From a virus, in the IMG/VR virus record IMGVR_UViG_3300021182_000107, positions 1 through 36,644 of that record: a DNA stretch of 36,644 bases; one strand, written 5' to 3'. Both the position numbers and the translations under genes were made by a program. This document shows positions 1 to 36,644 of this stretch, in pieces (position 1 is the first letter of the stretch; each line of letters begins with the position of its first letter). Below the pieces are notes generated by a model. That model had not been told where the DNA came from. It saw only the letters and a list, made by a program, of their open reading frames with translations, and did no database searches.

Positions 1-2
1 AA

Positions 3-227
3 CTGACGCTGTTACGGGTCGTGATCGAAGGCGATGTGGTCGCGCCCTATTTTATCGAAGACGAGCGCCACGCAGTTGCCGATTTCCACGACCGCCGAGA
101 CATCACCGCCAAGCTCATTGGTATTCCGGTTGCACCAAAGTGCGGTTCGATAATTGACGCGATGTCTGGAAAGGTGCTCGCCACCTTCGACGCCGCTCAG
201 CTCAGTCCCTGGTATTCTCCCCGCTAG
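3..227 (+). CDS. C-terminal part of an unknown protein, cut by the window edge
   Basis: The frame is open from the left edge to a TAG at 225-227, so the gene may begin outside the window; a GTG at 21 would be an internal or alternative start giving 68 residues. Codons are mostly GC-ending and the product is soluble and of mixed composition, with a segment reading KLIGIPVAPKCGSIIDAMSG. I do not recognise a family. It runs on the same strand as the small gene at 489 and opposite to the repressor. It could be a phage gene lying left of the repressor or host DNA next to the phage; the sequence does not decide. The antisense frame over the same stretch is judged a shadow. Confidence 0.45.
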   Translation: MTLLRVVIEGDVVAPYFIEDERHAVADFHDRRDITAKLIGIPVAPKCGSIIDAMSGKVLATFDAAQLSPWYSPR

Positions 228-321
228 ACTGCGCGGCGGATCAACGCGGCCACAATTATCCCAAGCCTTGAGTCGCGCCACACGTTGACCGCGAACCAAT
301 CCTGCGTCTCAATTGCTCCCG

Positions 322-445
322 GAGCTGGTAACTCCGCAATGAGAGTCGCTGCAAGTGCAGCGGAACCCGCTATGCCGGGAGCGCGCGAATACAAAACCCG
401 CGAGGGGAATAAGCGCGCCTGACTCTCATCAGGTTACCAGCTCCC
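322..445. ncRNA. Candidate structured RNA with long closing helix
   Basis: Bases 322-333 (GGAGCTGGTAAC) pair perfectly with 434-445, and bases 340-348 (ATGAGAGTC) pair perfectly with 422-430. The two helices (12 and 9 bp) are coaxial and separated by a 6/3 internal loop. Inside them lie three smaller hairpins: 349-353 with 358-362 (loop AAGT), 367-370 with 377-380, and 382-387 with 414-419. The nested arrangement is what a folded RNA of about 125 nt looks like. No T-run follows on either strand, so it is not an intrinsic terminator. The strand is undecided. It lies in the only gene-free stretch (228-488) left of the repressor; 228-321 holds nothing else I can name. It could instead be a DNA-level inverted repeat, for example transposase or regulator sites. 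Confidence 0.45.
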
Positions 446-488
446 GACGCCAGCGGGGGCAAAACAGTGTGTTTGGGTTGGGGAAACC

Positions 489-695
489 ATGCGTAAAAAA
501 GAGATTACAAGGCGGTTGGTCGAAGCGCCGCGTGTTCAAATCGAAGAAGCACTACGCCACGCCAGAGGAATAGCCGAAATGGCACAAACCGCGGTGATCA
601 GCCCAAACGCCAGCCCGCATTCTATTTCCGATGCGCTCGCGACGGCCGTCGGTGAGATTGATCGCGCCACGGCACTAATTATGGGGCACACCTAA
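489..695 (+). CDS. Small unknown helical protein (68 aa)
   Basis: ATG at 489 follows a GGGGAA Shine-Dalgarno-like stretch at 481-486. The product is short, charged and predicted helical, with segments such as RVQIEEALRHARGIAEM and ISDALATAVGEIDRATALI. No domain is recognised. Its stop overlaps the end of the convergent repressor gene by a few bases, the tight packing seen elsewhere in this phage. A longer overlapping frame at 355-573 runs through the structured element and has worse codon use, so it was not chosen. Function is unknown; position next to the repressor suggests an accessory or lysogeny-expressed gene, which is inference only. Confidence 0.5.
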   Translation: MRKKEITRRLVEAPRVQIEEALRHARGIAEMAQTAVISPNASPHSISDALATAVGEIDRATALIMGHT

Positions 696-1411
696 ATATT
701 CCTGAGCACCATTCCGATGCGGCCGATGATTTCCAGCTTGTCGGCTTCGTCTCTCGGCAATGGTTCCGGTGCATACGACGAATTGTCCGAGATCAGGACA
801 ATAGTACCGTCCGAGCGGCTCTGCAGTCGCTTGATGATCAGCGCGCCGCCGCGCCGAAACACATAAACCTTGTCGCGCGGATCGCGATCCGTGCTGTCGC
901 CGATGATCGGATCACCGTCGAAGATCGTCGGCTGCATGCTGTCGCCGCTGCCGAAACACATGAAGGCACCCTTTGGCTTGATGCCGCGCGCAACCAGCCA
1001 CATCGGATCGAAGGACATGCGGCCAATAACGTCTTCACTATCGGCAATTTGGCCGAATCCCATGCCGGCCCGCACGTCATAGATCGGAACACGGACCAGA
1101 TCGCCAGCGTCCGCTTCCGCTTGGACGCCGATCTTGCGGGAGCCATCTCCTGACCAGAGCCAATCGAGCGATACTTTTTTGGCGTTTGCCAGTCGCGCCA
1201 CAACTTCGAACGGCGGTTTTACATCCCCACGCACATATCGGCTGAGCTGGTCGACGACTACGCCAGCAACTTCGCTCGCTTCCGATCTTGTGCCGAATTC
1301 ATCCAGCAGCCCGGCCAATCGTACGCCTAGGTCCTGTCGAAACAGCCTGTCGCCGTCACTTAGGCCGTGGGAAATCGGTCTTTTTGTCGCCTTAGGCACA
1401 GTTTTAACCAT
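692..1411 (-). CDS. LexA/CI-type phage repressor (HTH plus S24 peptidase domain)
   Basis: This 239-residue protein is the likely lysogeny repressor. The N-terminal part (about residues 25-90) is an HTH domain with the segment SEVAGVVVDQLSRYVRGDVK as the DNA-reading region. The C-terminal half is a LexA-like S24 domain: nucleophile Ser158 in GSGDSMQPT, general-base Lys194 in ALIIKRLQ, and a candidate cleavage pair Ala115-Gly116 in DVRAGMGFG, much like the VQAGMF site of lambda CI. Such repressors cut themselves when RecA is activated, so this prophage is probably SOS-inducible; that is family knowledge, not shown here. Mu's own c repressor is not of this class. The gene runs leftward and diverges from ner across a 115-base region with several inverted repeats, its likely operators. 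Confidence 0.9.
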   Translation of the reverse strand: MVKTVPKATKRPISHGLSDGDRLFRQDLGVRLAGLLDEFGTRSEASEVAGVVVDQLSRYVRGDVKPPFEVVARLANAKKVSLDWLWSGDGSRKIGVQAEADAGDLVRVPIYDVRAGMGFGQIADSEDVIGRMSFDPMWLVARGIKPKGAFMCFGSGDSMQPTIFDGDPIIGDSTDRDPRDKVYVFRRGGALIIKRLQSRSDGTIVLISDNSSYAPEPLPRDEADKLEIIGRIGMVLRNI

Positions 1412-1526
1412 CTATGTCGTGTCTCCGCTTGACGAGCGACACTAAATCGGAATACCACATACAAAGTGACGTTACTTACGTCACGCCACGACATAACAGC
1501 CGACCTTCGACAGTTGGGACACAAAA
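1412..1526. promoter_or_regulatory. Divergent promoter/operator region between repressor and ner
   Basis: The gap holds a perfect 7-bp inverted repeat, GTGACGT (1466-1472) and ACGTCAC (1478-1484), spaced by TACTT. A second inverted repeat pairs TATGTCGTG (1413-1421) with CACGACATA (1487-1495). The hexamer CGACAC/T or its complement recurs near 1420, 1436, 1489 and (as GGACAC) 1516. A TTGACG at 1429-1434 could be a rightward -35 box but the matching -10 is poor. These are natural binding sites for the S24 repressor and Ner; which protein binds which repeat cannot be told from sequence. Confidence 0.7.
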
Positions 1527-1826
1527 ATGCCGGTTGCAGCTACGCGTAGAGTCGGAAAGTCGGCCAGATTGAAGGGCTGGCACCCAGAAGATGTCAAGGC
1601 GGCCGTCCGAAAAAGCGGGCAGACCCTCACGTCCCTTTCTCTCTCGCACGGTTTTTCGGACGCCTACCTGCGCAACGCGCTCCGCCGCCCGCTCTACGAA
1701 GGCGAGCAGATCATCGCGAGGTTCCTCGGCGTCGATCCATATTTGATTTGGCCCGATCGCTATCACGAAGACGGTACGTCCAAGATCATGCGCGGTGACG
1801 CAACGCTGATGCGGAGGGCCGCATGA
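1527..1826 (+). CDS. ner: Ner-like DNA-binding protein
   Basis: The 99-residue product matches the Ner/Nlp family along its length: GWHPEDVKAAVRKSGQTL, then LSLSHGFSDAYLRNAL as the helix-turn-helix, then EQIIARFLGVDPYLIWPDRY, the hallmark I-x-P-x-R-Y end of the domain. In Mu, Ner is the first early gene; it represses both the early operon and the repressor gene, so that lytic growth can proceed. It is divergent from the repressor and overlaps the next gene by ATGA, so it heads the early operon. ATG at 1527 has only a weak ribosome-binding site (GGGAC). Length is close to Mu Ner plus a short basic N-terminal extension. Confidence 0.92.
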   Translation: MPVAATRRVGKSARLKGWHPEDVKAAVRKSGQTLTSLSLSHGFSDAYLRNALRRPLYEGEQIIARFLGVDPYLIWPDRYHEDGTSKIMRGDATLMRRAA

Positions 1827-2311
1827 GCGCGCGCAAGCCCACACTCGGCATTACCCTTCAAATGGATCTGGCGGTTCGAAAGGCCATTGCGGAAACCGAA
1901 GCGCGCGTGTGCAAAGTACTTCGGCAGCGTCAGCCGCTAACCTACTTCGATTATCACTGGGCCTCACAGCCACTGTCTCTGCTCTTAGCCGAGAAACAAC
2001 TAGCGCTCCAAGCTGCCAAGCCAAAAAAACCGCATAGGACCGAGACTGCTCGTCAAATTTCCTTTCCAGGAATATCTGCCGCTTGGCAGGCGGTAACGAG
2101 AGAAGATCAATCAGCAGGTGCTGATGATCCAAAACATCTCGAAAAACGCCAGCGGCACCAATTTCCGAGCAGTGATTGCGCAGCACCTTCCGGTCAGCAG
2201 CCGAAAGTTGCTCAAGCACCTCATCACAAATCGTCTCGTAAACGTAAAGCCCAGCCATCGGAGAAAAAACTCAACCGAGTCGCCTCTTTGCACAAGGGGC
2301 GCCGGTCATGA
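1823..2311 (+). CDS. Unknown protein between ner and transposase (162 aa)
   Basis: The gene overlaps ner by ATGA at its start and the transposase by ATGA at its end, the usual operon join here, which is the main reason to accept it. The first 65 or so residues are of ordinary composition, with YFDYHWASQPLSLLLAEKQL. The rest is strongly basic, low in hydrophobics and rich in Ser, Gln, His and Lys, hence likely disordered. Base composition is visibly less GC-rich than in the neighbours, suggesting later acquisition. A competing 135-codon frame runs on the opposite strand at 1851-2258 and looks more protein-like, so the true coding strand of the second half is uncertain. No function is assigned. 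Confidence 0.45.
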   Translation: MSARKPTLGITLQMDLAVRKAIAETEARVCKVLRQRQPLTYFDYHWASQPLSLLLAEKQLALQAAKPKKPHRTETARQISFPGISAAWQAVTREDQSAGADDPKHLEKRQRHQFPSSDCAAPSGQQPKVAQAPHHKSSRKRKAQPSEKKLNRVASLHKGRRS

Positions 2312-4503
2312 CCCTCGCGCTGCCACCGGATCGCGAATGGCTGACAGCGGCCGAGGCCGCCGCCGAGCAGTTGCCGGGATTTGCGTTCAAAGAACGCCAA
2401 ATTCAGTACTTCATCAAGTCCGGTGGTATCGCCACGCGCCCGCGCACGGGCCGCGGCGGCGGTCGCGAATTTTCCTATTCATCGCTGCCCGCCGAAGCGC
2501 AGGCCGAATATCTAAAGCGCTACGGCCGCGCCTCGACCGAGCTGGTGACCGACAGCAAACTGTCGCGTGAAGGCGAAAAGCAGCTTCGCGCCCAGGCACG
2601 CGCCGCAATCGTCGATGCGGCCGAAGCGGTCATCGCGCGCAAAGGTGCCGTAGGCCCGGCACTCAAGATGTTCGCGAAGATGTACGCGGCGCGCAAAGTT
2701 GGTGCGCCGTCGTGGGTCTACGAAAACCAGCCCACCGCCGATCCCGACCAGGTCCGCGCCTGGCGCCGCACCCTGAAGCGCGACGGGCTCGACGGCCTGC
2801 TCGACAGTCGCGGCCGGCCGAAGGCTTCCGGCGCGATCGCGTCCGACCTCGAACTGCGCAACCTGATCATCGCCGAGATCGGTTCGCGACCGCATCTCGC
2901 CGTGCATTGCGAAGACGGCGGCGGTCTCGACGATCTGGTCCGGGAGCGGCTCGGCCGCGACGTGCCCGTTCGCACGCTGCAACGCTTTGTGGCGCCGCTG
3001 CGCCCGAAGAACAACGCGCTGGTCAAAGCCGTCGCCGCGCCGGGCGCCTTCAACAATTCGCACCGCACCGCGATTGGCTCCCTCAGTCAGGGCATCGAGC
3101 GCATCAACCAGCGATGGGAATTGGACGCCACCCGAGGCGATGCGATGTGTGTTGTCATCGGTCCTGACGGCAAAAAGACCGAGCGGCGCATGGCGCTGAC
3201 CATGGTCATCGACATTTGCACGCGGCGCGCCTGCATCGTCGTGTCGGATGAACCGAGCGGCGCCGCCACCCGCGCCGTGGTGCGCAAAGCCATCCTTCAA
3301 TGGGGCATGCCCGAAGAACTCAAGACTGATAACGGCAAGGAATTCACGAACTACGATGTTGAGCGCTTTTGCCGGGAAGCTGGCATCACAGTCACCTTCT
3401 CGCGGCCGTTCCATCCCTGGGAAAAGGGCCACGTCGAACGCATGTTTGGCACCGTTCTGCATGGCCTGTTCGAAAAACTGCCGGGCTATGTCGGCCACAA
3501 CGTGGCACAACGTACGGAAATCGAGAACAAGAAGGCCTTTCAGCATCGCTTTGGCGTCGAACGCCGGGTGTTGTTCGAAGTGGAGCTATCACCCGCCGAT
3601 CTGCAAGCGCGCATCGATGCATGGCTGGCGCGCATGTACGAAGTCAGCCTGCACAGCGAGTTAGGAACCACACCAGCCCTTGCCGCCAAGGCACATGCCG
3701 GCGAGGCACGGCTGATCGGCGACCCGCGGATGCTCGACGCGCTGATGATGAACGCCAAAGTGCGGCAGATTTCAAAGGGTCTTATACGGCTTAATAACCA
3801 CTTTTATGGATCGGACGAAACCGGCGCGCTGGAGGTCACACAGCCTTCAAGCCGGGTGCAGGTCCGCATCGATCCGCTCGATCCGAGTTGGGCGGCGATC
3901 TACACCGCCGATGGCGCCAAGTTCCTTTGTATCGCGAAGGATGTCGACCTTTTGCCGAGCGACGAACGCCAGCGGATGGCCGTTGTCTGCAACGCCAATC
4001 AGGGCAAGGTGGTCAATCTATTCGTGCGCGGCATCCGCAAGATCGGTCCGACGCACAACATCATCGACACCATGCTGGCCTCGGAAGTTTCGGGCCTGAC
4101 GCTTTCCGGGCCCGCCGCCGAAGGCATGATCGCCGCCGCCGCGACGAAGATCGCCAAACATACTGCGATGATTGAGGCGCGCGACAACATGGACGCGCCG
4201 CCGGTCGCAATCGAACCAACCGCCGATCAGCGTGAAAGCGCGGCGCGGATGATCGAGGATATCCGTACCTCGGCACCGCAGGCCGCGACGGTCCAATGCG
4301 ACGGCTATGCGCGTCCGGCCTTCGACGACGATGTCGATCTGATTTTCTGGTGGGAAGAATACGAAACCGGCGGCGGAACGCTCGACCGGGAAGACAATGC
4401 ACGCCGCAAAGAGCTGTACGCCGACGACATGTTCGTCGAACGGCTGGCTATCGCGCGGCGCACCCGAGCATCGCAACCCATACCTCGCTCCGTCGTCGCC
4501 TGA
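2308..4503 (+). CDS. A: Mu A-like DDE transposase
   Basis: This 731-residue protein is the DNA transposase that cuts and joins the phage ends for integration and replicative transposition. The N-terminus (about 9-75) is a MuA-type winged-helix DNA-binding domain (WLTAAEAAAEQLPGFAFKER). A second HTH region spans about 130-235. The catalytic rve core holds Asp273 (RWELDATRGD), Asp341 (LKTDNGKEF) and Glu377 (WEKGHVERMFG), the complete DDE triad. The D341-E377 spacing is 35 residues, as in retroviral integrases and IS elements, shorter than in Mu A as I recall it. The Mu C-terminal beta domain follows (about 490-590). ATG overlaps the previous stop; AAGGGG lies upstream. The last 80 residues are acidic and could contact B. 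Confidence 0.96.
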   Translation: MTLALPPDREWLTAAEAAAEQLPGFAFKERQIQYFIKSGGIATRPRTGRGGGREFSYSSLPAEAQAEYLKRYGRASTELVTDSKLSREGEKQLRAQARAAIVDAAEAVIARKGAVGPALKMFAKMYAARKVGAPSWVYENQPTADPDQVRAWRRTLKRDGLDGLLDSRGRPKASGAIASDLELRNLIIAEIGSRPHLAVHCEDGGGLDDLVRERLGRDVPVRTLQRFVAPLRPKNNALVKAVAAPGAFNNSHRTAIGSLSQGIERINQRWELDATRGDAMCVVIGPDGKKTERRMALTMVIDICTRRACIVVSDEPSGAATRAVVRKAILQWGMPEELKTDNGKEFTNYDVERFCREAGITVTFSRPFHPWEKGHVERMFGTVLHGLFEKLPGYVGHNVAQRTEIENKKAFQHRFGVERRVLFEVELSPADLQARIDAWLARMYEVSLHSELGTTPALAAKAHAGEARLIGDPRMLDALMMNAKVRQISKGLIRLNNHFYGSDETGALEVTQPSSRVQVRIDPLDPSWAAIYTADGAKFLCIAKDVDLLPSDERQRMAVVCNANQGKVVNLFVRGIRKIGPTHNIIDTMLASEVSGLTLSGPAAEGMIAAAATKIAKHTAMIEARDNMDAPPVAIEPTADQRESAARMIEDIRTSAPQAATVQCDGYARPAFDDDVDLIFWWEEYETGGGTLDREDNARRKELYADDMFVERLAIARRTRASQPIPRSVVA

Positions 4504-4524
4504 CGCCGGAAAGGTTTTGAACAT

Positions 4525-4545
4525 GCCGCCAGAAGGGCGGCTTTT
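4525..4545 (+). terminator. Hairpin plus T-tract between A and B
   Basis: GCCGCC (4525-4530) pairs with GGCGGC (4536-4541) around the loop AGAAG and is followed at once by TTTT. This is the form of a weak intrinsic terminator or attenuator. It lies in the 54-base gap between A and B, the only real gap in the early operon, and the GGAG ribosome-binding site of B begins right after the T-tract. It could lower B relative to A or tune its translation. Confidence 0.5.
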
Positions 4546-4557
4546 GGAGCAGACAAC

Positions 4558-5304
4558 ATGAAGGTCGGTCATTACGTCGAAGGTCTTTCGAGCCAGATGC
4601 GCCTGATGGCGTCCCTTGAAGCCATCCGCCATCGCGGCGCACCCGAAGCATCTTGGATCATGGCGATCGGCGAGCCCGGCTTCGGCAAATCAAAAACCCT
4701 GACCTACCTCGGTCTGAAGCAGGCCGGTGTGATGCTTCGCGCCAAAGCTGACTGGACCACGCTCTGGATGCTGAACGAGCTGGCCGAAGCCCTCGGCGTC
4801 GAGCACAAAAAAACCAAGCAGGCGCAGTTCCAATCGGTCGCAGCCGAACTGATGCACAAGCAGCCAATCATCATCATCGACGAAATCGACTACGTCGCCC
4901 GCAAGTTTCTCTGTCTCGAAACCTTGCGCGATCTGACCGATCTTTCCGAGTGTGTTTTGCTTGCCGGTGGTACGCGCAATGCGCTGGACGCGATGAAGGG
5001 CTACAAACAAACCCGCTCGCGCATTTTCGATGTAGTGACCTTCGGCGCGGCGAGTACGGCCGATATTGCCACCATCGCATCGGCGACGATCGACATTGGC
5101 TTGTCCGACGACATGATCGCGGAAATACAGCGCCGTTCGGAAGGCCGCCTGCGCCTCGTGATGAACGCTCTGGCCAGGGTCGAGGCCTTCGGCCGCAAGC
5201 AGCGTCTCAAGGTCGTGACGCTGGACGCGTTCGGCAATCGTCAGCTCACCAACGAAGAATACCCCCGCCCACAACTCGCTGTCGTAGGCAAAGCCAATGG
5301 CTGA
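4558..5304 (+). CDS. B: Mu B-like AAA+ ATPase, transposition target activator
   Basis: This 248-residue ATPase follows the transposase and matches Mu B in role and order. Walker A is GEPGFGKSKT (Lys44), Walker B is IIIIDEID (Asp108, Glu109), and a sensor-type GGTRN segment follows. Mu B polymerises on DNA with ATP, delivers target DNA to the transposase and protects the element from self-integration. The protein is shorter than Mu B and lacks a clear N-terminal HTH, resembling the compact AAA ATPases of B3-type phages and Tn7/Tn552 families. GGAG at 4546-4549 sets the ATG at 4558. The next gene overlaps its end by 8 bases. Confidence 0.93.
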   Translation: MKVGHYVEGLSSQMRLMASLEAIRHRGAPEASWIMAIGEPGFGKSKTLTYLGLKQAGVMLRAKADWTTLWMLNELAEALGVEHKKTKQAQFQSVAAELMHKQPIIIIDEIDYVARKFLCLETLRDLTDLSECVLLAGGTRNALDAMKGYKQTRSRIFDVVTFGAASTADIATIASATIDIGLSDDMIAEIQRRSEGRLRLVMNALARVEAFGRKQRLKVVTLDAFGNRQLTNEEYPRPQLAVVGKANG

Positions 5305-5962
5305 CCAAAACGACATTCTTCGCGTGCTGGTGACGGCGCGCGAACCGCTGAGTCTGGACGAGGTATGCCGTCTGTCGCTCGGCGCCGCCGCGCCGGTCGG
5401 ATCAAACCCGCGCAAGCAAGTGGTCAAATGCCTCGGCCGGTTGATCGGGCGAGGTCTGGCCAAGGCCTTAACGGCCCATGAACAGGCGTTTCCACGCACT
5501 CAGAACGGCGGTTACGAGGCCACCAAAGACGGCCGCGCCTTTGAGAAGGCCGGGCGCAACGTCTCGGAACACGTCCTCGACTATCCAGCGGTGACAAAGC
5601 CGAAGGTGGGACCGAAGGCCAACGGCGATGCGTTCCGCGACGATTTGTGGAAGGCGTTCCGCTTCAAGAAAAAGGCCAGCCTGCGTGAGCTGATCGAAGT
5701 CGTAGACAAGCATGGCGTCGTTAAGGTTGACACTCTCGCCGCCGCTTGGATGAAGGCGCTAATCGGCGCTGGCGTCGCGGTTCTATTGCCGGTACGCGAG
5801 AGGGGCTTTGCGCCGACCTCGAACGGCTTCAAACGCTATGCGCTGTTGCGCGATCTTGGTCCCAAGCCGCCAAAACCGGCCGCAGACTTCCTGCTCGACC
5901 AGAACACGGGCGAGCGGATCGCGTTCGCCGCTGCGAAACCTTCGAAGTCGGAGGCGGCGTGA
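5297..5962 (+). CDS. Unknown early protein with winged-helix-like halves (221 aa)
   Basis: The N-terminal 75 residues (NDILRVLVTAREPLSLDEVC and following) have the pattern of a winged-helix module: three helices followed by a strand pair with NGGYEATKDGR. A second similar pattern lies around residues 115-185 (SLRELIEVVDKHGVVKVDTL, then NGFKRYALLRDLG). The C-terminus is Pro/Lys/Ala-rich and probably flexible. It overlaps B by 8 bases and abuts the next gene with TGATG, so it belongs to the early operon. A DNA-binding role is inference from pattern; no specific family is recognised. Confidence 0.8.
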   Translation: MADQNDILRVLVTAREPLSLDEVCRLSLGAAAPVGSNPRKQVVKCLGRLIGRGLAKALTAHEQAFPRTQNGGYEATKDGRAFEKAGRNVSEHVLDYPAVTKPKVGPKANGDAFRDDLWKAFRFKKKASLRELIEVVDKHGVVKVDTLAAAWMKALIGAGVAVLLPVRERGFAPTSNGFKRYALLRDLGPKPPKPAADFLLDQNTGERIAFAAAKPSKSEAA

Positions 5963-6318
5963 TGTCGACGAAAGCAAAATACGCGACGCCGGAGGAAGCA
6001 CGCGCCGCCGTCGCGAAGGCCTCGAAAGCGCGATGGGCCGATCCCGTAGCAAAAGCACGCAACATCAAGGCCCTCAAAGCGGCATCGGCAAAACGGCTGG
6101 CATCATTGGATTGCCTATGCGGTGAAACGCTGGCGCAGTTTTTGCGCGAATATGTCGAGCCCGATCCGACGGGAAGACGCCGCTATCGGTACACCAAAAA
6201 CGACATCGCGCGCCGGTATCTGATCGAGCCAGGCTATGTGTGGCACCTCGCAAACCGTCACGGCGCCCGCCGCAATCTGTCGAAGCACCCCCGGTACGAT
6301 CTGCGGGAGGCGGCATGA
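5962..6318 (+). CDS. Small HTH protein (118 aa)
   Basis: ATG at 5962 overlaps the previous TGA. The N-terminal half is a basic Ala/Lys-rich helix beginning MSTKAKYATPEEARAAV. The C-terminal half contains YTKNDIARRYLIEPGYVWHL, a good helix-turn-helix pattern, followed by a basic tail. It is probably a DNA-binding regulator of the early region; there is no named family I can assign. Its end overlaps the next ATG by four bases. Confidence 0.8.
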   Translation: MSTKAKYATPEEARAAVAKASKARWADPVAKARNIKALKAASAKRLASLDCLCGETLAQFLREYVEPDPTGRRRYRYTKNDIARRYLIEPGYVWHLANRHGARRNLSKHPRYDLREAA

Positions 6319-6533
6319 GAAAGCCCTCTCCAAAACATCGGGCCGCGATCAAAGTCGATGCGGCGATGGTCATCACCGATCTCGAACAGGCGCTGGTTGC
6401 GATGCGCAACTGCGTCGAGGTCAACGACAACACGCCGACGCGCGGCAACCTCGCGCTTGCCAAAGCCCACGCCACCGCCGCGATCGGCGGCATCGGTCAG
6501 TTGCAAGGGAGGGCTTTCCATGAGCCCCACTGA
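6315..6533 (+). CDS. Small helical protein (72 aa)
   Basis: The ATG at 6315 overlaps the stop of the gene before and has a strong GGGAGG site at 6304-6309. The upstream in-frame extension (from 6240) lies inside the preceding gene and is discarded. The product is nearly all helical, with MVITDLEQALVAMRNCVEVN and a second Ala-rich helix. No motif reveals its job. The end overlaps the next gene by 14 bases. Confidence 0.72.
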   Translation: MRKPSPKHRAAIKVDAAMVITDLEQALVAMRNCVEVNDNTPTRGNLALAKAHATAAIGGIGQLQGRAFHEPH

Positions 6534-6792
6534 GGCCATCCATTGCCCGGTGACGGGATGCCCCAATGATCGCGACAGCGCAAACGGTCACCTGTGCTGG
6601 AGGCACCGGCAGTTTGTACGGCCAGCCACGATCAAAGCCATCAAACAGGCATGGTCAACCCTCCAACGGAATATTGGCTCGGCGCTGGAAAGTGAACATC
6701 GCGGTTATTTCAACAGAGCGGTCAGTGCCGCATGTGCCGAAGCCACCAAAGTTGAGGCGGCAATCAAGGCCACCCAGGTAGGTTCGCCATGA
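6520..6792 (+). CDS. Small Cys/His protein, probable zinc binder 1 (90 aa)
   Basis: The start at ATG 6520 is fixed by GGGAGGG at 6508-6513. Near the N-terminus lies a C-x4-C-x10-C-x2-H pattern (CPVTGCPNDR ... GHLCWRHRQFV), a plausible single zinc site, followed by about 60 residues of helix. The protein at 7052 has the same layout (CPVPGCPDPK ... GHLMCRDHWRSLP), so the two look like diverged duplicates with another Cys-rich gene between them. In-frame upstream codons from 6358 belong to the shadow of the previous gene. The biochemical function is unknown; DNA or protein binding is inference. Confidence 0.78.
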   Translation: MSPTEAIHCPVTGCPNDRDSANGHLCWRHRQFVRPATIKAIKQAWSTLQRNIGSALESEHRGYFNRAVSAACAEATKVEAAIKATQVGSP

Positions 6793-7052
6793 ATTGCGAA
6801 CTCGTTCAACTCCCGAGTGGCGGCGAAGCGATCATCTGCGGACAAAGGTCGAAGCCTAAGAAATGCGCCTGCGGAAAGCCCGCGACGCGGCTTTGCGACG
6901 GGCCACGCATGAAGCGTAACCGTCTCGGCGATACCTGCGACCGACCGCTTTGCGACGAACACGCGGTGAGGGTCGATGCCGATCACGACCTCTGTCCGAA
7001 ACACGCGGCACAATGCGCCACCTCCGATCAACTCAAACTGGAGGGCATCTGA
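6789..7052 (+). CDS. Cys-rich protein, probable two-site zinc binder (87 aa)
   Basis: Eleven cysteines and several histidines sit in 87 residues. The core pairs run KKCACGKPATRLCDGP, GDTCDRPLCDEH and DHDLCPKHAAQC, which would make two treble-clef or B-box-like zinc sites. It overlaps the previous gene by ATGA and the next by one base (TGATG). It is the middle member of three consecutive Cys-rich proteins. No family name can be given; anti-host or regulatory adaptor roles are possible. Confidence 0.8.
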   Translation: MNCELVQLPSGGEAIICGQRSKPKKCACGKPATRLCDGPRMKRNRLGDTCDRPLCDEHAVRVDADHDLCPKHAAQCATSDQLKLEGI

Positions 7053-7312
7053 TGGCGCGCGCTGAACCTTGCCCGGTGCCGGGATGTCCTGATCCAAAAC
7101 TGCATGGCCATTTGATGTGCCGTGATCACTGGCGAAGCCTTCCAGCCGCCATACGGGGCGCTGTGTTTGTCGCTTGGAAGCGCATTCGCGAACCCTGGAA
7201 TGGCAACGACTACAAATCCCGCATCGAAGCCATCGTCGAATATCGCAAGGTCTGCAAGACGGCGATCGACTGGATAGCGGCAAAGGAGGGCTTCCATGAA
7301 GTCGCTCGGTGA
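7052..7312 (+). CDS. Small Cys/His protein, probable zinc binder 2 (86 aa)
   Basis: ATG at 7052 overlaps the previous stop; GGAGGG at 7040-7045 is a good ribosome-binding site. The N-terminus carries CPVPGCPDPK then GHLMCRDHWRSLP, a C-x4-C-x9-C-x2-H pattern nearly identical to the gene at 6520. The rest is helical and rich in Trp and Lys. It shares 17 bases with the next gene. The likeness to the 6520 product points to a duplication within the early operon. Confidence 0.8.
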   Translation: MARAEPCPVPGCPDPKLHGHLMCRDHWRSLPAAIRGAVFVAWKRIREPWNGNDYKSRIEAIVEYRKVCKTAIDWIAAKEGFHEVAR

Positions 7313-7529
7313 TCGCGTCGTCGATGTGCTGCGCTGGAGCCAAGACGAATGGCTGAGCGCCGTCGATGTCTGCCGCAGGCTTGGCATGAATACCGCCGCC
7401 GGTGGCGATCGCTACATCGACGCCGTCGCGCACGAACTCTGTACCGCCGTCGATGCCGGGATGGCACGCATGCGCCTGCCGGGCGGCGACGTTTTCCAAT
7501 CCCGTTATCAGATAAGCGAGGGCAGTTGA
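7296..7529 (+). CDS. Small winged-helix-like protein (77 aa)
   Basis: An excellent AAGGAGGG at 7284-7291 precedes ATG 7296, inside the end of the previous gene. The product begins with VVDVLRWSQDEWLSAVDVC, continues with a helical core and ends in a strand-rich FQSRYQISEG tail, consistent with a small winged helix. Function is unknown; likely a regulator or nucleoprotein. Confidence 0.75.
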   Translation: MKSLGDRVVDVLRWSQDEWLSAVDVCRRLGMNTAAGGDRYIDAVAHELCTAVDAGMARMRLPGGDVFQSRYQISEGS

Positions 7530-7530
7530 G

Positions 7531-7836
7531 ATGAACGCACGCGAACAGGAACTGGCCAAAGAGGCCGCGCAGCGCCTTCACGAAGATGTGCGCGACGCCG
7601 TGATCGAAGGTATCGGCGAGCTTTTGTGCCGTCGCTCCCAGCGCGTCTCGAAGCCGGATGACATGCTCGTAGATATCCACGTCGAAGTCCGAGACTTCGA
7701 ATTTATCTACAACTGGTGCGCCACGGCGCTCGATATCGATCTTCCGGCGACCACAATGCATTGCCTGGAAATCAATACGGTCGACCAGCTCGCCGCCGCC
7801 ATCGAAGCGCAGCTCCACAAGGAGCCGACGCCATGA
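7531..7836 (+). CDS. Unknown 101-aa protein with acyl-carrier-like pattern
   Basis: The 101-residue product has the layout of an acyl carrier protein: a long first helix, a loop PDDMLVDIHVEVRDFEFIYN where carrier proteins have the D-S-L region, a third-helix stretch ALDIDLPAT, and a last helix INTVDQLAAAIEAQL that closely recalls the T-V-x-x-x-x-x-I end of carrier proteins. The phosphopantetheine Ser is absent (VRDF instead of DSLD), so if the fold is right it is a non-carrier relative such as the DUF1493 type. GAGGG precedes the ATG and the next gene overlaps by ATGA. The resemblance is by eye only. Confidence 0.78.
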   Translation: MNAREQELAKEAAQRLHEDVRDAVIEGIGELLCRRSQRVSKPDDMLVDIHVEVRDFEFIYNWCATALDIDLPATTMHCLEINTVDQLAAAIEAQLHKEPTP

Positions 7837-8237
7837 GCCACGCCGCAAAGCCATATGGGCCGACAGCCGGCGGGACCTATGTCGGGCAGGCAGGTGCCGC
7901 GTGGGGTGAGGTTCCCGATTGGGTAATGGAACTAGCGCGGGCCTGCGATGCATCCGACAGCATGAGCGCCGTGGCGCGGCGGCTGGGCTATTCCGCAGCG
8001 GTTTTGTCGCAAGTGCTGCGCAACAAATACCCAGGCCGCTACGACCGCGTCGAAGCCAAGGTGCGCGGCGTGCTGATGAAGGCCGAGGTCTATTGCCCCG
8101 GCGCCGGCATGACCATCGCGCGCAACCAGTGCGCCGATAATCAGCGCCGCAAGCCATCCAGCGCCTCATCCCTCGCCGCCAAATTTCCCGGCGCCTGCCG
8201 CGGCTGCACCAACGCTTTTGGAGGACAGAATGCTTAG
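7833..8237 (+). CDS. HTH protein with C-terminal Cys motif (134 aa)
   Basis: The central region (MSAVARRLGYSAAVLSQVL) is a clear helix-turn-helix with the look of Cro/KorB-like Mu-phage regulators. The C-terminal part carries Cys in VYCPGAG, NQCADNQ and GACRGCTNAFG, likely a zinc-stabilised tail. Similar HTH-plus-Cys proteins sit in the early regions of Mu-like prophages, so a regulator of early or middle transcription is likely. ATG at 7833 overlaps the preceding stop; codons upstream of it in frame are shadow. Confidence 0.82.
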   Translation: MSHAAKPYGPTAGGTYVGQAGAAWGEVPDWVMELARACDASDSMSAVARRLGYSAAVLSQVLRNKYPGRYDRVEAKVRGVLMKAEVYCPGAGMTIARNQCADNQRRKPSSASSLAAKFPGACRGCTNAFGGQNA

Positions 8238-8454
8238 CCAAGACATCGACAACGCCGCCGCCTCGATCGACACGTTGATCAGAATTCACGCGCATCACGA
8301 TCATACGGGTGAACGGGCGCTCCGCGGACTGCAATCGAACCTGCGCGCCCAAGCCGATCAGGCGCGCCAGCTGGAAGCGCAGATGGCGCCGGGCTCGCCG
8401 GTGATCGACAACGTCCGCGCCATCGCGGCCGGACAGCGAGCGGCACGCGCATGA
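8230..8454 (+). CDS. Small helical protein (74 aa)
   Basis: A strong GGAGGA (8220-8225) sets the ATG at 8230, overlapping the end of the previous gene by eight bases. The product is helical and Gln/Ala/Arg-rich (LRAQADQARQLEAQM), with a His-rich patch HAHHDH near residue 20. No family is recognised. It overlaps the next gene by ATGA. Confidence 0.72.
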   Translation: MLSQDIDNAAASIDTLIRIHAHHDHTGERALRGLQSNLRAQADQARQLEAQMAPGSPVIDNVRAIAAGQRAARA

Positions 8455-8783
8455 GCGACCACTACGTCAACCCCGAACTCGGCACTCACGCCAAGCCATT
8501 CGGCAAGAACCGCGGCGGCCGTAAGATGGTCGACCTGGAAGACTTCGACGAGCTGCACGCGCTGGCCTGCCGCCTCGCGTCCAGCCCGAAGTCGCAGATG
8601 CTGAGCGCGTCGCTCGACGAACTGCACGCGCTGGCGAAATTTGCCGCCGACTGCGGCGAGGTCGCGGCCCTGGCGATCGATGTCTTCGCCGCCTCCGACG
8701 AGGGCGCGGACAAACCACAAATCACCGCCGCCATGAGCCTTCTTGCCCATTCCACCAGGTCCTTAATCAGGAGCCCATCGTGA
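8451..8783 (+). CDS. Unknown soluble protein (110 aa)
   Basis: ATGA overlap joins this gene to the one before, and GTGA joins it to the one after. It starts with a flexible basic segment (THAKPFGKNRGGRKM), followed by acidic helices with the repeated phrase DELHALA at about residues 33-39 and 56-62, so the core may be an internal duplication of one helix. Function is unknown. Codon use is typical of the phage. Confidence 0.72.
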   Translation: MSDHYVNPELGTHAKPFGKNRGGRKMVDLEDFDELHALACRLASSPKSQMLSASLDELHALAKFAADCGEVAALAIDVFAASDEGADKPQITAAMSLLAHSTRSLIRSPS

Positions 8784-8958
8784 CCGCCGATCAAATCGTG
8801 TTTTGGACGTTCGTCGCAGCCTTCGTCATTGGTGTCAGTATCGTTTTTTTGGATCATGCCGGTTATCGGGCCGCGCCGATAAATGCGCCGAAAGCGACTG
8901 GATGCGCGACCATGTCGAAGACACCACCGCCACCACCGGACGGAGGATCGACTGTTGA
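8780..8958 (+). CDS. Small membrane protein, frame broken at a T7 run
   Basis: GTG at 8780 has AGGAG upstream (8770-8774). The first 24 residues form one membrane helix (IVFWTFVAAFVIGVSIVFL). The zero frame then stays open to 9199 but loses coding character after the T7 run at 8844-8850. The -1 frame has strong GC-ending codons, reads DKCAESDWMRDHVEDTTATT and stops with TGA at 8956-8958, overlapping the TTG start of gam exactly as other genes here overlap. The real product is therefore about 59 residues and needs a -1 shift at T_TTT_TTG (8845-8851), or one missing T in the sequence. Role unknown; a small inner-membrane protein with a soluble Cys-containing tail. Confidence 0.6.
8845..8851 (+). 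other. Possible -1 slippery site T_TTT_TTG
   Basis: In the zero frame of the gene at 8780 the codons are GTT TTT TTG, so T_TTT_TTG has the exact X_XXY_YYZ phase. Slipping back one base continues with GGA at 8851 and leads into the well-coded frame ending at 8958. A single-base loss from a T8 run would look the same. Confidence 0.4.
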
Positions 8959-9535
8959 GCAAAAAAACGAAAAAGGCGTCCGCCTGCACGCCGCAGAGCT
9001 GGGAAGACGCCAATCAGCTGATGGCCGAATACGGCGCGCTGTCGAGCAAGGCCGTCAAAATTCAAGCCGGGTGCGAGGACGCCGTCGCCAAAGTGAAAGC
9101 GACGTTCCAAATCCAGCTCGCGCCCGTCCAGGTGCGCCTCGACGAAATCTTCGAGGCAATCGAATGCTACGCCGCCGCCAACCGCAAGCGGCTCACTGAT
9201 GACGGCAAGACCAAGACGGTGACGATGACGGCCGGTTCGTTCGGCTGGCGGCTATGCCCGCCGTCTGTGGCGTTCGCTAAGGGTCTGAAGGTTGCGGACA
9301 TCGTGAAGAACGTTCTCAAGCTGATCGCGAAGCTGGGCAACATAAAAAAATGGACGAGCTGGAGCGGTATAAAATCACTGCAAACAGATTTATCCGCATC
9401 AAGTACGAGCCCAACAAGGAGGCGATGCTGGAAGCGCCTGATATCGCCGTGATGGTCGAGGGTGTCAGCATCGCGACGAACAGGGAGGAGTTCTTCCTCG
9501 ATCCGTCGATCGCCGAATTGCCGGAGCCGAAGTAA
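8955..9535 (+). CDS. gam: Gam-like host-nuclease inhibitor, split by a -1 frame break
   Basis: TTG at 8955 is set by GGAGGAT (8943-8949). The zero frame gives the N-terminal and middle parts of a Mu Gam protein, which binds double-stranded DNA ends and shields them from host exonuclease, and is related to Ku: a helical region around IEAIECYAAANRKRLT, then TAGSFGWRLCPPSV. At the A7 run 9344-9350 the frame runs on into 34 unrelated residues ending at 9452. The conserved Gam C-terminus, RFIRIKYEPNKEAMLEAP followed by REEFFLDP, lies in the -1 frame ending at 9535. A shift at A_AAA_AAA rejoins both parts into about 194 residues. Programmed slippage, transcriptional slippage, or a lost A (A8 to A7) are all possible; reinitiation at the ATG 9350 is another option but has no ribosome-binding site. 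Confidence 0.75.
9344..9350 (+). other. Possible -1 slippery site A_AAA_AAA in gam
   Basis: Zero-frame codons are ATA AAA AAA TGG, giving A_AAA_AAA in perfect X_XXY_YYZ phase. After a -1 slip the next codon is ATG at 9350, opening the frame with the Gam C-terminus. Other A7 runs in coding genes (for example in gam at 8961 and in B near 4807) are out of slippery phase and do not break the frame. Confidence 0.45.
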
Positions 9536-9900
9536 TGCGCGATCGCTCCGAAGCCCTGACCAATCTGTTGCTCGCCAGTGCGCCGTTGCGCGCGGCGCCG
9601 GGAACGGACACGCGCGCGCCGTACTTCCTGCATGCGTGGGACATGGCGCTGAAGGGCGAGGCCGAGCCTGCGTTTAAGTCATCGATAGAGGCCGTAAGAC
9701 GCCTTTTAAGGGTGTCCTTAGCGCTGTGCGAAGCAAGCGGCATGACCGGCACCGAACTGACCATTTTCTACAACGACCGCCGCGACGCCAGCGAGTTCGC
9801 CACACCGGCCGAGCTGGACGAACTACTCGCCGCCGCCGCGGACGAGCTGCTGACGATGATCGCGGCGCGCCATCTCAGATCTGCCGAGGAGGCCGCGTGA
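9535..9900 (+). CDS. Unknown protein (121 aa)
   Basis: TAATG overlap links this gene to gam, and TGATG links it to the next. The product has an Ala/Leu-rich helical body (EAVRRLLRVSLALCEASG), an acidic helix near the end and no recognised motif. In Mu-like phages this slot between gam and gemA carries variable small proteins. Function is unknown. Confidence 0.72.
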   Translation: MRDRSEALTNLLLASAPLRAAPGTDTRAPYFLHAWDMALKGEAEPAFKSSIEAVRRLLRVSLALCEASGMTGTELTIFYNDRRDASEFATPAELDELLAAAADELLTMIAARHLRSAEEAA

Positions 9901-10079
9901 TGCTCAAGATATCCGGCAAGACGACGCACGGCCTCTTTATCGTCAGCACCGAAGGCGGCATCACCTGGCGCACGCGCGAATGGCTGGAGGAACAGCGCAA
10001 GGTGATGACGGAAAAGCTCGGCGAGATCGGCGCCGACATTCTCGAAATCGACACGGCTCTTGAGGAGCCCACAGCATGA
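9900..10079 (+). CDS. Very small unknown protein (59 aa)
   Basis: ATG at 9900 shares one base with the preceding stop and the gene ends in an ATGA overlap with gemA. The sequence starts with a short strand segment (GLFIVSTEGGITW) and continues as one long charged helix (EWLEEQRKVMTEKLGEIG). It is short enough to be missed by gene callers, but both overlaps and codon use support it. No function is assigned. Confidence 0.65.
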   Translation: MLKISGKTTHGLFIVSTEGGITWRTREWLEEQRKVMTEKLGEIGADILEIDTALEEPTA

Positions 10080-10717
10080 TCAACCGCAAAGACATGTTGG
10101 GTCTGATACACCAAGCCGCCGCGCGCGCCGGGCTAGACGACGAGACCTATCGCGACCGCTTGGAGCGGCTCACCGGCAAGCGTTCGGCGCGCGATTGCAC
10201 CGACTCCGAATTGAGTCTGGTTCTTAACAATTTTCACGTGAAACAGCGCGTGCAACATCCCCATCACGCCAAAATCAAGGCGTTGTTCATCGCCGCTTAC
10301 AATCTCGGCTGCCTCGACAACGGCACCGACGCGGCGCTCGACACGTTCGTGAAACGGCAGACCGGCAAAGAGCATCTCGGCTTCGTCGGGCCGGAGGAAG
10401 CCTTCGCCGTCATCGAGGCGCTGAAGGCAATCGTCGGCCGCGAAGGCATGGTGGCGGGCGATTTGGGTACTGACGGCATCCTACCGCGTTGCAGCCTGCT
10501 CACCGCTCAATGGGCCAAACTCTATCGACTGAAAGCCGTCGAGACGGACTATCCGACCGCGCTGTTGCATTACGTTGAGCGCATCGCGGGTATCCGCAAT
10601 GCTCACATTTGCCTCTACAGCGCCCGCGACCTCGACGCCTGCGCCCGCCACCTCGGTTCCTGGATCAGGAAGGTACAAAACGACGCCGCCAGCCGCGCAC
10701 AGAGCAACGTCGCATGA
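10076..10717 (+). CDS. gemA: GemA / Mu gp16-family protein
   Basis: This 213-residue protein fits the GemA (DUF1018, Mu gp16) family: YRDRLERLTGKRSARDCTDSE at the N-terminus (SELSLVLNNF following), the central KIKALFIAAYNLGCLDN, then FVKRQTG and EAFAVIEALKAI. In Mu, GemA alters host gene expression and DNA supercoiling-linked functions; the mechanism is poorly understood. Position directly before the Mor activator is the same as in Mu. It overlaps both neighbours by ATGA. The C-terminal 70 residues are specific to this phage group as far as I can see. Confidence 0.88.
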   Translation: MINRKDMLGLIHQAAARAGLDDETYRDRLERLTGKRSARDCTDSELSLVLNNFHVKQRVQHPHHAKIKALFIAAYNLGCLDNGTDAALDTFVKRQTGKEHLGFVGPEEAFAVIEALKAIVGREGMVAGDLGTDGILPRCSLLTAQWAKLYRLKAVETDYPTALLHYVERIAGIRNAHICLYSARDLDACARHLGSWIRKVQNDAASRAQSNVA

Positions 10718-11157
10718 GCACAGCCGCCGTCATCGCCCGCAACGTCCTGCCGCCGGTACTGCGCGTCGCGTTCAAGGCGGGCGGCTGGGAGGCTGTTAAG
10801 GGACTTGTGAAGGCGTTGGGCGGTAAGCGTATCCGCATTCCGAAGTCGGCCGGCGATGCCCATCCGCTGGTCGTAGCGTGCGGCCGGCAGGCGGCGGACG
10901 CGATCATGTATCGCTGGGGCGGCAATCAGAGTTTCGAAATCCCCCGCGGCGGCCACTCACTGAAACTGATGCTGGTGGCCGATCCCGAAGCCGGCAGCAC
11001 GAACGAGCTGGTCGAAAAACTCGGCTGCACCAATCGCCACGTCCGCTTTTTGCGTAAAGAGGCGCGATTGGGTAAGAAGAAGCCTGCGCGCGCGCCGAAG
11101 CCGCAAGACCGGCGCCAGCTCGACCTTATTCAAGACACCGATTTAGGCCGGGGATAA
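10714..11157 (+). CDS. mor: Mor/C-family transcription activator
   Basis: This 147-residue protein has the Mor layout. An N-terminal dimerisation part is followed by KRIRIPKS, a helical stretch, and the FEIPRGG strand (about residues 74-80) that in Mor contacts the DNA minor groove; then comes a C-terminal HTH (GSTNELVEKLGCTNRHVRFL). Mor-type dimers bind dyads just upstream of -35 and recruit RNA polymerase to weak promoters. A perfect dyad overlaps the end of this very gene, and a second copy lies before the protease gene. No separate C protein is present, so this one probably drives late genes directly. The last 30 residues are a basic tail. Confidence 0.88.
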   Translation: MSTAAVIARNVLPPVLRVAFKAGGWEAVKGLVKALGGKRIRIPKSAGDAHPLVVACGRQAADAIMYRWGGNQSFEIPRGGHSLKLMLVADPEAGSTNELVEKLGCTNRHVRFLRKEARLGKKKPARAPKPQDRRQLDLIQDTDLGRG

Positions 11158-11205
11158 TTCTCCCCGGCCCTGACGCGGACGCGGCAGCGCAAAGTGCGCG
11201 CCATG
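11146..11205 (+). promoter_or_regulatory. Late promoter candidate: dyad 45.5 bp before the endolysin ATG
   Basis: GGCCGGGGA (11146-11154) and TCCCCGGCC (11161-11169) form a perfect 9-bp inverted repeat around TAATTC; the mor stop codon lies in the spacer. The dyad centre is 45.5 bp from the A of ATG 11203. The block just before the ATG, GTGCGCGCC, resembles GTCCGGGCC at the second copy (18875-18883). No Shine-Dalgarno precedes the ATG. Best read as an activator site with transcription starting at or very near the start codon. The dyad could alternatively be a terminator stem for the middle transcript, but no T-tract follows. Confidence 0.65.
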
Positions 11206-11682
11206 ATCGCATATGCCGACAAACCCATCGCGGCGCAGGGCGAGGACGTGGTCCTCGCCCGGACCATTTTTGCCGAAGCGCGCGGCGAGCCCGTCGATGG
11301 CCAGATCGCGGTTGGCTACACCATTAAGCACCGGGCCGAGATCGCGGCGGCCTATGTCAAGAAGCATGACGAGCCGCATCCGCTCTACGGCGACGGCACC
11401 ATTGCCGGGGCCTGTCTCTCCAGTTTCCGCGGCGTGCACCAGTACTCGTGTTGGAACGAGACCGACCGGTCGCGGCTGAAGGCCTTGCAGGCCGATCACA
11501 ACAACCCGGCATTCTGCCGCGCGATGGATGTGGCGCGTCAGGTCATCGCCGGAACGGCACACGATTTTCTGCCGGGATCGACCCACTACTACGCCCCCGA
11601 CGTGGTTCCGATGCCGAAGTGGGCCGTAGGCCTTCCGTTCCATTCCGTCGGCCACCATCGTTTTTTCAGGGACGTGCCATGA
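11203..11682 (+). CDS. Endolysin, SleB-type cell wall hydrolase
   Basis: The product (about 159 residues) matches the hydrolase_2/SleB family of peptidoglycan-cutting enzymes: VLARTIFAEARGEP with the catalytic Glu of the AEARGE motif, GYTIKHRAEI, then HQYSCWNETDRSR, and a C-terminal THYY ... PKWAVG ... GHHRFF. It would degrade the cell wall at lysis. It heads the lysis cassette, as lys does in Mu, although Mu uses a different lysozyme fold. ATG 11203 is preferred to GTG 11194 because of the matching promoter spacing; neither has a Shine-Dalgarno. There is no signal peptide, so export depends on the holin downstream. Confidence 0.92.
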   Translation: MIAYADKPIAAQGEDVVLARTIFAEARGEPVDGQIAVGYTIKHRAEIAAAYVKKHDEPHPLYGDGTIAGACLSSFRGVHQYSCWNETDRSRLKALQADHNNPAFCRAMDVARQVIAGTAHDFLPGSTHYYAPDVVPMPKWAVGLPFHSVGHHRFFRDVP

Positions 11683-11924
11683 GACGCTCGCTGATCATGA
11701 CCCTCGTCACAGAGGACGACAACGATCAGGTCTGGTGCCCGGTGCGCATCGCCTTTTGGATTGCGTTCGCGCTGTTCATCGCCCTGTGCATCAACTCTTA
11801 CGTCTGCAAAGGCCAGCCGTTCGATCCTATCGCATTTGGCGGCGGCGTCGCGGCGCTGATCACCGGCGTCGGCGCGGGCATCTTTTTCAACGGGCGCTCC
11901 GAAGCGCCAAAGGAGAAGCCGTGA
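11679..11924 (+). CDS. Probable holin (two membrane segments)
   Basis: The 81-residue product has two hydrophobic spans, IAFWIAFALFIALCINSY (about 24-41) and AFGGGVAALITGVGAGIFF (about 51-69), separated by a short loop with PFDP, and a charged C-terminal tail. Two-span small proteins right after the endolysin are typically class II holins. The first ~20 residues are acidic (VTEDDNDQ). ATG 11679 overlaps the endolysin stop. An antiholin or plain membrane protein cannot be excluded. Confidence 0.75.
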   Translation: MRRSLIMTLVTEDDNDQVWCPVRIAFWIAFALFIALCINSYVCKGQPFDPIAFGGGVAALITGVGAGIFFNGRSEAPKEKP

Positions 11925-12136
11925 AACGCAAACATCCAGCCCAACCAGTCGACAGGGCCGTCTATTCGGAAGCCTTCACCGGTAGCGACGGACTGATGAC
12001 TGCAATCCTTAATGCAAGGGCCAAGCTCTATCGCGAGGGGGTTAATATCGAAAGCGTCGGCATCTCCGGTGTCTTAGCTCTGAAGTACGATGAAAATGTC
12101 GGAACCTACACCATGACACTTACGACGAGGCGCTGA
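11921..12136 (+). CDS. Small unknown protein in the lysis cassette (71 aa)
   Basis: GTG at 11921 has a good AAAGGAG (11908-11914). The product is soluble, with EAFTGSDGLMTAILNARAKL as a helical core followed by GISGVLALKYDENVG and YTMTLTTRR strands. No membrane segment or known motif is present. The gene is joined to both neighbours by overlaps. Its presence inside the lysis cassette does not by itself make it a lysis protein. Confidence 0.65.
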   Translation: MKRKHPAQPVDRAVYSEAFTGSDGLMTAILNARAKLYREGVNIESVGISGVLALKYDENVGTYTMTLTTRR

Positions 12137-12981
12137 TGCCCATCCCCTATCTGACCCTCGCAAAATGGATCGGCGCCGGGCTGCTGGCGCTCTTCGTGAT
12201 CGGTGCCATCGCCCGCGTGATCACTGTCGTCAACGGCTGGCACCAGGACAGTCAGGCGCTGCCGCAAGTGACCGCCGCGCGCGATAAGGCGCTAGTAGAC
12301 CGTGACTCCGCGCTCCAGGCCAAGGCGAAGCAGGAAACCAAGTTCGCCGGCACGTTGGATACGATCACCGCCGCTATCACCAACCTGCAGGCCAAGTTCG
12401 ACGCGTTGGCCATGACCCAGTCCGCCGCCGCCGCCCGCGTCGATCGCGCCCTCGACCACTTCAAGGAGATGACCGCCAATGTTGCATCGAATGCTCCCTT
12501 GGGCAGTCCTGACGATCTGCTTGTTCGCCGCGAGTTGTTCAACCTCCTCGCAAACCCCGATACCGGACAACTCGGCCGCGGTGGAACTGGCGACAGCCAA
12601 GGCCAACCACGCGCTGGCGTGCCCGGAGCCGCCGTCCAGCCTGACAATGTGCCCGGACGGAGTGGCGCCGCTTCAGACCAAAGCGGGGCCGTGGTGCCCA
12701 CCGCCGGCAAAAGTGGTCGCAGCCATCTCAAACGCACCGCTCAAGGACGCCGCCGCCGAGGTAATAGGCTGGGCACAGCTGGAGCAACACGACAGGTTCC
12801 GGCTGAACGATTGGGACAAGCCGTGCCGGGCTTCTGGGGGATCGCTGTCGACGACGACTTTGCCATCGCCTCCCGCCGCATCCCGCGACGCGGCGGCGGT
12901 CACGCCTACGAAACCGTAGTGCGCTACGGCCAATATGCCGGCGAACAGGTAGTGCGCCATTGCGGAGCCGCGCGTGGATGA
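12136..12981 (+). CDS. Rz: Rz-like inner-membrane spanin
   Basis: The N-terminus has one membrane anchor, AKWIGAGLLALFVIGAIARV (about residues 9-28), followed by a long coiled coil to about residue 120 (KALVDRDSALQAKAKQET and beyond), as expected of an i-spanin that spans the periplasm and helps fuse the outer membrane at lysis. The frame stays open to 12981, giving 281 residues, much longer than usual. Beyond about residue 140 the composition is Gly/Arg/Ala-rich and the codon pattern belongs to the overlapping Rz1 frame, so the tail may be only a by-product of the overlap. The lipoprotein partner is nested inside it. Confidence 0.78.
   Translation: MPIPYLTLAKWIGAGLLALFVIGAIARVITVVNGWHQDSQALPQVTAARDKALVDRDSALQAKAKQETKFAGTLDTITAAITNLQAKFDALAMTQSAAAARVDRALDHFKEMTANVASNAPLGSPDDLLVRRELFNLLANPDTGQLGRGGTGDSQGQPRAGVPGAAVQPDNVPGRSGAASDQSGAVVPTAGKSGRSHLKRTAQGRRRRGNRLGTAGATRQVPAERLGQAVPGFWGIAVDDDFAIASRRIPRRGGGHAYETVVRYGQYAGEQVVRHCGAARG
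12479..12919 (+). CDS. Rz1: Rz1-like outer-membrane spanin lipoprotein, nested in Rz
   Basis: This frame begins with a lipoprotein signal, LPWAVLTICLFAASC, with the lipidated Cys at residue 20 (lipobox AASC), then Ser/Thr/Pro-rich sequence and PCPP-like proline clusters (CPEPPSS, WCPPPAK), typical of Rz1 o-spanins. It lies completely inside the Rz frame but in another register, as in lambda Rz/Rz1. ATG 12479 is used; ATG 12491 is an alternative. At 146 residues it is longer than lambda Rz1, with an extra C-terminal domain containing EVIGWAQLEQHDRFRLNDWD. Mature Rz1 contacts Rz through its C-terminus. Confidence 0.85.
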   Translation: MLHRMLPWAVLTICLFAASCSTSSQTPIPDNSAAVELATAKANHALACPEPPSSLTMCPDGVAPLQTKAGPWCPPPAKVVAAISNAPLKDAAAEVIGWAQLEQHDRFRLNDWDKPCRASGGSLSTTTLPSPPAASRDAAAVTPTKP

Positions 12982-13207
12982 CGCCGACAACGCCCAGACG
13001 CGCGAACAGGAACAACGGGACCGGGGCATCAACGCGGTGCGGTTTCAAGCGGCACTGGCCCGCTGGACACAAGGCGTTGGCGAAAAGGACTGCGTCGACT
13101 GTGACGATGAAATCCCAGAAGAACGCCGCCGCGCGGTGCCCGGCGCCAACCGTTGCACGCGCTGTCAGGAAATCTACGAACGCACAATGAGAATGCGGGG
13201 GAAATAG
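12974..13207 (+). CDS. TraR/DksA-type zinc-finger protein
   Basis: This 77-residue protein has the C4 zinc finger CVDCDDEIPEERRRAVPGAN then RCTRCQ (C-x2-C-x17-C-x2-C), as in TraR and phage DksA homologues. TraR binds in the RNA polymerase secondary channel and mimics DksA plus ppGpp; this phage copy may similarly tilt host transcription. The basic N-terminal helix is short. GTG at 12974 has GGAG at 12964-12967. It shares a base with the next start. Mu-like phages often carry such a gene between lysis and packaging genes. Confidence 0.9.
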   Translation: MDDADNAQTREQEQRDRGINAVRFQAALARWTQGVGEKDCVDCDDEIPEERRRAVPGANRCTRCQEIYERTMRMRGK

Positions 13208-13590
13208 TGTCAACGGACAACATAGTGCAACTGATCATCGGCGCTCCAGGCATCATAGCGATGCTGTGGCTGGTGGTGTCTTTCGTCATGCAAAAGGTCT
13301 CCGGGGATGAGGCCAACGTCGCCGTCGACAAACTCGAAAGCGAAACCATCGCGCCGATGAATAAGTCGGTCATTGACCACGACCGGCGGATTATTCGCCT
13401 CGAAGAAAAGATCAGTGCGATCCCCACCCAGCGCGATTTTCAGACGCTGGAGAATACGGTCTCCGAGTTGGGCGGCGACATCAAGGAACTGACGGCCGAA
13501 AACCGCGCTCTGCACGGTCTGGTCGAGCGCATCGAGCGGTCGGTCAACGTGATGAACGAAGCCCTATTGACGAGAAGCAATGCCACATGA
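13207..13590 (+). CDS. Mu gp25-like membrane-anchored coiled-coil protein (DUF2730 type)
   Basis: GTG at 13207 overlaps the previous TAG and follows GGGGGA. One membrane span near the N-terminus (APGIIAMLWLVVSFVMQKV) is followed by a long coiled coil (HDRRIIRLEEKISAIPTQRD onward) ending near residue 120. This fits the DUF2730 proteins found at the gp25 position in Mu-like phages, right before gp26, gp27 and terminase. The role is unknown; perhaps a membrane-linked assembly factor. In-frame sequence upstream of 13207 lies inside the zinc-finger gene and is excluded. Confidence 0.75.
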   Translation: MSTDNIVQLIIGAPGIIAMLWLVVSFVMQKVSGDEANVAVDKLESETIAPMNKSVIDHDRRIIRLEEKISAIPTQRDFQTLENTVSELGGDIKELTAENRALHGLVERIERSVNVMNEALLTRSNAT

Positions 13591-13892
13591 CCCCTTATGA
13601 AAAGACCCTGGCCGAACATCGCCGAATTACCATCTTGCGGCTGATGGCGGATGGCGGCGGTTCTTCAAACGAGAGCGTTCTGACGGACGCCCTCGAAGGG
13701 ATTGGTCTGGAAGCGGGTTTGACGCGCGAGGCCGTGCGCGTCGATCTGAAGTTTTTAGAAGACTGCGGCGCGATCCGTCAGGAATGGTTCGGCGACAAGA
13801 TGGTGGTCGCCCATATTACCGTTCGCGGCGTCGATATCGCCAAGGGCCGCATCTTTGTTGATGGCATCAAGCGCCCTTCGATTGGGGTGTGA
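13587..13892 (+). CDS. Mu gp26-like winged-helix protein
   Basis: The 101-residue product has an ArsR/MarR-like winged-helix pattern: HRRITILRLMADGGGSSNES (helix and turn), GLTREAVRVDLKFLEDCG (recognition helix region), then the wing VVAHITVRGVDIAKG. Mu gp26 homologues at this position show the same pattern and are of unknown function, perhaps assisting packaging. It overlaps the gp25-like gene by ATGA and is two bases from the small terminase. Confidence 0.82.
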   Translation: MTPYEKTLAEHRRITILRLMADGGGSSNESVLTDALEGIGLEAGLTREAVRVDLKFLEDCGAIRQEWFGDKMVVAHITVRGVDIAKGRIFVDGIKRPSIGV

Positions 13893-13893
13893 C

Positions 13894-14454
13894 ATGTCCC
13901 AGCGCTCAACCATCGAACAGTTGCCGCCCGAGCAAAGAGCGCGCGTCGATGCCTTATGTGTGGACAAGTCCCTGACGCTGACCGAGTTGCGGGAACGGCT
14001 CACTGAAGAAATAGGAGACGCCGCACCGTCCCGCTCTGCGCTCGGCCGTCATCGGCTCAAGGTCGAAGAGGTCGCGCAAGCGATGCGCGAAAGCCGCGAG
14101 GCGGCGAAGGTGCTGCGCGCCGAGATGGGCGACCTCACGGACGATGTGCAGTCGCGGCTCAATTATGAGATGCTCCAAGGCCAGCTCTTCAAGGCGCAGA
14201 TGGCGATCATGTCGGGCGACTTTGCACCCGAAAACATGATCAAGGAATTCCGCGGTATGGCCGACGCGCTCTACCGCCTATCCGCATCGCGCAAGATCGA
14301 CGCCGACCGCATCGTGCGGATCAAGCAGGAAGCTGCGAAGGAAACGGCACAGAAAGCGGTAACAGAAATCGACGCAGTTGCCGCCAAGACGCCGGGCCTT
14401 TCGAAAGACACCGTTGACGACATCAAGCGCCGCATCCTGGGGATCGCCACATGA
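13894..14454 (+). CDS. Small terminase subunit, Mu gp27 type (DUF3486)
   Basis: The product (186 residues) fits the DUF3486 family: IEQLPPEQRARVDALCVDKS at the start, LRERLTEEIG and the PSRSALGRHR segment typical of the family HTH, then a long helical region (LNYEMLQGQLFKAQMAIMSG). The small terminase recognises the phage end and recruits the motor. It directly precedes terL and overlaps it by ATGA. ATG 13894 is two bases after the previous stop; upstream codons are shadow. Confidence 0.88.
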   Translation: MSQRSTIEQLPPEQRARVDALCVDKSLTLTELRERLTEEIGDAAPSRSALGRHRLKVEEVAQAMRESREAAKVLRAEMGDLTDDVQSRLNYEMLQGQLFKAQMAIMSGDFAPENMIKEFRGMADALYRLSASRKIDADRIVRIKQEAAKETAQKAVTEIDAVAAKTPGLSKDTVDDIKRRILGIAT

Positions 14455-16127
14455 GCGGTGAGCCGATCGGCGCGCTTCCCGGTGTGCCGCTCTCCGAAGA
14501 GGATTGGAAACGCCACCGAATGGAAGCGGTGGCGTCGCTGCCTGAGTGCCTCAAGGGCAAGTCTCTGCCCGACATCTTCATGCCGTTCCAGAAAGCGCTG
14601 CTGCAATCGACCAAGGATTGGCAGCTCACGGTGGCCGAGAAGAGCCGCCGCACCGGCGCGACCTGGGGCGTTGGCGCCGACGCTGTTCTGACTTCGGCCG
14701 CTGCCCGCGATGCGGGCGGCATGGACACGCTCTATCTCGGTTACAACCTCGATATGGCGCGCGAGTTTATCGACACCTGCGCCATGTGGGCCAAGGCATT
14801 TTCCTCGGCCGCCAGCGCGGTCGAAGAGTTCATGTTTCCGAACGGCCAAGAGAAGGGCGAAGACAAGTTCATCCAGGCGTTCCGCATCCGCTTCGCCTCC
14901 GGCTTCGAAATCGTCGCCCTGACATCCCGCCCGCGCTCGCTACGTGGTCGCCAAGGCTTTGTGATCCTCGACGAGTTTGCGTTCCACGACGATGCCGAAG
15001 AGTTGCTTAAGGCGGCTTTCGCGCTGCTGATCTGGGGCGGCAAGTTGCTCGTCATCTCGACCCACAACGGCGCCGAGAACCCGTTCAACAAGCTGATCGA
15101 GGAAATCCGCTCCGGCAAGAAGATCGGCAATGTGGTGCGTTGCACGTTCGACGAAGCGGTCGAGCAAGGGCTTTACCAGCGCATCTGCCTGGTCACCGGC
15201 AAAGTGTGGTCGCCGGAGGCCGAAGCGGCATGGCGCACCAAGATCAGAAAAAACTACGGTGCCCATGCCGACGAGGAACTCGACTGCGTGCCGAGCCTGG
15301 GCAGCGGCGTCTATATCCCGCGCGTCGTGATCGAGGCGTGCGCGATGAAGGACCTGCCGGTTCTGCGTCTGCAATGCCCCGACACTTTCACGACAAAGCC
15401 GCAGCCCTATCGCGAGAAGTTCGTCGAGGACTGGCTACATGAGGCGGTTGATCCGGTTTTGGCGACGCTTGATAAGTCGGAGCGCCATGCCTACGGCCTC
15501 GACTTCGCCCGTAGCGGGGACCTATCGGTGTTTGCGCCGATAGCTACCAAGCGCAATCTGACGCGCCGCGTGCCGTTTGTCATCGAAATGAAAAATGTGC
15601 CGTTCGAACAACAGCGCCAGGTCGTGTTCTACGTCACCGAACGGTTGCCGCGGCGCGGCGCCGGAAAGTTCGACGCCACCGGCAACGGCTCCTATCTCGC
15701 CGAGGTCACCATGCAGAAGTATGGCGAGACCGAAGTCGAGTGCGTCAAGATCAGCCAAAAATGGTATCTGGAAAATGCCCCCAAGCTGAAAGCGGCAATC
15801 GAAGATCGCGCCTTCGAATTCCCGGCCGACGACTATCTCACGTCCGATCTGGCAATGATCAAGCTGATGGCGGGCGTGCCGATGGTGCCCGACAGCGCCC
15901 ACAACGACGACCGCGACGGCGGCGAACGCCACGGCGACTTTGCCCCGGCCGCGATGCTGGCCTACGCGGCGAGCGTGGCCGACGCCAATTCGGCGACCTG
16001 TAGCGGCTTCATTGCCGTGCCGAAGTCGGCGGGCAAGTTCGACACGGGTGGTGGGGATGGCCAAAACGGAACCTTCCGCATGCGGGCGGACGAACAACCT
16101 AGCGGCTCCGGCCGCGGTAGCTGGTAG
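14451..16127 (+). CDS. Large terminase subunit (Mu gp28 type)
   Basis: This 558-residue DNA-packaging motor and nuclease has the ATPase motifs: a deviant Walker A KSRRTGAT (64-71), Walker B VILDEF (Asp174-Glu175), and motif III VISTHNGAEN (201-210). The RNase H-like nuclease domain follows, with acidic residues Asp351 (YGLDFARSGD), Asp408 (KFDATGNG) and Asp496 (RHGDFAPA). In Mu-like phages it packages a headful including host DNA. The C-terminal 30 residues are Gly/Ser-rich and flexible. Its stop codon lies at the AGGAG site of the portal gene, so translation is probably coupled. Confidence 0.95.
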   Translation: MSGEPIGALPGVPLSEEDWKRHRMEAVASLPECLKGKSLPDIFMPFQKALLQSTKDWQLTVAEKSRRTGATWGVGADAVLTSAAARDAGGMDTLYLGYNLDMAREFIDTCAMWAKAFSSAASAVEEFMFPNGQEKGEDKFIQAFRIRFASGFEIVALTSRPRSLRGRQGFVILDEFAFHDDAEELLKAAFALLIWGGKLLVISTHNGAENPFNKLIEEIRSGKKIGNVVRCTFDEAVEQGLYQRICLVTGKVWSPEAEAAWRTKIRKNYGAHADEELDCVPSLGSGVYIPRVVIEACAMKDLPVLRLQCPDTFTTKPQPYREKFVEDWLHEAVDPVLATLDKSERHAYGLDFARSGDLSVFAPIATKRNLTRRVPFVIEMKNVPFEQQRQVVFYVTERLPRRGAGKFDATGNGSYLAEVTMQKYGETEVECVKISQKWYLENAPKLKAAIEDRAFEFPADDYLTSDLAMIKLMAGVPMVPDSAHNDDRDGGERHGDFAPAAMLAYAASVADANSATCSGFIAVPKSAGKFDTGGGDGQNGTFRMRADEQPSGSGRGSW

Positions 16128-16136
16128 GAGCTGACG

Positions 16137-17705
16137 ATGCTTCCGAGATTTGTCACCGCCGCGTTGGCCTACTTTAAAGGCGATAGCGGCAAGCAGGTGC
16201 TGGAGGACCATCACTCCGGCGCAACGCTGACCGGCGTACGCCAGGTGTTTCATTCCGGCGTCAGCCGCAATCTCGACCCGCGGCGCATCGCGGCGATCTT
16301 GCGTGAGGCCGACGAAGGCATTCCGCAGCGCCTTATGGAGCTGGCCGAGGAGATCGAAGAAAAGTTCCCCCAGTACATCTCGGTTCTCGGAACCCGCAAG
16401 CGCCAGGTTGCACAGCTGCCGATGACGGTGGTCGCCGCGAAGAACGGCAGCGAGATCGACAAGCAGATTGCCGAAGCGGTGCAAGAGGACTTGGTCGACA
16501 GCGGTGTGATCGATCGCGCGTTGTTCGATATGCTCGATGCTGTCGGCAAAGGATACTCGCTCAGCGAAATCATCTGGGATACCAGCGGACCGCACTTCAA
16601 GCCGGCCAAGATCGAACACGTCGATCCGCGCTTTGTCCGTTTCGACCGTGCCACGATGCGCATTCCGATGTTGCTCGGCGACAGTGGCCAAGACGAGGTG
16701 CTCACGCCGTTCAAATATGTCTGGCTGGAACTGAAGGCGAAGTCCGGCATCCCGGTGCGCGGCGGTATCGTGCGGGCCGCGGTGTGGTGCTGGCTGTTCC
16801 AGAATTTCTCGCTTAAGGACTGGGTTCAGTTCGTCGAGATCTACGGTCTGCCGCTGCGCATCGGCAAATATCCGATCGGGGCGAGCGAAAACGATAAGAA
16901 AGAACTGCTTCTGGCCGTGGCGCATCTGGCCTCAGACGCCGCCGGCATCATTCCGCAAAATATGCTGATCGAGTTTAAGGAGACCGCGAATAAGGGCTCC
17001 TCGGCCGATCTATACGAGCGTCTGTGTAAGTACATGGACGAGGCCGTGTCGAAAATGGTGTTGGGGCAAACCGGCACTACGGACGCCACCGGCGCGTCCG
17101 GGCTGGGCAGCGGTACCGAACATACGCAAGTGCGCGAGGACATTGAACGAGCCGACGCAAACGCCTTGTCGGCCGCGCTCAACGAATGTCTCGTCAAGTC
17201 CTATGTGATGTTCAATTTTGGTGAGCAGCCGCGCTATCCGTGGCTGCGCATCGGCCGGGATGACGAAGCCGATGCCCAGCTGATGATCACGGCGGCGGAA
17301 AAGCTCGTGCCGTTAGGCTTCAAGATCGTGCAATCAGACATCCGCCAGGCCGTGGGTTTCACCGAACCAAAAGACGGCGACGAGTTGTTCACGCCGCCCG
17401 CGGCGCCTGCACCCACCACACCGGTCACATCGGACATCGGTCCGGCCGTTGCGCGCGCGTTGGCGGCATCCGTTAAAGGCGACGCCATCGATCCCGTCGT
17501 TGCTGCGATCCTATCCGATTGGCAGCCGATGATGGAGCCGGTCATGGGGCAGATCGAAACAGCAATCGCATCGGCCAAGACCTTCGAAGAGGCCCGCGCC
17601 AATCTCGCCAAGATCGATCCCAACATGGCCAAGTTCGCCGAGCTGATGTTTTCGGCGAAGTTTCAGGCGGTAGGCGGCGGAGCACTCGGCGCGACTGTGA
17701 AGTGA
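16137..17705 (+). CDS. Portal protein (Mu gp29, DUF935)
   Basis: The 522-residue protein matches the DUF935 portal family in length and motif order: LDPRRIAAILREADEGIPQR at the start, DGKGYSLSEIIWD-like sequence (residues about 136-148), the WVQFVEIYGLPLRIGKYP segment, then GTEHTQVREDIERADANALS. It forms the dodecameric ring at the packaging vertex. AGGAG at 16126-16130 positions ATG 16137. The C-terminal region after about residue 420 is Pro/Thr/Ala-rich, then helical, as usual in this family. It sits between terminase and MuF as in Mu. Confidence 0.93.
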   Translation: MLPRFVTAALAYFKGDSGKQVLEDHHSGATLTGVRQVFHSGVSRNLDPRRIAAILREADEGIPQRLMELAEEIEEKFPQYISVLGTRKRQVAQLPMTVVAAKNGSEIDKQIAEAVQEDLVDSGVIDRALFDMLDAVGKGYSLSEIIWDTSGPHFKPAKIEHVDPRFVRFDRATMRIPMLLGDSGQDEVLTPFKYVWLELKAKSGIPVRGGIVRAAVWCWLFQNFSLKDWVQFVEIYGLPLRIGKYPIGASENDKKELLLAVAHLASDAAGIIPQNMLIEFKETANKGSSADLYERLCKYMDEAVSKMVLGQTGTTDATGASGLGSGTEHTQVREDIERADANALSAALNECLVKSYVMFNFGEQPRYPWLRIGRDDEADAQLMITAAEKLVPLGFKIVQSDIRQAVGFTEPKDGDELFTPPAAPAPTTPVTSDIGPAVARALAASVKGDAIDPVVAAILSDWQPMMEPVMGQIETAIASAKTFEEARANLAKIDPNMAKFAELMFSAKFQAVGGGALGATVK

Positions 17706-17712
17706 CGGCGCG

Positions 17713-18462
17713 ATGCCCCTCCTCAGCGTCCGCGATATTACCCCTCAAAACGCCTTAAAGGCGTTTCGAACGCGCCTGGCACAACCGACGCCGGAATATT
17801 CGTGGCTCGATCTGTGGCAGCACGAACATGCCAATGCCTTCACGGTGGCAAAGACGGCAGGCCACGACGTGCTGGGCGATATCGGCAAATCGCTCGACGA
17901 TGCCATCGCTAAGGGCGAGACGTTCGAAACCTGGTCGCGCAAGCTGATCCCGACGCTGCAGGATAAGGGCTGGTGGGGAACTGGCCCGGCTCTCGATCCT
18001 GAAACCGGCGCGATGGTGGAAAGCCGTCTCGGATCGTTGCGCCGGCTAGATGTCATCTACGACACCAACCTGCGCCAATCCTACGCGGCGGGACGCTGGC
18101 TGGAGATCGAGCGCAACAAGACCGACGTGCCGTACCTGATGTACAAACACAACTTCAGTCTTCATCCACGTGCCGAGCACGAAGCATGGGACGGCATTTG
18201 TTTGCCGGTCGATGATCCGTGGTGGCTAACGCATTATCCGCCCAACGCTTGGAAGTGTCATTGCAGCGTGATCCCGGTGACGCGCACGCAATTTGACCGG
18301 CTGGATAAGTCTGGCCGCATCACAACGGAGGCGCCGAAGATCGTCACGCGGGACTTTCGCAATAAGCGCACCGGTGAGGTCACAGCGATACCCGAAGGCA
18401 TCGATCCGGGCTTTGGCTACAACGCGGGCGTGGCCCTGCTGGAGGCACTGGCCGGTGGTTAA
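17713..18462 (+). CDS. MuF-family head morphogenesis protein (Mu gp30)
   Basis: This is a 249-residue MuF/SPP1 gp7-family minor head protein. The family signature is seen at residues 151-186: HPRAEHEAWDG, then THYPPNAWKCHC with the conserved Cys182 and Cys184. Such proteins enter the prohead with the portal and may be ejected with DNA. No toxin domain is fused. The start ATG 17713 has no strong ribosome-binding site (GAAGTGA upstream). It ends the operon segment; a 420-base gap follows. Confidence 0.92.
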   Translation: MPLLSVRDITPQNALKAFRTRLAQPTPEYSWLDLWQHEHANAFTVAKTAGHDVLGDIGKSLDDAIAKGETFETWSRKLIPTLQDKGWWGTGPALDPETGAMVESRLGSLRRLDVIYDTNLRQSYAAGRWLEIERNKTDVPYLMYKHNFSLHPRAEHEAWDGICLPVDDPWWLTHYPPNAWKCHCSVIPVTRTQFDRLDKSGRITTEAPKIVTRDFRNKRTGEVTAIPEGIDPGFGYNAGVALLEALAGG

Positions 18463-18826
18463 AACGGGCACCGCCAGAGCGGCATTTAAGGTCCGCCAAC
18501 CGTTAACCGTCCAGTCCAGGGCTTGTGGCCGCCCCTGGGGCTGGTAGTGGCCGGGAGGGGTGAGGCCACAGAATGCGTCAGGAAGCCCGACGACCCTCCT
18601 CCAGGCCCTCCCGGAGCCTGAAACAGTCCGACCGGCCTGCCAGCCTTTTAAGAGGGGCTTAAAAACGATCCTAATACCGGCCCGACCTGCCATTTTGCCC
18701 CGGACGGCCATCCCCCCCTCCAAATCCGGCCCGAACGGGGGTATGAAGGCGTCCGCGCGCCCGCTTCGAGGCGCCCAGGCAGTGCCCCGCCAGGGCCTCG
18801 CCAACCCGCTTTAGACCAGACCGGTG
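18463..18826 (+). other. Gene-poor gap with hairpins upstream of the protease promoter
   Basis: No frame here has convincing coding character; an 84-codon frame at 18560-18814 is Pro/Arg-rich and has no ribosome-binding site. The stretch is unusually rich in C and G runs. Visible structure includes GTGGCC (18547-18552) pairing with GGCCAC (18564-18569), with another GTGGCC at 18525-18530 able to compete for the same partner, and TTTTAAG (18646-18652) pairing with CTTAAAA (18658-18664) around AGGGG. In Mu the corresponding place holds gene G, which here lies further downstream, so the gap may be a gene relic, a long untranslated region or an RNA gene. Confidence 0.5.
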
Positions 18827-18886
18827 CGCCGGGGATATTTCTCCCCGGCCACGGCATGCGCGGGCCGGATCATTGTCCGGGCCATG
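18827..18886 (+). promoter_or_regulatory. Late promoter candidate: dyad 45.5 bp before the protease ATG
   Basis: GCCGGGGA (18828-18835) and TCCCCGGC (18842-18849) form a perfect 8-bp dyad with spacer TATTTC, differing from the copy at 11146 only in one spacer base within the core. The dyad centre is 45.5 bp before ATG 18884, the same distance as at the endolysin. The bases before the ATG (GTCCGGGCC) resemble those there, and no Shine-Dalgarno is present. In Mu the promoter PI lies before gene I, the same location. Confidence 0.65.
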
Positions 18887-20026
18887 ACGACGCTTGTTCT
18901 TATCGACCGACCCGATGTTGCGGTCGCGCTCTGCGCGGCCGTCGATCTTTACGACACTGCCAACTGCTCGGTCACCGAGCTGGTGATCGCGGACGGCGGC
19001 CAGGCGCCCGAATGGGTGCAGCTGCTTCCCGCCGGTGATGTGAAGCCGGTGGACGGACGCGATCCGTGGACCAACCGCGATCCCGAACAAGTCATCGCCG
19101 CGTCGGCCACCGCGCTGGCGCGCATGTCGATCGATTACGACCACGGAACCGACAATGGCGGTTCGTCGCGCGCTGCCGGCTGGATCAAAGAGCTGAAGGC
19201 CAAGGGTCCGAAAGGTGAGCCCGGTATCTGGGCGCGCGTCGAATGGAACGAGGACGGCGCCAAGGCGGTTGCCGCCAAGGAATATCGCTTCCTCTCGCCC
19301 GTATTCAACTTCGTGAAGTCGACGCGCCAGGTCACAGACGTGGTGCGCGCGGCTCTCACCAATAACCCCGCGCTGGTTTTGAAGGCGCTGGCCTCGGCAC
19401 AGCCGAACAACAACCCCAACAAGGAGACGACGTTGGACCTTAAAGCACTCGCGAAGCTGCTCGGCTTGCCCGAGACGGCGACGCAGGCGGACATTGAAGC
19501 CGCCATTAAGGGGCTCTGTGACGGCCAGGCCGCCATGGCTGCCAAGAAGAAGGGCGTCTGCTCAGTCATGAGCGCCGCCGGCCTTGCCGAGGATTTCGAC
19601 AAGTTCGACGACGCCGCAGCGACCGCGATCTGCACCAAGATTAAGACGGTGCCGGCGGACGTGACCGAACTTGCCACGCTGCGCGCCGAACACTCGACGG
19701 CGTTGGCGCGTATCCTCGAACTCGAAGGCAAGGCGGAAACCCAGACCGCCGAGCAGATGGTCGACGCCGCTATTGCCGCAGTCAAGCTCACACCCGGCCA
19801 GCGAGTAAGTGCACTCGCGCTGTGCCGGCATGATCCCGCCGCGTTCAAGGCCCTGATCGAAAAGGCTGTGCCGGTCGTCGTGCCGGGCAAGAAGGACGCG
19901 CCCAATGGTGGCGGCGCGCAGTCCGGTAAACTGGACGAAGGCCAGACCGCCATCTGCCGGATGACCGGCGTCAATCCCGAAGATTTCGTCAAGAACCTTC
20001 CGGCCAAATACGAGGAGACCGTTTGA
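18884..20026 (+). CDS. I: Capsid protease with C-terminal scaffold (Mu gpI)
   Basis: This 380-residue protein matches Mu gp32 (I), the head maturation protease. The N-terminal protease part (about 1-170) includes MSIDYDHGTDNGGSSRAAGW, where the His of the D-x-D-H segment is a family hallmark, and YRFLSPVFNF. The C-terminal part (about 184-380) is a helical scaffold region that is also made alone from an internal start. The protease removes the scaffold after shell assembly. ATG 18884 is chosen because the longer frame from 18824 runs through the promoter dyad. No Shine-Dalgarno is visible, which fits a leaderless transcript. Confidence 0.9.
   Translation: MTTLVLIDRPDVAVALCAAVDLYDTANCSVTELVIADGGQAPEWVQLLPAGDVKPVDGRDPWTNRDPEQVIAASATALARMSIDYDHGTDNGGSSRAAGWIKELKAKGPKGEPGIWARVEWNEDGAKAVAAKEYRFLSPVFNFVKSTRQVTDVVRAALTNNPALVLKALASAQPNNNPNKETTLDLKALAKLLGLPETATQADIEAAIKGLCDGQAAMAAKKKGVCSVMSAAGLAEDFDKFDDAAATAICTKIKTVPADVTELATLRAEHSTALARILELEGKAETQTAEQMVDAAIAAVKLTPGQRVSALALCRHDPAAFKALIEKAVPVVVPGKKDAPNGGGAQSGKLDEGQTAICRMTGVNPEDFVKNLPAKYEETV
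19433..20026 (+). CDS. Z: Scaffold protein from an internal in-frame start (Mu gpZ)
   Basis: Inside the protease gene, a perfect AAGGAG (19421-19426) stands six bases before an in-frame TTG at 19433, opening LDLKALAKLLGLPETATQAD. The result is a 197-residue helical scaffold sharing the C-terminus of the protease. Mu makes scaffold Z in just this way, from the same frame within I. The helix-rich centre (ELATLRAEHSTALARILELE) suits a coiled-coil core of the prohead. TTG is a weak start, but the ribosome-binding site is among the best in the window. Confidence 0.75.
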   Translation: MDLKALAKLLGLPETATQADIEAAIKGLCDGQAAMAAKKKGVCSVMSAAGLAEDFDKFDDAAATAICTKIKTVPADVTELATLRAEHSTALARILELEGKAETQTAEQMVDAAIAAVKLTPGQRVSALALCRHDPAAFKALIEKAVPVVVPGKKDAPNGGGAQSGKLDEGQTAICRMTGVNPEDFVKNLPAKYEETV

Positions 20027-20874
20027 TGAGCCTTTCCGCAGAACGCAATACGATGTCCCGCACTCGACATTTTCTGTCGGTCAGTGTTGCGGCAAACGTC
20101 CTGATCTATGCCGGGGCGCTCGTTTGCCTGACGGCCACCGGCTTTGCCACGCCGGGCGCGGCGATCGCCACACTTCGCGGCGCCGGCCGGGCCAGCGAAA
20201 CCAAGACCAACGTGGGCGGCCAGGACGGCGACACGATCATCCAGGTCGAAACCGGCACCTTCCTATTCAACAACTCGGCGGGCGCGGACGAAATCACCAA
20301 CGCCCAGCGCTACCAGATGTGCTACGTCGAGGACGACGAAACCGTCGCCAAGACGAACGGCGGCGCGACCCGAGGACCGGCCGGGTTCATCATCGATGTC
20401 GATGATCGCGGCGTGTGGGTGTTGCTCGGCGAGCCGTTGCCGCAAGCTCTCGCCGGCGGAATGCTCGCGGCCAACAACGGCAGCGATGCCGCGAATGTGG
20501 CAACGTTCCGGGCCAACATCTGTGCCAATAAGCTCTACGTGCCGGTCCATGCTGCGGACCTGAAGGCCGCGGACGGTTCGGTTTACGGCTTTGTCGCGCC
20601 GTGCGTCGGCACCATCACCAAAGTGCTGTCGAGCTTGCAGGGGCACGCGCTCGCTACCGGCGACGCGACCCTTACCGGCAAGATCGGTGCCGTGGCGATC
20701 ACCAATGGCGTGGTGACGATCACACAGGCGGGCTCGGCGATTGGCGACAAGGACAACGCCACGCCCACCGCGGCCAACGTGGTCGCCGCGGGCGATTACG
20801 TCACCTTCACGGTGGGAGGTGCGAACGACAATGCCGCTGCGTTCGCCGATCTCGTCGTCGAGATCACCTTCTAA
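20026..20874 (+). CDS. Probable capsid cement/decoration protein (DUF2190-like)
   Basis: The 282-residue product lies between scaffold and major capsid, the place of decoration proteins. It is rich in beta-strand, Gly, Ala and Thr. It contains GQDGDTIIQVETGTFLF and RGVWVLLGEPLPQALAGGML, which recall cement proteins of Mu-like alphaproteobacterial phages, and a second beta domain (about 170-282) ending in DYVTFTVGGANDN and VEITF. ATG 20026 overlaps the previous stop and has GAGGAG upstream. Identity as cement protein is inferred from position and composition. Confidence 0.72.
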   Translation: MSLSAERNTMSRTRHFLSVSVAANVLIYAGALVCLTATGFATPGAAIATLRGAGRASETKTNVGGQDGDTIIQVETGTFLFNNSAGADEITNAQRYQMCYVEDDETVAKTNGGATRGPAGFIIDVDDRGVWVLLGEPLPQALAGGMLAANNGSDAANVATFRANICANKLYVPVHAADLKAADGSVYGFVAPCVGTITKVLSSLQGHALATGDATLTGKIGAVAITNGVVTITQAGSAIGDKDNATPTAANVVAAGDYVTFTVGGANDNAAAFADLVVEITF

Positions 20875-20890
20875 TCGGAGTGCGCAGCAC

Positions 20891-21790
20891 ATGTTGATCA
20901 ATACGAAAACCCTCTTGGATACGACCACGGCCTACACGACCGTGTTCAACGGTGCCTTCAGTGGCTACACGCCGACTTCCGGCGCGATCGCGATGACGGT
21001 GCCCTCCGGAACCCGATCCAACGACTATCGGTGGCTCGGCAAGATCAAGGGCATGCGGGAATGGCTCGGTGATCGCGAAATCACCAATCTGGAGCAGTCC
21101 GGCTATGTGATCGAAAACAAACACTTCGAAAATACCGTCGAAGTGGATGCGGACGATTTTAAGGACGATCAGATCGGCATCTACACGCCGATGATTGCCG
21201 ACCTCGGCCAGACGGCGGCCGAGCATCCCGATCAGCTTGTCTACGGGCTCTTGAAGAAGGGTATCGTCGACAAGTGCTACGACGGGCAGCCGATGTTCTC
21301 GACGACCCATCCGGTCAGTGGCGCCGACGGAAAAATGAAGAACGTCTCCAACTATCAGGCCGGCGGCGGCGAAGCTTGGTTCCTGATGGTGACCAATCGC
21401 GTGATCAAGCCGATCATCTACCAGGATCGCGAAGCGACGAAGTTTGTCGCACTCGACAATCCGACGGACCAAAACGTCTTCATGAAGCGCAAGTTCTACT
21501 ACGGCGTCGATGGTCGCCGTAACGTCGGCTTTGGTTTGTGGCAGCTCGCGTTCTGTTCCAAGGCCGACCTTACCGCCGACAACTATAAGGCCGCACGCGC
21601 CGCCATCATGGCGTTTACCGGGAACGGCGGTCGCCCGCTCAATCTCGTGCCCAATCTGCTCGTTGTGGGTGGCGGAAATGAAGGCGCCGCCCGGCAGATC
21701 GTCAAGAACCAGTCGAACGCCGCCGGCGCGACGAATGAATGGGTTGGCACTGCCGATCTGCATCTGTCGCCCCTGCTGACGGGAGTTTGA
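20891..21790 (+). CDS. T: Major capsid protein (Mu gpT type)
   Basis: This 299-residue protein matches the Mu gpT major head family (HK97-like fold): MLINTKTLLDTTTAYTTVFN at the N-terminus, YRWLGKIKGMREWLGDREI, the ENKHFENTVEVDADDFKDDQ E-loop-type segment, and QPMFSTTHP. Length agrees with the family. GGAG at 20877-20880 serves ATG 20891. The long frame upstream of this ATG is shadow of the cement gene. A strongly folded intergenic region follows, possibly limiting readthrough or protecting the abundant capsid mRNA end. Confidence 0.95.
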   Translation: MLINTKTLLDTTTAYTTVFNGAFSGYTPTSGAIAMTVPSGTRSNDYRWLGKIKGMREWLGDREITNLEQSGYVIENKHFENTVEVDADDFKDDQIGIYTPMIADLGQTAAEHPDQLVYGLLKKGIVDKCYDGQPMFSTTHPVSGADGKMKNVSNYQAGGGEAWFLMVTNRVIKPIIYQDREATKFVALDNPTDQNVFMKRKFYYGVDGRRNVGFGLWQLAFCSKADLTADNYKAARAAIMAFTGNGGRPLNLVPNLLVVGGGNEGAARQIVKNQSNAAGATNEWVGTADLHLSPLLTGV

Positions 21791-21816
21791 ACGGAATACC
21801 CCCGAGAGCAAATGGG

Positions 21817-21909
21817 GCGTCACCGTCAGTCCGCGGTGCAACGCAGAGGCAAAAGCCCAGCGCCCAATGCAGTGAAAGGGGACGGTGATCGGACTGGATC
21901 GCCGTCCCC
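21817..21909 (+). ncRNA. Two hairpins with complementary loops after the capsid gene
   Basis: Hairpin 1 pairs GCGT-CACCG (21817-21825) with CGGTG-ca-ACGC (21834-21844) around TCAGTCCG. Hairpin 2 pairs 21878-21890 with 21897-21909: GGGGACGG, a T-G wobble and GATC give 13 continuous pairs around the loop GGACTG. The loop of hairpin 1 contains CAGTCC, the exact complement of the GGACTG loop of hairpin 2, so a six-base kissing interaction is possible. Only three T follow hairpin 2, so it is a poor intrinsic terminator. The 146-base gap 21791-21936 contains no gene. Confidence 0.5.
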
Positions 21910-21936
21910 GCTTTGATCGAGAGAGCTGGTATACTG

Positions 21937-22359
21937 ATGGCCTACGCCACCAAGCAAGACATGATCGACCGGTTTAGCCTCGACGAGGTGATTGCGATTA
22001 CCGATCGGGCGATGCCGCCGGCGGGCGTGGTGGATGAAGCTGTACTGGCTAAGGCGTTGGAGAACGCGACGGCCGAGGTCAACTCCGAAGCCAGGCTGAC
22101 GGGCACCATCACCCAGACCGAGCAGCTCGCTAATCTGACATGCGATATTGCGCGGTATCGGCTGACCGATCCGTGCCCGATGGATGGCAAGGTGCGCAAG
22201 GATTACGAGGGCGCCATCACCTTTCTGCGGCGCGTTGCCGAGGGCAAGTCGATCCTGATCGGCCAGGACGCCGCCGCGCCGGCGGCCACCGGCAACGATG
22301 CGCCGGTGATTGTGGCGCCGCCGCGCATCTTCACCCGCGACAGTCTGAAGGTTTTATGA
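21937..22359 (+). CDS. Head-tail connector protein (Mu gp36, DUF1320)
   Basis: This 140-residue protein fits DUF1320: YATKQDMIDRFSLDEVIAIT, the central ALENATAEVNSEAR, then LTCDIARYRLTDP and KDYEGAITFLRRVAEGK. Such proteins form the adaptor ring below the portal. ATG 21937 has a weak GAGAG site, and a TTG 24 bases upstream is an alternative start. The Ala/Pro-rich tail is flexible. It follows the capsid across the structured gap and overlaps the next gene by ATGA. Confidence 0.9.
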   Translation: MAYATKQDMIDRFSLDEVIAITDRAMPPAGVVDEAVLAKALENATAEVNSEARLTGTITQTEQLANLTCDIARYRLTDPCPMDGKVRKDYEGAITFLRRVAEGKSILIGQDAAAPAATGNDAPVIVAPPRIFTRDSLKVL

Positions 22360-22964
22360 TGACCGGCGCAGTGGTCGAACTCTCGTGGGACGATACGGTG
22401 CTTCGCGAAGCGGCGGCCCGGCTTCGCATCTTTGGCGAGCGCCAGTCGGATGCGATGTGGGACGCGGTCGGTCATTCTCTGGCAAGCTATGCGCAAGGTC
22501 GTTTCGACAGCCAGACGGACCCTGCCGGCGCGGCGTGGAAGCCGTCGCAGCGCGCCTTAGCGACCGGCGGTCAGACCCTCTATGAACATGGCTTCCTGTT
22601 TGCGAGCCAAACCTACAACGTCCTTCCCGGCGGCGGCGTCGAGCAAGGTTCAAACCGCCCTTATGCCGTGATCCTTCAAGACGGCGGAGACATCACGATC
22701 CACGCGCGGTCGCAGCAAATCTATCGCGACAAAGACAAGGTCCAGCGCGCCGCTAACACGCCATTCGGAAATGTCATCGACCTCTCGCTCTACCGCTTCG
22801 TGAAAAAGTCGAAGGCGACCTATGCGAGCTGGGTCGAGATGCCCGAGTACAAAATCCATATCGACGCGCGTCCTTATCTCGGCATGAGCGACGACAACGC
22901 CAAAGACATAACCGGCATCGCCTCAAGGCATGAACAAGCCGCTCTCTTGGGGACGCGGCCATGA
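22356..22964 (+). CDS. G: Virion morphogenesis protein (Mu gpG-like)
   Basis: The product (202 residues) resembles the gpG/phage virion morphogenesis family: AVGHSLASYAQGRFDSQTDP followed by AAWKPSQRALATGGQTLYEH, the typical D-P-x-G-x-x-W-x-P-L pattern of the family. In Mu the gene G lies next to F, but here it is downstream of the capsid, as in D3112/B3-type phages. It likely acts in head completion or tail joining. Two adjacent ATG codons at 22356 and 22359 are possible starts. Confidence 0.8.
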   Translation: MMTGAVVELSWDDTVLREAAARLRIFGERQSDAMWDAVGHSLASYAQGRFDSQTDPAGAAWKPSQRALATGGQTLYEHGFLFASQTYNVLPGGGVEQGSNRPYAVILQDGGDITIHARSQQIYRDKDKVQRAANTPFGNVIDLSLYRFVKKSKATYASWVEMPEYKIHIDARPYLGMSDDNAKDITGIASRHEQAALLGTRP

Positions 22965-23392
22965 TGCGGGTCAAACACGTCATCGACCGCCTGAGTGACG
23001 AACTGGTCCCCGAAACGTTTGTGCTGGTCAGCGGCCTTGGCGACATGCCTGCCGATCCCGACGCAATCAAGTGGAACCGCAAGGCGTTCGTGATGCCGCA
23101 GGCCGATATCGTTGGGCCGAACAACGCCGGCACCGGCCTGGTCTCACAGCTCGCCATGCGCGTCGTGAAGGTCGCCATGGGCTTCACGCGGCAAACGGTA
23201 CGTTCTACCGGCGACCTCGACAGCATCGAAGACGTGGTCGAGTTGGTGAAGAAAAAAATGATCGGGTGGGTTCCGCCCGGCGAAAATTCGCCAGTGATCT
23301 ACATCACCGGCGGCGTCGCCGAGCAATATCTCGACAGAGGACTTCTCATTTGGGGCTGCACATTCGGCTGTCCCTATTTCCTGGAGGCATAG
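22961..23392 (+). CDS. Tail terminator-like protein (Mu gp37, DUF1834)
   Basis: This 143-residue protein follows the gpG-like gene with an ATGA overlap. It begins VKHVIDRLSDELVPETF and contains TRQTVRSTGDLDSIEDVVEL and a C-terminal VAEQYLDRGLLIWGCTFGCP. Order and length fit the DUF1834/gp37 tail completion proteins, which are functionally similar to the lambda U terminator that caps the tail tube. The family call rests mainly on position and pattern. Confidence 0.72.
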   Translation: MMRVKHVIDRLSDELVPETFVLVSGLGDMPADPDAIKWNRKAFVMPQADIVGPNNAGTGLVSQLAMRVVKVAMGFTRQTVRSTGDLDSIEDVVELVKKKMIGWVPPGENSPVIYITGGVAEQYLDRGLLIWGCTFGCPYFLEA

Positions 23393-23635
23393 GTGCAATC
23401 CAAACAGACTTACGACGACACGGCCGCCATCGCATCGGCAAAAGCCAGTGCGCTGTTCAAGGCGATCGGCGAACTGCCGCCCGCGCAAGCCGCGATTGTC
23501 TACGCCCAGACGCAAGCCGAGCGCGAAAGGATCATGGCGCTCGAAGGCGCTGCGCGCGACGCGGCGATCGCCGAGCTGGCGAAGCCCAAATCCGAAATCA
23601 CCGCGCCGGCTTCGGCGCAGAAGGGAACCAAGTAG
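23393..23635 (+). CDS. Small helical protein before the tail tube (80 aa)
   Basis: GTG at 23393 directly follows the previous stop and has TGGAGG upstream. The product is almost purely helical and Ala/Glu/Gln-rich (AQAAIVYAQTQAERERIMAL), with a flexible Lys-rich end. No motif is recognised. In siphoviral transposable phages a small gene often lies in this place; its role is unknown. Confidence 0.72.
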   Translation: MQSKQTYDDTAAIASAKASALFKAIGELPPAQAAIVYAQTQAERERIMALEGAARDAAIAELAKPKSEITAPASAQKGTK

Positions 23636-24571
23636 ATGCTGCTCGCAAACCAGATGACATTGCAGGCCGGGCTTGAAGTGACGCCCGGGACAGATCCCGT
23701 CCTGACAGGAACGGCCGGGTTTTTGGCCTATGACGTGACCATCAATCCCGCCGCCGGCACCTTTGCCGACGAGCGGCGTGCAAGCGCCGACTGGGGCGCG
23801 GACCTCAACGAGCCGAACGAAGTCTACCAGACGCTGAGCTTCAAGACCCCCTACGTCGGCTCCGGAGCAGCCGGAACGTCACCGTTCTTCGGCTGCATGA
23901 TGCAGGCGTGTGGCCTACTCGAAACGCTCACGGCGACGACCAAGGCCGAGTACACGACCCAGAACTGGGTGGAAACCCTTAAGGCGTGTTCGATCTATTT
24001 CGACTGGAGCGGCGTCATGTTCAAGCTGCCGATGTCGCGCGGAACGCTCAGCCTCGATATGGCTGCAAACGCCAAGCCGATGCTGCAATGGTCGATGACC
24101 GGACTGGCCTCGCCAGCAACCGACACGCCGTTCCCGGATGTCAAGGCCACAGTCGACGCATTGCTCCGCGGCCTGCCGATGAACAAGGCCAACACCACCA
24201 TCACGATCCACGGGGTCACGCCGCCGGTGGAAAGTCTCCAGATCGATTTGGGCAACGTCGTAGTCTATCGCAACCGGCCGAACGCGGAACTGGTGGCCAT
24301 CACCGATCGTGTCTGCACGGGCAGTATCCAGTTTGCCAAGCAGGCGGTCGCCACGTTCGATCCGCTCGCCCGCTACAAGGCCAAAACCACGGGCGCACTT
24401 GCCGTGGTGCACGGCACTGTCGCGGGTAACATCGTCAAAGTCGATGCGCCGCTCGTCCAGTTCGGCCAGCCGACGCTGGTCAACACCAACGGCGTGTTAT
24501 GCGACAGCATTCCGCTGCGCTTCATTCGCGCCACTGCTGGCAACGGCGAACTCAAATTTACGGTGCAGTGA
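23636..24571 (+). CDS. Major tail tube protein
   Basis: The 311-residue product lies directly before the frameshifted chaperone pair, the fixed position of the tail tube gene in long-tailed phages. The sequence is beta-rich: QAGLEVTPGTDPVLTGTAGF at the start, GTLSLDMAANAKPMLQWSMTG in the middle, and two repeated beta modules. Both features fit siphoviral tube proteins of D3112/B3-like phages. There is no sheath gene, hence a non-contractile tail. ATG 23636 adjoins the preceding TAG. Confidence 0.82.
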   Translation: MLLANQMTLQAGLEVTPGTDPVLTGTAGFLAYDVTINPAAGTFADERRASADWGADLNEPNEVYQTLSFKTPYVGSGAAGTSPFFGCMMQACGLLETLTATTKAEYTTQNWVETLKACSIYFDWSGVMFKLPMSRGTLSLDMAANAKPMLQWSMTGLASPATDTPFPDVKATVDALLRGLPMNKANTTITIHGVTPPVESLQIDLGNVVVYRNRPNAELVAITDRVCTGSIQFAKQAVATFDPLARYKAKTTGALAVVHGTVAGNIVKVDAPLVQFGQPTLVNTNGVLCDSIPLRFIRATAGNGELKFTVQ

Positions 24572-24572
24572 C

Positions 24573-24962
24573 ATGGCGGACAAGAAATCCTTCGTCTTCG
24601 AAGCCGATAAGCCGGGCCGCACCATCCTATGGCCATGCCCTATCCTGGTTCCGGTCGACAATGGCGTTGACGAACGCATGATGACGGCGCGCTTTAGCCT
24701 CGATCACGTCAACGAGGACGAACACTCCAAGCTGTGGGCCGAGGCAGCGACAAAGCCGGACAGTGACAGATACCTCCTGGAACAAGTCCTGAAGGGCTTC
24801 GACGGCCAACTCGATGAAACCGGCGCCGCTGTTGCCGACGACGTGGCGATCAAGCTGGCGCTCTCCAAGCGCTACATCAAGTCCGGCCTGATCAATGGCT
24901 ATCTGATGATGCGGGTCGGGTACCTGCCAAAAAACTTCGTGACGCCGTCCACTTCCTCTTAG
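24573..24962 (+). CDS. Tail assembly chaperone, short form (lambda gpG analogue)
   Basis: This 129-residue protein is acidic and helical (DEHSKLWAEAATKPDSDRYL then KGFDGQLDET). It lies between tail tube and tape measure, where all lambda-like phages have a chaperone made in two forms. The zero frame ends at 24962, just after an A_AAA_AAC slippery site at 24929-24935. The short form would bind tape measure and tube protein during tail building. The ATG at 24573 follows the previous stop by one base. Confidence 0.85.
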   Translation: MADKKSFVFEADKPGRTILWPCPILVPVDNGVDERMMTARFSLDHVNEDEHSKLWAEAATKPDSDRYLLEQVLKGFDGQLDETGAAVADDVAIKLALSKRYIKSGLINGYLMMRVGYLPKNFVTPSTSS

Positions 24963-25351
24963 GGAGCGAGGGCGGCGGCCAGGGCCTCGATGTCGACGCA
25001 GCGCGTCGTGAGTGGCGGGAAAAGGGCGTACCGGAGGCGCAGATCGAGGCGGCGCTTTCGGCTCTCAGTGAGAAGAAAGATGACGCTGGTGAGTTTCCGA
25101 TCGAACCCGAGAACGTCGACACCGTGCGGCTCTACCTCGGCTTGGAAACACAGTGGCGGATCGAAACCCTGGTGGTGGGACGGCAGCTTCTCACGCGGCG
25201 CCACGGGATCGAATACAGCGCCGTGCCGACGGTGGCGCGGGGCCTGCGTATCCGGCTCACAGAGGCAGTCTGGAGCGGCCTGCAGCTCATGGAACGCGAG
25301 ACGCTCTCGATCTACGCCCGCCGCGAAATCGAGGCGTTGCAGCGGCCTTAA
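24573..25351 (+). CDS. Tail assembly chaperone, -1 frameshift fusion (lambda gpGT analogue)
   Basis: A -1 slip at A_AAA_AAC (24929-24935) carries 121 zero-frame residues into the -1 frame, which reads LRDAVHFLLGSEGG, continues with WREKGVPEAQIEAALSALS and TVRLYLGLETQWRIETLVVG and stops at 25351. The fusion is about 259 residues. The -1 frame has no good start of its own at the join (a possible GTG at 25124 is far inside), strong GC-ending codons and natural sequence right up to the slip site. This is the lambda G/GT arrangement, in which a small fraction of ribosomes make the extended form. Confidence 0.85.
24929..24935 (+). other. Programmed -1 frameshift site A_AAA_AAC
   Basis: Zero-frame codons CCA AAA AAC form a canonical A_AAA_AAC heptamer. 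Reading resumes in the -1 frame at CTT 24935. A GGGTCGGG stretch lies about 10 bases upstream, at the distance where Shine-Dalgarno-like sequences stimulate -1 slippage in bacteria. The zero frame stops 27 bases downstream at 24962. Confidence 0.85.
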
Positions 25352-25378
25352 ACGGTCTCTGAAAGGGGTTTTTGCACT

Positions 25379-28297
25379 ATGAGCGCGGGCGGCGGCCAAC
25401 TGACGGCAAGATTGGTCCTGACGGGCGATGCCACCGGCGTCGTCGGGGCAGCCGAAGAGACCGTCGCCGCGCTCGATCAGGTCAAGGCCAAGGCCACTGA
25501 GACCGGCGCCGCGGTGGCGGGAACGACCGCCGAATTCGACGCCGCCGCAATTGCTCTCAAGGGTCAGACCGATGCCACGACCAAAGCCACGGCGGCTATC
25601 ACGGCCGGCGGCGCGGCGCGTGCCAGCGAAGTGGCCCGGCTGAAAGAACAGGGTGCGGCGGCCGAAAGCACGATTGCCAAGGTGCAGGCGCTGTCCAAGG
25701 CCCATGGTGAATATAACGCCACCATCGCTTCGGCGCGCGCCCTGGTGGCGGCCAACGCCATGAGCCAGGCCCAATATACCGAAGTGGCGTCGGCAGCGTC
25801 GACGAAGCTTGCAGCCGATCTGGCAGCTGTGCGGGTGGAAGCCGAAGCCGCAGGCATGGCAACAAATAGACTGGGAAAGGACCTCAACGAACTAGGCCAC
25901 GTCGCCGGCGTTCCGCGCGAAATGCGCACGCGGGTGAGAGCCGCCATGTCCGCCATTCCCGAAGTTATTGCAGCATATCCAGTTGCTATCGCCGCAGCAG
26001 CGGCCGTTGCGGCTGTAGGCGTGCTGGTTGCTGCCGAGCAAAGTTACGAGGCGTCGATCGGCCGACTAAATGTGACGTTGCAGGCACATGGACTGGCGCT
26101 GGCGCAGACCAATGAAAAATACCTTGCGTTGGCCGGCGATGTCGCCAAGTCCGCGAATGTATCGACCATAAGCGCGCGCGAAATGGAAGGATCGTTCGCC
26201 GATGCTCATATTGATCCCGCGCTTTGGTCCAAAGTCGCAGCAATGTCGCGCGACTATGCGGCGGTACTCGGGACGGACGTTCCGCAAGCCGCCGCCAAGG
26301 CTGCCGATAACCTACAAAAGCCCTACGATTTTGCCGTGCAGCTGACCGAACAATATGGCGTGTTCGATCAGGCAACATTGAAGAATATCCACGATCTTGA
26401 CCAATCCGGTCAGATCATGGCGGCACAGAGTATCATCGTTGATCACTTCGGACTGGGGATCAAGGGTGCCGCCGATCAGACGAGTAGATGGGCGATTATG
26501 TGGGACAACGTCGCGCGCTCGGCGAGCAATGCGTGGGACGATCTTGGATGGATGCTCAATCCGGGCAAGGCCTCCGGTCTAGCCGGTCTCAAGCAGGAAC
26601 TTGAAGACGCCAAAAACGGGATTGGGCAGCTTCACCTCGCCGGCGGCTTTAACATGTTCTCTTGGGCGCCCCGTCCACAAGCCGAGATCCAGGCCGATAT
26701 CGACCGCGCCAGCAAACCAGAGATCGAGGCGATAAACAGAGAAGCTAAAGAAGTGAGCGACATGGTCAATGGCATGGGGCTCAACACCTATGACCAAAAG
26801 CTTCGCGACCTTGCGCAACGACGCCAACGCGTAGTGAATGATTACGCCAAGGGCATTAAAGTAACCGGTGACGACGGCAAGGCATTGACACAAGGCCAGG
26901 CGCTGTCGCGGGTCGATATTGAGATTACCAAGACCAAGAAGGAACGCGCTGAAGCCGAACGTAATCTGAACCAGGTCGAAAAAGATCACTACGAGCGCGT
27001 CCAGGAGCTGCTCAAGAGTGCGCCGCAGCTTATTGCGCAAAGCGATCTCGATGCCAAAACGTCGGAAGGGCGCGCTCGGGCCTATCGCGAGGGGAGTTCG
27101 GCTCTACAAACTTTCAACGACGAACAGGAAGTCGCCAAAGCGACATTGCCTTACGTCACGGCACTGACATGGGCCCAAGGCACTGCCCACGAAAAACTTG
27201 CTGCCACCATTGCGCGGGTCACCGAGGAAAAAAGGCGCCAACTCGCCGCCGATCACGCCCTCGCTGCGATGCAGGACATCGACCAGCAGGTTGGTTCGAC
27301 CAGCGGATATATGTCCAATGCGTTGGCCGATGCGAAGTTGGCGCAAAACAAGAAAAACATCGATGACTGGTACGCTGAGAGAAAGAAAGTTCTCACTGCT
27401 GCGTCCGCTGATAGCGACGAATTTACCAAGCTTGAACAACTACGCGCGAAAAAGATCGCGGACCTATACGACGAAGACTTGCGCAACCGGAAGGACTGGG
27501 CGTCAGGTGTCGAACGCGCCAACAAGGACCTTCTACGATCGCAAGAGGATTGGGCATCGCGAAGCGAAGGCTTCATGCACGGCTGGGCGCAAACAGGTGA
27601 AGATGCGTTCGCCAACTTCGCAAAGACGGGCAAGCTCAACATCGGAAGCCTGACTGATTTTGTCGTCGATCAGTTTGCCCGGATGGTTTACCAAAAATAC
27701 ATCGCCGAAACGATGAACTCGGTCGGCGGCGGCGTTCTCGATCTTTTTGGCAGCGTGCTTAACACTTCAGGCGGAGATAGCGGCGGATCATCGTCCAATT
27801 TCTGGAGCGATTGGTCGAGTTCCGTGGCCTCGGGACTTTTCCACAGCGGTGGTGAGGCCGGATCACCGCTATTCTCTCGGCAAGTTCCTGCTAGCGCTTT
27901 CAACAATGCGCGCGTCTTGCACGGCGGCGGTTTTGCCAGCGACGAAGTTCCCGCCGTCCTGAGGAAGAAAGAACGCGTTTTAACCGAAGATCAACAGATC
28001 AAATCGGGTCAGATGATTGACCGCTGGGAAGCTGCGCTGAACCGTCCCGCAGTATTGCAGCTTCCGGCCGGCGCCGCCGGCGCGATGGGGGCACAGCCGC
28101 CAAAAGTAGAAGTTCACAACCACGGCGAGCCGCTGCAAGTCGCAAGTCAGAGCTACGACGCGTCGTCCAACACAATGCGGCTCGATCTTCGCAAGGAACT
28201 GCCGAAGGCGGTCGCGGCAACCGTTCGCGGCGGCGATGCCGACAGCGCAATGGGCGCGCGCTTTGGCCTATCGCCAACCGTGATCCGGAGGTCATGA
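25379..28297 (+). CDS. H: Tail tape measure protein
   Basis: This 972-residue protein is the longest after the tip protein and directly follows the chaperones. The first 170 residues are Ala-rich coiled coil (TEFDAAAIALKGQTDATTKA), followed by a hydrophobic stretch near 195-225 (AAYPVAIAAAAAVAAVGVLV) expected to insert in the host membrane. The region RLNVTLQAHGLALAQTNEKY onward recalls the lambda/TP901 tape measure family, and the C-terminal WASRSEGFMHGWAQTGEDAF resembles the lambda H tail. At roughly 1.5 angstrom per residue, a tail near 145 nm would be expected. An AAAGGGG site stands before ATG 25379. Confidence 0.93.
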   Translation: MSAGGGQLTARLVLTGDATGVVGAAEETVAALDQVKAKATETGAAVAGTTAEFDAAAIALKGQTDATTKATAAITAGGAARASEVARLKEQGAAAESTIAKVQALSKAHGEYNATIASARALVAANAMSQAQYTEVASAASTKLAADLAAVRVEAEAAGMATNRLGKDLNELGHVAGVPREMRTRVRAAMSAIPEVIAAYPVAIAAAAAVAAVGVLVAAEQSYEASIGRLNVTLQAHGLALAQTNEKYLALAGDVAKSANVSTISAREMEGSFADAHIDPALWSKVAAMSRDYAAVLGTDVPQAAAKAADNLQKPYDFAVQLTEQYGVFDQATLKNIHDLDQSGQIMAAQSIIVDHFGLGIKGAADQTSRWAIMWDNVARSASNAWDDLGWMLNPGKASGLAGLKQELEDAKNGIGQLHLAGGFNMFSWAPRPQAEIQADIDRASKPEIEAINREAKEVSDMVNGMGLNTYDQKLRDLAQRRQRVVNDYAKGIKVTGDDGKALTQGQALSRVDIEITKTKKERAEAERNLNQVEKDHYERVQELLKSAPQLIAQSDLDAKTSEGRARAYREGSSALQTFNDEQEVAKATLPYVTALTWAQGTAHEKLAATIARVTEEKRRQLAADHALAAMQDIDQQVGSTSGYMSNALADAKLAQNKKNIDDWYAERKKVLTAASADSDEFTKLEQLRAKKIADLYDEDLRNRKDWASGVERANKDLLRSQEDWASRSEGFMHGWAQTGEDAFANFAKTGKLNIGSLTDFVVDQFARMVYQKYIAETMNSVGGGVLDLFGSVLNTSGGDSGGSSSNFWSDWSSSVASGLFHSGGEAGSPLFSRQVPASAFNNARVLHGGGFASDEVPAVLRKKERVLTEDQQIKSGQMIDRWEAALNRPAVLQLPAGAAGAMGAQPPKVEVHNHGEPLQVASQSYDASSNTMRLDLRKELPKAVAATVRGGDADSAMGARFGLSPTVIRRS

Positions 28298-28656
28298 TGA
28301 CGGCATGGCCTTCCAATCTCGCGAAGCCTCAGTTCAAAGGGTTTGGGCACGTCGCCGGACGCCGTGCGCGCCGCTTCGAGCCGGACGAAGGACCAGCCAA
28401 GCAGCGCACCATAACTACCGCTGCGCTCCACCGTGTCACGCTCGTCTACTTTTGTACTGTGGTCGAGAGCGCCGCAATCTTCTCGTTTTTTGCCGATCCA
28501 AATGGTGGTGCTGGCGGGGGCGCGTGGTTCACGTTTTTACAGCCCTTCACCGGCGCGACGGTCAATGCACGCTTTGTGGTGGGAAGCGAACCGAGTGAGG
28601 TCGAAGAGGCACCGCATTTCAACGTGACGGTCACCCTTGAGGTGGACGCATGGTGA
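28294..28656 (+). CDS. Minor tail protein, lambda gpM-like position (120 aa)
   Basis: The gene overlaps the tape measure by ATGA. The 120-residue product starts basic (RRARRFEPDEGPAKQR) and is then beta-rich, with TLVYFCTVVESAAIFSFFAD and WFTFLQPFTGATVNARFVVG. Position after tape measure and before the gpL-like gene matches lambda M, a distal tail component joining tube and tip. Sequence alone does not prove the family. Confidence 0.72.
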   Translation: MMTAWPSNLAKPQFKGFGHVAGRRARRFEPDEGPAKQRTITTAALHRVTLVYFCTVVESAAIFSFFADPNGGAGGGAWFTFLQPFTGATVNARFVVGSEPSEVEEAPHFNVTVTLEVDAW

Positions 28657-29123
28657 GCGAATATCTGGTGAGGGAAGCCAACAAGGACGTTAGCAGTGAT
28701 CCTCTGCTGACACTTGTGACCATCACCCATGCCACGCTGACACCGCCGTTCCGCTGCGTGTTGAACGGCGAAGCCATCACCTCGCGCGGGAATGAATACG
28801 TCGCCGCTGCCTTTGCGTTTCTGCCACCGGAACAGACCCAAGATGGCATCAAGCCGGCGCGGTTCCGGATCGAGAATATCGAGAGCAGCCTCATCGAATT
28901 GCTCAGGTCGGTTGCCGGAACCGATGACCCACCGCAAGCGACGTTTGAGTTCATTTACGCATCCGCGCCGGATCTGGTCGAGAAGGATTACCCAGGTCTC
29001 GTGTTCCACGATGCGCCGTACGACGACGTCATCGAGATTTCGCTCATATTGCCGGACTTGACGGTTGAGCCGGCGGTCCAGTTCCGGTTTTCGCGGGCAA
29101 CGCATCCGGGGCTCGTCTATTGA
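28650..29123 (+). CDS. Minor tail protein, DUF1833 / gpL-like
   Basis: This 157-residue protein has the DUF1833 pattern: LTLVTITHATLTPPFRCVLN, YVAAAFAFLPPEQTQDGIKP and ARFRIENIESSLIELLRSV. DUF1833 proteins occupy the lambda L-like distal tail position before the NlpC/P60 gene. GAGGTGG at 28640-28646 serves ATG 28650, which overlaps the previous gene by seven bases. The C-terminus ends in strand-rich QFRFSRATHPGLVY. No metal-binding Cys cluster of gpL type is seen. Confidence 0.85.
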   Translation: MVSEYLVREANKDVSSDPLLTLVTITHATLTPPFRCVLNGEAITSRGNEYVAAAFAFLPPEQTQDGIKPARFRIENIESSLIELLRSVAGTDDPPQATFEFIYASAPDLVEKDYPGLVFHDAPYDDVIEISLILPDLTVEPAVQFRFSRATHPGLVY

Positions 29124-29566
29124 TGCAAAGCCTGAAGGCCCGCTGCGCCAAATATGTTGGAGTTCCGTTTTTGGAGCGCGGCGCGACGCCCGACGGATGG
29201 GACTGCTGGGGGCTGCTGCACTACATCGGCGTGCAGGAGTTAAACAAGACGTGGCCTTCCTATGCAGAGGCCTATCGTCAACTCGAAAACTACGACGAGG
29301 ACGCGATTGCCGCCGTCACGGCGCAATTCATCGGCGAGTGGACGCGTATCGCGCGTCCGGTTGAAGGCTGTGTCGTTAGCTTCGATAAGCGCGGTGATTT
29401 TGCACTGCGCACGGGCGCAGTGCCGCAAATCTATCATGTCGGACTGGTGCTCAACGCGCACGAGATGCTGCACGTCCAGGTTAACGCCGCCGGTGGCACG
29501 GTCATCACGAGTTTTGACGGCTTCATTCATGGCCGGTTTTGTGCCGGATTTTGGGACCGAAGCTGA
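29123..29566 (+). CDS. NlpC/P60 peptidase of the tail tip (lambda gpK-like)
   Basis: This 147-residue cysteine peptidase domain has the nucleophile Cys28 in PDGWDCWGLLH and catalytic His105 in YHVGLVLN, with further His113 and His117 nearby. In lambda-like tails this protein sits at the tip and probably cuts peptidoglycan cross-links during DNA entry. Unlike lambda K it has no separate N-terminal JAB domain. ATG 29123 overlaps the previous stop by one base, and a TTG at 29120 is an alternative. It joins the J-like gene by a TGATG overlap. Confidence 0.92.
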   Translation: MQSLKARCAKYVGVPFLERGATPDGWDCWGLLHYIGVQELNKTWPSYAEAYRQLENYDEDAIAAVTAQFIGEWTRIARPVEGCVVSFDKRGDFALRTGAVPQIYHVGLVLNAHEMLHVQVNAAGGTVITSFDGFIHGRFCAGFWDRS

Positions 29567-32500
29567 TGGAGGCGCAAACGACATTGCCCGTTGTCTTTGT
29601 CGCCGACCCATTCGGCGGCGCGCCCGCTCGGTTGGTAACCGAGGCGGGAGCGAGCATCGCGTCGATTATCGACGGAGCTGGAGATCGGCTGCACTGGGCG
29701 CGCGATCATCTTCGCGTCTACCATAATGGTGTTGAGGTCTTGCCGAACGCCTGGATTGATCTCGTCCCTGCCGGCGGCGACCACGTCTTGATTGCACCGC
29801 TTCCGCAGTACGAAACGCTTGCCTACATCGCCGCCTACATTGTTTCCGCGTTTTCGTCATGGAGCGCCTTTTCCGCTGCGGCCTCGGCTGTCGTAAAATA
29901 TGCGACGCTGGCCATCACCGCCGTCAAAATCGTCAGCAGCTTGCTGTCCGGTGGGGGTTCATCAAAATCGACTTACGGCATATCTGGAGCGGGCAATACC
30001 GCGATGCCGGATCAAGTGTGCCCGGCGGTACTCGGAAAGCGCCGTGTAGTGCCGCCGCTGGCGGCGACCACGTGGACGCAAACGGTCGGCGATGACGTCC
30101 ATTTATGCATGTTGGTGCAATGGCACGTCGACCGCTGCCGCGTCAGTGACATTCGGATCGGGGAAACGCCGATCGAGCAGTTCGACGGCGTCGAAATTCA
30201 GCATCGCCTATCGCCGGCCGATCCCTTTCCGACGCTCTATAACCGCATCGTTAGGGAGGATACCTACGGTTCGTTGCAGCTCGTCCATGACAACGGATGG
30301 GAACAGCGGCGGACCCAAGTCGACACAACAGAAATCAGCATCGACCTGGCATGGCCAATGGGTTTGTCCTGGAACGGAAAGGACGAGGCGCGCTGCGACG
30401 TAGCAATCCAATATCGCGCCGTTGGCGCATCGGTTTGGATCGAAGCGCCGGTCGGAGGCGGGCTCGGTCACGGCATCGACGGCTCCATAAAAATTCTGGA
30501 AACGAAGTCTCAGGCTTTCCGCCGAAACTTCTCGTGGGCCGTTCCCAAGGGCGAATACGACGTGCAAATTCTGCGCACTTGGCCCGATGCCGGTGATAGC
30601 TATCCGCGCCTTCAAGACCAAGTGTTTTGGGTCTGCATGCGTTCCTTCGGTGAGGGCTTGCCGGTCATCGGCGATAACTTCGCCCTGACGGCGCTGCGGA
30701 TTAAGGGCACCAACCAGTTGAACGGGCAGATCGATAATCTAAACGGTCTTGTCGAGGCCATGTTCCCGAAGTGGAACGGCGAACAGTTCGGCGACTATGA
30801 CGTCAGCAGCAATCCAGGAGAGCATCTGAATTGGCTGGCTAACGGCCCGGCAAACGCTAAGCCGCTGACGGATCGGTTCGATGCCGCCGGCATCGGTGCG
30901 TTTGCAGAGTTGTGCACGGCGAACGGTTGGAAGTGCGACTATATCCTCGACAGCGACATGTCGGTGCTGAATGCAATGACACTCGTCGCCGCCTCCGGTC
31001 ATGCGCTCGGCATCGGCTGGGAAGACGGGCTTTTGTCGGTATCGGTCGACAACGAGCGTGAGGCGCCTGCGCAGGTGTTTTCGGGCCGCAACGTCAAAAA
31101 CTTTCGGGGCACGATTACGTTTCCCGACAATCTGCATGGCGTCATTGTTTCATTCTTCGATGCGGCCTCGGGATATCAGCAGCACACGCGCATTGTTTAC
31201 GCCGACGGCTATAACGCCGCGACGGCCACGCTGTTCGAGCGCATCGATGCACCGACCAAGACGGACGCAGCCGAGGCATATGTCGTCGGCTGGCGCTATC
31301 TGGCCGCGCGCAAATTGCGCCCCGAGGTCTACGAGTTCGATACCGACCTTGAGGGGTTGGTCGTTCATTTTGGCTCTCGCGCTGATATTGCACATTCCAG
31401 GATGGCGGTTGGCATCCGCGGAGCGCAGGTCCGTTCGCTGATCACGCGTGGGGATGGCGCTGTTACCGGTTTGGTACTCGACGAGATCGTTCCGATGGTG
31501 GCCGGCACGTCTTACGTGCTGCGGGCGCAGCGGGGATCAAGCGTGGGGTTGTTCGGCGTCGTCACGGCACCCGGCGAAACCAACACCCTGACGCTCAAGG
31601 ACCCTGTTCCAGCCGCCAACGCGCCGTTGCCCGGCAATCCTTGCGTGTTTGGCGTCGAGGGCAAGGAGACCTTGCCTGCGCTCGTGGTTGGTATTGCGAC
31701 GGCCGAGGACAAGACCTCCCATTTGACCTGTATCCCATACGTCGAGGCGTTGCTCGCGGACGGCGGCGACATCCCGGCCTGGGACCCGAAGATCACGTCG
31801 CGCGCGATGGCTGAGCCGATCGCAACGGGGCACGTGACCGAAGCGGTGCGCCGCGCGGTAGACGACGAGACTATTGCGCGGCTGGCAAACGATCCGGTGC
31901 CGAACGGGACGGTGACAACCGAAAAGCTGGCCGAAGATGTCTCCAGCGCCATCGCCGCTGCGCAGACCACCGCCGATCAAGCGGTGCAGGACGCTGCGGA
32001 CGTTGCAGCGGATGCGTCGAACAAGATTGCGGCGGCGCAGACCACTGCCGATCAAGCGGTGCAGGATGCTGCTTCCGTTGCAGCAGACGCTTCAAGCAAA
32101 ATTGCCGGCGCCACGTCGGCCATCCGGTCTGTTCTGAGCGATAGTTCCAACATCGCGGCATCGTTGATTTTGCTTGCCACGTCCATGCTGGCGGGACAGC
32201 AGCAGATCAATTCGACGATGGCGTCGGTCACCCAGACGCTTGAGCAGAAATTCACCGTTGGGCTGCAGGCTGAGGCGGGCGCCCGGCTTGAGCTGCTTGC
32301 AACCGTAAACGGGATGTTGGCCGAAACGGCGGTTGGGCTGGCGTCGCGTGTCGCCAGCTTAGAAACGGCGACGGCCAATCTGGCGACCGGAAAGGCCGAC
32401 GCCACCAGTTTCAACGCGCTGTATTCCCAGATCAACACGCCAAATATCGGCATCGCTGCGAAAGTTGAGCAGAATTCGGCGGCGATCTCCGCCCTCGACC

Positions 32501-34503
32501 CGTCTTCCGCGGTGGCGTCGATCGCACAGACCGCATCTGCGGTGCGCGGCCTTCAGTCGGACCTAGACGATGTTGGGTCTGGCCTGCTCAATCTGAGCAC
32601 GGCGCTTCTGAGCACATCGCGTCAGCTTCAGTTCACTTTTGCCTATGCCAACCAGCAGATCCAGGCTCAGGTCGTTCAGGGGCAGTCTGCTGAGGCAACA
32701 GCACGTCTCGAATTGCAGGCCATTGTCGTTGCCAACGGGCAGGCGTTCACGGCACAGCTCACGAGCGAACAGGCCGCACGGTCCACAGCCGACAGTTCCG
32801 AGGCGTTAAACCGCGTCGCGGGCGACGCTGCTATTCAAGCCCAGATCGGAAGCGGCTTCGGATCAGCGACAGTCACGGCACAATTCTCGACCGAGCAGAC
32901 GGCTCGTGTGAGCGGCGATGTGGGGTTGGGCACGCGGATTGACCAGGTCGTATCCTCCTACACCGTTGCCGACACGACCTTGTCGGGCCTGATTAGTTCC
33001 GAAGCCTCGACGCGCTCCTCGGCAGACGGAAACCTCTCAACTCGCATCGATACGGTATTTTCCTATTTTGGTTCCGGGATAGATGCCAGTCATACCGCCA
33101 AATCGCTGATCGACAGCGAGGCATCGACGCGGGCTAGTGCCGACAGTGCAGAAGCGTCGACGCGGCAGGCGGCGATTGCATCCCTTCAGACGTCCGTCGA
33201 CAGCAAGGCGTCCGTATCAGCCCTCAACGATCTCTCCGGCACGGTGTCGTCTCTCAACGGCACGGTGACCTCGCAGGGGTCTGCGCTCACTTCGGTGCAG
33301 AACTCGCTGGCGACAAAGGCCAACACGTCGGACGTGAACAGCGCCCTTTCGACGAAGGCCGACCTGTCTGCGTTCAACAGCCTGTCGGGGACGGTATCGT
33401 CACAGGGCGGTTCACTCACTTCGCAGGGAACGTCCATCTCTGGCATTCAGGCGGCATTGGATGGGTATCTGGCGTCCGGTGCCGTTGGATCTGCTCTCAG
33501 CGGGAAAGCCTCTGTTTCGTCGCTTAACTCGCTAAGCGGACAGGTTTTGAGCCTCAACGATACGGTTACGGCCCAAGGTACAACAATTCAAGGCGTGCAG
33601 GCATCGTTGGCGTCGAAGGCCAACACTGCGGACGTAAATTCTGCTCTCGACGCTAAGGCGTCGGTGTCGTCGCTCAATACCTTGTCGGGCACCGTAACAT
33701 CGCTGGGCGGGACCGTGACGTCGCAGGGCGCCGCACTCACCGCGGTGCAGTCTCTGGTCGGGGGCAGTTCGTCGTCGGCGATCATGCAGCTGTCTGCTGG
33801 GTCGGCGCCATCTGATGCAACGTCCCGGTTTGTCTTATCCCTATCGCAGAACTCAGGGTCTACCAGTCACGCTGCGGCGTTCTATATGGACGCAACGCCG
33901 AGCGGATCGAGAATTGTTTGTGCCGCAGACGAGATCGACTTTATTGCTGGCAAGACGAAGTTCATTGCCAACGACAACACAACTTTCGTGGCGTTCGATG
34001 GTGCGACAAAGACGCTTCTGATTGACCGGTTACCTGGCCTGTCATCCCTCAACTCCTATGTGTCGAGCCAACTCACCAACTGGTGGCCGGTGTTGGCTGA
34101 GCAGCCGTCGGGCGCGCCGACAATACCGGCCGAAAAACTCTCATTGAGCGATGGCAGTGTCACCGCCTTTAGCACGGGCAGTTCAACACCTTTCACGGTG
34201 AACGCTAGCTCTGCGGCTATGACCATAGAGTTTCGCTGCACCTATAAGCCACAGACGTCACAGCAAGCGAATGTGATGGCCGGGTTTATGCGAAAAAACA
34301 CGGTCACCGGGCATTACGAATACATGGACGAAGCTACCTGTGTGGTGTCGACAGGGTCGAACGCGATCTACAACACCGTCATCGCCCGCTGTCGTATCCC
34401 AGTTGGGTCATACACCCAGCTCGTTCCGTGGCTGGACAACATCAGCGGCAACACCATCTCTGTCCGTTCAGTCTATGTGGAAATATTCCAGGTCTCGAAA
34501 TAG
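29566..34503 (+). CDS. J: Tail tip / host specificity protein (TipJ, lambda gpJ-like)
   Basis: At 1645 residues this is the largest protein. The N-terminal part has the TipJ layout: a beta domain, a hydrophobic segment near 85-125 (AYIAAYIVSAFSSWSAFSAA), then AMPDQVCPAVLGKRRVVPPL and the tail hub domains (about 140-740; FGEGLPVIGDNF, GIGWEDGLLSVSV). After residue 780 it changes to helical and coiled-coil stalk: two 25-residue repeats (796-845), a long alpha region, then 50-residue repeats (about 1218-1400), and a beta-rich C-terminal head with FRCTYKPQTSQQAN. The distal part should determine receptor choice. ATG 29566 overlaps the peptidase stop. Confidence 0.93.
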   Translation: MEAQTTLPVVFVADPFGGAPARLVTEAGASIASIIDGAGDRLHWARDHLRVYHNGVEVLPNAWIDLVPAGGDHVLIAPLPQYETLAYIAAYIVSAFSSWSAFSAAASAVVKYATLAITAVKIVSSLLSGGGSSKSTYGISGAGNTAMPDQVCPAVLGKRRVVPPLAATTWTQTVGDDVHLCMLVQWHVDRCRVSDIRIGETPIEQFDGVEIQHRLSPADPFPTLYNRIVREDTYGSLQLVHDNGWEQRRTQVDTTEISIDLAWPMGLSWNGKDEARCDVAIQYRAVGASVWIEAPVGGGLGHGIDGSIKILETKSQAFRRNFSWAVPKGEYDVQILRTWPDAGDSYPRLQDQVFWVCMRSFGEGLPVIGDNFALTALRIKGTNQLNGQIDNLNGLVEAMFPKWNGEQFGDYDVSSNPGEHLNWLANGPANAKPLTDRFDAAGIGAFAELCTANGWKCDYILDSDMSVLNAMTLVAASGHALGIGWEDGLLSVSVDNEREAPAQVFSGRNVKNFRGTITFPDNLHGVIVSFFDAASGYQQHTRIVYADGYNAATATLFERIDAPTKTDAAEAYVVGWRYLAARKLRPEVYEFDTDLEGLVVHFGSRADIAHSRMAVGIRGAQVRSLITRGDGAVTGLVLDEIVPMVAGTSYVLRAQRGSSVGLFGVVTAPGETNTLTLKDPVPAANAPLPGNPCVFGVEGKETLPALVVGIATAEDKTSHLTCIPYVEALLADGGDIPAWDPKITSRAMAEPIATGHVTEAVRRAVDDETIARLANDPVPNGTVTTEKLAEDVSSAIAAAQTTADQAVQDAADVAADASNKIAAAQTTADQAVQDAASVAADASSKIAGATSAIRSVLSDSSNIAASLILLATSMLAGQQQINSTMASVTQTLEQKFTVGLQAEAGARLELLATVNGMLAETAVGLASRVASLETATANLATGKADATSFNALYSQINTPNIGIAAKVEQNSAAISALDPSSAVASIAQTASAVRGLQSDLDDVGSGLLNLSTALLSTSRQLQFTFAYANQQIQAQVVQGQSAEATARLELQAIVVANGQAFTAQLTSEQAARSTADSSEALNRVAGDAAIQAQIGSGFGSATVTAQFSTEQTARVSGDVGLGTRIDQVVSSYTVADTTLSGLISSEASTRSSADGNLSTRIDTVFSYFGSGIDASHTAKSLIDSEASTRASADSAEASTRQAAIASLQTSVDSKASVSALNDLSGTVSSLNGTVTSQGSALTSVQNSLATKANTSDVNSALSTKADLSAFNSLSGTVSSQGGSLTSQGTSISGIQAALDGYLASGAVGSALSGKASVSSLNSLSGQVLSLNDTVTAQGTTIQGVQASLASKANTADVNSALDAKASVSSLNTLSGTVTSLGGTVTSQGAALTAVQSLVGGSSSSAIMQLSAGSAPSDATSRFVLSLSQNSGSTSHAAAFYMDATPSGSRIVCAADEIDFIAGKTKFIANDNTTFVAFDGATKTLLIDRLPGLSSLNSYVSSQLTNWWPVLAEQPSGAPTIPAEKLSLSDGSVTAFSTGSSTPFTVNASSAAMTIEFRCTYKPQTSQQANVMAGFMRKNTVTGHYEYMDEATCVVSTGSNAIYNTVIARCRIPVGSYTQLVPWLDNISGNTISVRSVYVEIFQVSK
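31951..32100 (+). repeat. Two tandem 75-bp repeats in the tip gene
   Basis: Units 31951-32025 and 32026-32100 each encode 25 residues that differ at two positions. The shared core reads QTTADQAVQDAA, then VAADAS. They add heptad-like helical length to the fibre stalk and are a natural site for length variation by slippage. Confidence 0.9.
33217..33765 (+). repeat. 150-bp (50-residue) tandem repeats in the tip gene stalk
   Basis: Three full units (33217-33366, 33367-33516, 33517-33666) and a partial fourth (33667 to about 33765) encode exactly 50 residues each. Each begins S-[AS]-[LF]-N-x-L-S-G-x-V, has a V-T/S-x-Q-G near residue 20, and ends with S-A-L-x-x-K-A. The alternating hydrophobic pattern suits a trimeric coiled-coil stalk. 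DNA identity between units is moderate, so the duplication is old, but register is strictly kept. Confidence 0.9.
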
Positions 34504-34541
34504 CGCTCCACGCTCTTTGTCTTTCCAACTGAGGTAAAACG

Positions 34542-35849
34542 ATGGCTCTCATACAATGGTACAAGGCAGGCACGGTCTCGGCGAACAACGGCGACACGAC
34601 CTTCGCATTTTCCGGAGCCGCGCTGCTCTCCAACGCTGAGGTTGGTCAGGCCGTCAAAATGCCGGACGGTCGCGATTACGAAATCATCGCCATCGGGACA
34701 GACAACTCCGTCACGGTGCCTGTGCCTGGCTATCTCGGGTCCAACGTGGTCGGAGGCGTCTATGCGATCGTCCCGATCCAGGGCTATAACCGGGCCGCCG
34801 CACTCGCCATCGCGTCATTGCTTGGCGTCGCGAGTGCACTGCTGGGGCTTACACCGGCCAACGGAAGCATCATCCAGTGGCAAGGCGGAAACTCACCGGC
34901 CGGCGCCTACACGACGGTCAGCCCCGCGGCATATTTCACGACGCTGTCGAACAACGTCGCCGAGGTCGATGTAGCTGGAGCGGCGTTGACAGACATCGGC
35001 TCTATCGCGTCCCCGAAAGTTAGAGTCACCGGAACGCCAACGATAACCTCGTTTGGTGCCGTCCCAAACTGCTTGCGCTTTATTCGGTTCGGCAGTGCTG
35101 GATCGATCGCGAACAACTCGGTCATCATCACGCACACCGGCCAGTCCGTTACCTTCGCGGCTGGCGATACCGCAATTCTGACGTCTGACAATTCCTCAAC
35201 TCCGATCTGGACCATTCGCCACTTCAACCGAGTTGCTGGCAATGCGGTCCACGCCGCCGGAACGGCAGCGGTTCCAGCTGTTGCCATCGGCGGGTCGAAC
35301 GACGGCTGGTACCAGCCCGCAGCGCACACGTTGGCAGCGACGATCAACGGCACAGAGCGGCTGCGCGTTACAGCGATAGGTGTAGGCATCGGCACGACGA
35401 CGCCTGGCGCACTGTTGCATATGTTTAAGGATGACAATACTTGGAATGGTCCGCAAGTGCTTCTCGAAAATCCAAATAGTGGCGCTGCAGCGCAGGCATC
35501 ATTTGCGGTCAAGAGTGATGCTGGATCTGGAATGTTTTCTGTCTATGGCTCTAACGCGGCAGTAGGTCCCGCGGTCCTGTTCAGCGCAAGTTCCGGTCTA
35601 ACTAATGGAATGATTTTTGCTACATTTGGAGCTTCTCCGATTGCTTTTTTGACCAACTCAAATGGGGTTACCAACGAGAGATTAAGAATAACAAGCGCAG
35701 GCAGCGTCGGTATCAACACAACAGCCCCAACCTCCAAGTTTCAAGTCGTTGGCCTTCCTTCTTACTCCAGCAACGCCCTCGCACTCGCGGCCGGTCTGAC
35801 CGCTGGCGCCTTTTACACCAATGGCGACAACGTGTGTGCCGTCCACTAG
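34542..35849 (+). CDS. Tail fibre / spike protein
   Basis: The 435-residue product follows the tip gene with GAGGT at 34531-34535. The N-terminal 100 residues (LIQWYKAGTVSANNGDTTFA, VPVPGYLGSNVVGG) look like an attachment domain. The middle is beta-helical, and the end carries the repeated phrase seen in trimeric fibres, ERLRVTAIGVGIGTTTPGAL and ERLRITSAGSVGINTTAPTS, twice. It ends GAFYTNGDNVCAVH, without the S74 self-cleaving chaperone that often follows such repeats. Bases about 35440-35700 are clearly more AT-rich than the rest, suggesting that the receptor-binding part was exchanged recently. Confidence 0.85.
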   Translation: MALIQWYKAGTVSANNGDTTFAFSGAALLSNAEVGQAVKMPDGRDYEIIAIGTDNSVTVPVPGYLGSNVVGGVYAIVPIQGYNRAAALAIASLLGVASALLGLTPANGSIIQWQGGNSPAGAYTTVSPAAYFTTLSNNVAEVDVAGAALTDIGSIASPKVRVTGTPTITSFGAVPNCLRFIRFGSAGSIANNSVIITHTGQSVTFAAGDTAILTSDNSSTPIWTIRHFNRVAGNAVHAAGTAAVPAVAIGGSNDGWYQPAAHTLAATINGTERLRVTAIGVGIGTTTPGALLHMFKDDNTWNGPQVLLENPNSGAAAQASFAVKSDAGSGMFSVYGSNAAVGPAVLFSASSGLTNGMIFATFGASPIAFLTNSNGVTNERLRITSAGSVGINTTAPTSKFQVVGLPSYSSNALALAAGLTAGAFYTNGDNVCAVH

Positions 35850-35858
35850 GAGAGAACT

Positions 35859-36191
35859 ATGACCATCACCTATAAATGGGGCCTCCAGTGCCCGCCAATC
35901 GTAGTCCCCTCCAAAGATGGTCTCACCAACGTCGTGCAGACGGTTCACTGGACTTACACAGCGACGGATGGGGACATCTCTTTACCGTCCATCGGCTGTA
36001 CCTCGCTCGATGCCCCTGACCCTACCAAGTTCATAGCATTCGACGCGCTGACGCTCGAAACCGTCATCGGGTGGATCGAGGAAGTCCTCGGCACCGAAGC
36101 CGTCGAGAAGATGCAAGCATCCCTCGCTGCGCAGATCGCATCTCTCAGGGACCCAAACCGCCCACGACCATTGCCACTGGTAGCATCTTAA
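35859..36191 (+). CDS. Small protein after the fibre gene (110 aa)
   Basis: AGGAGA directly precedes ATG 35859. The product starts with YKWGLQCPPIV, continues with VVQTVHWTYTATDGD, then LTLETVIGWIEEVLG, and ends in a Pro-rich PNRPRPLPLVAS. This W-x-Y/DG ... T-x-x-x-V-I-G-W pattern occurs in short proteins next to tail fibre genes of many phages (DUF7936 type, from memory); its role is unknown, possibly fibre assembly. Confidence in the gene is high and in the family moderate. Confidence 0.8.
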   Translation: MTITYKWGLQCPPIVVPSKDGLTNVVQTVHWTYTATDGDISLPSIGCTSLDAPDPTKFIAFDALTLETVIGWIEEVLGTEAVEKMQASLAAQIASLRDPNRPRPLPLVAS

Positions 36192-36244
36192 TTATCACCT
36201 CAACCGAACGGCTTCGATTACGGGGCTGTCATAAAGGATCAACC

Positions 36245-36644
36245 ATGAAAGTCACATATCGCCAGATCGCCACCATTGAGGCGATCACCGCTCTCGCCCA
36301 TCTGCGGAACACGCCGCCGACAATGCTGATGAAGGACAAGGTTGCTATCGCCCGCCTGAGCGTGATGCTGCGGTCCGAGCAAGAAGTCTGCAAAGAGCTG
36401 CACAACACGCTGATCACCGACTACATCGACAAGGCCTTCAAACTGATGCAGTCGAGGGCGGCGAATGACGAAGAGCGCGGCAAACTGCTCAAGCCCATTA
36501 GCGTTCCGCCGCAGTACATGCCGGAATTTTTGTCGGACTACGACAAACTGCTTTCGACCGAAGTGGAGATCGTGGTCGATCCGCTGCCGATAGCCGCGTT
36601 GGGCGACGGCGAGTTTCTGTCGGCCGAGGACATCTATCATCTCG
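36245..36644 (+). CDS. Helical phage protein, cut by the right window edge
   Basis: ATG 36245 follows AAAGGA (36233-36238) and the frame remains open to the edge (133 codons seen). The sequence begins MKVTYRQIATIEAITALAHL, then KDKVAIARLSVMLRSEQEV, with the pattern of small DUF1617-like phage proteins, and later VPPQYMPEFLSDYDKLL. Function is unknown. The 53-base gap before it (36192-36244) holds no clear terminator. The phage right end must lie beyond the window. Confidence 0.72.
   Translation, partial: MKVTYRQIATIEAITALAHLRNTPPTMLMKDKVAIARLSVMLRSEQEVCKELHNTLITDYIDKAFKLMQSRAANDEERGKLLKPISVPPQYMPEFLSDYDKLLSTEVEIVVDPLPIAALGDGEFLSAEDIYHL

Follow-up and report, generated by a model that had tools for sequence, protein, structure and literature searches.

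We analysed a 36,644-nucleotide stretch of viral DNA (IMG/VR record IMGVR_UViG_3300021182_000107; hereafter the window) and identified a structured element within it as a member of sRNA-Xcc1, a poorly understood small-RNA family, carried by the phage together with a sequence that pairs with it. The locus is probably an antisense-RNA immunity cassette with the design of the C4 locus of phage P1, in which an sRNA-Xcc1-family RNA replaces C4, and by analogy we infer C4-type antisense control of the lysogeny switch. We assert the RNA (RNA B) and its upstream pairing site (target A) in the window copy; the target gene of this copy is not secure. A preliminary description of the DNA, made from the letters alone, had suggested several roles for the element, among which a role in lysogeny fits best.

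An sRNA-Xcc1-family RNA and its upstream target

The element contains two perfect helices with 21 bp in total, both recovered as 100% complementary inverted repeats. The first, of 12 bp, joins 321-332 (GGAGCTGGTAAC) with 433-444, and the second, of 9 bp, joins 339-347 (ATGAGAGTC) with 421-429, all on the + strand. The same 21 pairs had been reported earlier with coordinates off by one base, and the asymmetric 6/3 internal loop described between them was right (333-338 versus 430-432). The three inner hairpins were found at 348-361, 397-406, and 417-434; that at 397-406 is GNRA-capped and sits on a conserved internal loop. Region 310-460 gave a folding z of -4.95 on both strands, with none of 200 shuffles equally good, and the isolated duplex formed by 315-350 and 418-448 had a free energy of -37.5 kcal/mol versus -14.2 ± 3.3 kcal/mol for shuffles, none of 1000 being as good. 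The equal fold strength on the two strands follows from the inverted-repeat nature of the element; we assigned the sense strand (+) from the conserved sRNA-Xcc1 family.

The idea that the element is a folded RNA was borne out by this fold and by the Rfam covariance model for sRNA-Xcc1 (RF02221), which matched 374-456 on the + strand at 57.4 bits, against a gathering score of 53 (E 7e-10 for the local stretch). The match covered model positions 1-87, which is the full model, above the curated threshold, and was the sole Rfam match in the whole window; the view that the element resembles no phage RNA that can be named was thus wrong. In RNA B, stem P1 is formed by 376-382/440-446 plus 374/448, P2 by 383-386/413-416 and 397-399/404-406 with a GCGA tetraloop, and P3 by 417-422/429-434, in agreement with the Rfam model and the fold, and RNA B as a whole also with the covariation seen in the family. 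P1 is followed by the RCC-type motif GCCA (449-452). An RCC follows P1 in 69 of 95 family members against a background of 10%, which resembles RNase P substrates, and this sequence pattern is suggestive of RNase P processing of RNA B.

The two long helices are not the closing stem of this RNA; they join an upstream target A (320-347, +) with the recognition face of RNA B (421-444). That face consists of tract b' in the P3 loop (421-429), with a perfect 9-bp match to target A, and tract a' in J3/1 and the 3' strand of P1 (433-444), with a perfect 12-bp match. Within target A, tract a1 (320-336) is a hairpin, CGGAG-CTGGTAA-CTCCG, that presents a J3/1-complementary sequence in its loop, and tract b1 (339-347) is complementary to the P3 loop. 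Since the A:B helices and P1 both use the 3' strand 440-444, they are mutually exclusive. The cis A:B fold (-65.4 kcal/mol) was better by 11 kcal/mol than the fold with P1 formed (-54.3 kcal/mol), and by this folding model the more stable cis pairing could hinder processing of the window RNA.

A promoter-like element lies ahead of target A at 285-313 (+), with TTGACC at 285-290, a 17-nt spacer, and a weak -10, CTCAAT, at 308-313. It was missed by a general promoter scan, which demands a better -10. Among 47 listed family occurrences, 31 had TTGA[CT] 35-37 nt before the A hairpin, and TTGACC of the window stands at 35. Between target A and RNA B, GCGGAACCCGC (360-370, +) is a probable attenuator remnant that carries the GCGG..CCGC motif found at this place in relatives (45/95 members versus 3 shuffled). 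A terminator-like hairpin with a T-run occupies the same interval in 69/95 members versus 1 shuffled, and in 41 of these 69 its 5' arm can also pair just upstream. The terminator scan found no terminator after GCGGAACCCGC and reported none in the window, in agreement with the earlier remark that the element is not a terminator; we rejected a Rho-independent terminator on this basis. The gap from A to P1 is 25 nt, the shortest of the set (median 73). Target A is also close to the RNA in four alphaproteobacterial relatives (L221, L225, L233, and L234), so the compactness may mark a subtype, not decay.

Other identities were considered for the element. A tRNA was rejected by a tRNA check, and an integron attC site, considered because sRNA-Xcc1 is integron-borne in Xanthomonas, was dropped because comparison by eye showed no fit of 321-332/433-444 to the consensus for attC core sites. 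A self-cleaving ribozyme, an idea raised by the 5' end at P1, was dropped because the P1/RCC layout fits RNase P; to our knowledge, the topology of RNA B is not HDV-like. We also replaced a pure pseudoknot reading of the downstream pairing once target A turned out to be another copy of the same target.

The wider setting is that of a Mu-like phage. A CI/LexA-type repressor gene (HTH plus peptidase S24) lies at 692-1411 on the - strand (PF00717, E 1.9e-21; PHROG 4, transcriptional repressor, E 2.7e-42); it is convergent with the RNA transcript and lies outside the RNA. Divergent from it, at 1527-1826 (+), is a small winged-HTH gene (Pfam HTH_35, E 5.6e-26), a Ner-like regulator ahead of Mu-type transposition genes, and Pfam identified a Mu-type transposase in the window. 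The reading frames at the two ends of the record (window 1-227 and 36239-36644) are open to its edges, so it may be a fragment, or its prophage borders may be imprecise. A search for close phage relatives yielded one distant relative by the repressor and none by the small open reading frame that follows RNA B or by the transposase. RNA patterns specific to the window returned known loci or nothing, and a looser pattern returned one Pseudomonas copy.

Pairing and covariation across the family

Scanning viral contigs with a pattern for the conserved core yielded at least 120 stretches. With Infernal, sRNA-Xcc1 matches were found in 58 of 399 sampled Pseudomonadota genomes (40 above cut-off). The class to which the best transposase relative belongs was also scanned, and 46 of 385 genomes had matches there (7 above cut-off); we infer that the class of genome G188 is Alphaproteobacteria. 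After removal of near-duplicates (about 85% similarity) and false units, 95 non-redundant members were analysed. Two small genomes (1.4-1.6 Mb) had unexpectedly many matches, 11 copies in G482 and 10 in G659, over many contigs.

The fold of the RNA covaries. A 45-sequence alignment contained 139 cells with two-sided changes versus 56 ± 7 when shuffled, and its covariation score was 0.367 versus at most 0.13 for slid structures. The internal loop of P2, under a GNRA tetraloop, looks invariant across the family, in part by selection, since the scan that built the collection required that core.

The A:B pairing is conserved and co-varies across the 95 relatives. When 200 nt upstream were aligned against the recognition face, cognate pairs scored 22.2 and non-cognate pairs 13.4 ± 0.25, in permutations that preserve composition and not phylogeny; some kinship is left among the members even after near-duplicates were removed. 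By the same comparison, 66% of cognate pairs scored above the 95% non-cognate level. Pairing of at least 8 bp occurred in 29/95 members (non-cognate mean 3.3, maximum 6). An a1-type hairpin was present in 51/63 members versus 19/63 shuffled. Target A of the window fits this family-wide pattern, so the long helices that it forms with RNA B belong to a pairing that is conserved and co-varies in the family. Compensatory changes in homologues, a check that the preliminary description had called for, were found across these relatives, and the cassette occurs with different arm sequences in non-Mu phages, plasmids, and chromosomes.

Some loci carry tandem sRNA-Xcc1 units: L029 (9288 and 9822, - strand), L123 (2482 and 3018), and L058 (7043 and 7286). 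The units are about 240-540 nt apart and differ in their a'/b' tracts, and in L029 each stands before its own antirepressor-like ORF. They are possibly stacked immunity specificities.

Downstream genes and likeness to C4

In most family members a further target, C, which co-varies with the RNA, lies where the next gene starts; that gene often encodes an antirepressor. Pairing of at least 6 bp between J3/1 and the segment just before the next start codon was found in 64% of cognate and 16% of non-cognate combinations, and pairing of at least 5 bp between the P3 loop and the start region in 73% of cognate versus 19 ± 3%. The start codon follows P1 by a median of 45 nt. Among 66 non-redundant downstream proteins, Pfam identified Bro-N (10), Rha (9), KilA-N (8), P22 antirepressor (P22_AR; 4), and AntA (2), with single cases of ORF6N, KilAC, SymE, and DUF3077, and the PHROG families matched by many of these proteins are mostly named anti-repressor or transcriptional regulator. 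In many members, among them L136, L038, L125, L023, and L103, the RNA is followed by a short ORF (about 60-140 aa) that lacks an antirepressor domain; one of these ORFs carries DUF3077.

In the window, the place of the regulated gene is taken by a small putative ORF at 489-695 (+), with 68 aa from ATG 489 or 59 aa from the in-frame TTG 516. Its start distance fits the family, and it runs towards the repressor gene. It had no Pfam match, and PHROG 730 was matched only at E 0.065. Its GC3 of 0.55 is unremarkable, versus 0.75 in the transposase. The stretch had been described as gene-free, which is doubtful because this ORF comes directly after the element, its own coding status being uncertain. 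The ORF may belong to the mixed group of short non-antirepressor ORFs. By eye, a putative weak target C (478-504, +) can be made out from TTGG..AACC at 478-488 and GAGA at 501-504; it was not significant as a duplex (p = 0.17) or by alignment (p = 0.97).

Across the family, the parts are arranged as in the phage P1 C4 locus, annotated (NC_005856) in the order promoter, a1 b1, C4 RNA, a2 b2, icd, ant; there the antisense RNA keeps an antirepressor that promotes lysis switched off. Rfam C4 (RF01695), the antisense RNA of phages P1 and P7, has the same topology as RNA B, namely a closing stem and two hairpins, the P3 loop carrying b' and J3/1 carrying a', and the stem ends in an RCC in both (ACC in C4 of phage P1). 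P2 differs, being a UUCG-type hairpin in C4 and a GNRA hairpin on a conserved internal loop in sRNA-Xcc1. The window RNA has the C4 topology and a 21-bp upstream target of the a1/b1 type; unlike the phage P1 locus, the window has no terminator and no demonstrable a2/b2. Applied to phage P1, our alignment test detected the upstream site at p = 0.002 and the 8-nt b2 match at p = 0.056.

C4 acts by base-pairing around the ribosome-binding site of antirepressor mRNA (review, PMC12197685), and the C4 precursor serves as a substrate of RNase P (Hartmann 1995, as cited in PMC11143913). Rfam keeps C4, isrK, and sRNA-Xcc1 as separate families. The C4 model gave no match in the window at 200-600 even at E up to 10, the isrK model (RF01394) gave none in the window, and the models for C4, c4-a1b1 (RF03163), and isrK gave none in 11 sRNA-Xcc1 loci. 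Given the shared layout and topology, the RNA would work like C4, yet by the model test it lies outside the C4 family. Direct homology with C4 and isrK is not supported by model matches; the similar topology makes a shared origin possible. The isrK model did match the a1/b1 plus terminator segment of the phage P1 C4 locus (NC_005856, 48230-48311; our locus L200) at 35 bits, below the cut-off. This segment corresponds to the position of target A and the terminator in the sRNA-Xcc1 family, and the match raises the possibility that isrK represents an attenuated leader from C4-type cassettes.

The CI RNA of satellite phage P4 is an RNase P-processed antisense RNA with targets upstream and downstream in the same leader (seqA, seqB, seqC), and control in P4 is by transcription termination ahead of the replication genes. 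As described, this design resembles that of the sRNA-Xcc1 family in having targets on both sides of the RNA.

We propose that a + strand transcript starts near 320 and carries target A first, with a1 in a hairpin loop and then b1, before continuing through structured RNA B (374-452) into the small ORF. RNase P would cut out RNA B at the 5' end of P1, and the mature RNA would expose its P3 loop and J3/1 and pair in trans with A of newly made transcripts. For most relatives, a further partner of the mature RNA could be C, where an antirepressor-type gene has its ribosome-binding site. Pairing would favour premature termination when it occurs at A and block translation when it occurs at C; both would keep a lytic-promoting product off in the lysogen and so give immunity to related phages.

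Alternatives and significance

Several features of the window speak against this explanation: site C is not significant, there is no terminator, the -10 is weak, no known domain was found in the ORF after RNA B, and the stable cis A:B fold could hinder processing. The failure of the C4 and isrK models to match the sRNA-Xcc1 loci tested also counts against it. Since C is not significant and the cis A:B fold is the more stable, the window copy may belong to a compact subtype, act as a self-pairing switch, or be a remnant. The last of these would be a decaying copy of a true C4-type cassette that has neither terminator nor gene-proximal target and regulates nothing. The missing terminator and C, together with the domainless ORF and its GC3, are what one would see in such a copy; however, the copy retains P1, P2, P3, the core loop, the RCCA, the promoter distance, and the full 21 bp of A:B, a pairing that one would expect decay to damage, and layouts with A near the RNA recur in L221, L225, L233, and L234. 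We consider a remnant rather unlikely. We give only a small chance to a compact alphaproteobacterial subtype in which A together with B makes up an RNA switch that sustains itself, where a new transcript would fold A onto its own B and mature only if existing mature RNA occupied A first, and lysogeny would be inherited through the RNA itself.

The highly conserved P2 internal loop, the mutually exclusive folds, and the overlap of C with start sites would also suit a riboswitch-like leader acting in cis, in which A, B, and C pair alternatively and a ligand or protein bound by the P2 loop chooses among them. The invariance of that loop is partly due to the search pattern, though, two target copies flanking an RNA match the C4 design, and relatives exist as discrete RNAs of 88 nt in Xanthomonas (RACE and Northern blot; PMC2996969) and 89 nt in E. 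coli O157, where ribosome coverage was 0.02 (PMC5331693), all of which makes such a leader improbable. The preliminary description had also raised a transposase-binding end, and the arms could be read as Mu-type transposase binding sites or a prophage recombination-end structure in view of the Mu-type transposase encoded in the window and the position of the element near the left side of the record. This reading is unsupported and very improbable, since the same layout occurs with different arms in non-Mu phages, plasmids, and chromosomes, integron copies are reported (PMC12444791), the changes in the arms are compensatory, and outside the two arms the window shows no clustering of the motif CTGGTAACC.

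sRNA-Xcc1 was found in Xanthomonas campestris by cDNA cloning (PMC2996969), all seven copies in Xylella are expressed (PMC12189769), and copies in Xanthomonas integrons lie upstream of symE (PMC12444791). In these papers the RNA has been read as a virulence regulator, a vesicle cargo, and a partner of symE. The Rfam model and the published accounts consulted describe the RNA of about 88 nt alone; they mention neither targets A and C nor the promoter-attenuator layout nor a link to antirepressors. In the open-access literature, sRNA-Xcc1 occurred with "prophage" only as a table entry in one paper, "sRNA-Xcc1" and "antirepressor" occurred together in none of the matches listed, and we found no link from sRNA-Xcc1 to the C4 locus.

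The C4-type cassette that we favour gives a concrete function to an sRNA family known mainly from Xanthomonas and earlier read as a virulence or vesicle-cargo RNA. If this is true, sRNA-Xcc1 joins C4 as a second, widespread immunity RNA of the same type; immunity groups would be set by its variable P3 loop and J3/1, and its targets would be readable from sequence. A reason for the association of sRNA-Xcc1 with symE in the Xanthomonas integron cassette would then also suggest itself.

Follow-up and report, generated by a model that had tools for sequence, protein, structure and literature searches.

Paired dyads upstream of lys and gene I as probable activator sites of late promoters in a Mu-like phage

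The 36,644-nt stretch analyzed here (the window), positions 1–36,644 of IMGVR_UViG_3300021182_000107 and derived from a Mu-like phage, carries one dyad at two places, upstream of the endolysin gene lys and of gene I, which encodes the head maturation protease. These dyads are probably the sites of a single Mor/C-class activator at two late promoters, the equivalents of Plys and PI of phage Mu, from which leaderless lys and gene I mRNAs would start. In the proposed mechanism, the Mor/C-class product of the gene at 10714–11157, predicted to be the last early gene, would bind each dyad as a dimer approximately 45 bp upstream of +1 and substitute for a −35 element. The bound dimer would recruit host RNA polymerase to the weak −10 hexamers CAAAGT and CATTGT, and the first base of each start codon would serve as +1. 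Both messages would then be leaderless, and a single activator would turn on both late units. Plys and PI are already known from Mu; the single activator, the leaderless starts and the covariation of recognition helix and dyad would be new.

Dyads in the window and the putative activator

The lysis-side dyad, GCCGGGGATAATTCTCCCCGGC, is located at 11147–11168 and the head-side dyad, GCCGGGGATATTTCTCCCCGGC, at 18828–18849, neither being assigned a strand. One extra G–C pair extends the former to 11146–11169. In the 22-bp dyad, the arms match at 8/8 positions and the spacer is AT-rich; pairing through the centre is 11/12 at lys and 9/11 at gene I. With its centre at 11157.5, the first dyad is 45.5 bp upstream of the ATG at 11203, and the second, centred at 18838.5, is equally far from the ATG at 18884. 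These distances are exact, as an earlier note on this DNA had claimed, and the nine bases preceding the two ATGs, which it had called alike, are identical at 7/9. The same note had confined the dyad to two places, and the 22-bp sequence indeed occurred exactly twice in the window. With up to three mismatches allowed, the scan returned both dyads with 0 and two more sites with 3 (23290 and 30589), compared with a mean of 0.57 sites in shuffled sequences; no third site was recognized in the window by the dyad scan. Rfam gave no match in 10900–19300.

The predicted activator gene (forward strand, 147 aa) is preceded by gemA (10076–10717, forward strand; Pfam GemA, 96.3 bits), and its TAA stop codon (11155–11157) falls inside the first dyad, as previously described. 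Its product matched the late transcriptional activator family phrog_836 (E value, 6.1e-14; 9.8e-16 in the search of the record). Scores against Pfam Mor were 16.8 and 10.4 bits, below the cut-off of 24.9, so that this model alone would not class the protein; profile A4 matched Mu Mor (1rr7) with an E value of 0.0028. The structure model (mean pLDDT 72.7) has helices at 96–103 and 107–119, and Foldseek ranked Mu C (9l0x) second and Mor (1rr7) sixth, at non-significant E values of 0.70 and 0.74. Position, homology and the covariation described below point to this protein as the activator. One mor/C-type gene was found in the possibly incomplete record, in agreement with the earlier statement that a separate C gene is absent. 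The proposal that one activator serves both middle and late functions was borne out for the late part by the dyads at lys and gene I; for the middle part, the window offered no third site.

In Mu, Mor binds as a dimer to a dyad centred at −43.5 (PMC4390567, PMC4287176), and C uses related dyads in the promoters Plys, PI, PP and Pmom (PMC4461284, PMC4287176), which agrees with the Mu facts in the earlier note (late promoters Plys and PI; Mor/C dyads near −43). The window resembles the Mu late system in gene order and in that lys and I would be turned on by a member of the Mor/C family acting at a dyad-symmetric element (PMC4461284, PMC4287176). In Mu, however, C is a gene of its own and four promoters depend on it, whereas the window has one activator gene and two sites, and here the ATG occupies the place expected for +1. 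With no separate middle gene C found in the record as it stands, which may be incomplete, the system was classed as a variant rather than as the C system of Mu proper. In Mu Pm, two inverted repeats of 5 bp make up a 16-bp element that is centred at −43.5 and replaces the −35 element; a −10 is recognizable (PMC4390567, PMC4287176). The window shares with Pm a dyad near −43.5 in place of −35, a recognizable −10 and a proposed early gene product as activator; it differs in that the sites stand at late genes, the arms are 8 bp long and the spacer is AT-rich, that of Pm being G/C-rich.

Starts of lys and gene I

lys (11203–11682, forward strand) encodes a 159-aa endolysin (Pfam Hydrolase_2, 34.1 bits; cut-off 27), and gene I (18884–20026, forward strand) a 380-aa protease (Pfam Mu-like_Pro, 211.6 bits); the proposed leaderless starts are A11203 and A18884. 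Two putative −10-like hexamers on the forward strand, overlooked by the earlier note, were identified exactly 7 nt before these ATGs: CAAAGT at 11190–11195, aligned with 22 other starts, and CATTGT at 18871–18876. A dyad followed by a −10-like element, the arrangement of a Mu-type late promoter, is present upstream of both genes.

Across the aligned starts of Mu-like phages, a −10-like hexamer lies 6–7 nt before the ATG. The base at −1 was C at 22 of 23 starts, hand-chosen from the dyad–ATG distance table, compared with 75/162 long ORFs on the forward strand, which may or may not be genes. The position of the hexamer is as predicted for transcription that begins with the first base of the start codon. 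A Shine-Dalgarno-like word was absent at 26/26 listed starts. The previously claimed lack of such a word before lys and gene I holds at both, but it is a weak sign when taken alone, as 10 of the 24 listed gene starts in the window, these two included, lack one. From the −10-to-ATG spacing and the C at −1 followed by A at +1, the lys and gene I mRNAs are predicted to be leaderless. Messages beginning at the AUG are known for cI and cro of phage PY54, and for lambda cI as cited there (PMC4488713); those are immunity repressor genes, in contrast to the putatively activator-dependent late lysis and head genes considered here.

Distribution among Mu-like phages and covariation with Mor

The nearest relative, L003, was the only one recovered by a later search of viral contigs with Mor and, likewise, by a portal search; a single-sequence Mor search of viral contigs and tblastn of the window Mor against phage records returned nothing. 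Its mor product is 84% identical to that of the window and its gpI 72%, the alignment beginning at residue 1. The L003 endolysin has been replaced, yet dyads are kept at lys (1524–1545) and gene I (9498–9519), both 45.5 bp from the ATG, with pairing through the centre of 11/11 and 10/11. Position 14 is C in the window and A in L003, the same change at both sites, and CATTGT recurs, likewise 7 nt before the ATG, at both lys and gene I of L003. Exact matches to GCCGGGGAW5CTCCCCGGC turned up at seven loci in viral contigs, none of which resembled the lys/gene I setting (flanks of 30 bp before and 58 bp after).

The wider survey comprised 83 loci: 34 of 42 places (L008 included), 40 of 142 picked for long contigs and nine others. 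L056, only 1.2 kb long, and L076, a duplicate of L047, were left out, and L057 and L058 are copies within one genome. Removal before the test of 50 loci without gpI, some of them short pieces, left 33 with a mor-type gene and gene I. An element shared between the region after mor and that before gene I was detected in 17/33 loci versus 4/195 control regions, and in 12/26 versus 4/195 in a stricter set that drops the weak-gpI loci L041, L052, L065 and L075 as well as the window, L003 and L058. Nothing was found by this test in 16/33 loci or in Mu; since Mu is a known positive, the test is insensitive. The element is particular to each phage and mostly palindromic, although those of L046, L048 and DMS3 are repeated with a low palindrome score. 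In another scan, of 13 loci, six had mor and four of these were positive, only L124 being new (one of three new ones).

The palindromic sites numbered 32, including four palindromes that had failed the shared-element test; in 17/32, the ATG of an ORF of at least 100 aa lay 42.5–46.5 bp past the centre, an interval chosen after the distance table was seen, against a background of 2.1%. Distances cluster at 43–46 in distant phages, several on both sides. No long ORF began in the interval on both sides in L045, L112, L007, L052 and RcapMu and on one side in L041, L057, L080, RC1 and B3, and some element-bearing phages are leadered. The first gene past the lysis-side site encodes a peptidoglycan enzyme in 8/9 distant loci, from five families by Pfam. 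The scan of related Mu-like phages called for in the earlier note was thus largely favourable: paired sites at the lysis start and gene I recur, often at a similar distance from the ATG.

The records of DMS3, D3112 and B3 also contain an element repeated on the lysis side and at gene I, with sequences different from that of the window. The ATG lies 43–44 bp past the centre on both sides in DMS3 and D3112 (gene I frame broken in the latter) and at gene I in B3. Nothing on the late promoters of these phages was found in the literature beyond PMC4378225. In DMS3, an anti-CRISPR gene is directly upstream of the proposed head promoter. B3 has three dyads, at lysis, gene I and tape measure; unlike the window, it has this third site and a leadered lysis side, and its mor, on the opposite strand at the left end, is separated from the lysis genes by 11 kb. 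RNA-seq of the B3-like phage Fc02 showed three late clusters, the first beginning at holin-endolysin (PMC9936078). KS10, which has gene I immediately after mor and its lysis genes on the opposite strand, had no shared element in a whole-record scan. In the B3 relatives Ps60 and JBD67, no second copy of any part of the 120 bp upstream of gene I reached a score of 12. Loss of the dyad where the genes are conserved, named in the earlier note as counting against its reading, occurs in part in this other group: the gpI start of B3 is conserved in Ps60 and JBD67, its dyad is not. L003 keeps both dyads. The Mor of JBD67 is altered in the recognition helix.

The Mor recognition helix covaried with the dyad sequence (Mantel r = 0.49, p = 0.0002; 18 of 24 phages), and also when the N-terminal part was given in a partial test (r = 0.44, p = 0.0002; 18 phages), by which common descent is partly controlled. 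L003, L021 and JBD67 (one per close pair) and L046, L048 and L008 (non-palindromic elements) were omitted, several dyad strings were delimited by eye, and the helix interval, residues 86–101, was fixed after differences were seen. By eye, ER or DR followed by I/V and W/Y goes with TGAA..TTCA, and RT[VI]xR with GACA..TGTC; L008 is an exception, with helix RTVER and a dyad other than GACA..TGTC. Geometry and covariation fit the predicted binding of the dyads by a Mor-class protein; activation and the exact 5′ ends are likewise predicted.

Alternative readings and implications

The activator sites might be right while +1 lies some bases off the ATG, giving short leaders without a Shine-Dalgarno sequence. 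The many window starts that lack such a word would suit this, as would the element-bearing phages with more distant starts (L045, L112, RcapMu). Against it stand the clustering of distances at 43–46 in distant phages, several on both sides, the regular place of the −10-like hexamer and the near-constant C at −1, and we regard such short leaders as rather unlikely.

A role of the dyads as intrinsic terminators or RNA hairpins, one behind mor to close the early unit and one ahead of gene I to close the first late unit, is highly improbable. GC-rich stems at unit ends, the T-run after the element in L041 and RcapMu, and the second late cluster of Fc02, reportedly limited by a terminator (PMC9936078), are in keeping with it, but no T-run follows either window dyad and neither is among the nine terminator-like sites listed. 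The symmetry extends into the middle of the dyads, where an RNA hairpin would have an unpaired loop and no need of it, and in L046, L048 and DMS3 the element is repeated despite being only weakly palindromic. The fixed ATG distance, the B3 lysis site far from mor and the helix covariation would be left unexplained. There is just as little to be expected of repression of late genes in the prophage by a host regulator or another phage protein, such as the S24-type repressor encoded at 692–1411 of the record: near-perfect dyads suit repressors too, but the site sequence varies between phages along with the Mor recognition helix, and no dyad occurs at the early control region of the window. Both readings were set low on these grounds.

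Activator sites at two late promoters thus remain the preferred reading. More broadly, it is likely that leaderless, Mor/C-activated initiation of lysis and head genes is old and widespread in Mu-like phages, one base serving as the start of both transcription and translation. The promoter would outlast exchanges of the lysin, and helix and dyads would change together by a readable code that keeps the late regulon private to each phage. If this is true, sequence alone would suffice to locate the late units of many Mu-like phages, the annotated starts of late genes could be corrected, as in DMS3 and B3, and a regulator–operator code would become readable in a family known mainly from Mu. The position of the DMS3 anti-CRISPR gene would then bear on how that gene escapes or exploits late transcription. 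Activator-dependent lysis and head genes would join the leaderless phage messages, the cases found being repressor genes, which would raise the question of why Mu-like phages drop leaders late in infection.

Paired dyads in the window and its nearest relative

Two 22-bp dyads were located at 11147–11168 and 18828–18849, where the earlier note had placed an inverted repeat, and the whole 36,644-base record held no further site at up to two mismatches. The two copies differ from each other only in the central six bases. Both centres lie 45.5 bp upstream of an ATG, as had been claimed: at 11203, which opens an endolysin ORF by its Hydrolase_2 match, and at 18884, which opens a Mu-like gene I protease. 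The first dyad contains the stop codon of mor (10714–11157, plus strand), the Mor/C-type activator gene. A hexamer that had escaped the earlier account, CAAAGT or CATTGT, stands exactly 7 nt before each ATG.

Between F and I, near the centre of the record, approximately 365 bp (18463–18827) contain short ORFs and no assigned gene. The annotated gyrase cut site of Mu (17879) falls in the corresponding interval ahead of gene I, and the interval before gene I of L003, the nearest relative, partly resembles that of the window. By analogy, the window interval is possibly equivalent to the gyrase-site interval of Mu.

L003 (identity of 72% in gpI, 84% in Mor and 84% in the portal protein) carries both dyads, each 45.5 bp ahead of an ATG and more completely palindromic than in the window (GCCGGGGATAATTATCCCCGGC and GCCGGGGATATTTATCCCCGGC). 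At dyad position 14 the window has C and L003 has A, in each case at both sites, and position 11, by which the lys and I sites differ, is unchanged between the two phages. Such co-change at position 14 with retention of position 11 is what would be predicted for two sites read by a single trans-acting protein. In L003 the endolysin is a 34-codon remnant (1580–1681), and the next gene encodes a different lysin, which carries a Pesticin-type lysozyme domain (1681–2241); the lysis promoter, as predicted from sequence, appears to have been retained while the gene downstream was exchanged. The module exchange lies immediately 3′ of this intact predicted promoter.

Recurrence of the element in Mor loci

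Loci were drawn from Mor matches in Alphaproteobacteria/Pseudomonadota genomes (alignment A1; phrog_836, the late transcriptional activator family) and from phage and viral records. This gave 83 loci with a Mor/C-type gene, of which 33 also had gpI 3–14 kb downstream. Sequence following mor was matched against sequence preceding gpI; random pairs within the same locus served as the null, and regions displaced by 1–3 kb as controls (n = 195). A shared element was present at p 0.05 in 17 of 33 loci versus 4 of 195 controls (Fisher P 2.8e-13), and at p 0.01 in 12 versus 1, respectively. Without the window, L003, one duplicate and four weak-gpI loci, 12 of 26 were positive (P 6.5e-10). A smaller second set gave 4/6 positives against 0/32 controls, just one of the four being previously unseen. 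The element is specific to a single phage or close pair and mostly palindromic, for example CCATGGTGACAGGTGTCACCATG (L057), CCCCTGAACTTGTTCAGGGG (L041) and CTGAACCGCTTCAG (L099). The repeats of RcapMu (13946–13996 and from 22367) and L041 resemble terminator hairpins followed by T-runs, and a dual role as site and terminator is possible for both.

The 200 bp before gene I were also scanned against the phage's own record in ten phages (31 of 36 kb for DMS3). The best other match was the lysis-side site in six (the window, RcapMu, D3112, DMS3, Rhodovulum phage vB_RhkS_P1 and Pelagibaca phage vB_PeaS-P1); in RC1 this site was joint best with others, and in B3 the top two matches were sites ahead of the tape measure gene and of the lysis genes. 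With this query, the whole records of KS10 and Mu gave no match at the lysis start. Mu Plys and PI possess C-binding dyads according to the available text of two reports (PMC4287176, PMC4461284); Mu is thus a known positive that scanned negative, and a negative scan carries little weight.

Gene starts downstream of the dyads

By the survey convention, in which the window's 45.5 bp reads 45.0, 17 of 32 palindromic sites (16 phages) had, 42.5–46.5 bp past the centre, an ATG that begins an ORF of 100 codons or more, an interval chosen after the distances had been inspected, compared with 2.1% of random positions; 4 of these 16 palindromes (L045, L007, L106 and L112) failed the shared-element test. 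With the window left out, the count was 15/30 (P 2e-15 at the highest background). Additional distances were 43 and 44 in DMS3 and 43 for gene I of B3 (43.5 in the earlier note's units). Starts were further off or missing from the interval on both sides in L045, L112, L007, L052 and RcapMu, on the lysis side in L008, L020, L021, L057, L080, RC1 and B3, and on the gene I side in L041. The L003 lysis start, at 45, opens just 34 codons. The predicted gene I start of D3112 (19793) opens only 57 codons, which points to an error in the sequence or to a disrupted frame.

Twenty-three starts from 13 phages were aligned by hand. A −10-like hexamer precedes the ATG, in which A usually occupies −11 or −12 and T usually −7 or −8. 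Base −1 is C in 22/23 starts versus 75/162 long forward ORFs, base −3 is G in 19/23 versus 58/162, and none of 26 listed starts has a Shine-Dalgarno-like word. Cytosine at −1 and adenine at +1, spaced in this way from the −10, are what bacterial promoters would in general show if transcription began on the ATG. In the proposed mechanism, +1 would coincide with the ATG of lys and gene I, giving leaderless late mRNAs.

In DMS3 (NC_008717), the predicted gene I start (19037) is upstream of the annotated one (19163), as is the beginning of similarity to the window protein (19067). In B3, the annotated start (19857) would fall within the predicted promoter, and the predicted start (19887) is that annotated in Ps60. 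The annotated starts are probably wrong, too far downstream in DMS3 and too far upstream in B3. The predicted lysis-side start of DMS3 opens a 115-codon ORF (NC_008717 10261–10608; 6195–6542 of locus L022) that is missing from the annotation and matches phrog_3648, a family without assigned function, over its entire length, beginning at residue 1. Just ahead of the proposed head promoter of DMS3 lie its anti-CRISPR gene and an adjacent winged helix-turn-helix gene (L022 14335–14752).

A Pfam search covered the first lysis-side gene of nine distant loci with a start at the expected place. Eight encode peptidoglycan enzymes, namely Amidase_2 (2), Phage_lysozyme, DPBB_1 lytic transglycosylase, Glyco_hydro_19 and Glyco_hydro_108 (3); the ninth, the DMS3 ORF, had no Pfam match. 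In B3, mor is on the opposite strand at the left end, 11 kb away from the lysis genes, yet sites are present at the lysis genes, gene I and the tape measure gene; the site belongs to the late unit rather than to mor. For the B3-like phage Fc02, strand-specific RNA-seq reported three forward-strand late clusters, the first starting with holin-endolysin genes and the second containing mainly virion structural genes (PMC9936078, available text). These three clusters compare with the three B3 sites, Fc02 being represented here by its published RNA-seq clusters alone.

The candidate activator

The window Mor-type protein clearly belongs to phrog_836; its score against the Pfam Mor model stays under the cut-off, and structural comparison gave no significant match to Mu C or Mor. 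Pelagibaca phage vB_PeaS-P1 has a phrog_836 activator gene at 11543–11986 (E 1e-19), in contrast to the statement in the available text of PMC5488378 that the two phages described there lack a Mor activator.

By rules drawn by eye, helices with ER or DR followed by I/V and W/Y (L041, L083, L099, L111 and DMS3, whose dyad arm is shortened) pair with TGAA..TTCA-type dyads, and RT[VI]xR helices (L045, L057, L052 and L007) pair with GACA..TGTC dyads; L008 has the latter helix type without such a dyad. Across 18 of 24 phages, dyad similarity correlated with Mor helix similarity (Mantel 0.49, p 0.0002), also given the Mor N-terminal part (partial Mantel 0.44, p 0.0002), which controls only partly for common descent. 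The Mor recognition helix and the dyad vary together. A case at close range is that of B3 and JBD67, which share 97% identity in gpI, 99.5% in GemA, 85% in Mor and 64% in the transposases; 7 of 18 Mor differences fall within residues 86–101 (hypergeometric P 0.003; interval picked afterwards), and the sequence is altered at all three B3 sites in JBD67.

The earlier note had held that absence of the dyad from close relatives with conserved genes would refute its reading. L003 keeps its dyads, in agreement with the reading; Ps60 and JBD67 conserve the gene I start with no repeated dyad found, which also counts against the dyads as activator sites. In Mu, the Mor dimer recognises a 16-bp element that comprises two 5-bp inverted repeats, has its centre at −43.5 and replaces the −35 (PMC4390567, PMC4287176, available text). 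With +1 at the ATG, the window centre would lie at about −45 versus −43.5 in Mu, a proximity that points to a Mor/C-type activator at late promoters. The best reading of the sequence remains that such an activator would work through the dyads at the window late promoters; the proposal of a Mor-driven late regulon gains support from the observed sites, geometry, recurrence and covariation, from which we infer binding, activation, leaderless 5′ ends and timing.

Activator-driven Plys and PI are already known in Mu. The available text of PMC4378225 gives putative promoters of D3112-type phages from prediction programs, without such dyad sites. The open-access literature searched, with most subscription papers outside it, yielded in its available text no report that late genes of Mu-like phages are leaderless, or that Mor helix and dyad are related in this way. 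Within that literature, the leaderless late starts and the helix-dyad relation would be new relative to the Plys/PI scheme of Mu.
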